IMG/VR virus record: IMGVR_UViG_3300027869_000167
Coordinates: 1-34,586 of that record
Origin: a virus
Length of the DNA stretch: 34,586 bases
Direction: 5' to 3' (one strand)
Shown here: one piece after another, positions 1-34,586 of the stretch
Layout: each line of letters starts with the position of its first letter
Position numbering within the stretch: position 1 is the stretch's first letter
The notes under the pieces: generated by a model
The model's input: the letters and a program-made list of their open reading frames with translations, nothing else
What the model was told of the DNA's origin: nothing
The model's database searches: none
Position numbers and translations under genes: made by a program

Positions 1-4
1 AATT

Positions 5-38
5 GCTCTCTCCTTAAAGAGCCGCTTTAACTAAAGCG
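5..38. repeat. Two adjacent small inverted repeats at the left edge
   Basis: GCTCT at 5-9 can pair with AGAGC at 18-22, and CGCTTTA at 23-29 pairs perfectly with TAAAGCG at 32-38. The second stem closes on only two bases, so it may act as a DNA palindrome rather than an RNA hairpin. No T-run follows. It could be the end of a gene lying outside the window or an operator. Nothing else is recognisable in 39-124. Confidence 0.3.
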
Positions 39-124
39 CATTCACAGGAAAGGGCAACGCGTGGGTGGGGATAACAGGTCGCTTGAAATAACCGATAGAT
101 ATGCTTTAGTGAAGTGAATAGCGC

Positions 125-442
125 ATGACCACAACGCGGCTCACGATCATTTTTCTATTCATCCTCGCCTTTGGCTGGTCGCTATGGTTTTGGCTTACCC
201 ATCTTCCGATTGATCCCAGCGGTGCACCGATGAGCGCTGCGGAAGCAGTGCAGCTGCCCATACATCCTCCGATCCCTACTGAAGCGTCTTCCGCTGAGGA
301 ATTGCTGACTGATGCAACTGCCTCCATTCCCGACGGAGCCGACGTGACCGGAGAACTGGACATCTGTGGCAATCATCTGTGCGTCTGGGATCTCAGCAAT
401 GGCACCCCGTTCGCACTTCTCAACTATTGTTCTGGTACCTAA
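125..442 (+). CDS. Small membrane-anchored protein, unknown function
   Basis: A 105-residue protein with one strong hydrophobic segment at about residues 6-26 (Ile/Phe/Trp rich), then a Pro/Ala/Ser-rich acidic stretch and a short C-terminal part with three cysteines (ICGNHLCVW and NYCSGT). The layout is that of an N-terminally anchored or secreted protein with its body outside the membrane. The cysteines could form a disulphide. There is no Shine-Dalgarno sequence before the ATG, as for most + strand genes here. It is followed after 3 nt by the basic gene at 446. I do not recognise the family. Confidence 0.6.
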   Translation: MTTTRLTIIFLFILAFGWSLWFWLTHLPIDPSGAPMSAAEAVQLPIHPPIPTEASSAEELLTDATASIPDGADVTGELDICGNHLCVWDLSNGTPFALLNYCSGT

Positions 443-445
443 TCA

Positions 446-607
446 ATGGCATCACTCAGCTTTTATCAGCAGAAATACGGGAAGAAAGAGGGCCGGGAAA
501 AATACCGGGCCTATTGCCGCACGTATAGGCGCAAGAACCGCACAAAGATCAACGCCCGCCAGCGCGAGCGCTATCAGGCGCTCACGAGCTCGGTAAAAAC
601 GGCCTAA
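446..607 (+). CDS. Short basic protein rich in Arg, Lys and Tyr
   Basis: A 53-residue ORF starting 3 nt after the previous stop and ending TAA. The protein is highly basic with a regular pattern (KYGKKEGREKYRAYCRTYRR, then a run like KINARQRERYQAL) that would form an amphipathic helix. Short Lys/Arg/Tyr-rich helical proteins of this kind occur in phages, often near nuclease genes, and probably bind nucleic acid. That role is an inference. A longer ORF overlapping it in another frame has a composition unlike protein, so this frame is preferred. Confidence 0.5.
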   Translation: MASLSFYQQKYGKKEGREKYRAYCRTYRRKNRTKINARQRERYQALTSSVKTA

Positions 608-629
608 AGTTATCCCCAGTTTGGGTTGT

Positions 630-657
630 TTGACACCACCCGCACAGGCGGTAGAGT
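630..657 (+). promoter_or_regulatory. Candidate sigma70-type promoter
   Basis: TTGACA (630-635), a 16-nt spacer, then TAGAGT (652-657). The -35 is a perfect consensus and the -10 matches at four of six positions. It lies in the 229-nt gap between the genes at 446 and 837. Apart from this promoter, the gap holds the GGTCGAA motif at 802-813 and nothing else that I can interpret. Confidence 0.35.
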
Positions 658-801
658 GAATGGGTAGTTAGGAAGGTTCGTTGATGGGGGAAGTAGCTGA
701 CCACTGGCGACAAACAGGCACGCAGAGTTCTCCCGCAAGGAGTTTTGTCCAGCATAAAAACCCTACGAATGGTCGCCCTTGTCCCCATCAGCGAATCATC
801 C

Positions 802-813
802 AAAAAGGTCGAA
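802..813 (+). promoter_or_regulatory. AAAAGGTCGAA upstream motif, copy 1
   Basis: AAAAAGGTCGAA, with its GGTCG core 30 nt before the ATG at 837. The same motif precedes four other genes; see the finding on this motif. Confidence 0.45.
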
Positions 814-836
814 TACATAAATCGATTCCAAAATCA

Positions 837-1007
837 ATGTTGAGCGAAAACTTTGAAACAGAACTCATGATCGGGGAGATCGAGTTCTTCACGCGGCCAA
901 AGAAGCCGAAGTGGAGGACGCTCGCCGAAGATATGTTGGCCCTTGGAGCCATTGCGGGCTTCGTCATTCTGCTCTTGTGGCTCGTGTCAATCGGCGTGTT
1001 TCTTTAG
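837..1007 (+). CDS. Small single-span membrane protein
   Basis: A 56-residue protein with an acidic N-terminus, a basic patch (RPKKPKW) and one transmembrane helix at about residues 34-55 (LALGAIAGFVILLLWLVSIG). The frame is open further upstream to an ATG at 684 with a weak AGGAAGG before it, which would give 107 residues. That extension has an unproteinlike Pro/His/Arg/Gln composition, and the repeated upstream motif AAAAAGGTCGAA (802-813) lies 30 nt before the ATG at 837, so the shorter form is chosen. Function unknown. Confidence 0.5.
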   Translation: MLSENFETELMIGEIEFFTRPKKPKWRTLAEDMLALGAIAGFVILLLWLVSIGVFL

Positions 1008-1016
1008 AACGGTTGC

Positions 1017-1105
1017 ATTCGGGAGGGTAATGCCCTCCGTGACCCTCCCTTTACGGGATAGGAGGTGCGAGTAATCAGCAACGGTTCGCTCGCACCCTCC
1101 CGAAT
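1017..1105 (+). ncRNA. Nested alternative stem structure, switch- or attenuator-like leader
   Basis: This 131-nt gene-free gap contains ATTCGGGAGGGT (1017-1028), a perfect 12-bp complement of ACCCTCCCGAAT (1094-1105). Inside it, GGAGGG (1022-1027) pairs with CCCTCC (1033-1038) around a 5-nt loop. CCTCC (1044-1048) pairs with GGAGG (1061-1065). GGAGGTGCGAG (1061-1071) pairs with 1089-1100 with one bulge. Several of these exclude each other, as in attenuators and riboswitches. A 14-codon ORF (ATG 1030, TAA 1072-1074) lies within it but its Shine-Dalgarno-like run is only 2 nt from the ATG. The element precedes the gene at 1139. I match it to no known riboswitch class. Confidence 0.4.
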
Positions 1106-1138
1106 CTCAGAGAACAAATTAATCACTTAAACAATCAC

Positions 1139-1567
1139 ATGAATAAAGCAGTAGTATCTATCGGTATCGTCGTGGTGTTCCTGAGTATCATCGTCGGATG
1201 GGCTGCGTTCACTGCGGGCCATAACGAAGGGTATGTTCAGGGAACAGCGACCGTGCAGCAAGCAATTGATCTGGCGTCCGCTCGTTGGGTTCCGACTTCC
1301 ACGCCGCCCCTCGCCGACATCCTCACCATCCAGGGCGCCTCTACGACAGCGCAGACGTGCTTCCTCGCCGACAACGGCACCTGCGTCGCGACGTACAGCC
1401 AGTTCAAGCAGCTCATCGCTTATCTCCCGCTACTCGCGGCGATCAAAGGCGGGAACATCCTCGTCTCAAGCAACAACGTCACCGTGCCGCTCACCGCGAC
1501 GAGCTCCGCCTCCCTGACGGACGTGCTCACCCAAATGGTCGCAGAGATCAACGCGTCACATCAATGA
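1139..1567 (+). CDS. N-terminally anchored extracytoplasmic protein
   Basis: A 142-residue protein with a transmembrane or uncleaved signal helix at about residues 5-26, followed by an Ala/Thr/Ser-rich domain with two cysteines (TCFLADNGTCVATY) that could form a disulphide outside the cytoplasm. Low charge and high Thr/Ser content resemble surface proteins rather than enzymes. Its TGA overlaps the next ATG as ATGA at 1564, so the two are probably translated together. The structured leader at 1017-1105 lies just upstream. No Shine-Dalgarno sequence is seen. Function unknown. Confidence 0.6.
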   Translation: MNKAVVSIGIVVVFLSIIVGWAAFTAGHNEGYVQGTATVQQAIDLASARWVPTSTPPLADILTIQGASTTAQTCFLADNGTCVATYSQFKQLIAYLPLLAAIKGGNILVSSNNVTVPLTATSSASLTDVLTQMVAEINASHQ

Positions 1568-1809
1568 ACATCCAAGAAGTAGATCAGCCCGAGGAATTCG
1601 ACGGTGCGCACGACTGGGAAGAAGTATTGCTCGGCCCGATCGTCATCAATTGTGTTCCGACCCATAAGACCCTCAAAGACTATCTCTCGGAAGACGACGG
1701 GCGCCGGTTCCACGACGGCGGCGATTGGGATGAGCGGAGCGGGTATGAAGATGAGAGAACCGTAGACGCAGTAGTCGGCGTCGGTGATGAACCTGAAAGC
1801 GATGAGTGA
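1564..1809 (+). CDS. Small acidic protein, unknown function
   Basis: An 81-residue, strongly acidic soluble protein (MNIQEVDQPEEF to the end GDEPESDE). It starts in an ATGA overlap with the previous gene, which is why this start was chosen although the frame is open further upstream. No cysteines, membrane segment or known motif. It overlaps the next gene by 8 nt. It probably belongs to the early operon leading to the nuclease at 2041. Confidence 0.55.
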   Translation: MNIQEVDQPEEFDGAHDWEEVLLGPIVINCVPTHKTLKDYLSEDDGRRFHDGGDWDERSGYEDERTVDAVVGVGDEPESDE

Positions 1810-2044
1810 AGTTGGAGAGGATTTCAAGGCGCTTCACGAAGAGAGCAAACGCAAGAGGGCAGCGAACGAGAAATGGTCAATCAATTTTCTCAAGGAAAAG
1901 GGCATTCCATTCTCGGTTCTCAATGAATCGTCGCGGCACTATCGGGTTGGAGAATTCGATTTTTGGCCCAGCACGGGCAAGTTCTATAACCAGAAGAAAC
2001 AGATCAGAGGGCGGGGAGTGAAAAATCTAATAGCACTACTGTGA
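1802..2044 (+). CDS. Small conserved phage-type protein with WPSTGKF motif
   Basis: An 80-residue protein from the ATG at 1802; in-frame starts at 1784 (GTG) and 1787 (ATG) would add 6 and 5 residues. The layout is a basic N-terminal helix, a block like FLKEKGIPFSVLNESSRHYR, then FDFWPSTGKFYNQ and a C-terminal RGRGVKNLIALL. This arrangement matches small phage proteins that I recall as widespread but uncharacterised. Its stop overlaps the GTG start of the nuclease gene at 2041, so the two are translationally coupled, which hints at a role beside recombination or replication. Confidence 0.55.
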   Translation: MSEVGEDFKALHEESKRKRAANEKWSINFLKEKGIPFSVLNESSRHYRVGEFDFWPSTGKFYNQKKQIRGRGVKNLIALL

Positions 2045-2844
2045 AAATCGAGATTAAGAAGACACGCACCGACGGCATTATCCAGATCACGACCCTTGAT
2101 GAGCGCTTTTATGCGAAGGAGCACGACGGTGTCATGACCTTCAATCCCTCGATTACGTGGATAGAGAAGTATTCTCCGATGGGAATCGGGCTTCTCAAGT
2201 ACTACGCGAAACATGGCTGGGATGAGGCAAAGATGCTCACCGAGGAAGCGGCGGAGCGCGGCTCAAAGGTGCATCAGGCGATTGACATTCTTCTGCAGGG
2301 TGGTACGGTCGGGTTCGACACGAAGCTCGCTGATCCGGACGATCCTCAGAACGACAGCAAGTACGCACCGCTCACGCCGGACGAATATTGGTCAGTGATG
2401 ACGTTTGCGGACTGGTGGGAGGAATTGAACGACGAGCATGAGGTGAGGGTGGTTGATACGGAAAAGACGGTGTGGGTTGAACCGGAGAAAGGTGAACAAT
2501 ACGGCTACGCCGGCACCCGCGACATGAAGCTCATCGTGGACAATGAACCGTGGGCGATCGATGTGAAAACCGGCCAGGCAGCAAGTATCTATCTCGGATG
2601 GGAACTCCAGCTTTCAGCGATCAAACACGCGGACCCGGATCTCCCGAGAACGTTTATCTTTCAGCCGGGATACAAGCTCAATAAGAAGGGCTGGAAGCTG
2701 ACCGAAACCGAAGACAAATTCCCCCTCTTCAAAGCCGCATTTCAGTTCTGGAAAGACGCAAACCCAGACACGAAGCCCAAGCAGAAAGATTATCCACCCA
2801 CGATACAGCTCTCATTTCAGATAAACAAAAGGTCGAACGAATAG
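2041..2844 (+). CDS. PD-(D/E)XK nuclease, RecB/Cas4-like
   Basis: A 267-residue protein with the ordered motifs of RecB-type PD-(D/E)XK nucleases: RGSKVHQAID (His78), GYAGTRDMKL (Asp161), AIDVKTG (Asp174 and Lys176), then the helix YLGWELQLSAI with Gln190. The family cuts or resects DNA with divalent metal ions and in phages usually works in recombination, replication or repair. It starts with GTG in a GTGA overlap with the gene before it and is followed by an OB-fold-like protein, which fits a nuclease plus single-strand-binding pair. I see no Cas4-type cysteine cluster, so an iron-sulphur form is unlikely. Confidence 0.8.
   Translation: MKIEIKKTRTDGIIQITTLDERFYAKEHDGVMTFNPSITWIEKYSPMGIGLLKYYAKHGWDEAKMLTEEAAERGSKVHQAIDILLQGGTVGFDTKLADPDDPQNDSKYAPLTPDEYWSVMTFADWWEELNDEHEVRVVDTEKTVWVEPEKGEQYGYAGTRDMKLIVDNEPWAIDVKTGQAASIYLGWELQLSAIKHADPDLPRTFIFQPGYKLNKKGWKLTETEDKFPLFKAAFQFWKDANPDTKPKQKDYPPTIQLSFQINKRSNE
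2827..2837 (+). promoter_or_regulatory. AAAAGGTCGAA upstream motif, copy 2
   Basis: AAAAGGTCGAA within the last codons of the nuclease gene. The core lies 51 nt before the ATG at 2882, farther than in the other copies (28-30 nt). An AT-rich leader follows. Confidence 0.4.
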
Positions 2845-2881
2845 AAAAGACAGCATAACAAATTAAAACTACAACAAAGCT

Positions 2882-3190
2882 ATGGCATGGAATGAAGTTG
2901 AGTCAGGCGGAGCATGGAAACCGACCGAAGTCGGCGCGAAGCTGGAGGGAACCTTGAAAGCAAAGGAATCCCGGGAAGGAAAGAACGGCAAAGACTACAC
3001 GCAGTTCGTGATCGAGACGGAGAGCGGAGATACCTACAATGTCTCCGGTGCGGTGCTCGAAAGCAAGCTTTCGGAACTGGAGATTGGCTCGCGCGTGCTC
3101 TTGACCTATAAGGGTGAACAGAGCTCCAAGAACGGGAAGTACAAGGATTTCAGTGTTGCCGTTTGGGAGGACGACAAGCCGGGCTTCTAA
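2882..3190 (+). CDS. Predicted OB-fold single-strand-binding-like protein
   Basis: A 102-residue beta-rich protein with regularly spaced strands: GAKLEGTLKAKES, YTQFVIETESGDTYNV, GSRVLLTYKGEQ and YKDFSVAVWED. Length and strand pattern suggest an OB fold as in SSB-like proteins, but there is no diagnostic motif and this is an inference. Position directly after a RecB-like nuclease supports a role in binding single-stranded DNA during recombination. The start lies in an A-rich, Shine-Dalgarno-free leader. The stop is followed by the inverted repeats at 3199-3269. Confidence 0.55.
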   Translation: MAWNEVESGGAWKPTEVGAKLEGTLKAKESREGKNGKDYTQFVIETESGDTYNVSGAVLESKLSELEIGSRVLLTYKGEQSSKNGKYKDFSVAVWEDDKPGF

Positions 3191-3198
3191 GCCCAGCA

Positions 3199-3269
3199 CG
3201 GGACGCCGCCAAAATATGGGGGAATACGGCGGAGGATTGCAAGGTTAATTCAATTCTCATGGCGTCCCG
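3199..3269. repeat. Nested inverted repeats between converging genes
   Basis: CGGGACGCC (3199-3207) pairs perfectly with GGCGTCCCG (3261-3269). An inner CCGCC (3206-3210) can instead pair with GGCGG (3228-3232). The element lies after the + gene ending at 3190 and overlaps the 3' end of the minus gene at 3250-3450, so it could end or stabilise transcripts from both sides. No T-run is present, so a classical intrinsic terminator is not supported. Confidence 0.35.
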
Positions 3270-3450
3270 CCCCAGATGGCGTCGTAAGTTCTTTGTGGTT
3301 TCTCTCAATCGTGTTGTCGGCGTTGATGATGTCACGGATCTCGCGCCTCGCCCGTACGACCACCCAGACGACGAACACAATGAGTGCGCACACATCGAAG
3401 ATGACAAGCACCAGATCGAGGAGAAAAGAGATGAAGTGGGGTAGCCCCAT
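3250..3450 (-). CDS. Small membrane protein, minus-strand cassette
   Basis: A 66-residue protein with a long hydrophobic N-terminal segment (about residues 7-32, FISFLLDLVLVIFDVCALIV onward) ending in a basic ARREIR, then a polar tail. The start is fixed by a perfect AAGGAGG six bases before the ATG, a signal almost absent from + strand genes here. It faces the + genes on both sides as a single reversed gene. Membrane location is clear and function unknown; exclusion of other phages is a reasonable guess for such a moron-like gene. Confidence 0.65.
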   Translation of the reverse strand: MGLPHFISFLLDLVLVIFDVCALIVFVVWVVVRARREIRDIINADNTIERNHKELTTPSGAGRHEN

Positions 3451-3749
3451 GAACAGCCTCCTTGCGTGAAAGAGACAACTTTCAAGGTCGATCCGCGGGA
3501 AGCCGCATTTCTCCTTGAAAAATCAGTAGGGCTAAAAGAATGTAGGCATAAGTCGGGCGCGGAATCAAGGGCGGAAAACAGGCGAAAATCAGGGTTCTTG
3601 ATGTGAAAGTGTGGAAAAACAGTCTATATCATTGATACTACAGGATATACGTTGTCGATTTCCGTCCCTGTTTCCCACAGAAAAAGTTGAAGTTGCGGTG
3701 CAATGCACCATTTGATGTGCAGCGGTTAACACAGCGATTTACCACAGAA
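3451..3749. other. Gene-free gap of about 300 nt, AT-rich in its middle
   Basis: It separates the reversed gene at 3250-3450 from the zinc-knuckle gene and should hold the start signals of both. I see a small GCGG-GAAG-CCGC hairpin near 3494 and AT-rich stretches (TATATC, GATATACG) around 3620-3650 that could be -10 elements, but no -35 at the right distance. TTTCCCACA near 3670 resembles a DnaA box weakly. No ORF in the gap looks real. Confidence 0.35.
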
Positions 3750-4190
3750 ATGAAGAACTACTACTACAACCCAAAAACTCAAGATCTCATGATCTTCGAC
3801 ACCGAGCATAATTCGATCGACGTGCTCGAAGTATTGAGAGGCATCCGAGTCATTACGAGTTCCGAGATCCATGGCGCTTGGTCCGGAAAGAATGGATCGG
3901 AAGACTTCAATCAGGAAGCGCCGGTGAAGGTTTATAAGAAACAGCTCAGTAAGGCCAGTAAACGGAAGTGCGGCAAATGTGGCAAGCTTGGACACCGCAG
4001 CGACAATTGCTCGAAGTTCGTCAGTGATGCTCCCGCGCCAAGAAAGGCAGGTAGAAGCGGAAAGTGGAAGTGCAAGAACTGCGGCGAGCTCGGGCACGGC
4101 GCGAAGACCTGCAAGAATCCGGCGAGACTTCCTGACAAGGAGATCAAGAACATCGTGAGCGAAGAGCGGGCGCTTGAACCTATTGCCTAA
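3750..4190 (+). CDS. Twin CCHC zinc-knuckle nucleic-acid-binding protein
   Basis: A 146-residue protein with an N-terminal domain of about 65 residues of unknown fold, then two retroviral-type zinc knuckles of exact CX2CX4HX4C spacing: CGKCGKLGHRSDNC (Cys74, Cys77, His82, Cys87) and CKNCGELGHGAKTC (Cys108, Cys111, His116, Cys121). Basic linkers surround them. Such knuckles bind single-stranded RNA or DNA. The frame is open upstream to a TTG at 3687; the ATG at 3750 was chosen because it has the CACAGAAATG-type A-rich context typical of + genes here. It is followed by a winged-helix gene 5 nt on. Confidence 0.75.
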   Translation: MKNYYYNPKTQDLMIFDTEHNSIDVLEVLRGIRVITSSEIHGAWSGKNGSEDFNQEAPVKVYKKQLSKASKRKCGKCGKLGHRSDNCSKFVSDAPAPRKAGRSGKWKCKNCGELGHGAKTCKNPARLPDKEIKNIVSEERALEPIA

Positions 4191-4195
4191 AGCAA

Positions 4196-4513
4196 ATGAT
4201 CCAGGACACCTCACTCTTTGCCTATAGCGTAGCCACCCAAAACCTCGGCGCGAAGCAGAAGCAGGTGCTCGACGCACTTCGATTTTTCCCGGATGCAACG
4301 AACGCGGAGCTTGCTGCAAATCTCGGATGGCCGGTGAACCGGATCACGCCAAGATGTCTAGAGTTGCGACGCATCGGGCTGATTATTGAAGTGGGAAAGC
4401 GGCGCTGTAAAGTCACGGGCAGTACCGCTCATGCCTGGAGAGCCAAGCATCCGGTTCTGCCGCCGGCGAGAGAAGAGAAAAAGGTCGAAACAAATCCAGC
4501 ACAATTACTCTAA
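4196..4513 (+). CDS. Winged-helix DNA-binding protein
   Basis: A 105-residue protein. Residues about 18-80 read as a winged helix: LGAKQKQVLDALRFFPDATN, then AELAANLGWPVNRITPRCLEL as helix-turn-helix, RRIGLIIEVGKRRC as the wing, and a basic C-terminus. The pattern is that of MarR-like or general phage winged-helix proteins. It could regulate the early genes around it. The stop overlaps the next ATG (TAATG at 4511), so the two are coupled. Confidence 0.7.
   Translation: MIQDTSLFAYSVATQNLGAKQKQVLDALRFFPDATNAELAANLGWPVNRITPRCLELRRIGLIIEVGKRRCKVTGSTAHAWRAKHPVLPPAREEKKVETNPAQLL
4478..4489 (+). promoter_or_regulatory. AAAAGGTCGAA upstream motif, copy 3
   Basis: AAAAAGGTCGAA inside the 3' end of the winged-helix gene, core 30 nt before the ATG at 4513. 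The leader ends CAATTACTCTAATG, nearly the same as CAATTTCTCTAATG before the gene at 27966. Confidence 0.45.
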
Positions 4514-4728
4514 TGGCCTATCCATCAGTACAAGTGAAGCCGGACGATCCGTCAATCAACAAGTTCTTCTACCTATGCCAGACCCCAGGATGCAGCGAGG
4601 TTATCAATCCCGCATTTCCGGTCGCCGAGAAGAACCCCAGTCCTAAATATTGCAAGAATTGCCAGGACAAAGCGACGCGTGAGCAGATTGAGGCGGAGCA
4701 TCACCGCGCTCCCCGCTCACCCGTGTAA
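4513..4728 (+). CDS. Small zinc-ribbon protein
   Basis: A 71-residue protein with four cysteines arranged as LCQTPGCSEV and YCKNCQDK, a likely zinc ribbon, followed by a charged C-terminal helix. It has no enzyme motif and may bind nucleic acid or a protein partner. It is coupled to the winged-helix gene by a TAATG overlap. Its last 86 nt overlap the 3' end of the reversed gene at 4643, so the two mRNAs are complementary at their ends. Confidence 0.55.
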   Translation: MAYPSVQVKPDDPSINKFFYLCQTPGCSEVINPAFPVAEKNPSPKYCKNCQDKATREQIEAEHHRAPRSPV

Positions 4729-5224
4729 ACCGGGGAGCATGAGGGTTGGTCAGCGTTACCGGCTTCCTTGTCAGCTCTATACCCAATGGCAGTGCCGCCG
4801 AAAGCAATCCCACCACAATCAAGAACGCCATCTGAGCGTTGAAACTCCATAACGATTCGGATACCGATCGATCTGCTTCCCAAGTGTTATCGTGCTCATC
4901 GAAGGAAAGAGCGCCGCAAACGATGTTATTGATCTTATTCATTGCTTGCCGGTCTGCCAGGTTTCTTTTCTGGAGCTCCCGTTCATAATATGCGCAACAA
5001 CACGACAGCGCCGCGATCATTACGACCCATAGCGTATAGATGATAGAGCCCAAAACAAAATCTTCCACCCGCGGTTGCTTAGCAATGAGCGTCGCATCCA
5101 TGGCAAGCAACAAGCCTATTGTCCCAAAGAAGATTTTCCATTCGTGATCCCGTCGTGTATTGAAGAGGATCATTCTTCTCTCGTGTAGGAACTTGAGCTC
5201 GTCCAATCGCTGCTTGACGTTCAT
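4643..5224 (-). CDS. Three-span membrane protein, minus-strand cassette
   Basis: A 193-residue protein with a charged N-terminal helix (NVKQRLDELKFLHERR, then RRDHEWK) and three hydrophobic segments at about residues 33-50, 60-85 and 136-158. The N-terminal DHEWK-plus-membrane-helix layout resembles small membrane proteins of unknown function that I recall from many bacteria, and loosely SLATT-type effectors; neither is certain. The ATG at 5224 has GGGGAG 8 nt upstream; an in-frame ATG lies 15 nt before it. Hand-counted GC is about 47% over 4861-4980, well below the capsid genes, suggesting acquisition. Confidence 0.65.
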   Translation of the reverse strand: MNVKQRLDELKFLHERRMILFNTRRDHEWKIFFGTIGLLLAMDATLIAKQPRVEDFVLGSIIYTLWVVMIAALSCCCAYYERELQKRNLADRQAMNKINNIVCGALSFDEHDNTWEADRSVSESLWSFNAQMAFLIVVGLLSAALPLGIELTRKPVTLTNPHAPRFTRVSGERGDAPPQSAHASLCPGNSCNI

Positions 5225-5291
5225 AGAAAGTCTCCCCATTGATTCTTCGCTGCAGAATAGTACGGTAATTGTATCCCCGCTTTCCCCACAC

Positions 5292-5498
5292 ATGCCCCGC
5301 AAATCATTCTTTGGAGAAATGAAAAGCCATTACATCTCTGCCGCGTGCAAGTCGCGCCGGCACAAAGAGTGTGACGGCACCGTTCCGAGGCAAGAGTGGA
5401 ACCAGCACGACCATGAATGTGACTGTCATTGCCATCTCACAATGGCGCAGCGGATGCGGCTCAAAGCCATGAAGGAAATTGACAAACGGAGGAAATGA
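5292..5498 (+). CDS. Small Cys/His-rich zinc-binding protein
   Basis: A 68-residue protein with the pattern SAACKSRRHKECDG and HDHECDCHCH, which resembles small phage proteins that bind zinc through clustered Cys and His. The frame stays open upstream into the reversed neighbour; the ATG at 5292 was chosen because the upstream part is antisense to that gene. Its stop overlaps the next ATG as ATGA at 5495. The 67-nt gap to the divergent gene at 5224 should hold two promoters, but I see only weak candidates. Confidence 0.6.
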   Translation: MPRKSFFGEMKSHYISAACKSRRHKECDGTVPRQEWNQHDHECDCHCHLTMAQRMRLKAMKEIDKRRK

Positions 5499-5947
5499 AG
5501 AGCGGCCCGTGGAGAACCCATAGCAGGAACGAGCATCAGTCAACGATTGCCGCCACTGATAGGGCCGTTTCGCTCATGATCCGCGAGCGGGACAGGAACG
5601 AACCTTGTATCGCGTGCGGAAAGCCTCACAAGGAATATGACGCCGGGCATTATCGCCGCCGCGAGTTGATGTCGACGCGCTTCCACCCGATGAACCTCAA
5701 CCGCGAGGGAAAGGGCTGCAACCGCGGCACCCACAACACCAAATACGCGATGAAGGATATGGATCTCTATCGGGAGAACGTCGACAAGAAATGGGGCGCC
5801 GGCACCGCGCAATTTCTCTACAAGCTCTCACAGACAATCGAGCCCTGGGAGACGAGGGAATTGGAACAGCTCAGGACCGCGGCGCGGATGGGTCCGCGGG
5901 CGTACGAGCAGCTCTATTTCGAGCTAAGGCCTAGCCATCGATATTAG
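5495..5947 (+). CDS. ninG: NinG-like (Rap) recombination protein
   Basis: A 150-residue protein with the core motifs of the lambda NinG/Rap family: EPCIACGK (Cys38, Cys41), YDAGHYRRR (His52), TRFHPMNLN and GKGCNRGTHN (Cys75, Asn76). In lambda this protein takes part in recombination and binds branched DNA. It is shorter than lambda NinG (about 200 residues), and only one cysteine of the second pair is evident. It follows the zinc protein by an ATGA overlap and ends 4 nt inside the 3' end of the reversed gene at 5944. The family call is good; the exact role in this phage is an inference. Confidence 0.75.
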   Translation: MKSGPWRTHSRNEHQSTIAATDRAVSLMIRERDRNEPCIACGKPHKEYDAGHYRRRELMSTRFHPMNLNREGKGCNRGTHNTKYAMKDMDLYRENVDKKWGAGTAQFLYKLSQTIEPWETRELEQLRTAARMGPRAYEQLYFELRPSHRY

Positions 5948-6381
5948 CCCTTAATTGCAACCGCAACAACCTCGTCTATCAACCCGTTCATCTTACTCAA
6001 TGCTTCGCTGCTTGCTCCGGATTCACGGATCTCGTCACCAATTGTCAAATATCTATCAGCCAAATCCAGCTTCTTGATTTCCGAGACTATGTATATGCGA
6101 CTGATTATTGTCTTTGCAGCAATTCGATGAGCATCGAGATATAACGATTCTGGTTGTGGTAGACGACTTCCTTGAGAATGTATGTACATCATGAGTTCGA
6201 TCGTTGCACTGCCAATTGCAAAGATCAATTCCTTGAACTCCTCCTTCCTACAGTCAAGTTCCCACTGTTCACGCTGCCACGAGCGCGACAACCAATGGCC
6301 AACCAGAATACCGGCGAGCGGTCCGATAGCGCCCCAGATGGCAAGATAGATGTTCAGCTTCGTTAGGTCGAAGTGCATCAT
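5944..6381 (-). CDS. Single-span membrane protein with helical domain, minus-strand cassette
   Basis: A 145-residue protein with a transmembrane helix at about residues 10-29 (YLAIWGAIGPLAGILVGHWL), a basic-aromatic stop (SRSWQREQWELDCRKEEF), then an all-helical cytoplasmic domain. Two adjacent ATGs (6381 and 6378) have AGGGG just upstream, and the second is better spaced. A longer frame to 6546 is open but contains a His/Asp-rich stretch antisense to the small gene at 6436. Function unknown. Confidence 0.65.
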   Translation of the reverse strand: MMHFDLTKLNIYLAIWGAIGPLAGILVGHWLSRSWQREQWELDCRKEEFKELIFAIGSATIELMMYIHSQGSRLPQPESLYLDAHRIAAKTIISRIYIVSEIKKLDLADRYLTIGDEIRESGASSEALSKMNGLIDEVVAVAIKG

Positions 6382-6393
6382 CACCCCTGTGCA

Positions 6394-6421
6394 TTGACGG
6401 AAATTGTGAATATTGTATCGT
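6394..6421 (+). promoter_or_regulatory. Candidate promoter for the 6436 operon
   Basis: TTGACG (6394-6399), a 16-nt spacer and TATCGT (6416-6421), 14 nt before the ATG at 6436. It sits in the divergent gap with the minus gene at 5944, where the sequence becomes AT-rich against GC-rich flanks. Confidence 0.35.
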
Positions 6422-6435
6422 GAAATTATTCCACC

Positions 6436-6540
6436 ATGACCGCCAAGAAGTTCAAGGATTCGCTGCGCTTCATCACCATCATTGTGATAGTCGTAACCGC
6501 GGCGGCGATCATCGTCGAGATCATCAAATACGCCGCATAG
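6436..6540 (+). CDS. 34-residue single-span membrane peptide
   Basis: ATG to TAG gives a 34-residue peptide: a basic start (MTAKKFKDSLR), one clean transmembrane helix (FITIIVIVVTAAAIIVEII) and a short tail. It lies behind the candidate promoter at 6394 and 5 nt before the gene at 6546. Charge and length match phage-encoded membrane micropeptides, some of which regulate host enzymes, but no function can be assigned. Confidence 0.5.
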   Translation: MTAKKFKDSLRFITIIVIVVTAAAIIVEIIKYAA

Positions 6541-6545
6541 ATCCA

Positions 6546-7127
6546 ATGCTTAGATTTCTAGGCCGCCGCTGGGCCAAGATCAATTACATATTCCGCCAGG
6601 AGAAAGAAGCCGCCACGAACGAGCTCCTCTCAAAGCTCGCCCTTCGCACGGCCGGTGAGCATCGAGATCTTGCGGCCAAGCTCAGTGCAGATGCCGACAC
6701 GATGGACGCCCGGATCAAAGAAGTTGCAGAGATGGAAGAGGAAGGCTTTTGGGTATGTGAGAACGGGCATGAGGACTCGTCGACAAAGCCGCCATTTCGG
6801 GAATGCGAGGAATGCAGAAGCAAGCCTGGCTCTCCGATTCTTTGCAGCGATTGTTTGAAACGCCGAGATGAAGTCGCTCAAACAGCACCGTTCCGATGCC
6901 ATAACTGCGGCAAACCCGGCGAGTTCATCAAGCGCGACCAGATGTCCGGCCAGGAGAAGTATGAATCCGACAAGGAACGCGGCGAAGCGCAGAAGATGGC
7001 CGATCAGAAACGCGCCCAGGCGAAAGCGGCTGACGAAGACGCCGCGAACAGCGAGAAGACCGCCAGATATTTCCGTGATCTTGCCGAGAGCAACAGGACC
7101 GTCGCCGATCGAGTGCGGCGCCTGTAA
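6546..7127 (+). CDS. Zinc-finger protein between two coiled coils
   Basis: A 193-residue protein: a basic N-terminus (MLRFLGRRWAKINYIFRQ), an Ala/Glu-rich coiled coil to about residue 65, a cysteine block (CENGHEDSS, CEECRSK, LCSDCLKRR, CHNCGKPGE) able to bind about two zinc ions, then a long charged coiled coil to the C-terminus. The frame is open further upstream, but the upstream part overlaps the 34-residue membrane peptide and looks unproteinlike, so the ATG at 6546 was chosen. Probably a structural or nucleic-acid-linked protein. Family not recognised. Confidence 0.6.
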   Translation: MLRFLGRRWAKINYIFRQEKEAATNELLSKLALRTAGEHRDLAAKLSADADTMDARIKEVAEMEEEGFWVCENGHEDSSTKPPFRECEECRSKPGSPILCSDCLKRRDEVAQTAPFRCHNCGKPGEFIKRDQMSGQEKYESDKERGEAQKMADQKRAQAKAADEDAANSEKTARYFRDLAESNRTVADRVRRL

Positions 7128-7135
7128 AGGTCGAA
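7126..7135 (+). promoter_or_regulatory. AAAAGGTCGAA upstream motif, copy 4
   Basis: AAAGGTCGAA, core 28 nt before the ATG at 7157, overlapping the stop codon of the previous gene. Confidence 0.45.
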
Positions 7136-7156
7136 CGAAACCCAATCACCAAAACA

Positions 7157-7357
7157 ATGGCAGATTTTGAAGCAGCACCGGAAGGCGGAATCCGCGAGAA
7201 GGGAACCGCAGCGCCGGCGGGACAGCCTGCAGAGGAAGTGAAGACGGACGCGCCGGCGGAAGAAAACGCGGCCGCGGAGGGAGCAGAGAACACCAGCGAG
7301 GAATCGTCCGACAAGGAAGAATCGAAAGAAGGCCAGGAATCGGAAGGCGAAGAATAA
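7157..7357 (+). CDS. Small, highly acidic disordered protein
   Basis: A 66-residue protein made almost entirely of Glu, Ala, Gly, Ser and Lys (a typical stretch is EENAAAEGAENTSEESSDKE). It has no hydrophobic core and no cysteines, so it is probably disordered. Acidic phage proteins of this kind can mimic DNA or act as chaperones, but nothing here proves that. It starts without a Shine-Dalgarno sequence behind the GGTCGAA motif. Confidence 0.5.
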   Translation: MADFEAAPEGGIREKGTAAPAGQPAEEVKTDAPAEENAAAEGAENTSEESSDKEESKEGQESEGEE

Positions 7358-7363
7358 TCATCA

Positions 7364-7513
7364 AGCCGGGAAGGTGCCACCGCAAGGCCACCGCAGGACC
7401 AATACACGGAAGCCGTTCTAGAGGGTATTTACAGCAGGGCGATTTCAAGCGTACCTGCGCTGCACACCTGCGCGACCGCCCCATCCGTCGGGCAAAGGGG
7501 CTTCCCGGCCTTT
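7364..7513 (+). ncRNA. Candidate structured RNA between converging genes
   Basis: This gap of about 160 nt between the + gene ending at 7357 and the minus gene ending at 7519 has no convincing ORF. Its ends are complementary: GCCGGGAAG (7365-7373) pairs perfectly with CTTCCCGGC (7501-7509). Inside are a tandem near-repeat CCACCGCAAGG/CCACCGCAGG (7377-7397), an ACGG-AAG-CCGT hairpin (7406-7416), GCAGG (7434-7438) pairing with CCTGC (7454-7458), and GCCCC (7478-7482) pairing with GGGGC (7497-7501). The strand is uncertain. I match it to no known RNA family. Confidence 0.3.
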
Positions 7514-7518
7514 AGGCT

Positions 7519-8037
7519 TTAGCGAAAGCTCTCCTCAAGCCGCGCATCTTCGAGGAGCTTGATTTGTCCTTGCAACGCTTCGGCCCCGCCTTGCCAGAAG
7601 CCAATCAGATCCGAAGCCTTTGCATCCTTTTGGAGGCCGCTCCCTTCGCCATTAAAGGCGGCGTAGTCCAATAGCGCATGCCTTCTCTTGACCTCTTCGA
7701 GCGTGTCCGCGTAGATGAAGAGATGCGTCAGGTCATCGATGGAAACATGTTTGACGAACAGTGGATTAGCGAGAGCGCTCGTTATTGCCGCATCCCTGAC
7801 CTCCCCCTCTAGCGGCGCTTTGTCGAGTGTCATCCCAGGACCGGTTATGACAGCCACTTTGGATTTGTTCTCCACAAACTCCAGAGTGACGCTCGTTGCG
7901 ATTGCCCGATAGGTTTCTTTGTCGTGTTGATTGTCCATCCAAGAATTGATAGCAAGGGCAATGAGAAACCCTGAAGCCCCGATCGCCACATCAAGCAATT
8001 TCTTGGACGCTTCGCGCTGCAATTCCTGAAAAGTCAT
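7519..8037 (-). CDS. N-anchored membrane protein, minus-strand cassette
   Basis: A 172-residue protein with a short amphipathic start (MTFQELQREASKKL), one transmembrane helix at about residues 15-33 (LDVAIGASGFLIALAINSW) and a mostly helical soluble domain with LFIYADTLEEVKRRHALLDY. It starts 23 nt from the divergent gene at 8061, so any shared promoter must overlap coding sequence. No clear Shine-Dalgarno sequence is seen, unlike four of the other reversed genes. Function unknown. Confidence 0.6.
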   Translation of the reverse strand: MTFQELQREASKKLLDVAIGASGFLIALAINSWMDNQHDKETYRAIATSVTLEFVENKSKVAVITGPGMTLDKAPLEGEVRDAAITSALANPLFVKHVSIDDLTHLFIYADTLEEVKRRHALLDYAAFNGEGSGLQKDAKASDLIGFWQGGAEALQGQIKLLEDARLEESFR

Positions 8038-8060
8038 AACCCGAACAATACTAAATTTTC

Positions 8061-8252
8061 ATGATCGAACGCTACACCATAAAATTCGGCCCGGCGGTGA
8101 GCCAGAAGGAGCTTGAGAGAATCATCAATACCGGTGATGGCGAATTCCGCTCTGACGACCTCAAGAAGATGAAAGCAAAGATTGAATTCATCGGCCACAT
8201 CGAGGACATCAAAAAAGTATCCGAGACGTTGAAGAATCTATCAAGGGCGTAG
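8061..8252 (+). CDS. Small helical protein, unknown function
   Basis: A 63-residue soluble protein rich in Lys, Glu and Ile, with segments like SQKELERIINTGDGEF and a C-terminal helix HIEDIKKVSETLKNL. It starts in an AT-rich, Shine-Dalgarno-free context. It lies between the reversed gene at 7519 and the gene at 8301. Family not recognised. Confidence 0.5.
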   Translation: MIERYTIKFGPAVSQKELERIINTGDGEFRSDDLKKMKAKIEFIGHIEDIKKVSETLKNLSRA

Positions 8253-8300
8253 AATTTAAGCAGGGTTTACGGTGAATCCTTGCTCTGAGGAGATCACAGC

Positions 8301-8612
8301 GTGCAAGAAGAACTGAAAGGTCGGGGAGTGCTGCGAACGGGGCATCCAGGCGCCATCGAATGGCAGGTAACGTACCATTTTGTAATTTCGACCGTCCTCT
8401 TGGAGAAGGGAGGATTCCCCCCTGTTGCGGTGAGTTCTCACTCTTTAGGGAGCGTATCCGAGTTGAATGGTAAGGATATTCCCATAGGGCATTATCAACT
8501 GGTCGCTGAGGGCGGTGAGATTCTGCGTGTGAAGAATCTCGGCCTTGGTAAATGGACGATCCTCGCGCCGTCCTATTTGTGCGCTGCTGCCGCAAAGATA
8601 AGCCATGCATAG
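8301..8612 (+). CDS. Small beta-rich protein with strong ribosome site
   Basis: A 103-residue protein starting with GTG behind GAGGAG (8287-8292, 8 nt away), one of the few good Shine-Dalgarno sequences on the + strand. The core reads as beta strands (GAIEWQVTYHFVIST, IGHYQLVAEGGEILRVKNLG, KWTILAPS). Its last 40 nt overlap the 3' end of the reversed gene at 8573. Signal type and base composition group it with the acquired cassettes rather than the structural genes. Function unknown. Confidence 0.6.
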   Translation: MQEELKGRGVLRTGHPGAIEWQVTYHFVISTVLLEKGGFPPVAVSSHSLGSVSELNGKDIPIGHYQLVAEGGEILRVKNLGLGKWTILAPSYLCAAAAKISHA

Positions 8613-9070
8613 CCAACGCAGAAGCAGGCGAGACCAGAAAAGGCGAGGACTCGGTTGCGAATATATTGCAAGCGCGTGTGACCCTTTTTTAACTTGTAGG
8701 CTTCGTAGTTCAACGTGAGAAGCGTCATGAACGTTAGGGCATAGAAGATGCTCGTCGCGAGGAGAAAGAGTGGAGCGGCAAGATAGTCCGGAAGTGAAGG
8801 CGCAACGGGCGCGCAAGGCGCTTGGGTTCCCGGTTGAGAGTGTCCCAGGGCGGATGCTCCGACAATCAAGACGATGCCTCCGGTCGCCAAGCCGACAACG
8901 AACTTTGCCAGATCGATATAGATACTTAGAAAAGGTAGGAAGTCGAATTTGCCGTTCTGTTTGTCGAATTTCGGCTTGTAACCTTTTGGCACTCGAATCC
9001 ACACAATGCACGATGTCACAACTAAAACGGCCACTCCTCCCGCGATCCCTCGCCATCCCATTAGCTGCAT
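8573..9070 (-). CDS. Four-span membrane protein, minus-strand cassette
   Basis: A 165-residue protein with four predicted transmembrane helices at about residues 6-27, 50-74, 95-121 and 141-162 (for example VAVLVVTSCIVWIRV and FLLATSIFYALTFMTLLTL). Starts at 9070 and 9061 are possible, and the frame is open to a TTG at 9160 that would overlap the small terminase start. No Shine-Dalgarno sequence marks any of them, so the start is uncertain. It lies immediately before the packaging genes in opposite orientation. Function unknown; superinfection exclusion is one possibility. Confidence 0.6.
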   Translation of the reverse strand: MQLMGWRGIAGGVAVLVVTSCIVWIRVPKGYKPKFDKQNGKFDFLPFLSIYIDLAKFVVGLATGGIVLIVGASALGHSQPGTQAPCAPVAPSLPDYLAAPLFLLATSIFYALTFMTLLTLNYEAYKLKKGHTRLQYIRNRVLAFSGLACFCVGYAWLIFAAAAHK

Positions 9071-9150
9071 GCCAGATAATAACCCGTTTCGCAACGTATG
9101 GCGCTTTTTAAAGAATTCGCTATTGTTAAGAAAACCCTCCGCATTCTTCC

Positions 9151-9675
9151 ATGCCCACAATCAGCAAGGAAAAGAAGCAGTACCTCGTCGCTCGCGTGCG
9201 CTCCGTGCTCGCCCAGGATCACCAGATCGGTCTTGACGACCTCGCCGATCGCCTGGACCGTGAGTACGGTATCCGTATCGAACGGCACTATCTGTCCGGC
9301 ATTGTCCGCAAGCTCTACGCCGAACGCACCCGGCGCGCCGATCATCAGACGCTGAACTATGCCCTCGCCGCCTTTGAGGACTCAATGACGCAGGTCGTCC
9401 GCGTCGCATGGGAGATTGCGAACGACCAGTTCGCCCGCAAGCAGGACCGTGTCATGGCCCTCCGTGAGATCCGCGAAGCACACAGCGCAGTTTTCGAAAA
9501 GCTCTTCGACGCCGGCGTTTTCGAGCGCAAGCTCGGCACCCTCGACGCCACGATCCGCAACACCCCGCTCCCGCCTGAACGCAAGGAAGCTATCCGGTCC
9601 GTCTTTGAAAACTGGGGATTGTTGGAAGCCCCGAAGGAGGATGCCACAGGAGTTAATACCAAAGGATCTAACTGA
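9151..9675 (+). CDS. terS: Terminase small subunit
   Basis: A 174-residue helical protein directly before the large terminase. The first 60 residues (KKQYLVARVRSVLAQDHQIG, LDDLADRLDREYGIRIERHY) look like a DNA-binding winged helix or helix-turn-helix. The middle is a long helical oligomerisation region and the C-terminus is short and disordered. Small terminases recognise the packaging site and regulate the large subunit. The call rests on position, size and layout, since these proteins diverge fast. It overlaps the large subunit by 35 nt. Confidence 0.7.
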   Translation: MPTISKEKKQYLVARVRSVLAQDHQIGLDDLADRLDREYGIRIERHYLSGIVRKLYAERTRRADHQTLNYALAAFEDSMTQVVRVAWEIANDQFARKQDRVMALREIREAHSAVFEKLFDAGVFERKLGTLDATIRNTPLPPERKEAIRSVFENWGLLEAPKEDATGVNTKGSN

Positions 9676-11086
9676 TTATCAGTTTGATAATTACGAGGCG
9701 AGAAAAGAGAGCAGGAAACACCTGCTCGGCTTTTCGCTGATCTACCTCACCGGATACTTCACCGACCCACCGGCCACGTTCCACGCACAGCTTGTCCACG
9801 CCCTCCAGGAGGAATCGGAGCGTCGCGTGCTGATCCTGGGCTTCCGTGGTTCGGGCAAGTCCACGTTCGGCTCTTTGGCCCTCCCGCTCTGGGCCGCGCT
9901 CGAATACCCGGAAAAATATCCCTTCATCATCCTCGTCGCCGATTCGTCCCGCCAGGCGACGCTCAACATCTCTGCGATCAAGCACGAGCTCGAAACGAAC
10001 AATCTCATCAAGCAGGACTATGGCGAGATCAAGGGGAACGTGATCGAGGACTTCACGCTCCAGGGTGAGGGCGAGGAGTGGCAGAAGCAGAACATCGTGC
10101 TCTCGAACGGCGTTCGCATCTTGGCCCGGTCCCGCGGCCAGAAGGTGCGCGGACTGCGCCATCTCCAGTACCGCCCGAAGCTGATCGTCGTGGACGACCC
10201 AGAGGACGGCGAATGGGTCCGGACGAAGGAAAACCGTGACAAGACCGATCGCTGGCTTCATTCGGAGATCATGCCGGGCCTCGACGCCCGGAAGGGAAAG
10301 CTCGTCGTCATCGGGAACCTGCTGCACATGGATGCGCTCTTGTCGCGATTGCGCGCGCCGGGTACCGGATTCAAAGTTCTTGAATTCCCGCTCATCGATA
10401 AGGATGGCAGATGCACATGGCCCGCGATGTATCCCACCGAGCAAAGCCTCAGGGACAAAGAACGCGACATGGGCGCGATCCCCTGGCAGCGCGAGATGCT
10501 CTTGAAGATCGTTGCGGACGACGAAGCGATCGTGAAGCCCGAGGACATCCACTACTACGACGAGCGGCCGGCAGGCGTCGCAGCCATCAAGGGCCATGGC
10601 ATCGATCTTGCGATTTCACAGAAGGAAGGAGCGGACTTTACCGCAATCGTGAGCGGGGAAGTGTTCTACGTGGACAGCGCGCCGAAGATCTATGTCCGGG
10701 CGCATCCGTACAACGAGCATGTGACGTTCCACAACTTCCTGCAGAAGGTCAGGAATATTCCGGGGGAACTCGGCGGCGCGAACCTGTTCTTCGTGGAGGA
10801 TGTTGCCTACCAGAAAGCCGCGATCCAGGAGATGGAGCGCGCGCTCCTGCCTGTCGTCCCGATGAAACCACAGGGCGACAAGCGGGCACGGCTGCAGGTT
10901 GTGGCGCCGTACATCAAGAACGGCACGGTGCTATTCCCGCGCGCCGGGTGCGAGGAACTCTTGGGGCAGATGTTCAACTTGGGAGTGGAGAGTCACGACG
11001 ACTTGAACGATGCGCTAGTGTACCTACTGCAGGGACTCGTCAGTCAGGGATTGGAGCTTCCGAAGATTCACTGGATCGAGGCGTAG
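9641..11086 (+). CDS. terL: Terminase large subunit
   Basis: A 481-residue packaging motor and nuclease. The ATPase shows Walker A GFRGSGKST (residues 67-75) and Walker B LIVVDDPED (181-189). The RNase H-like nuclease shows GIDLAISQKEGAD (Asp322), FFVEDVAYQ (Glu386, Asp387) and SHDDLNDALVY (Asp453, 454 and 457). The frame is open to 9416, but the ATG at 9641 gives the normal length and avoids a Ser/Arg-rich false N-terminus. AAGGAGG abuts this ATG with no spacer, so coupling to the small subunit is more likely than direct initiation. Its 3' end overlaps the reversed gene at 11040 by 47 nt. Confidence 0.93.
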   Translation: MPQELIPKDLTDYQFDNYEARKESRKHLLGFSLIYLTGYFTDPPATFHAQLVHALQEESERRVLILGFRGSGKSTFGSLALPLWAALEYPEKYPFIILVADSSRQATLNISAIKHELETNNLIKQDYGEIKGNVIEDFTLQGEGEEWQKQNIVLSNGVRILARSRGQKVRGLRHLQYRPKLIVVDDPEDGEWVRTKENRDKTDRWLHSEIMPGLDARKGKLVVIGNLLHMDALLSRLRAPGTGFKVLEFPLIDKDGRCTWPAMYPTEQSLRDKERDMGAIPWQREMLLKIVADDEAIVKPEDIHYYDERPAGVAAIKGHGIDLAISQKEGADFTAIVSGEVFYVDSAPKIYVRAHPYNEHVTFHNFLQKVRNIPGELGGANLFFVEDVAYQKAAIQEMERALLPVVPMKPQGDKRARLQVVAPYIKNGTVLFPRAGCEELLGQMFNLGVESHDDLNDALVYLLQGLVSQGLELPKIHWIEA

Positions 11087-11678
11087 GTAGTGGCTCAAAC
11101 CCAAGTTCCTTTCGAATCGCATCCTGCGCGGCGGCATGAGTGCTAAGGAATTCACTTTCTGACTTATCGTAGGTACCCCGCTTTTTGTTACAAGTAGCGG
11201 TCACGATGTTTCTCGCTAGTGATCCGAAGCGCCTAAACGAGACGATCAGCGGTTCTTCGCAAATAACGCCTATGAGCACTCTGGTCTCTTCATATTCCAT
11301 AGACGCTTTCTGCCACTTGTCCATGGATTCGAGTCTTTCCTTCTCCCAATTCACATTGGGATTGTCGAAAGAAACTTCATATATAGAGACCAACGTGAGG
11401 GCCGCGTCATCTAGTTGAGCGAGTCTCTTGGCGGCGTTGAATAGAATGTCGCGTTTCAATTCCCATCTCTTTTGCTGATTCCACATATCGTCGGAAATCT
11501 TCGCTTCGATCTCCTTTGTCGCCTGTGTTGTCCGTTTCTGCTCCGCCAAGAGCCTTTCGAAGTCCTCATGAGTTGCAAGGTTATCGCCCTTCTTTCTCAT
11601 ATAGGTCCCAAAGAACCCGCCAAACCACCCGCCTATCAACGTAAGCGCGGCAATAATCAGTCCTTCAATTGTCCCCAT
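11040..11678 (-). CDS. N-anchored membrane protein with coiled coil, minus-strand cassette
   Basis: A 212-residue protein with one transmembrane helix at about residues 4-25 (IEGLIIAALTLIGGWFGGFF), a coiled-coil stretch (HEDFERLLAEQKRTTQATKE), a helical cytoplasmic domain and a Pro/Ser/Glu tail. The ATG at 11678 has GGGAG 10 nt upstream. A longer frame reaches 12074 but is antisense to the gene at 11721. Local GC is about 47% by hand count at 11281-11340. It interrupts the terminase and portal genes, so it is cargo rather than part of packaging. Confidence 0.65.
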   Translation of the reverse strand: MGTIEGLIIAALTLIGGWFGGFFGTYMRKKGDNLATHEDFERLLAEQKRTTQATKEIEAKISDDMWNQQKRWELKRDILFNAAKRLAQLDDAALTLVSIYEVSFDNPNVNWEKERLESMDKWQKASMEYEETRVLIGVICEEPLIVSFRRFGSLARNIVTATCNKKRGTYDKSESEFLSTHAAAQDAIRKELGFEPLPTPRSSESSEAPIPD

Positions 11679-11720
11679 AGCTTTTTTCTCCCGATTTACT
11701 ACACTGAGGATAATCCCTAC

Positions 11721-12113
11721 ATGCAAGCGCTCAAGGCCACCGAGGCCCGTGAGATCAATAAAGCGGACATCACCGAGGCGGAAACGCTCGTGTTTGAAGG
11801 CCGCGTCCTTTCGCAGACCGGGAAGCAGACGATGCAGCCCGGCGAGTTCTATTACCGCACGACGTTTGTTCCGGTGTGGCTGAAACCGAGCTGGATCAAG
11901 CGGCTGTTCGGCGCCGAGCCCGAAATGACCCTCCAGGGTGTTGACACGATCGTGATTGCGTGTCCGTACTGCTCTACGCCACTCATGACCACGTCCGGTC
12001 ACACTGTCGAGCACAGATCTCCGCTCACCATCTCCCGCGAAATCAGCTGCCCTTATGCGCCGGATGCGCCGCACTCGTTCAAGGTCGTCGACGGAACAAT
12101 CATCGCCGCCTAG
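11721..12113 (+). CDS. Small protein with CPYC motif, between terminase and portal
   Basis: A 130-residue protein: residues 1-75 beta-rich (TEAETLVFEGRVLS, EFYYRTTFVPVWLK), then CPYCSTPLMTTSGH and a later ISCPYAPD, suggesting a zinc-bound C-terminal part with one ligand uncertain. The frame is open upstream, but the ATG at 11721 is the first that is not antisense to the neighbour, with a weak GAGGA before it. It abuts the portal gene (TAG then ATG). Role unknown; position suggests head assembly or packaging. Confidence 0.55.
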   Translation: MQALKATEAREINKADITEAETLVFEGRVLSQTGKQTMQPGEFYYRTTFVPVWLKPSWIKRLFGAEPEMTLQGVDTIVIACPYCSTPLMTTSGHTVEHRSPLTISREISCPYAPDAPHSFKVVDGTIIAA

Positions 12114-14462
12114 ATGGCATCACCCTCCCTCAACTCCAAGGGCAAGCCGAGCTGGCCGATAAGGGCCATCAAGGGAATCTTCCGATCGCGCATCGATCCC
12201 GAGACCTACGAACAGTCCCAGGGCATCACGATGACGAGATATGGTCTCGTGAAGTCTGCCGGCGGGAAGTTCGGCGAGATCGACACCGGCGGCAATCAGT
12301 TTGCCATCGAGCGACCTGGCGGCGGCCATCACATCGATCCGGAGAAAGCGCTCGCGAACAACCGCGGCTACGTGTACGCCGCGGTGAACGCGAAGGCGCG
12401 CGAAGTGCAGAACATCGACTTCCGGCTCTTCGAAGTGGACGGCGAGGATCACAACGAGAAAGAGCAGCACCCGCTCCTCGATCTCTTGGACGGCGTGAAT
12501 CCGGACATGATCGGGTCGGAGCTCAAGTACCTCACGTCGTCGCACCTCGACCTTGTGGGAAATTGCTATTGGCTCCTCACCGATTCGAAGGGCAATCCGG
12601 TCAAAGGCGATCTCGACAAGCCGGAGGCGATCTATCTGCTCGACCCGTCGCGGGTGCATCCCGTGATCGACAAGAATAACTTCCCCTACCACATCGTTGG
12701 CTACAAGATGAAGCTCGAAACGCGGAACGTCATGTTCGATCCCGCGTGCATCATCCACTTCCGCTCGCCCGATCCGATGAACTTTTACGAGGGCCGCGGC
12801 ATCGTCCAGGCCGGCGCAGAGTTCATCGACAACGACAACTATGCGATGGAGTTCAACCGGAAGTTCTTCGTGAACGGCGCGCGGCCGGCAGGGTTCCTCG
12901 AAACCGAGATGGTGTCCGAGACGCAGGTTGAGTCCCTGAAGATCGGTTTCATGGACGTGCACGGCGGCATCGACAACATGCAGCGCATCGGCGTCTTGCC
13001 GAAAGGCGTGAAATGGGCGCCGGCGGGTTCGAGCCCGAAGGACATGGACTTCAAGAACCTGTCCGAAGACATGCGCGACCGCATCCTTGCCTTGTTCGGC
13101 GTGTCAAAGACGATCCTCGGGACCGCGGAATCGGACACGAACCGTGCAACGGCGGAGACGGCCGACTACGTCTTTTCGAAGCGCGTCGTGAAGCCGCACA
13201 TGCAGCGCATCTGCGATTTCCTGAATGAGAAGCTCGTGCCGCGCTACGGGGACGATCTCTACATCAGCTTCATTGATCCGGTTCCGGAAGACCGCGGCGC
13301 ACGGACTACGGAGATGTCAGCGGCGGTGGGAAGCCAGCCGGTGCTCACGATCAACGAGGCGCGCGACGAGTTCATGGGCTTGGGACCCGTCGAAGGCGGC
13401 GATCAGCTCATGGCGCCGAGCACGATGGCCCCGGTGGGTGAGCCGACAGGCGACGGCGACGTGGCGCCCGAGGCGGCAGGAGGCGAGGAAGCCGGCAAGC
13501 GGTACCGCAAAGCGATCGAAGCGAAGGTGCAGAAAGCAGCGAACGGCCAACGCGTCGCGTTCCGGCCGGCTCGGACCAAGCTCACAAGCCGCGCAAAAGC
13601 TCGTTCCGAAATGGCGAAGTCGCTCACGGAAACCATCAAGGAGAAGCTCCAGAAAAGCCTCGCCGTAAAGAAATTCGAATCCACAAAGGCAGAGGACGAG
13701 GCGCGGTGGAAAGAATGGAGCGACTACACGGAAGAGGCGGAGAAAGACATCGCGGCGACGATCCGGAAGATCAACGCCGAGCAGAAGAAGGAAGTGCTCG
13801 CGAATCTCCCGCACGCGATCAACAAGGCGATCGATCCAAAGGATCTGTTCAGCGTCGAGAAATGGATCTCCATTACGACCGACGCCATGACGCCCATCAT
13901 GGAGACGCTCTTCGACCACCAGGCGCGCGCCGCTGCGGCCGAGATCGGCAAGCCGGAGCTCAATCCGTTCAACGACACCACGCGCGCGGCGGTGAAGCGT
14001 TCCGTCCAAATGATGTCCGAGAGCTACCAGCAGACGACGCTCACGGTGCTCGAAACGAAGATCAACGACGGGTTGCAGGCTGGCGCGCCGCTGCCGGACA
14101 TCGCGAAGACCGTGGAGGAGATCTACGAATGGAGCGACGAGAAGCGCGCCGCGACGGTCGCAAAGACCGAGTCGTTCAGGACAGCGAACGATGCTCTGAA
14201 AACCGCATGGAAACAGTCTGGCGTCGTGAAGACCGTTCGGTGGTATACGAGCGAACTGCCGAACGTGTGTGCTATATGCCTCGCTCTTAATGGACGGGAG
14301 ATCGGAATCGATGACGTGTTCTTCAAAAATGGTGAATCGTTCTCTGCCGAAGATGCAGACGGTACGACTCACTCAATGACGTTTGAGTATGGCGATGTAG
14401 AAGCACCTCCCGCTCATCCGCTCTGTGCGTGTTTTATTAGGCCCTCCACTGTCCAAATATGA
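12114..14462 (+). CDS. Portal protein fused to a MuF head-morphogenesis domain
   Basis: A 782-residue fusion. Residues about 40-420 are an HK97-type portal, the ring through which DNA enters the head (for example DPMNFYEGRG and FGVSKTILGTAE). A charged helical linker follows. From about 680 comes a Mu gpF-like domain: VAKTESFRTAND, then RWYTSELPNVCAICLALNG (Cys719, Cys722) and HPLCACF (His768, Cys771, Cys773). These are separate genes in most phages. Hand-counted GC drops from about 65% (14041-14160) to 45-52% over 14281-14460, just before the HNH gene, and codon choice changes with it, suggesting a tract replaced when that gene arrived. Confidence 0.9.
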   Translation: MASPSLNSKGKPSWPIRAIKGIFRSRIDPETYEQSQGITMTRYGLVKSAGGKFGEIDTGGNQFAIERPGGGHHIDPEKALANNRGYVYAAVNAKAREVQNIDFRLFEVDGEDHNEKEQHPLLDLLDGVNPDMIGSELKYLTSSHLDLVGNCYWLLTDSKGNPVKGDLDKPEAIYLLDPSRVHPVIDKNNFPYHIVGYKMKLETRNVMFDPACIIHFRSPDPMNFYEGRGIVQAGAEFIDNDNYAMEFNRKFFVNGARPAGFLETEMVSETQVESLKIGFMDVHGGIDNMQRIGVLPKGVKWAPAGSSPKDMDFKNLSEDMRDRILALFGVSKTILGTAESDTNRATAETADYVFSKRVVKPHMQRICDFLNEKLVPRYGDDLYISFIDPVPEDRGARTTEMSAAVGSQPVLTINEARDEFMGLGPVEGGDQLMAPSTMAPVGEPTGDGDVAPEAAGGEEAGKRYRKAIEAKVQKAANGQRVAFRPARTKLTSRAKARSEMAKSLTETIKEKLQKSLAVKKFESTKAEDEARWKEWSDYTEEAEKDIAATIRKINAEQKKEVLANLPHAINKAIDPKDLFSVEKWISITTDAMTPIMETLFDHQARAAAAEIGKPELNPFNDTTRAAVKRSVQMMSESYQQTTLTVLETKINDGLQAGAPLPDIAKTVEEIYEWSDEKRAATVAKTESFRTANDALKTAWKQSGVVKTVRWYTSELPNVCAICLALNGREIGIDDVFFKNGESFSAEDADGTTHSMTFEYGDVEAPPAHPLCACFIRPSTVQI

Positions 14463-15226
14463 GGCATGTCTCACAGCAAACAAAATTGAAACTCAGTCTT
14501 GCCCATAAGGCGTTGCATAAAGATTTGAACGGTGAGCGCAATCCGTTCTTCGGCAAGCATCACTCGGCCGAAACAATTGCGAAAATGAGCGGTCCTAACA
14601 ATCATGGCTGGAAAGGTGGAGTCCTAAAACGTGTTCATGTTCCGTGTGCGGCTTGCGGTGCGGACTTACTTCGCAGTACAACCCGTGCAAAGCGGAACTG
14701 TTTTTGTAACGCAACACACATGCTCCGTTATCGCTATGACAACAATCTTGTTGATCGCAATGCTATTGTGGCCAACGCACATAAAGCCATGGAAGCGATT
14801 CACTGGCGACGTGGTATGCCGAATCCAGCGGTAGCAGGCGAAAACAGTCCCGCGAAGCGTCCCGAAGCTCGGGCAAAGATACGCGCGGCCAAGCTCGAAC
14901 GGAACTGGATGCGAGGTCGCACAGGCAAGCTTCATCACAACTGGCAGGGAGGCAAAATTTGGTGGCGTGGTAAGGAATGGGACGAGATCAAGCTGTCCAT
15001 CCGCCAGCGTGATGGGTTCATGTGCGCTGAGTGCGACATGACTGAATGGCAACATATTCAGACCTGGGGTCATCCGCTCCATGTTCATCACATCATTGCC
15101 TATCGAATCTCACACGACAATTCGCCGTTGAACCTCATCACGTTGTGCGATTCCTGTCACGGCAAGAAGAAGCGTGAAGAAAACGCCCTGATCGAACAGG
15201 TGCGACCATTACTCGTTGTCGCATGA
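14459..15226 (+). CDS. HNH homing endonuclease with NUMOD3-like motifs
   Basis: A 255-residue free-standing homing endonuclease. It has a NUMOD3-like stretch (GERNPFFGKHHSAETIAKMS), a cysteine finger (CAACG and CFC, residues 63-83), a second basic repeat (PEARAKIRAAKLERNWMRG) and an HNH nuclease: DGFMCAECD (Cys189, Cys192), LHVHHII (His210, His211), NLITLCDSCHGKK (Cys230, Cys233). Such enzymes cut alleles that lack them and spread by repair. It starts in an ATGA overlap with the portal gene and ends in another with the gene at 15223, so it sits in the operon without breaking either neighbour. GC falls to about 40% in places. Confidence 0.9.
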   Translation: MRHVSQQTKLKLSLAHKALHKDLNGERNPFFGKHHSAETIAKMSGPNNHGWKGGVLKRVHVPCAACGADLLRSTTRAKRNCFCNATHMLRYRYDNNLVDRNAIVANAHKAMEAIHWRRGMPNPAVAGENSPAKRPEARAKIRAAKLERNWMRGRTGKLHHNWQGGKIWWRGKEWDEIKLSIRQRDGFMCAECDMTEWQHIQTWGHPLHVHHIIAYRISHDNSPLNLITLCDSCHGKKKREENALIEQVRPLLVVA

Positions 15227-15789
15227 CGCTTGACCCAGTAGCGAACTTCATCAGGCTCACGGTCAGCGGCATCTATGGCGCGTCTGATACTGCGATCACT
15301 GTCGCGAGTCTCCCTTCTAATTTCCCGACGAGCGGCCATTGCCAGCTCGTTTGGTGGAACAGCACGGACTATGCCGACCCTTCGAATGATCCCTACGCGG
15401 AGATCGTCCGGGCGGCGCTCCCCGCGTCTGGGAACGTCCTCACGGTCACCCGCGGCCAGGAAGGCACCAACGCAAGCGCGAAGAACCTCTCGGGCAAGAC
15501 GTACACCCTGATCCTCGGCATCACGGCCAAGATGATCACGGACATCGGCGCGAATCTCCAACAGCCGTGGAAGTACGTGAATGTGGACGGGACGATCGAC
15601 GGCGTGAATACCGACTTCACTCTGCATGGCGGCATCACGCCGTATGATCCGAACTCCATGCAGATCCGTTTGGCGCGCCAGCCGCAGGAGCAGGGGATTG
15701 ACTACACGATTAGCGGCACTACGATTAGCTATATAACCCCACCCGACCCGAGCCTTGCCGGCGAACCCCACATCGCGCAATACCAATGA
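15223..15789 (+). CDS. Tail appendage protein with RGQEGT motif
   Basis: A 188-residue protein. The first 115 residues follow a layout seen at the base of phage fibre and appendage proteins: FIRLTVSGIYGASDTAITVA, then LVWWNSTDYADPSNDP, EIVRAAL, LTVTRGQEGTNA and a helix ITAKMITDI. The C-terminal part is a small beta domain (WKYVNVDGTIDGVNTDFTLH). Such proteins anchor fibres or baseplate parts. It is unusual to find it here, between portal and protease. ATGA overlaps link it to both neighbours. Confidence 0.6.
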   Translation: MTLDPVANFIRLTVSGIYGASDTAITVASLPSNFPTSGHCQLVWWNSTDYADPSNDPYAEIVRAALPASGNVLTVTRGQEGTNASAKNLSGKTYTLILGITAKMITDIGANLQQPWKYVNVDGTIDGVNTDFTLHGGITPYDPNSMQIRLARQPQEQGIDYTISGTTISYITPPDPSLAGEPHIAQYQ

Positions 15790-18602
15790 GAAAATCACTC
15801 GCGATCGCCATCAGCATCTTCACGGTCTTTTTCGGCCTCTGGGTTGTTGATGCGATGGCGGCGGCGTATCCGACCGGCGTCGGCGGGACCGGCACGACCG
15901 CGGCTCCGCAGGCAGGACAGACGCTTATAGGAACAGGGAGCAGCAGCTACACGCCGGGCTTCATCACCTGTACCGGCAACTGCAGGGTATCGAATTCGTC
16001 CGGCACGATCGCATTCGCTGTCCCGCCGGGCTTCAATGCTACGGGTTCGTCTGGAGAATTGCTTGTTCTCACCGGCACCTCGACTGGGCAGGGATACCCC
16101 GATGTGACTTTTGATAGTTCAACGGGACAACTTCAACTCCCTGACATCCCGAGTGCGCTTCTTAGAACGGATGGATACGGAAACATCCAGGGGGCGAGTG
16201 ATGGCGCCGACTATTGGTCGCCCTCATCGCTCAGCAACGTATCTCAATTGAACAACGACGCGAATTATTACGACCCTTCCAATTTTATCGACGGGACGAA
16301 TTATTGGTCGCCAACTACGCTCACCGATGACGGACAACTGACTAACGGCGCGGGCTATACGAGTTTTGGTATAAGCGGCGCATTGCACAATCTTCCGGTC
16401 TATATCGGGCCAAATAGTTTGGGGCCATCCTCTCTGTATTGCTTCTCGAACGGCGACTGCTCTGTGGGGAGCTCGACCGACCTTACTTATACGCTTGGCG
16501 TGAATGGAACATTTTTCGCCGCGCAAACGTCCACCTTCGATGGACAGATTTATGTCAGCAAGCCCGTAGGCGTTCCCGGTTTCGTACTTCAACAGGCGTC
16601 AGGCACTGACACGACGGCGGGGTATCTCTATAAAGACAATACCGGGGCGACACAGCTCTCACTCAATCCTTTCATTCCGAATAGCGAAGGAGCAGCAGCA
16701 TATCTCTTCGCTACGCGGAACGTCCAACAGTTCGGCGATATAGCGAACTTCAAAACCTCAAACGCGACTGTCCTCGATATTGAATCAATGAACGACGGAA
16801 AGACGAACGGGGGTCAGGTCGGCATCAATGACCAAGCGTACGTTCTCCCCGCGATTCTTACGGTCGTTGATACCACTTCAACGAAACCCGTCATTCTTGC
16901 AAAGGGGGCCGTTTCGCAGACCGCAGATTTATTTGACGCAGAGAACAGCAGCAGCGTTATTCTGGCGAATATTGATAGCAGTGGAGATATTTCCACCGTA
17001 GGGAAAGCAGTTGTTGGAACGACCACCCCCGTCGAATTGTTCTCGATAGACACCAACGGCAACCTCACATCGGGATATGAGAGCATTGATACCGTAGGAA
17101 ATGAACGTCTTAAATTGGGCTACAACTATAACGGCGGCGCTGCAGGCGGCATCGCAAACAATAATCAGGCGGCGCAGATCATCGTTGATTCTGGCGGTAA
17201 CCTGCAGATTAGCCCACGCACGAATGTCTCATCCACGGTAAACATCTACTCCACCAACGGCACGACTGCGAAGGTGGGGATTTCCGTTGCGCCCACGACT
17301 GATGTCAATATCGCAACGACGACCGATCTAGGCACGACGCTCGGAGTCGCGGGGACGGTTTCTGTTAATTCAAATGATTACCTGAATGCCACGACGACCG
17401 CAGGGTTTGGCACGACCTCAACGACCATACAGATTTCCACGACCACGGGCCTTGCGCCGAATGGCTTCGTCATCATCAATCCTTCGCTCATAGGAGGCAC
17501 CCCGCTCGTTCCCGAAGTGGCATATTATTCCTCGTTCACTTCCAATGGCGCATCATCAACCCTCAACGGATTGGTACGAGGGCTTTTCGGAACGTCCGCC
17601 ATCTCCGAGGGCGCGGCCTCAAGCACGAGCGTCTATGCGATGCCTTTCGTTGTCGCAAATAGCACAAGCTCGGCCCCGACGTTCGCAATCGGCTGCGCGA
17701 CCTCGGTTCCTACCACGGGGTGTATGGATGCGGTAGATGACGTGCCATTTAATAACACGGAAATCGCGCATGGGCTTGCGGTGAATGGAAATGGAATATC
17801 AATGACGGGGAATGCTATTCGGGCAAATAACAGCATCACGTTTTCTAACACTTCAAACGGTGCGCAAATCCCCCTCATCATGGCCGGAGCCGGTATTGGG
17901 CTTGGGCCGACGCCGACCTACGGGCAGATTACCGCAACGTCCACCTATGGAATCAATTTAATGGTGAGCGGCGGAACAATAGGAACGCAACTTACGGCGA
18001 ATACCAGCTCCGTTGAAACATTCGTACCGACGACCGTTTCCTCGACATTGGCAGTCACCGGCACCTCCACATTAGGATACGTTGGCATCAACACTTCGAC
18101 CCCAGACCAATATCTCACGATCAATGGAAACATCCATTTCATTGGAACGAATGGCATAGATTTCGATAACGGCGGAGGGTTCAGCGCAAAAACAACCGGC
18201 GGTTCTCTTGTGGGGATTCTAAGTGCGTACACGGACAACAACCTCTATCTCGGCCCCAATCAGGGATTCGCGAACACCATTTTCCGCGCGGGGACGGGGA
18301 ATATGCAGTTCACTATCGGGTCGGCGGCGAGCGCGTTAAAGATGTCTATTGCGAACAATGGCGACGTGGCGATTGGGAACGGCACGACGACGGATACCGG
18401 CTTTGGCTTATACGAAGCGGGCTCATTCAAGGTCGTCGGCACTTCGACGCAACAGCAAACTGTCTACTACGGCGTGAGCACGACAACGCCAGGTTGCCAC
18501 GGTTTCTATGAACAGGGCGCCACCTCAACGCTCGCGTACGAATATGTGAATAGCACCACCCAAATGGTCGTCACGACTACGAAGCCAGCCTTCTGCCAAT
18601 AG
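15786..18602 (+). CDS. Large signal-peptide fibre or surface protein of CPR type
   Basis: A 938-residue protein with a clear signal peptide (basic MRKSL, hydrophobic core to about residue 21, AMA-A cleavage near 25) and a very long Thr/Ser/Gly/Asn-rich beta body. Repeated elements include GGTGTTAAPQAGQTLIGTGS near the N-terminus, paired NYWSP and NYYDP blocks around residues 140-180, and STLGYVGINTSTPDQYLTIN. The C-terminus ends TTTKPAFCQ after a CHGFYEQG block. I recall this style from Parcubacteria-like surface proteins. A signal peptide is odd for a virion fibre, so this may be a protein displayed on the infected cell. Confidence 0.65.
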   Translation: MRKSLAIAISIFTVFFGLWVVDAMAAAYPTGVGGTGTTAAPQAGQTLIGTGSSSYTPGFITCTGNCRVSNSSGTIAFAVPPGFNATGSSGELLVLTGTSTGQGYPDVTFDSSTGQLQLPDIPSALLRTDGYGNIQGASDGADYWSPSSLSNVSQLNNDANYYDPSNFIDGTNYWSPTTLTDDGQLTNGAGYTSFGISGALHNLPVYIGPNSLGPSSLYCFSNGDCSVGSSTDLTYTLGVNGTFFAAQTSTFDGQIYVSKPVGVPGFVLQQASGTDTTAGYLYKDNTGATQLSLNPFIPNSEGAAAYLFATRNVQQFGDIANFKTSNATVLDIESMNDGKTNGGQVGINDQAYVLPAILTVVDTTSTKPVILAKGAVSQTADLFDAENSSSVILANIDSSGDISTVGKAVVGTTTPVELFSIDTNGNLTSGYESIDTVGNERLKLGYNYNGGAAGGIANNNQAAQIIVDSGGNLQISPRTNVSSTVNIYSTNGTTAKVGISVAPTTDVNIATTTDLGTTLGVAGTVSVNSNDYLNATTTAGFGTTSTTIQISTTTGLAPNGFVIINPSLIGGTPLVPEVAYYSSFTSNGASSTLNGLVRGLFGTSAISEGAASSTSVYAMPFVVANSTSSAPTFAIGCATSVPTTGCMDAVDDVPFNNTEIAHGLAVNGNGISMTGNAIRANNSITFSNTSNGAQIPLIMAGAGIGLGPTPTYGQITATSTYGINLMVSGGTIGTQLTANTSSVETFVPTTVSSTLAVTGTSTLGYVGINTSTPDQYLTINGNIHFIGTNGIDFDNGGGFSAKTTGGSLVGILSAYTDNNLYLGPNQGFANTIFRAGTGNMQFTIGSAASALKMSIANNGDVAIGNGTTTDTGFGLYEAGSFKVVGTSTQQQTVYYGVSTTTPGCHGFYEQGATSTLAYEYVNSTTQMVVTTTKPAFCQ

Positions 18603-18603
18603 C

Positions 18604-18852
18604 ATGTACGGCTTCTCTGGATACGCCACCAACGCATACGGATCTGAACGGCAAGCAAGCCGTGGGCCGATCACGAGGCTCGCGATGCTGATCGTGCAGA
18701 ACGGCTATGGCGCCGCGCTTGCGCTCCAGCATCGCTACGGCGTGAACTCGATCATCCAAAGCACCTATGGCATCGCGATGTCCGTCATGCTCCGATTCCG
18801 GAACCTCACATTGTCGAATCCCGAGAGCAATCACAACACGCTCGAACTATGA
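18604..18852 (+). CDS. Small protein with YG-rich repeats
   Basis: An 82-residue protein with recurring Tyr-Gly pairs (YGFSGY, NAYGSE, NGYGAA, HRYGVN, STYGIA). It starts 1 nt after the fibre stop and shares an ATGA with the next gene at 18849. It reads as a minor part of the fibre and baseplate cluster. No family recognised. Confidence 0.5.
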   Translation: MYGFSGYATNAYGSERQASRGPITRLAMLIVQNGYGAALALQHRYGVNSIIQSTYGIAMSVMLRFRNLTLSNPESNHNTLEL

Positions 18853-19190
18853 TCGTCCAACCCCAGACCGTCACGCAGAATGATTATGGATACGAGCTTC
18901 CCTTCACGCTCGAGGACGGAAACGGCAACGCGGTGAATTTGAGCGGCGCGACGCTCGTCTTGAACGTGCAGGACAGCCAGGATGGAGAGCAGGAATTGAT
19001 TTTCAGCGGAGGCATGACCATTGACTCCGCTTCCGCAGGAACCTGCCACTACACGGTTGCGCAGGGCAACTTCCCGAACCCGGGAACCTTCCTCGCCCAG
19101 ATCACCGCAACATGGCCGTCGAGCGAGGTACTCACGTGGTCCGGCATTACGATCATCGTCGAGCCCGCGCTTCCTAAGAGCAACAACTGA
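18849..19190 (+). CDS. BppU-like baseplate protein, N-terminal domain only
   Basis: A 113-residue protein reading as one immunoglobulin-like beta domain: YELPFTLEDGNGNAVNLSGA, TLVLNVQD, GTCHYTVAQGNF, GTFLAQITATWPSSEVLTWS. The first part matches the N-terminal domain of BppU-type baseplate proteins, which hold receptor-binding proteins in siphophages. The longer C-terminal part of classical BppU is absent, so it is a short form. It lies in the appendage cluster. Confidence 0.6.
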   Translation: MIVQPQTVTQNDYGYELPFTLEDGNGNAVNLSGATLVLNVQDSQDGEQELIFSGGMTIDSASAGTCHYTVAQGNFPNPGTFLAQITATWPSSEVLTWSGITIIVEPALPKSNN

Positions 19191-19191
19191 C

Positions 19192-19359
19192 ATGCTCGCC
19201 GGCACACGATCGCCAAATTACGTGAAGATGAAATGTACAGGATGTCCCGTGTTCATCCTTCGCCGGAAAGGCGTGAAGAACCCTCTGTGTCCATCCTGCA
19301 AGCAGAAGATCGACCGGGAGCGGAAACGTCAAGTTCTGCACATGTCCAAAACCTCTTGA
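19192..19359 (+). CDS. 55-residue zinc-ribbon protein
   Basis: A basic 55-residue protein with MKCTGCPVF and LCPSCKQKI, a likely four-cysteine zinc ribbon, then a Lys/Arg-rich tail. The ATG at 19192 is 1 nt after the previous stop; an internal ATG at residue 13 is also possible. A longer frame through the previous gene is rejected because it runs antisense to no signal and has Arg/Pro-rich shadow composition. Confidence 0.5.
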   Translation: MLAGTRSPNYVKMKCTGCPVFILRRKGVKNPLCPSCKQKIDRERKRQVLHMSKTS

Positions 19360-19377
19360 CATTCTTACGATTAAGGT

Positions 19378-19938
19378 ATGAACAACAAATCACTCGTCGG
19401 GTTGGTCGCGATCGTGGCACTCCTCGCGGGTGTCGTCGGCGGCTATGCGGGAAATAAATTAACGTCGAACCAACAGACCGGCGGCGACTTCGCCGGCGGC
19501 ATCACTCCCTCCCAGCTTTTCGCGGGAAGCGCTTCGGGTGGAATTTCGGGTAACGGCTACGTGCAGCCGGCCGGCACCCTCGCACTCAGCGCGCCGAATG
19601 GCATCAGCGTCGGTACTGCGGACCAATACCATGGCCAGACCGAATACGCCACGGCATCCGGCACTCCGGCCTCGGTGGTCACGCTCGGAACGCTCGGACA
19701 GACCAGCTCGACTGCCACGACCTCGATCACACTGCCCGAGACCGCGGGCCTCTCGATTGGCGCGATTTGCAGCGGCGGCGCGGCGACCACGACGGTTTAT
19801 GTGTCGGGTTGCGTGCTCACTACGACGAACGGTGCGACCGGTACAGCGACAGTTGCATACTCGAATATCACCGGCGCGAACCTCAGCGTGCCGACTTCAA
19901 CACTGTTCCGCATCAGTTTCGACCAGCTTCCGTATTAA
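19378..19938 (+). CDS. N-anchored Gly/Thr-rich surface protein
   Basis: A 186-residue protein with a transmembrane or signal helix at about residues 7-25 (VGLVAIVALLAGVVGGYAGN) and a low-charge Gly/Ser/Thr body (TPSQLFAGSASGGISGNGYV; SSTATTSITLPETAG) holding two cysteines (AICSGGA and SGCVLTT). It resembles the protein at 15786 in style and has the look of CPR exported proteins. TTGACA lies at 19356-19361 but with no -10 in a usable place. It closes the surface and appendage cluster. Confidence 0.6.
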   Translation: MNNKSLVGLVAIVALLAGVVGGYAGNKLTSNQQTGGDFAGGITPSQLFAGSASGGISGNGYVQPAGTLALSAPNGISVGTADQYHGQTEYATASGTPASVVTLGTLGQTSSTATTSITLPETAGLSIGAICSGGAATTTVYVSGCVLTTTNGATGTATVAYSNITGANLSVPTSTLFRISFDQLPY

Positions 19939-19956
19939 TCTTATCCACCATCCTCG

Positions 19957-21750
19957 GTGAACGAAGAGCTCAAACAATTCTCTGAATCAGTAGCTCTTGA
20001 ACTCAAGGCCAAATTAGCTTCCGCATCAACCGAAGAGTTCATCACGCAGACCAAAGCCTCCGGCGATGACCGGAGCTTTGAGGTTGTCATGAGCACGTCC
20101 GACGAGGATCGCCAGGGCGACGAGCTTGACCAATCCAAATGGGATCTCAAATACTTCACCCTCAATCCCGTCGTCCTTTGGGCGCATAACTACCAAGGAT
20201 TCCCGATCGGCATCGTGACCGACATCGAGATTCAGGGCAACAAAGCGATCGCCACGGGCAAATTCGCGCCGGCAGGCATCAATCCTGAAGCGGATCTCGC
20301 CTGTGCGCTCTATCAGCAGAAGATCCTCCGCGCCGTATCTCCCGGTTACATCCAGAACGACGACGGAACGCGCGAGCTGCTCGAAATGAGCTTTTGCCCC
20401 GTGCCCGCCGGCAAGTTCGCCCTGTCGTTGCGGCAGGTGGGCGCGCTCGGCATGTCCACGCGCGACCTCGTGACGAAGGGCTTTTTCTATGAGACGAAGG
20501 GCGCCGTTCCTTATCACGATTACGGCAACGCCGATCCGGACGAGGCGTGGGACGGTCCGGCCCAGGTGAAGGAGTGCGGCGACGACCTGGAGAAATTGAA
20601 ATCCATCTGCGCGTGGTTCGATTCCGAAAATGACGATGTGAAGTCAGCGTACAAGCTCCCCCATCACCGCGCCTCCGACCGCAAAGCGGTTCTCAAAGGA
20701 GTGGAAGCCGCGGGCGCTGCTATACAGGGCAGCCGAGGGGGAGTTGATATTCCATCCGGCGACGTCGCCGGCGTGAAGGCCCATCTTGCGAAGCATTACA
20801 AGGAGTTCGGCAAAACCCCGCCGTGGGAAGAAGAGAAATCGGAAAAGTCGCCACAGATCGGCGACCACTGCGAGCTCGACGACGGCACGGAGGGAATACT
20901 CGCAGATGATCCCAAGAATCCCGGTGCCCTCGTATGCGTCCCCTCGAAATCAAACAAATCAGAATCAATGAACAACGAACTCGAAAAGAAATTCAAAGCG
21001 GAGCACGAGCGGCATGGCAAGGCCTTTGCGAAGGCCATCGACGAGTTTAAGTCGATCGATGAGTTCACGAAAGCCGCGGACGGGGAGCAGGACGAGCACC
21101 TTCAAAACACGATGAAGGCCATTGATGACAGCTACGCGCTTGAGGATCAGCACCCCAAGAAGGCGATCGACGAGTTCAAATCGGAGATCAATGCGGAGCA
21201 TCTGAAGCACGTCAAAGCCGTCGACAAGGCTATCGACGAGTTCAAGTCCGCGCATGAAGCGGTCGACGGCGACGACGATAAAGCGAAGGCGATCGAAGAG
21301 TTCACCAAAGCTGTCGGCGTTGAGCTTGACCGCCATGAAAAGGCTCACATGGATCTCTGCGAATCGGAGGCTGGCGAGGACAACGAAGAGAAGTCCGTCC
21401 AGGAGCTCATCACGAAAATCGGCCGGCAGATCTCCGCGAAGAACAAGGAGAAATTGAAAGCCATCTTGGAAAAGATGGAATCCCACCACAAGGATGTCAC
21501 CGCGGCCATCAAGGAGCTTATCGGCTCCGAAGACGGCGACGGAGGGGAGGAACCTTCCCAAAAGCCTGAAGGCGAAAAGCCCGAGGGCGATGAGAAGGCC
21601 CTGAACTCAAGGTCGAGCACCTCGGGAGCAATGGCTGAACTGGAGGGATACCTCCTTGGACAGCGGCTCGTGAGGCAGGTCAAAACTGTCACCGAGGATG
21701 CTCTCCGCCAATTCAAGGAAAAGATTGGTGAGGCCCGCGGCGGCAGATAG
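19957..21750 (+). CDS. Prohead protease fused to scaffold
   Basis: A 597-residue protein from a GTG. Residues 35-165 are an HK97-type (S78) prohead protease: EDRQGDELDQSKW, VVLWAHNYQGFPIG (His77) and LRAVSPGYI (Ser128). A middle domain has the helical repeat DEAWDGPAQVKECG to YKLPHHRASDRKAVLKGVEA and AKHYKEFGKTPPWE, found beside capsid proteases in other phages. From residue 338 the chain is a charged coiled coil with repeats of KAIDEFKS, typical of scaffold. The protease matures the head and removes the scaffold. The fusion and the internal start at 20968 copy the lambda C/Nu3 plan. Confidence 0.85.
   Translation: MNEELKQFSESVALELKAKLASASTEEFITQTKASGDDRSFEVVMSTSDEDRQGDELDQSKWDLKYFTLNPVVLWAHNYQGFPIGIVTDIEIQGNKAIATGKFAPAGINPEADLACALYQQKILRAVSPGYIQNDDGTRELLEMSFCPVPAGKFALSLRQVGALGMSTRDLVTKGFFYETKGAVPYHDYGNADPDEAWDGPAQVKECGDDLEKLKSICAWFDSENDDVKSAYKLPHHRASDRKAVLKGVEAAGAAIQGSRGGVDIPSGDVAGVKAHLAKHYKEFGKTPPWEEEKSEKSPQIGDHCELDDGTEGILADDPKNPGALVCVPSKSNKSESMNNELEKKFKAEHERHGKAFAKAIDEFKSIDEFTKAADGEQDEHLQNTMKAIDDSYALEDQHPKKAIDEFKSEINAEHLKHVKAVDKAIDEFKSAHEAVDGDDDKAKAIEEFTKAVGVELDRHEKAHMDLCESEAGEDNEEKSVQELITKIGRQISAKNKEKLKAILEKMESHHKDVTAAIKELIGSEDGDGGEEPSQKPEGEKPEGDEKALNSRSSTSGAMAELEGYLLGQRLVRQVKTVTEDALRQFKEKIGEARGGR
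20968..21750 (+). CDS. Possible separate scaffold protein from an internal start
   Basis: An in-frame ATG at 20968 would yield a 260-residue scaffold from MNNELEKKFKAEHERHGKAF, starting exactly where the coiled coil begins. The sequence before it (AATCAAACAAATCAGAATCA) is the A-rich, Shine-Dalgarno-free context used by other genes here, and stands out in a GC-rich gene. KAIDEFKS recurs with variants near residues 358, 400 and 424 of the full protein, with KAIEEFTK near 446. This is an inference by analogy with lambda Nu3. Confidence 0.4.
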   Translation: MNNELEKKFKAEHERHGKAFAKAIDEFKSIDEFTKAADGEQDEHLQNTMKAIDDSYALEDQHPKKAIDEFKSEINAEHLKHVKAVDKAIDEFKSAHEAVDGDDDKAKAIEEFTKAVGVELDRHEKAHMDLCESEAGEDNEEKSVQELITKIGRQISAKNKEKLKAILEKMESHHKDVTAAIKELIGSEDGDGGEEPSQKPEGEKPEGDEKALNSRSSTSGAMAELEGYLLGQRLVRQVKTVTEDALRQFKEKIGEARGGR

Positions 21751-21774
21751 ACCTATTCCAAACAATCAAAAAAA

Positions 21775-23004
21775 GTGGATCCAAAACAAATCGCAGAGAT
21801 AGTTACTAAGACCGTCTCAGATGGATTCAACGACTTCATGGAGAAGTCGCTCGTCCCGACGATGGATGAGATCTCCGTGAAGAACGCCCGCAAGGTGGTC
21901 GAAGCGGTCATGGTGGAGCGCGCTATCAAAGGCCGCGACATCTCCGGCCTCACGACCGACCAGAAGGTTGCATTTGCAAAGCAAGTGCAGGCGGTGTTCC
22001 GTGGCAACCGCGATGGTGCTTTGAAGGTGAAAGCCAACGAAGCGCTCATCGAGGAGCAGGACAACCGCGGCGGCTACTTGGTCGAACCGGAAGTTGCGGC
22101 AGCGATCCTTCGTATCGCCGCTTCGGTCGGTACGATCATGAAGCAGTGCCAGAACTGGCCGATGAAGACCGATGAGTTGGGCATCCCCAACTACACCGGC
22201 TCCTTCCTCACCGGTTCCTATGTCGGCGTCGACCTTCCGGGCTCCGTCACGGGGCTCACGTTCGGTCAGGCGGTCCTCATTGCCCGCAAGTGGCAGCTCG
22301 CGTTCACCGTTGGCAACGACCTTTTGGCCGATGCTTCGGTGCAGCTCGCGGACTGGCTCATGGCGATGGCAGGCGAGGCGCTCGCGAACATGATCGACCA
22401 GCAGGGCTTCGTCGGCAGCGGCACGGTTGGCGGCTCGACCTACACGGGTCCGTTCGTCGGTATCTTCAATACCGCGAACGTGAACACGTACACGTTAGGC
22501 ACCGGCAACACGACCTACGCGAAGTTCAATCCGGTCACCGATGCCGCGAACGTCATCGCGACGCTCGAGGAATCCATCTTGGACGGCGCCGCGTGGTACT
22601 TCCACCGCACCGTCTGGGCATCGATTCGCTCAGCGTTGGCATCGACTTCGGGCCTTCCGTTCCTGTTCCTTTCCGGAGCAGGCCGCGAATTGTCCGACAA
22701 TCCGGGCGGCGGTCCGATCAAGCCCGCAGGTGAGATGGCCGGCTATCCGGTCTTCACGAACCGCTGGCTTCCGGCGACTACTGTCGGCTCACAGGCCGGC
22801 ACCGCGTTCGGCATCTTCGGCAACCTCAAGGCGTGCGCGTTCGGCGATAAGGGCGACCTCCGCGTCGCGCAGTTCGAGTCAGGCTCGTTCGGCGGCAAGG
22901 AGATCGCGCTCGCAGACCAGCGCGGCATCGTGTACAAGCATCGCCACGCATTCGTGGTCGTGCTTCCGAAGGCGTTCACGGTCATCTCGACCTCAGCCTC
23001 GTAG
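21775..23004 (+). CDS. Major capsid protein, HK97 fold
   Basis: A 409-residue protein after the protease. The N-terminal 100 residues are helical and charged, and may be a delta domain cleaved by the protease. The body starts near EEQDNRGGYLVEPEVAAAIL, a typical HK97 capsid N-arm opening, and continues with FGQAVLIARKWQLAFTVGND, ADWLMAMAGEALANMIDQQG and the C-terminal RHAFVVVLPKAFTVI. It starts with GTG in an A-rich context (AATCAAAAAAAGTG). Hand-counted GC is high (about 67% at 22201-22260). A strong hairpin follows the stop. Confidence 0.92.
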   Translation: MDPKQIAEIVTKTVSDGFNDFMEKSLVPTMDEISVKNARKVVEAVMVERAIKGRDISGLTTDQKVAFAKQVQAVFRGNRDGALKVKANEALIEEQDNRGGYLVEPEVAAAILRIAASVGTIMKQCQNWPMKTDELGIPNYTGSFLTGSYVGVDLPGSVTGLTFGQAVLIARKWQLAFTVGNDLLADASVQLADWLMAMAGEALANMIDQQGFVGSGTVGGSTYTGPFVGIFNTANVNTYTLGTGNTTYAKFNPVTDAANVIATLEESILDGAAWYFHRTVWASIRSALASTSGLPFLFLSGAGRELSDNPGGGPIKPAGEMAGYPVFTNRWLPATTVGSQAGTAFGIFGNLKACAFGDKGDLRVAQFESGSFGGKEIALADQRGIVYKHRHAFVVVLPKAFTVISTSAS

Positions 23005-23011
23005 TTCACTT

Positions 23012-23059
23012 GATCCGTTTCCGGCCTTCGCCAGTCCTCGGCGCAGGCTGGAACGGATC
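23012..23059 (+). terminator. Strong hairpin after the capsid gene
   Basis: GATCCGTT (23012-23019) pairs perfectly with AACGGATC (23052-23059), with further pairs inside after a mismatch (CC/GG, then GCC/GGC). It starts 8 nt after the capsid stop. There is no T-run, so it may protect the capsid mRNA end rather than stop transcription. Confidence 0.45.
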
Positions 23060-23079
23060 GGGAAATAAACCGCCCGCCG

Positions 23080-23114
23080 AAATCTATACATTTGAATTCC
23101 AAATCTATACATTT
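23080..23114. repeat. Two exact 14-bp direct repeats spaced 21 bp
   Basis: AAATCTATACATTT occurs at 23080-23093 and again at 23101-23114, an exact copy offset by 21 bp (two turns of the helix), in an AT-rich island of GC-rich DNA. It lies between the capsid hairpin and the gene at 23167. Such spacing suits a protein that binds twice on one face of DNA, or tandem -10-like sites. The rest of this 162-nt gap holds the hairpin and an AAAGTCGAGG-like run at 23128. Confidence 0.5.
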
Positions 23115-23166
23115 CGTCCCTTCCGATTAAAGTCGAGGGAAGGCAGGGGCCAATCAATCCAAACCA

Positions 23167-23622
23167 ATGCGCTTTAACGTTTACGACAATACGTTGCTCG
23201 TCGGCGGTGTGTCACTTCCCCCGCAGAGCTTTAGTGGCTCCAGCGCGGTTGATGGCTCGTCCGTCAACACGGCCGGCTATGACAACGCCGCGATCCACGC
23301 CTACGGCGCGGAAACGTCGGGTTCTCCCTCTGCCGCGACGCTCGTCGTCACGTTGCAGGAATCGGCGAACGGCACCAGCGGCTGGGCGAACGCGCTCGAC
23401 AACACCGGCACGGTGATCGGATTCACCCTCAACTGTGAATCTGCAGCGGCCGAGAACGTCGCCCGCATCGAAGGCCTCAACCTTAATCGGAAGCAGTACC
23501 TTCGGGCGGTCATCACGCCGGCGTTCACTGGCGGCTCGTCTCCCGCGATCCTCGGTTTCGCCGAGATCGTCTTGGGCAACGCCGAGCAGAAGCCGGTCGA
23601 CACGTCGACTTCGAACACGTAG
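23167..23622 (+). CDS. Probable capsid decoration or minor head protein
   Basis: A 151-residue beta-rich protein directly after the major capsid protein. Segments AGYDNAAIHAYGAETSG, ATLVVTLQESANGTSGWANA, NVARIEGLNL and KQYLRAVITPAFTGG are typical of small proteins that sit between capsid and connectors, usually decoration proteins. It has its own hairpins on both sides and is preceded by the direct repeats at 23080-23114. The decoration role is inferred from place and fold style. Confidence 0.6.
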   Translation: MRFNVYDNTLLVGGVSLPPQSFSGSSAVDGSSVNTAGYDNAAIHAYGAETSGSPSAATLVVTLQESANGTSGWANALDNTGTVIGFTLNCESAAAENVARIEGLNLNRKQYLRAVITPAFTGGSSPAILGFAEIVLGNAEQKPVDTSTSNT

Positions 23623-23638
23623 TTCGAACCTTCGTTCC

Positions 23639-23686
23639 CGTGGCTCTTCCGGTGAGGTAAGAGCCACGACACGAGGGAATCCCTCG
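23639..23686 (+). terminator. Tandem hairpins after the decoration gene
   Basis: CGTGGCTCTT (23639-23648) pairs perfectly with AAGAGCCACG (23659-23668) around a 10-nt loop. Then CGAGGG (23672-23677) pairs with CCCTCG (23681-23686) around AAT. They end 7 nt before the ATG at 23694 and lack T-runs. They could end part of the capsid transcripts, stabilise them, or lower translation of the connector gene. Confidence 0.45.
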
Positions 23687-23693
23687 ACATTTC

Positions 23694-24560
23694 ATGGCAG
23701 AAAAAATCGCGCCGTATGCGCTCACAACCTTGCAAAGGGTCAAAGATCGGCTGGATATTGTGATCGATGACGCTGATCCCGTGCTTACGAGGATGATTAA
23801 TGGCGCTTCCGATTTCATCGAGCGCGAGTGCGGCAAGACCGGTCTCGAAGCCTATCCGAACGACGGCCACTTTGTTCAGAAGACATACACGAATGAGGTC
23901 TACACCGCGCAGGGTAGGAAGCAGCAGCGCCTTGTGCTGCGCAATGCGCCGGTGACCTATCTCATCGTCACAGGAAATCTCACGCAGGGATCGGCGTCAG
24001 TCACGGTCGCTCCCTACACGGGCATCGTCGCGGGGATGCCACTCTACAACATTCAGGGTCTCTTTCCGCAGGGAACCACCGTGCAAAGCGTCGGTTCAAA
24101 CGGCGCGCTCACGATGAGCCAGCCGGCGAGCGTCACGCAGACAGGGGCGGTATTCGAGATCTCCGGGCTCATCTCGTTCCAATGGCGCGCCGGCACCCCG
24201 AGCAATCCGAACTGGACCGATTTTATCCAGGACCAATTCGAGCTCGACCAGCAGGGAAGAGCAGGCATCGTTCGCGTGTACGGCTCGATTCCCGGACTAT
24301 ACAACAACATGATTCGTGCGACCTATGTCGCGGGCTTTCCGGTTGACTGGCAGAACGCCGGCAACGGTTCCACGCACCAGCTTCCGTCCGATCTCACGAA
24401 CCTGTGCGAGAACATTGTGGTCCGGATTTACAAACGGCGACAGCTTGAAGGTAAAGCAAGCGAAGCGATCCAGGGTGCGACAACCTCCTGGCGTGATGCC
24501 CTTGATGCTTTTGACCGGAACGTAATCAATAATTACCGCCGCGCCGGCAACATTTTCTAA
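23694..24560 (+). CDS. Head-tail connector, gp6-like
   Basis: A 288-residue protein. Its N-terminus, ALTTLQRVKDRLDIVIDDAD then MINGASDFIERECGK, matches the gp6-type adaptor fold that binds under the portal. A beta insertion at about residues 95-160 is an extra domain. The C-terminal helices (LTNLCENIVVRIYKRRQLEG) complete the fold. It is longer than plain gp6 (about 100 residues) because of the insertion. The next gene is the gp10-like one, as expected. Confidence 0.8.
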   Translation: MAEKIAPYALTTLQRVKDRLDIVIDDADPVLTRMINGASDFIERECGKTGLEAYPNDGHFVQKTYTNEVYTAQGRKQQRLVLRNAPVTYLIVTGNLTQGSASVTVAPYTGIVAGMPLYNIQGLFPQGTTVQSVGSNGALTMSQPASVTQTGAVFEISGLISFQWRAGTPSNPNWTDFIQDQFELDQQGRAGIVRVYGSIPGLYNNMIRATYVAGFPVDWQNAGNGSTHQLPSDLTNLCENIVVRIYKRRQLEGKASEAIQGATTSWRDALDAFDRNVINNYRRAGNIF

Positions 24561-24565
24561 TTTCC

Positions 24566-25036
24566 ATGCCCGGTGCCACATTCTCAATCTCAATACCCAA
24601 CCTTCCGGCGCTGCAAGCCGCACTCGCGAACTATCCTTCGATCTCCCAGCCGATCATCCAGAGGGCGGTCGTCGCCGCGCAGGCGATCCTCGCAAAGTTC
24701 ACGACGGCCGCAACTGTTCCCGTAAAGACCGGATACCTGGTTCAGAACTGGGCGTTCGAAGTGGGGAACCTCCAGGCGCGATGGTATCCGCGCGCGAGCT
24801 ATGCGCCGTACGTCGAATTCGGGACCGGGCCGCACGAGATCAAGGCCGTGAACAAGAAAGTGCTCGCGAACGTGCAGACCGGGCAGATATTCGGCCCAGT
24901 CGTGCATCATCCCGGCACAAAGGCCAACCCCTTCATGGAGCGAATCGTTGCCGCTTCGCAGCCGGACATCGAGACGCTATTCCTTCAAGCAATGGATCAA
25001 GTAAATGAGGCAATCGCCTCGCAAGCCAATGGGTAA
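24566..25036 (+). CDS. HK97 gp10-like tail completion protein
   Basis: A 156-residue protein with the family hallmarks: VPVKTGYLVQNW, then RASYAPYVEFGTGPHEI, and HHPGTKANPFMERI near the C-terminus. These proteins sit at the head-tail junction and finish the neck or tail end. It starts 5 nt after the connector and overlaps the next gene by 8 nt, so the neck genes are coupled. Confidence 0.85.
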   Translation: MPGATFSISIPNLPALQAALANYPSISQPIIQRAVVAAQAILAKFTTAATVPVKTGYLVQNWAFEVGNLQARWYPRASYAPYVEFGTGPHEIKAVNKKVLANVQTGQIFGPVVHHPGTKANPFMERIVAASQPDIETLFLQAMDQVNEAIASQANG

Positions 25037-25493
25037 CACCTTCGCTCAAAATCTCAAGCAGGCGATCGTAAACGACATTCAGTCTCTCGTCTCGTCTGGC
25101 GTGCTCGGGTCCGTGGCGACCGACGATTTCACGAAGCTCAACCCACTTAACCGGACGTGGGGGAAATTCCCCGCGGCGCTCGTGATCCCGCCAACTGTCG
25201 GCGCCTCGGAATACGAGGATGTGGTAACGAACCTCCGGGAATACACCTGGTACATCATGATCGTGACGACGCCCGACAATCTCCCCAAAAACGATCCGAC
25301 CTACCTTGAGGGGCTCATTGACAATGTGCTCCAGGTGTTTGATAACGACGTCACGCTTCAAGGAATGGCCGTCGGAGGCGTGAATCCCGCGATCCTCGAC
25401 CCGCCCGGGCCTGTGAGTAGCGGGGCAGTGACATATGTCACTGCGTACGTCACAATTAAGGCACGTGCTCTTGTTCCCGCCGCCGTTCAATAA
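25029..25493 (+). CDS. Tail terminator or neck protein with a replaced 3' end
   Basis: A 154-residue protein in the tail-terminator position (after gp10-like, before the tube). It has an N-terminal helix (NTFAQNLKQAIVNDIQSLVS) and a beta core (YTWYIMIVTTPDNLP, TYVTAYVTIKARAL). The frame is open to 25005, but the ATG at 25029 in the overlap is preferred. The last codons (ALVPAAVQ) reappear, with only synonymous changes, at the end of the HNH gene at 25508. Here they use T-ending codons (GCT CTT GTT) where most of the gene uses C and G, which suggests this 3' end came in with the endonuclease gene. Confidence 0.75.
   Translation: MGNTFAQNLKQAIVNDIQSLVSSGVLGSVATDDFTKLNPLNRTWGKFPAALVIPPTVGASEYEDVVTNLREYTWYIMIVTTPDNLPKNDPTYLEGLIDNVLQVFDNDVTLQGMAVGGVNPAILDPPGPVSSGAVTYVTAYVTIKARALVPAAVQ
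25425..25444. repeat. Perfect 20-bp palindrome
   Basis: GCAGTGACATATGTCACTGC equals its own reverse complement. It lies in the coding end of the tail terminator gene, about 30 bp before the repeated ALVPAAVQ codons and about 65 bp before the HNH gene. By chance one expects roughly 0.03 such sites in a window this size. It may mark the homing or regulatory site; see findings. Confidence 0.6.
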
Positions 25494-25507
25494 CTTACTC
25501 CAACTAA

Positions 25508-26113
25508 ATGCACGCTTCATCTCTCAAAGAACAAATACCGTGGAATAGGGGACTGCGCGGAGTTTACAAACATTCGGCGGAATCGAAAGCGAAAATAAGT
25601 TTCGCACTTGCAGGACGTCCGTGTTCTGAAGCGACGCGCGCGAAGATTCGAGCAGCCCAACTCGGTAAGTTTATTCCCCAGAGCTCGCGCGACAAGATGA
25701 GCATAGCTAAAAAGGGGCATCCCGCGTGGAATCGTGGCATTACATACCCTGAAACCGTCCGCGCAAGGATGAGTATCGGCAGTCAAGGCAAGAACGCCGG
25801 TTCAAAGCACTGGAATTGGCAGGGCGGTAAGACCCCCATCGGCCGCCTTATCCGGGATTCTGCACAATACAGGAAATGGCGCGAAGCGGTGCTCAAACGT
25901 GATGATTATCGATGCTTTGATTGTGGCCAACGGGGCGGAGAATTAGAAGCACATCACATCTACTCATTCGCTGAATACCCGCGTCTTCGTTTTGAGCTGG
26001 AAAACGGGATCACCTTGTGTATATCGTGTCATAGACAAACCCCCAATTTCGGGCGAAGATTATACGGAAGACAATATCCATCAAAGGCCCTCGTCCCGGC
26101 CGCCGTGCAATAA
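25508..26113 (+). CDS. HNH homing endonuclease with a captured C-terminus
   Basis: A 201-residue free-standing homing endonuclease. NUMOD3-like repeats are SAESKAKISFALAGR and SEATRAKIRAAQLGK, with more up to residue 95. The HNH domain is RDDYRCFDCG (Cys136, Cys139), LEAHHIYSF (His149, His150) and ENGITLCISCHRQ (Asn166, Cys171, Cys174). The HNH fold ends near residue 178. The last eight residues (ALVPAAVQ) copy the end of the upstream tail gene; here the codons GCC CTC GTC CCG GCC GCC GTG CAA follow the phage's usual choice. This looks like the original tail-gene end, now read as part of the nuclease. Confidence 0.9.
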   Translation: MHASSLKEQIPWNRGLRGVYKHSAESKAKISFALAGRPCSEATRAKIRAAQLGKFIPQSSRDKMSIAKKGHPAWNRGITYPETVRARMSIGSQGKNAGSKHWNWQGGKTPIGRLIRDSAQYRKWREAVLKRDDYRCFDCGQRGGELEAHHIYSFAEYPRLRFELENGITLCISCHRQTPNFGRRLYGRQYPSKALVPAAVQ

Positions 26114-26157
26114 ATTAACCCACCATATCTTTGAACATTCCGAACACAGAAAACAAA

Positions 26158-26379
26158 ATGATGGATCAGCCGAACGTCGAGCAGAAAGACGTGCAGCCGA
26201 GCTTCGCGCGCGCCGCATCGGTGCTCGAGAACGATTATTTCTATCCCGAAGCGAACGGGTATCAGGCGATCACGATCCGCGCGGCGACCCGCGAGGACGC
26301 GCACGCCATCTATCTTGCAAAACGGAAACCGGTGACGCCGGAGGAAAAGGTCGGTGAATCAGAAACCAATAACGAATAA
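26158..26379 (+). CDS. Small acidic protein before the tail tube
   Basis: A 73-residue soluble protein (EQKDVQPSFARAASVLENDY, then GYQAITIRAATREDAHAIYL). The central part may be a small alpha/beta fold. An upstream TTG at 26131 would add 9 residues; the ATG at 26158 with the A-rich CAGAAAACAAAATG context is chosen. It sits 2 nt before the tail tube gene, so a neck or tail role is likely but unproven. Confidence 0.5.
   Translation: MMDQPNVEQKDVQPSFARAASVLENDYFYPEANGYQAITIRAATREDAHAIYLAKRKPVTPEEKVGESETNNE
26344..26353 (+). promoter_or_regulatory. Variant AAAAGGTCGG upstream motif
   Basis: AAAAGGTCGG, core 33 nt before the ATG at 26382, inside the end of the previous gene. It differs from the main motif at its last bases, so it may be a weaker copy or chance. 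Confidence 0.25.
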
Positions 26380-26381
26380 CT

Positions 26382-27386
26382 ATGTCAGTAAAAGGAATCG
26401 GGCGGCGGTTCAGCATCGGCATCGCAAAGGAATCGTCCCGCGGCACTGCTCAATCGTCGGCCAATCATTGGCTTCCGTTCAGTGACGCATCGATCGATGA
26501 GAAGTTCGAGAACGTCACCCAGGACGAGGCCTACGGCATCATCGAAGATTCGGTAGGGCAGTTCCGCACGAAAAACTGGGCGGAGGGAACGCTTAAAGTT
26601 CCGGTGACGGATCTCAGCCTGCCGCTCATCTTCTACGCGATGTTCGGCGCGAGCGCCGATGCCACGCACTCGGGCGAGTCCGCCGTCTACGACCACACGG
26701 CCACCGTGGCCGAATCAGCGCAGCACCAGTCCCTCACACTGTTCATCCACGATCCGCTGTCGGGTGTCGACTACTCCCACGCATTGGGTGTCATCCACAA
26801 GCTGGACCTCGACGTCGAACTGAAGAAGTTCGCGGAGCTCTCGCTTTCCGTGAAAGCCCTCAAGGGCGTCTCGCAGTCGTCGTTCAGCCCGTCCATCGCC
26901 TCGGAGAATCGCTTCCTCCCGCAGTACATGAAGTTCAAGTACGCGACCTCGGTTTCCGGATTGAGCGGCGCGACCGCGATCGCCCTCAAGTCCTTTAAGC
27001 TCTCCGTCGACGCGAATATCGAGGATGACGATGTCCTCGGAAGCATCGCGCCGATCGACTATCTCAACAAGGAGTTCAAGGTCGAAGGATCGCTTGAGGC
27101 CATCTGGCAGAACGAGTCCGACTTCAAGACCGTCGCGCTCGCGACGCCGAACGTGCCCCAGGCGCTTTCGATCGTCCTCCAAAACACGGACGTGTCTATC
27201 GGCACCGTTCCATCACACCCGACCGTGAACATCACTCTCGATCAGTGCTACTTCACGGCCATCAGCAGACCGATCAAGGTCAAGGATCTCGTATACCAAA
27301 CGATCAAGTTCAAGGCGACGTATTCAACGGCAAATTCGGAGATGTTGAACATCGTCACGACGAACACCGCGGCGACGAGCGCCTAG
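26382..27386 (+). CDS. Major tail tube protein
   Basis: A 334-residue beta-rich protein placed between the neck genes and the tail chaperones, where siphophages encode the tube. It has a conserved-looking start (GIGRRFSIGIAKESSRGTAQ), a TEGTL-like region (RTKNWAEGTLKVPV), and repeated beta segments such as HKLDLDVELKKFAELSLSVK and ALKSFKLSVDANIEDDDVLG that recall the tube fold. It is longer than minimal tube proteins and may carry an extra domain. The call rests on gene order and fold style. Confidence 0.75.
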   Translation: MSVKGIGRRFSIGIAKESSRGTAQSSANHWLPFSDASIDEKFENVTQDEAYGIIEDSVGQFRTKNWAEGTLKVPVTDLSLPLIFYAMFGASADATHSGESAVYDHTATVAESAQHQSLTLFIHDPLSGVDYSHALGVIHKLDLDVELKKFAELSLSVKALKGVSQSSFSPSIASENRFLPQYMKFKYATSVSGLSGATAIALKSFKLSVDANIEDDDVLGSIAPIDYLNKEFKVEGSLEAIWQNESDFKTVALATPNVPQALSIVLQNTDVSIGTVPSHPTVNITLDQCYFTAISRPIKVKDLVYQTIKFKATYSTANSEMLNIVTTNTAATSA

Positions 27387-27408
27387 TCACAAACAAATCC
27401 TCACCAAA

Positions 27409-27708
27409 ATGTCAGAACGCAAAACAAATACAGTCACCACGCCATCCAACCATGCCGTCGAGCTCAAGGATTACATCACTGCCGGCGAATTCCTCGATTT
27501 GAACGAGGAAAGCGAGAAGAGCGGCCTCACAAAGACGGCACTCGCGAAGAAGATCCTGGAGCTTGCCGTCGTCTCTATCGACGGCGCGAAAGAGAATATT
27601 CCCTCGGCGATCCGTGAGCTTCCGATCGCGGATTACACCTTCCTTCAGCAGGAGATCAAGAAATTGATCGAGGGAAATTTTACGGTGGCGAAGAATCCCC
27701 AGAACTGA
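27409..27708 (+). CDS. Tail assembly chaperone, G-like
   Basis: A 99-residue helical protein between tail tube and tape measure, the fixed place for the lambda G-type chaperone. It contains NHAVELKDYITAGEFLDLNE, LTKTALAKKILELAVVSIDG and LQQEIKKLIEGNF. It helps assemble the tail around the tape measure. Most ribosomes stop at 27706; some should slip at 27675-27681 to make the longer form. No Shine-Dalgarno sequence is present before the ATG. Confidence 0.8.
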   Translation: MSERKTNTVTTPSNHAVELKDYITAGEFLDLNEESEKSGLTKTALAKKILELAVVSIDGAKENIPSAIRELPIADYTFLQQEIKKLIEGNFTVAKNPQN

Positions 27709-27893
27709 TCTGGCGCGAGTTCTTCGCACAAGGCCGCGCGTACCTTTCACCCGAACTGAAGGGCGTCATGCTCGCCCGCGAGATGGGCTGGACGTGGGAA
27801 GAGTACCGCGCCCAGCCTCAATGGTTCGTCATGAACCATCTCTTCATGCTGCAAAGCGAAGCGGAAGAGGCCAATCGCAGATCAAAGGGGTGA
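27409..27893 (+). CDS. Frameshifted tail assembly chaperone, GT-like
   Basis: A -1 frameshift at 27681 joins the first 91 codons to a second frame without its own early start, giving a 161-residue product that ends TGA at 27891-27893. The added part reads ESPELIWREFFAQG, LARELGW-like LAREMGWTWEEYRAQPQWF and NHLFMLQSEAEEANRR, with the WTWEEYRAQP block common in T-type chaperones. The slip site A_AAT_TTT (27675-27681) is a canonical XXXYYYZ heptamer in the correct frame. This matches the conserved lambda G/GT plan. Confidence 0.8.
27675..27681 (+). promoter_or_regulatory. Ribosomal -1 slippery site A_AAT_TTT
   Basis: In the chaperone frame the codons are GGA AAT TTT ACG, so AAATTTT lies across codons as X XXY YYZ. 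After slippage the ribosome reads AAA TTT TAC GGT GGC and stays open to 27890. It lies 25 nt before the zero-frame stop. I did not identify a stimulatory stem with confidence. Confidence 0.75.
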
Positions 27894-27932
27894 CTTGCGC
27901 AATCGCCGCAACTATGGCTTAGTGAAGGGGTC

Positions 27933-27943
27933 AAAAGGTCGAA
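27933..27943 (+). promoter_or_regulatory. AAAAGGTCGAA upstream motif, copy 5
   Basis: AAAAGGTCGAA, core 29 nt before the ATG at 27966. The leader ends CAATTTCTCTAATG, almost identical to that before the zinc-ribbon gene at 4513. Confidence 0.45.
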
Positions 27944-27965
27944 AACCTGATAAGCAATTTCTCTA

Positions 27966-28205
27966 ATGTCAGAAAGCAACAAATGCCCCAATTGCAGTCA
28001 ATACAAGGTCCAAAGCATGAGCGCTTTGAAATGGATCGTGATTGCCATCGGCGCCTCCGCCATACTGGTCATCACGCTTCCTCTTGAACTCATATTGATT
28101 CCTGCCGCGATCGTTGCGGCGATAATACCCAGTGCGCGCGCCAATTATCACTGGTGCCGCAACTGCAAATGGTCGGATCGTGTCGTTTCGAAAGCTACGA
28201 ATTAA
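27966..28205 (+). CDS. Zinc-ribbon protein with a membrane hairpin between its halves
   Basis: A 79-residue protein with CPNC at residues 7-10 and WCRNCKWS near residues 63-69, forming four zinc ligands, separated by two hydrophobic helices (IVIAIGASAILVITL and LELILIPAAIVAAII). The membrane hairpin would bring the two halves of the zinc ribbon together. It sits between the tail chaperones and the tape measure, an interval seldom interrupted, and carries its own GGTCGAA-motif leader, so it looks like inserted cargo. Function unknown. Confidence 0.6.
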   Translation: MSESNKCPNCSQYKVQSMSALKWIVIAIGASAILVITLPLELILIPAAIVAAIIPSARANYHWCRNCKWSDRVVSKATN

Positions 28206-28226
28206 AGAACATCACCCGAACGCAAA

Positions 28227-30041
28227 ATGGCCGATTCTTCATCAGAGCTAGAGATTGTCATCTCCGCCATCGATGAAGCGTCGGCTTCTTTTGATGAGAT
28301 AAGCGAGTCGATGGCTCAGATGTCGGAATCGGCGAGCGCGGCGGCCACGCAGACCGATGACGCGATGGAGTCTGTCGGCCTCACCGTTAATCAGGTCACG
28401 GGCGAGATTCAGAACTCGCTTCTTTCGCAGCAAGAGTCTTTCGACCTCCTCACCCAAGTCATGCAGACGGACTCCGAGGAGATCCAGCAGCTCATTCTCG
28501 ACGAGGGAATTTCATTCCAAGAGGCCTCCGCCGTTGTGGAGGAGGCAAACGCCGAAATCGCATCCTCGTCGGAGGGCGCGGCTGCGCTCTCCAAGAGCAG
28601 CTTCACGACGATCGGTGTCGCCGCAGGCATCGCCTTCGCCGCGGTCTCAAGCGCGGTATCGAGTGCCATCTCCTCGGCCGAGCAGTGGGACCAGACCTCC
28701 GAGATCATCACGCAGGAGCTCCAAAACATAGGCTCTTCGATCCCGACGTCGCAGGTGCAGGCGTACGCCCAGCAGATCCAGTCAACGACCCTCTTCAGTC
28801 AGCAGCAGGCGCTCTCGGCCGAAGCGGTCGTCCTCGGCTTTTCCAACCTCGCGCCGAAATACCAGGAGCTTACGTCCCTTTCGGCCGACCTCGCGACGAA
28901 GATCCAGCAGTTCACGGGCTCTGCTACTGCCGATCTGCCCTCGGCGATGAAGATCCTCACGAATGCGCTGAACGATCCGGTTGCCGGCATCAACCAGCTT
29001 ATCCGTCAGGGCGGCGTCGCGCTTCCGGCGGCGACGGTCACTATGATCGAGAATCTCGCGAAAGCCGGCGACACGGCCGGTGCGGACGCGGTGATCCTGC
29101 AGGCGCTACAGGGCCAGGTGGGAGGGCTCGCGCAGGCAGCCGCCAATGCGCCCGGAGGCGGTCTCATCCAGCTTTCGAACCAGCTCACTGCGCTCGGGAC
29201 CACCATTGCGAACAGCGGGCTTCTTACCACGCTCGACGAGATCGCAAAGGATCTTACGCCGATCATCCAAGAGATCGGACAGTGGACATCGGAACATCCA
29301 AAGCTCACGGAAGCGATCGTTGCCGGCACCGTCGCATTTACCGCGCTTTTGGCTGTGCTTGCCGTGGTTGGCATTGTCGTCGCTGCCATCGGTTCCACGT
29401 TTGCCGCCGCGGCGGTTGCGATCGCGGCCGTCGTCGCCGTGATCGTCGGAGTCGTGATCTCGAATTGGGATCTCATTGCGAGCCATACCGAGACCGTCTG
29501 GAACGGCCTTTACACATTCTTCGTCGGCGGCTGGGAGCTGGAGATCAATCTCTTTAAGACGGCGCTCGATACGGTCATGACCGTCTGGAAAACCGCCTGG
29601 AATGACATCAGCTCGTTCCTTGGGAACATCTGGGCAACGATCCAGAACACCGTGAAGACCGGTGTCGATTATGTGATCAGCGCGATCAATGCATTCATCA
29701 ATGCGCTCGATGCGATCCATATTTCGATACCTTCGATTTCAATACCGGGTACGAAGCTCGCGACCCCATCGATCAACCTCGGCTTCAGCATCCCCGATAT
29801 TCCGATGCTCGCCGCCGGAGGATTCGTGACACAGCCGACGCTCGCACTCATCGGCGAGGCCGGACCCGAGGCGGTTGTCCCGCTTTCACAGATGGGCGGG
29901 GCCGGAACCGCCGGCCAGCAGATCGTTATCAACATCAACGGCGGCATTTTCCCGGCGGATCAGTCCGCGATCAAACAGATCGGGGACATGCTCGCAAAGT
30001 CGATCACGACGCAGCTCCGCGTGAAGAACTACGCCCTGTAA
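28227..30041 (+). CDS. Tape measure protein
   Basis: A 604-residue protein after the chaperones. An N-terminal helical part (ISAIDEASASFDEISESMAQ) is followed by long helical stretches, hydrophobic segments at about residues 130-150 and 365-410 (a Val/Ala/Ile-rich run), and a Gly-rich C-terminus with LIGEAGPEAVVPLSQMG, a motif typical of tape measures. The protein sets tail length; at about 0.15 nm per residue the tail would be near 90 nm. This is short for the class. No peptidase domain is visible in it. Confidence 0.88.
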   Translation: MADSSSELEIVISAIDEASASFDEISESMAQMSESASAAATQTDDAMESVGLTVNQVTGEIQNSLLSQQESFDLLTQVMQTDSEEIQQLILDEGISFQEASAVVEEANAEIASSSEGAAALSKSSFTTIGVAAGIAFAAVSSAVSSAISSAEQWDQTSEIITQELQNIGSSIPTSQVQAYAQQIQSTTLFSQQQALSAEAVVLGFSNLAPKYQELTSLSADLATKIQQFTGSATADLPSAMKILTNALNDPVAGINQLIRQGGVALPAATVTMIENLAKAGDTAGADAVILQALQGQVGGLAQAAANAPGGGLIQLSNQLTALGTTIANSGLLTTLDEIAKDLTPIIQEIGQWTSEHPKLTEAIVAGTVAFTALLAVLAVVGIVVAAIGSTFAAAAVAIAAVVAVIVGVVISNWDLIASHTETVWNGLYTFFVGGWELEINLFKTALDTVMTVWKTAWNDISSFLGNIWATIQNTVKTGVDYVISAINAFINALDAIHISIPSISIPGTKLATPSINLGFSIPDIPMLAAGGFVTQPTLALIGEAGPEAVVPLSQMGGAGTAGQQIVININGGIFPADQSAIKQIGDMLAKSITTQLRVKNYAL

Positions 30042-30042
30042 T

Positions 30043-31533
30043 ATGCCGAATCCCGTACGGCTACTCGATAACGGCACCGACATCTCGAATCTCGTCGATT
30101 GGAAGTCGCTGGATTTTGTCTCCGTCCTGACCAAGGAAACAGGGACGGGCGCTTTCAATATCAAGTGCAACGCCGCAAACCTGCCGGCGGGTTTGCCCCA
30201 AATCGGTGACACGATCGAGCTCTACGACTCGTCCGGGCTCATGTGGGGCGGCATACTCACCGAACAGGAGCCGATCATCGCGGGCCTCATGGTGACCTAC
30301 CAGTACACGGCGACCGATTGGGGATTCCTCTTCGACGGCGAACTCGTGAAGAAGAACTACGCGGGCATGGACCCGGCCGACATCGTCGCCGACATTGTTA
30401 ACACCTTTTGCGCAGGCAAGGGGTTCAACCTCGACGGCGTTCAGCGCGGCAACTTCCTCGTCGAGACGATCAAGTTCAACTACCAGCAGCCCAGCAAGGC
30501 GCTCCAGTCGCTGGCAAAACTCATCGGCTGGGATTGGTTCATCGGCCCGGACAAGACCGTCTACTTCTTCCTGGGCGACGTGGACGACGGAAGCGGCGGC
30601 GGTGCGGTGGGCGATGGAGGTGTCGCGCCGATCACTATCGACGCAACGAGTGGCAAAATCGAGTGGAACTCTCTCGACATCGATCTCCAGATCACGAACA
30701 TGCAGAACAGCGTGTACGTCATCGGCGGCACACTCCCCGTCATGTTCACCGCTTCGAATACAAACGACGTCTATCCGACGAACGGCACGGCGAACACGTT
30801 CCCCGTCGCCTACGCCTACAGCTCGAGCACAATCGTCGTGGAGCTGAACGGCGTGCCGCAAAGCGTCGGCATCCTGAACCAGGTAACCGACCCTGCGACC
30901 GTCGACGTGCTCTACAGCGATTCCGGTCGGTTCATCCAATTCACCGCAGGCGCGCCAACGGGCGGACAGGTGGTCAAGATTTTCGGCACAGCCCAGGTTC
31001 CGATCGTCGCCCATGCTTCGAATGCAGCGAGTGTCGCAACGTACGGCGAGCGGCAGGGCGTCGTGACGGATTCCACGATCACGTCGGTCCCGGAGGCGCA
31101 GCTCCGCGCGCAGGCGCAGATCCTCCAGTTCGGCCATCCAGTCTATGACCTCAAGGTGAACACGATCACCCCTGGATGCAGGATCGGCCAGACGATCAAG
31201 GTGAATGTCCCCGCGATGGGGATCACGAATTACAACCTCGTCATCAAGCGGATCGAGGCGGTGGGCTTCGCGCCGGGACCCAACGGGATGCTCGAATACC
31301 AAATCGAGTGCATTGGCTCGGATAACGTCACCTTCACGGACCTCATGACGACGATCCTCCAACAGGAGCAGACGCAGACGGATGTTTCGGATGACACGAT
31401 CACCGAGGATCTCCAGGAGGCGGACGAAACGCTGGCATTTGCCGATACCGTCACGGCGACCGCCGGTTCGAGACCCTATTTATACGGTCCCACTTCTCCA
31501 CAGCCGCGCTATGGCTTTGCCGTCTATTCATGA
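30043..31533 (+). CDS. Tail-tip hub-like protein
   Basis: A 496-residue protein 1 nt after the tape measure. It starts VRLLDNGTDISNLVDWKSLD and has GDTIELYDSSGLMWGGILTE and FNYQQPSKALQSLAKLIGWD, the layout of gp27-like hub or tail-associated proteins that cap the tube. The middle (about 180-330) is an inserted beta domain and the C-terminus is a helix-rich acidic stretch. It probably joins tube and fibres. The exact equivalent (Dit or Tal) is unclear. Confidence 0.7.
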   Translation: MPNPVRLLDNGTDISNLVDWKSLDFVSVLTKETGTGAFNIKCNAANLPAGLPQIGDTIELYDSSGLMWGGILTEQEPIIAGLMVTYQYTATDWGFLFDGELVKKNYAGMDPADIVADIVNTFCAGKGFNLDGVQRGNFLVETIKFNYQQPSKALQSLAKLIGWDWFIGPDKTVYFFLGDVDDGSGGGAVGDGGVAPITIDATSGKIEWNSLDIDLQITNMQNSVYVIGGTLPVMFTASNTNDVYPTNGTANTFPVAYAYSSSTIVVELNGVPQSVGILNQVTDPATVDVLYSDSGRFIQFTAGAPTGGQVVKIFGTAQVPIVAHASNAASVATYGERQGVVTDSTITSVPEAQLRAQAQILQFGHPVYDLKVNTITPGCRIGQTIKVNVPAMGITNYNLVIKRIEAVGFAPGPNGMLEYQIECIGSDNVTFTDLMTTILQQEQTQTDVSDDTITEDLQEADETLAFADTVTATAGSRPYLYGPTSPQPRYGFAVYS

Positions 31534-31564
31534 CCATAATTGAAGTAATCCCCGCACTATCCCC

Positions 31565-32116
31565 ATGTCTGAAGGCCTGAAGATCACTGGAACAATCACC
31601 CTCCGCTCGCACCCTTCGGGTACGCTTCATCTCTATCAATCGCTCGTAGACCTTGGGAAGCCGGAACTCGCGCGCGAACTTCTTGCTGACGGCAAAGTCG
31701 AAGTCGTGCAGAAGAACCTTGTCGTTGACTCGCCAAACTACGGAATAGACATATTAGTGCAGTACCTCATCAGCGGGTTCACGGGGACATCGAATTTCCC
31801 GCTCGGGATCGCATGGGGCGAGATCGGAACAGGGAACACCACTCCGTCCGCCGGCGATACCGCTCTCACGGCTCCCACGAACCGCGCGGCGGTTTCCTAC
31901 GCGGCAGACTTCGGCCTCAACACCGCCCAGCTCCAATTTTTCTTCCCAGATGCGGTGCTCGCGAATACTACCTATTATGAGTGCGGGTCGTTCATTGGCG
32001 GATCTTCGACGATCGGTTCAGGCAACATGTTCAATCATGCTCTGTTTGCTTCCGGATATTCAAAATCGAGCGGCACCGATACGACACTTGAAATAGACAT
32101 CGCTATTTCCAATTAG
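31565..32116 (+). CDS. Tail protein, probable fibre or tip component
   Basis: A 183-residue beta-rich protein with an N-terminal ITGTITLRSHPSGTLHLYQS, then a body with LGIAWGEIGTGNTTPSAGDT, FFFPDAVLANTTYYECGSFI and a short C-terminus. The 'GTGNTTPSAGDTAL' pattern is common in phage tail proteins of unknown exact role. A 16-codon ORF overlaps the gap before it and is not thought real. It lies between hub and fibre genes. Confidence 0.6.
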   Translation: MSEGLKITGTITLRSHPSGTLHLYQSLVDLGKPELARELLADGKVEVVQKNLVVDSPNYGIDILVQYLISGFTGTSNFPLGIAWGEIGTGNTTPSAGDTALTAPTNRAAVSYAADFGLNTAQLQFFFPDAVLANTTYYECGSFIGGSSTIGSGNMFNHALFASGYSKSSGTDTTLEIDIAISN

Positions 32117-32117
32117 C

Positions 32118-33506
32118 ATGAAATCTCGTCCCACCGGTCCCGATCAGACAATCCTTTCCTCTCATGGCAATGACCGACGCGATGATGCTCGCGGCAGTGC
32201 ATTTCTTCTTGCGCACCAGCAGCTCGGGGTCATCGCGCTTCCCACGAACCCGACCAACAACCAGACCCTGACGCTCACGATCAACGGCACCGCGATCGTG
32301 GTCACGTTCGTTTCAAGCATTGGCTCGACCGCGAACATTGTTCTGATTGGTGGGAGCGCTGCGGCGACGACGCAGAACCTCGTCAATTTTCTCCGCCGTC
32401 CGGATCTCACGAGCACGACCCAAGTCGCCGCCACTTCGGGGAATCAGTCGCTGCTCCAATACTGCGGTTACGGATGGCCGGGATCATCCACCAACATCGT
32501 GCCGTTCTCACTCAACAAGAACGTCAACGGCCTTGCCGGGCTGCTCAGCAGTTTCACCGCGTCCACGACGGTGACCGGCGGATCATGGACTGCGCAGACC
32601 ATGCAGCTCTACGTGGAAGACGGAACCTATTTCATCGGCACGACGCGGGTGCTCTTCACCGGGGGTTCAACTCCGACCGTCACCGCGCCAGTCTCACATC
32701 CGCGCATCGATGTGCTTTCGATCAACAGCTCGGGCGTCCTTTCCTGGACGACCGGTACCGAAAGCGTGACTCCATCAGCGCCCACCTATCCGACCGGGGT
32801 GATGGTGATCTGCGAGCTCTATAACGTCGTCGGAGAAACCGCGCTCTACGATAACGAGAACCAGCAGACCAACGAGGGATATATCTATAACGATGTCCGG
32901 CCGACGCTTGGCGGCACATACATTTCGAGCGCGTCGCAGGTCGCATCGGGGCTTTTCATTCCAGACCCCGGCAGCGAAGCACAGGGGGATGTTCTGTATT
33001 ACAACGGTTCTGCATGGGCGCGGCTTCCCGCGGGCACTTCGGGGCAGGTGCTCATGACCAAAGGGGCAAGCGCGAATCCAACGTGGTCGGCAGCTCCTTC
33101 AGGATTCGGCCTTACCGGGACAGCCAATGGATCGAACTATTCGTCCTCGTCAACATCATACGTGGACGTGGATGCTACAAATCTGAAGGTCACACTCACC
33201 GGATTGACTGTCGGCAAGTTCTTATACCTACAGTGCTATGCCCAATACGAGACTACCGGTTCGAATCTGACCAATGGTGTGCAACTCCAAGACACGACAA
33301 ATTCCATCACTTTAGTCACGGGACCTGCATCTTCGGGCTCGACCTACACGATCAACTTCAGCGGGCTTTATAAGATTGCATCGGCTACGACAACCATTTC
33401 ACTCCAATACAAGACCACAACCAACAATGCATTACTCCTGAACTCGGCAGCCGCATTTACACCAGGAGGCAATCCGGCGTGGTTTACCGTAACCATACTT
33501 AACTAA
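32118..33506 (+). CDS. Tail fibre protein
   Basis: A 462-residue protein with a beta-rich N-terminal domain (NPTNNQTLTLTINGTAIVVT; STANIVLIGGSAAATTQNLV), a middle domain (RIDVLSINSSGVLSWTTGTE), the fibre linker GDVLYYNGSAWARLPAGTSG, and a jelly-roll-like C-terminus (LKVTLTGLTVGKFLYLQCYA). It is probably the receptor-contact fibre. The first 35 residues look less regular than the rest, so the true start may be later. Confidence 0.75.
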   Translation: MKSRPTGPDQTILSSHGNDRRDDARGSAFLLAHQQLGVIALPTNPTNNQTLTLTINGTAIVVTFVSSIGSTANIVLIGGSAAATTQNLVNFLRRPDLTSTTQVAATSGNQSLLQYCGYGWPGSSTNIVPFSLNKNVNGLAGLLSSFTASTTVTGGSWTAQTMQLYVEDGTYFIGTTRVLFTGGSTPTVTAPVSHPRIDVLSINSSGVLSWTTGTESVTPSAPTYPTGVMVICELYNVVGETALYDNENQQTNEGYIYNDVRPTLGGTYISSASQVASGLFIPDPGSEAQGDVLYYNGSAWARLPAGTSGQVLMTKGASANPTWSAAPSGFGLTGTANGSNYSSSSTSYVDVDATNLKVTLTGLTVGKFLYLQCYAQYETTGSNLTNGVQLQDTTNSITLVTGPASSGSTYTINFSGLYKIASATTTISLQYKTTTNNALLLNSAAAFTPGGNPAWFTVTILN

Positions 33507-33514
33507 TCAAGCCC

Positions 33515-33817
33515 ATGCCTCCCACCGGTACGAAATCCAAACGCAAGCCGCACACTTCTGATCCGACCGACTTCGAACTTGGCCAGCAGATCGCAGAACT
33601 TCGAGGCATCACGGTTGCGGGATTCAAAGCTGTGAACGATCATCTCTCTACACTCAACGGCCGCGTCGGCAAGCACGATGAGCTTTTCAACAAGATTCTC
33701 GGCAATGAAAAGTTTGAGGCGGGCGCGCGACAAGGCTTCGCGACATCCTGGAAAGTCATCTTTGCTCTCGTCACGATCACGCTCGGCATCCTCGCGATCG
33801 TATTCGGGCCGCATTAG
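33515..33817 (+). CDS. Holin-like or XhlA-like membrane protein
   Basis: A 100-residue protein: basic N-terminus, helical middle (FELGQQIAELRG, STLNGRVGKHDELFNKILGN), then one C-terminal transmembrane helix at about residues 77-98 (TSWKVIFALVTITLGILAIV). This resembles haemolysin XhlA-type proteins that accompany holins. Placed after the last fibre gene and before a peptidase, it may help lysis, but a single tail anchor alone does not prove it. Confidence 0.5.
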   Translation: MPPTGTKSKRKPHTSDPTDFELGQQIAELRGITVAGFKAVNDHLSTLNGRVGKHDELFNKILGNEKFEAGARQGFATSWKVIFALVTITLGILAIVFGPH

Positions 33818-33872
33818 CTATCCACACCCACCGACCTCGACAAATCTCGCCAATCACCCACACTGAAAGCAA

Positions 33873-34586
33873 ATGCCCAAGAATTTAGGCGCACTGGAGC
33901 GTAAGGCCGATCCCCGCGATATTATGCTCGGCTCCGTTCAGGCGCCCGTCTCGCTCCCCTCGGCATTCATCCCGGACATCTCCTGGCTTCAGCGCAACTA
34001 CCAGGGCCAGACGGCGTTCTGTGGCGAGCACGCCGGAACGCATTTCAAGGCAGTCCTCGATTTCGTCAATCTCTCAGGAAACCCGATCGAGCGAAAGTCG
34101 CCGCGCTATGGTGTCATCAAGCTCAAGGACCCGAAGTCGTCTCTTTATGACGGGTATGCGATCGACGCCGGCACGACGATGGACGCGGTATTCAAGTGGC
34201 TGGAGAAAGCGGGAGCGGCCGACTTCGAGCCGCTCGGAGACGACATCACCCTTCCGATGAGTGTCTACTGCGATCCATCGGTCGTTACTCCCGCGATCGA
34301 TGCGAACGCCGCACAGAGTCTCATCAAGGCCTACGCCTACAGCGCGACCGATTTCGAATCATTGTGCCAGGCAATCTACCAGAACAAAGCAGTCATGTTG
34401 CTCATCAAGTGCGATGATGGGTTCTGGGGAACCTCGACGCCCACTTTCACCACCCCGGAAGACGGCCATTTCATTTGCGCCTACGGCTTTGATAGCGATT
34501 CGATCTATGCGATCGATTCTGCAGATCCGAATGACGCATTCGCACTGAAGAGGATCGCAAAGCAGTACATCACCCCCGAATTCTTT
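33873..34586 (+). CDS. Papain-like cysteine peptidase, cut off by the window end
   Basis: The first 238 residues are present and no stop is reached. The papain pattern is clear: QGQTAFCGEHA aligns with the family's QGxCGSCWAFA, with Gln44 and Cys50 six apart as in papain (Gln19, Cys25); DGHFICAYGF gives His199; IYAIDSAD gives Asp215, 16 after the His, as with papain His159 and Asn175. Thus Asn is replaced by Asp. It may cut cell-wall peptide bridges or surface proteins as an endolysin or tail-released enzyme. It starts without a Shine-Dalgarno sequence, from the ATG in AAGCAAATG. Confidence 0.75.
   Translation, partial: MPKNLGALERKADPRDIMLGSVQAPVSLPSAFIPDISWLQRNYQGQTAFCGEHAGTHFKAVLDFVNLSGNPIERKSPRYGVIKLKDPKSSLYDGYAIDAGTTMDAVFKWLEKAGAADFEPLGDDITLPMSVYCDPSVVTPAIDANAAQSLIKAYAYSATDFESLCQAIYQNKAVMLLIKCDDGFWGTSTPTFTTPEDGHFICAYGFDSDSIYAIDSADPNDAFALKRIAKQYITPEFF

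Follow-up and report, generated by a model that had tools for sequence, protein, structure and literature searches.

Homing endonucleases favour conserved coding sequences, and an insertion there should destroy the gene unless an intron or intein carries the nuclease. How, then, can a phage tail gene with an HNH homing endonuclease gene lodged at its very end remain complete, and why do the two genes finish in the same residues and stop codon? We addressed these questions in IMG/VR virus record IMGVR_UViG_3300027869_000167, analysed in full as a window of 34,586 bases; the arrangement is known from this one metagenomic record. The most probable answer is that a free-standing HNH homing element was inserted into the last codons of the tail gene and left the gene unbroken, carrying with it both a divergent 3′ end and the HNH gene (Table 1). 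A replacement end brought along by the element solves the problem that such a site poses.

Table 1 Features of the window and candidate displaced gene ends at other HNH loci
Locus	Feature	Coordinates	Strand	Basis and remarks
Window	Target gene, tail-terminator-like protein, 162 aa	25005..25493	+	ORF, 24 relatives, gene position, weak fold match; 3′ end now probably imported
Window	Inferred mobile element, about 620 bp	25462..26081	+	Repeat spacing 620; homology to relatives restarts at 26082
Window	Imported proximal tail-gene end, codons 153–162 and TAA, different spelling	25462..25493	+	8 of 33 nt differ from G001 and G015
Window	14-nt spacer	25494..25507	+	Unlike native intergenic sequence; no evident Shine-Dalgarno
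Window	HNH homing endonuclease ORF, 201 aa	25508..26113	+	Pfam NUMOD3 and HNH, PHROGs HNH endonuclease, motifs, profile match 5h0m
Window	Displaced native tail-gene end	26082..26113	+	Forms the nuclease's C-terminus in frame (KALVPAAVQ); identity to G001 and G015
Window	Native downstream gene, 82 aa, right flank of empty site	26131..26379	+	Stop-to-ENDYFYP distance in relatives
L184	3′-end case, RusA-like gene			HNH ends DSQICELHLYRDSDKARPRIEIAVH; distal GC3 0.75 (phage 0.70), proximal 0.46
L181, L201, L266	3′-end cases, DNA methylase			
L399	3′-end case, methylase			HNH ends QDFTGNKAELSNE
L145	3′-end case			
L175	Unfused remnant, DNA polymerase C-terminus	1440–1660		Intact-looking, about 24–25 codons, after HNH behind complete polymerase gene
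L216	Unfused remnant behind HNH, methylase			
L204	Mirror-image candidate, gene start on both sides of HNH	2459–2509 and 3318–3368		MENKTFNLLTKFEVKAA / MENKNFNLLTRFEVKAA, protein MENK...; many silent differences
L178, L185, L148	Mirror-image candidates, gene start on both sides of HNH			

Two neighbouring genes with one ending

Profile searches of Pfam and PHROGs gave no family match for the tail gene, and a protein search of phage records with it returned zero matches, so that collection holds no annotated phage bearing this gene. We named it tail-terminator-like because its neighbours are a neck gene (phrog_5, HK97-gp10-like) on one side and the tail tube gene on the other, and because a low-confidence structure model of its product bears its best resemblance to tail terminators (lambda gpU and T5 p142; E about 0.01). 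One relative of the gene (85%; L220, positions 5001–5471) is found on a contig of 232 kb from an Acidobacterium metagenome-assembled genome (PKVY01000081.1), where it likely belongs to a prophage, and for this reason the host of the phage is probably an acidobacterium.

The nuclease ORF matches both PF07460 (NUMOD3; motif at residues 20–36) and PF01844 (HNH; residues 136–177, positions 25913–26038) over cut-off, and its catalytic and zinc motifs are intact. PHROGs likewise annotates it as an HNH endonuclease, and its profile matches the solved HNH nuclease 5h0m; its structure model (mean pLDDT 50) was too poor for use. Elsewhere in the window, a second HNH gene (14459–15226) starts on the stop codon of a large ORF (12114–14462), and one related phage (G007) has a homologue of this second gene at the same place.

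The initial annotation had pointed out that the two ORFs share their last eight residues and stop codon, and on re-reading the ORFs we found the agreement in ALVPAAVQ and TAA to be exact. The proximal end, belonging to the tail gene, reads GCT CTT GTT CCC GCC GCC GTT CAA TAA, and the distal end, belonging to the nuclease gene, reads GCC CTC GTC CCG GCC GCC GTG CAA TAA; codon by codon, the five differences that it had counted are all silent and in third positions, as it had said. The two ends form part of the strongest direct repeat of the region (36 nt, 78%, 25467–25502 and 26087–26122, spacing 620), whose nucleotide score was matched by 0 of 100 or 200 shuffles and which gave a shuffle p of 0.0025 in a stricter peptide test. 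Coincidence, in the sense that an HNH protein of this kind naturally ends in a similar peptide, is hardly credible: the shortness of the repeat is the one point in its favour, whereas the DNA repeat runs on beyond the stop codon, the DNA of the distal copy finds its match in the tail gene of relatives and the intergenic stretch that follows, and none of the HNH relatives examined, where the annotation had advised looking for it, naturally ends in ALVPAAVQ.

Composition also distinguishes the two copies. GC3 is 0.69 in the phage genes around the site and 0.51 in the HNH gene, and by hand count 8 of the 9 codons of the distal end are G/C-ending versus 3 of 10 at the proximal end, in agreement with the earlier claim that only the distal copy has the codons usual for this phage. 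In these respects the insert looks foreign.

Close relatives without the nuclease carry the distal ending

We compared the site with 24 IMG/VR loci that encode the tail gene (58–93% identity). In 23 of these there is no HNH gene at the site or too little sequence to show one; a nuclease at the site was seen in L009 only, and it is unrelated to that of the window. The closest relative, L003 (G001), reads AAG GCA AAG GCC CTC GTC CCG GCC GCC GTG CAA TAA (ATTAACCCACC), and L050 (G015) has the same gene-end codons. Native homology begins at 26082, the second base of tail codon 153, and from there on G001 agrees with the distal copy at 44 of 44 nt and G015 at 33 of 33 nt, whereas the proximal copy differs from each of them at 8 of 33 nt (Fisher p 0.005). 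At background divergences of 13% and 20%, zero differences would have p values of 0.002 and 0.0006, respectively, for an informative stretch that is short (33–44 nt). The displaced piece thus comprises 26082–26113 together with the native intergenic DNA after the stop. The outcome is what the initial annotation had predicted: the tail gene of HNH-less relatives continues into the distal codons, and neither close relative has the proximal ones.

Mapping the flanks to empty sites gave a consistent picture, with the left match ending at 25497 and the right match starting at 26082 (the latter in 11 records), and an overlap of 36 nt on G001. In most HNH-less relatives the stop codon lies 116 nt from the conserved ENDYFYP motif of the downstream gene, a distance that fits the distal copy, and the DNA after the distal stop resembles native intergenic sequence whereas that after the proximal stop does not. 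Given the identity to relatives, the flank mapping and the 116-nt distance, the comparison shows the distal copy of ALVPAAVQ to be the former end of the phage gene, and the proximal copy and nuclease to be the newcomers. Since neither a donor phage nor a close relative of the window's nuclease was found (best nuclease identity about 50–58%), the direction of insertion rests on the element-free relatives. Their distal codons support the history first proposed from the window, in which an imported 3′ end and HNH gene came in and pushed the native end downstream; as far as these alignments show, the insertion fell within the last codons, the divergent end was imported, and the native end was displaced and fused in frame to the nuclease.

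A direct repeat flanking an insert is also what would be left if the nuclease gene had entered through a staggered break, the gene end being duplicated in the process and the copies drifting apart later. We consider such a target-site duplication quite unlikely, as it is the functional proximal copy that has diverged, while the non-essential distal copy is identical to relatives, and as only the distal stop is followed by native-like intergenic DNA.

A perfect 20-bp palindrome (GCAGTGACATATGTCACTGC, 25425–25444) lies where the divergent zone begins on the left. No other palindrome in the window exceeds 16 bp, and the right arm of this one is changed at two positions in the HNH-less loci L003 and L050; it could be a chance occurrence, a regulatory site or a by-product of repair.

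Structure and probable mode of entry of the element

From left to right, the element consists of the divergent tail-gene end, the spacer and the NUMOD3/HNH gene up to the junction. Its left edge is less certain than its right, with divergence from G001 and G015 beginning near 25439. The imported end closes with a TAA at 25491–25493, and the insert is not read through in frame. Together, the intact HNH domain, the NUMOD-type motif, the existence of element-free relatives and the lack of an intron match point to a free-standing HNH homing endonuclease.

Phage introns commonly carry HNH/NUMOD3 enzymes, and a likeness between the 5′ end of an intron and its 3′ exon has already been noted (PMC11855218), which together favour a group I intron or its remnant, with the resemblance of the ends due to base pairing to an internal guide sequence, in an RNA that is spliced. 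This reading is very improbable, as no group I or other self-splicing intron was matched by Rfam in the insert or the whole window, no Rfam intron match in ten similar records was over cut-off, and the proximal ORF already runs to a stop codon of its own and would have no need of splicing.

The free-standing element more probably entered by homing. Inferring from homing in general, the nuclease would cut the uninterrupted gene near codons 152–154, and repair of the double-strand break from a donor would copy the new end and the nuclease gene into the cut. The imported end would then escape further cutting through its different spelling, and the displaced end through loss of the upstream half of the site. 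With the tail protein intact, such an element could occupy a conserved coding site at little cost.

The proximal end had been described initially as recoded. Its different spelling stands, with five silent changes, but adaptive recoding is not needed to explain it: CTT GTT CCC is found naturally in L005, and A-R replaces A-K in L012 and L058. Because these variants occur naturally in relatives, import of a diverged allele, with a related phage as donor, would be sufficient to account for the proximal spelling, and comparison of the codons with those of relatives yielded no evidence of selection for silent recoding as such.

Repeated invasion of the neighbourhood

In the one related locus with a nuclease at the site (L009 of G007, positions 4505–5105), the NUMOD3/HNH gene occupies the same intergenic space by a clean insertion about 22 nt past the stop, with no duplication. 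On this comparison, the tail-gene site has been invaded at least twice. Further HNH genes of this phage group sit directly behind gene ends. To judge from these arrangements, genes of the neighbourhood have been invaded repeatedly; a gene end may be displaced in the process but need not be, as the L009 gene, inserted without any duplication, shows.

The region around another HNH gene, in G002 (L106, positions 13740–14460), is 98.5% identical to the HNH-less G003 to the left of the gene and 82% identical to its right, and the upstream gene carries four clustered changes (GCGGTC to TCTTCC) in its final codons, immediately ahead of the HNH gene. The tail of this HNH protein (13819–14376), GGAPYSY, and the end of its neighbour, GFAVYS, suggested a possible second case of a displaced end, but they match weakly and native intergenic DNA has been lost.

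Candidate displaced gene ends at other HNH genes

We extended the analysis to 145 non-redundant HNH loci, with 578 ORFs from the same contigs as controls. In a stricter test, which compared the last 25 residues of each protein with the 400 nt upstream at a shuffle p of at most 0.0025, matches were found for 10 of the 145 HNH genes, 4 of these being tandem HNH genes or spurious, compared with 6 of the 578 control ORFs. A looser six-frame test gave 19 matches at a score of at least 45 versus 1.0 expected from mismatched pairs, with control ORFs also often scoring high, and our assessment of recurrence is therefore based on the stricter test and the curated cases. When the first HNH loci were screened for plain nucleotide repeats, the window alone stood out clearly, and the other cases were seen by peptide-level tests.

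These counts bear on a further reading of the window, in which homologous recombination with a related phage that has the tail gene followed by this HNH gene, with an illegitimate right junction at microhomology, brought in the nuclease as a passenger and no homing took place. This is the same history as homing, differing only in whether the nuclease drove it. The likeness of the proximal codons to natural alleles of relatives (CTT GTT CCC in L005; A-R in L012 and L058) speaks for it, as does divergence near the junction that starts upstream of 25462. We nevertheless regard it as unlikely, since the junctions fall where a homing-type gene ends, and since displaced ends are commoner at HNH genes than at control ORFs, even though 4 of the 10 HNH matches are tandem genes or spurious.

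Entry by homing, our preferred reading for the window, may have left similar traces elsewhere (Table 1). Methylases without an HNH gene share an end motif, roughly TGKxAxLESTGxxYxEL, and against these the distal tail of L181 scores 75 versus 53 for its proximal end; in the same comparison L266 was a tie, and L201 pointed in the direction opposite to L181. A direction of insertion is supported in no more than three places: the window, L181 and, by composition, L184. A glycosyltransferase-like gene is split in L254. As gene-end cases we excluded L188 and L271 (tandem HNH genes), L176 and L242 (low-complexity sequence), and L147 and L276 (not gene-end cases); L174 and L217 were too weak to count. 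Overall, displacement of gene ends at HNH genes is likely to be recurrent, on a less firm basis than the window itself.

Implications

Whether the window exemplifies something general is, in our estimate, an evenly balanced matter: gene-end replacement may be a common and previously unrecognised homing strategy of phage HNH endonucleases, acting on 3′ ends and, in mirror image, on 5′ ends through a divergent, cleavage-immune terminus and without splicing. We found no description of gene-end import by HNH genes in phages in the open-licence literature, and an earlier account elsewhere is possible. If true, such a selfish element would be the natural counterpart of a synthetic gene drive with a recoded rescue and would be built in the same way, and the C-termini of nucleases would be diversified in the process, which may account for some that look odd. 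The strategy also predicts cleavage sites from sequence alone, at the start of the displaced native end.

Comparison with known systems

In the icd gene of Escherichia coli, the integrative elements phage 21 and e14 supply a variant copy that makes up the gene end, and the original end is displaced. These elements use a site-specific integrase and attP/attB sites, whereas the 620-bp element of the window has no integrase.

Free-standing homing endonuclease genes that adjoin phage genes with no intron are represented by seg and mob of T4, the mob enzymes being of the HNH type; these genes lie between genes and their enzymes cut hundreds to thousands of base pairs away, and no displaced gene end was seen in the description consulted (PMC2988022). 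The insertion in the window, in contrast, lies inside coding sequence that the element itself appears to have rebuilt.

The ShiLan insertion is an out-of-frame HNH gene inside actinobacteriophage DNA methylases with no intron or intein, in which the insert opens with 11 residues that are similar to the 11 following the insertion site, a feature viewed as a possible intron trait (PMC11855218). ShiLan and the window share this kind of repeat beside an HNH insert in a phage gene that lacks an intron or intein. They differ in that the ShiLan insert lies within its gene and is read through without a stop, with the HNH gene in another frame, while the imported end in the window has a stop. Import of a gene end would account for the 11-residue repeat, for which gene-end replacement may thus provide an explanation.

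A close parallel comes from fungal mitochondria, where the resident gene is completed by a divergent end that came with an endonuclease ORF and its native end is displaced downstream, as in atp6 of Allomyces macrogynus, atp6, atp9, cox2 and nad3 of Glomus, atp9 of Rhizopus oryzae and cox2 of Mortierella (PMC3630166). The window has the same layout, with a gene end on both sides of the endonuclease ORF and the proximal copy completing the gene. In the fungal elements, the displaced native end is closer to close relatives than the inserted end is (PMC3630166), and the same holds here (0 of 33 and 0 of 44 versus 8 of 33 differences). The fungal elements are mitochondrial and encode LAGLIDADG or GIY-YIG enzymes, whereas that of the window is found in a phage and encodes an HNH/NUMOD3 enzyme; unlike in the fungal cases, the displaced end here became the nuclease's own C-terminus. 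By analogy, then, the window element works like the fungal mobile ORFs and is not a member of that group by descent, so that a strategy known from fungal mitochondria is seen here, by comparative sequence analysis, in a phage with an HNH enzyme.
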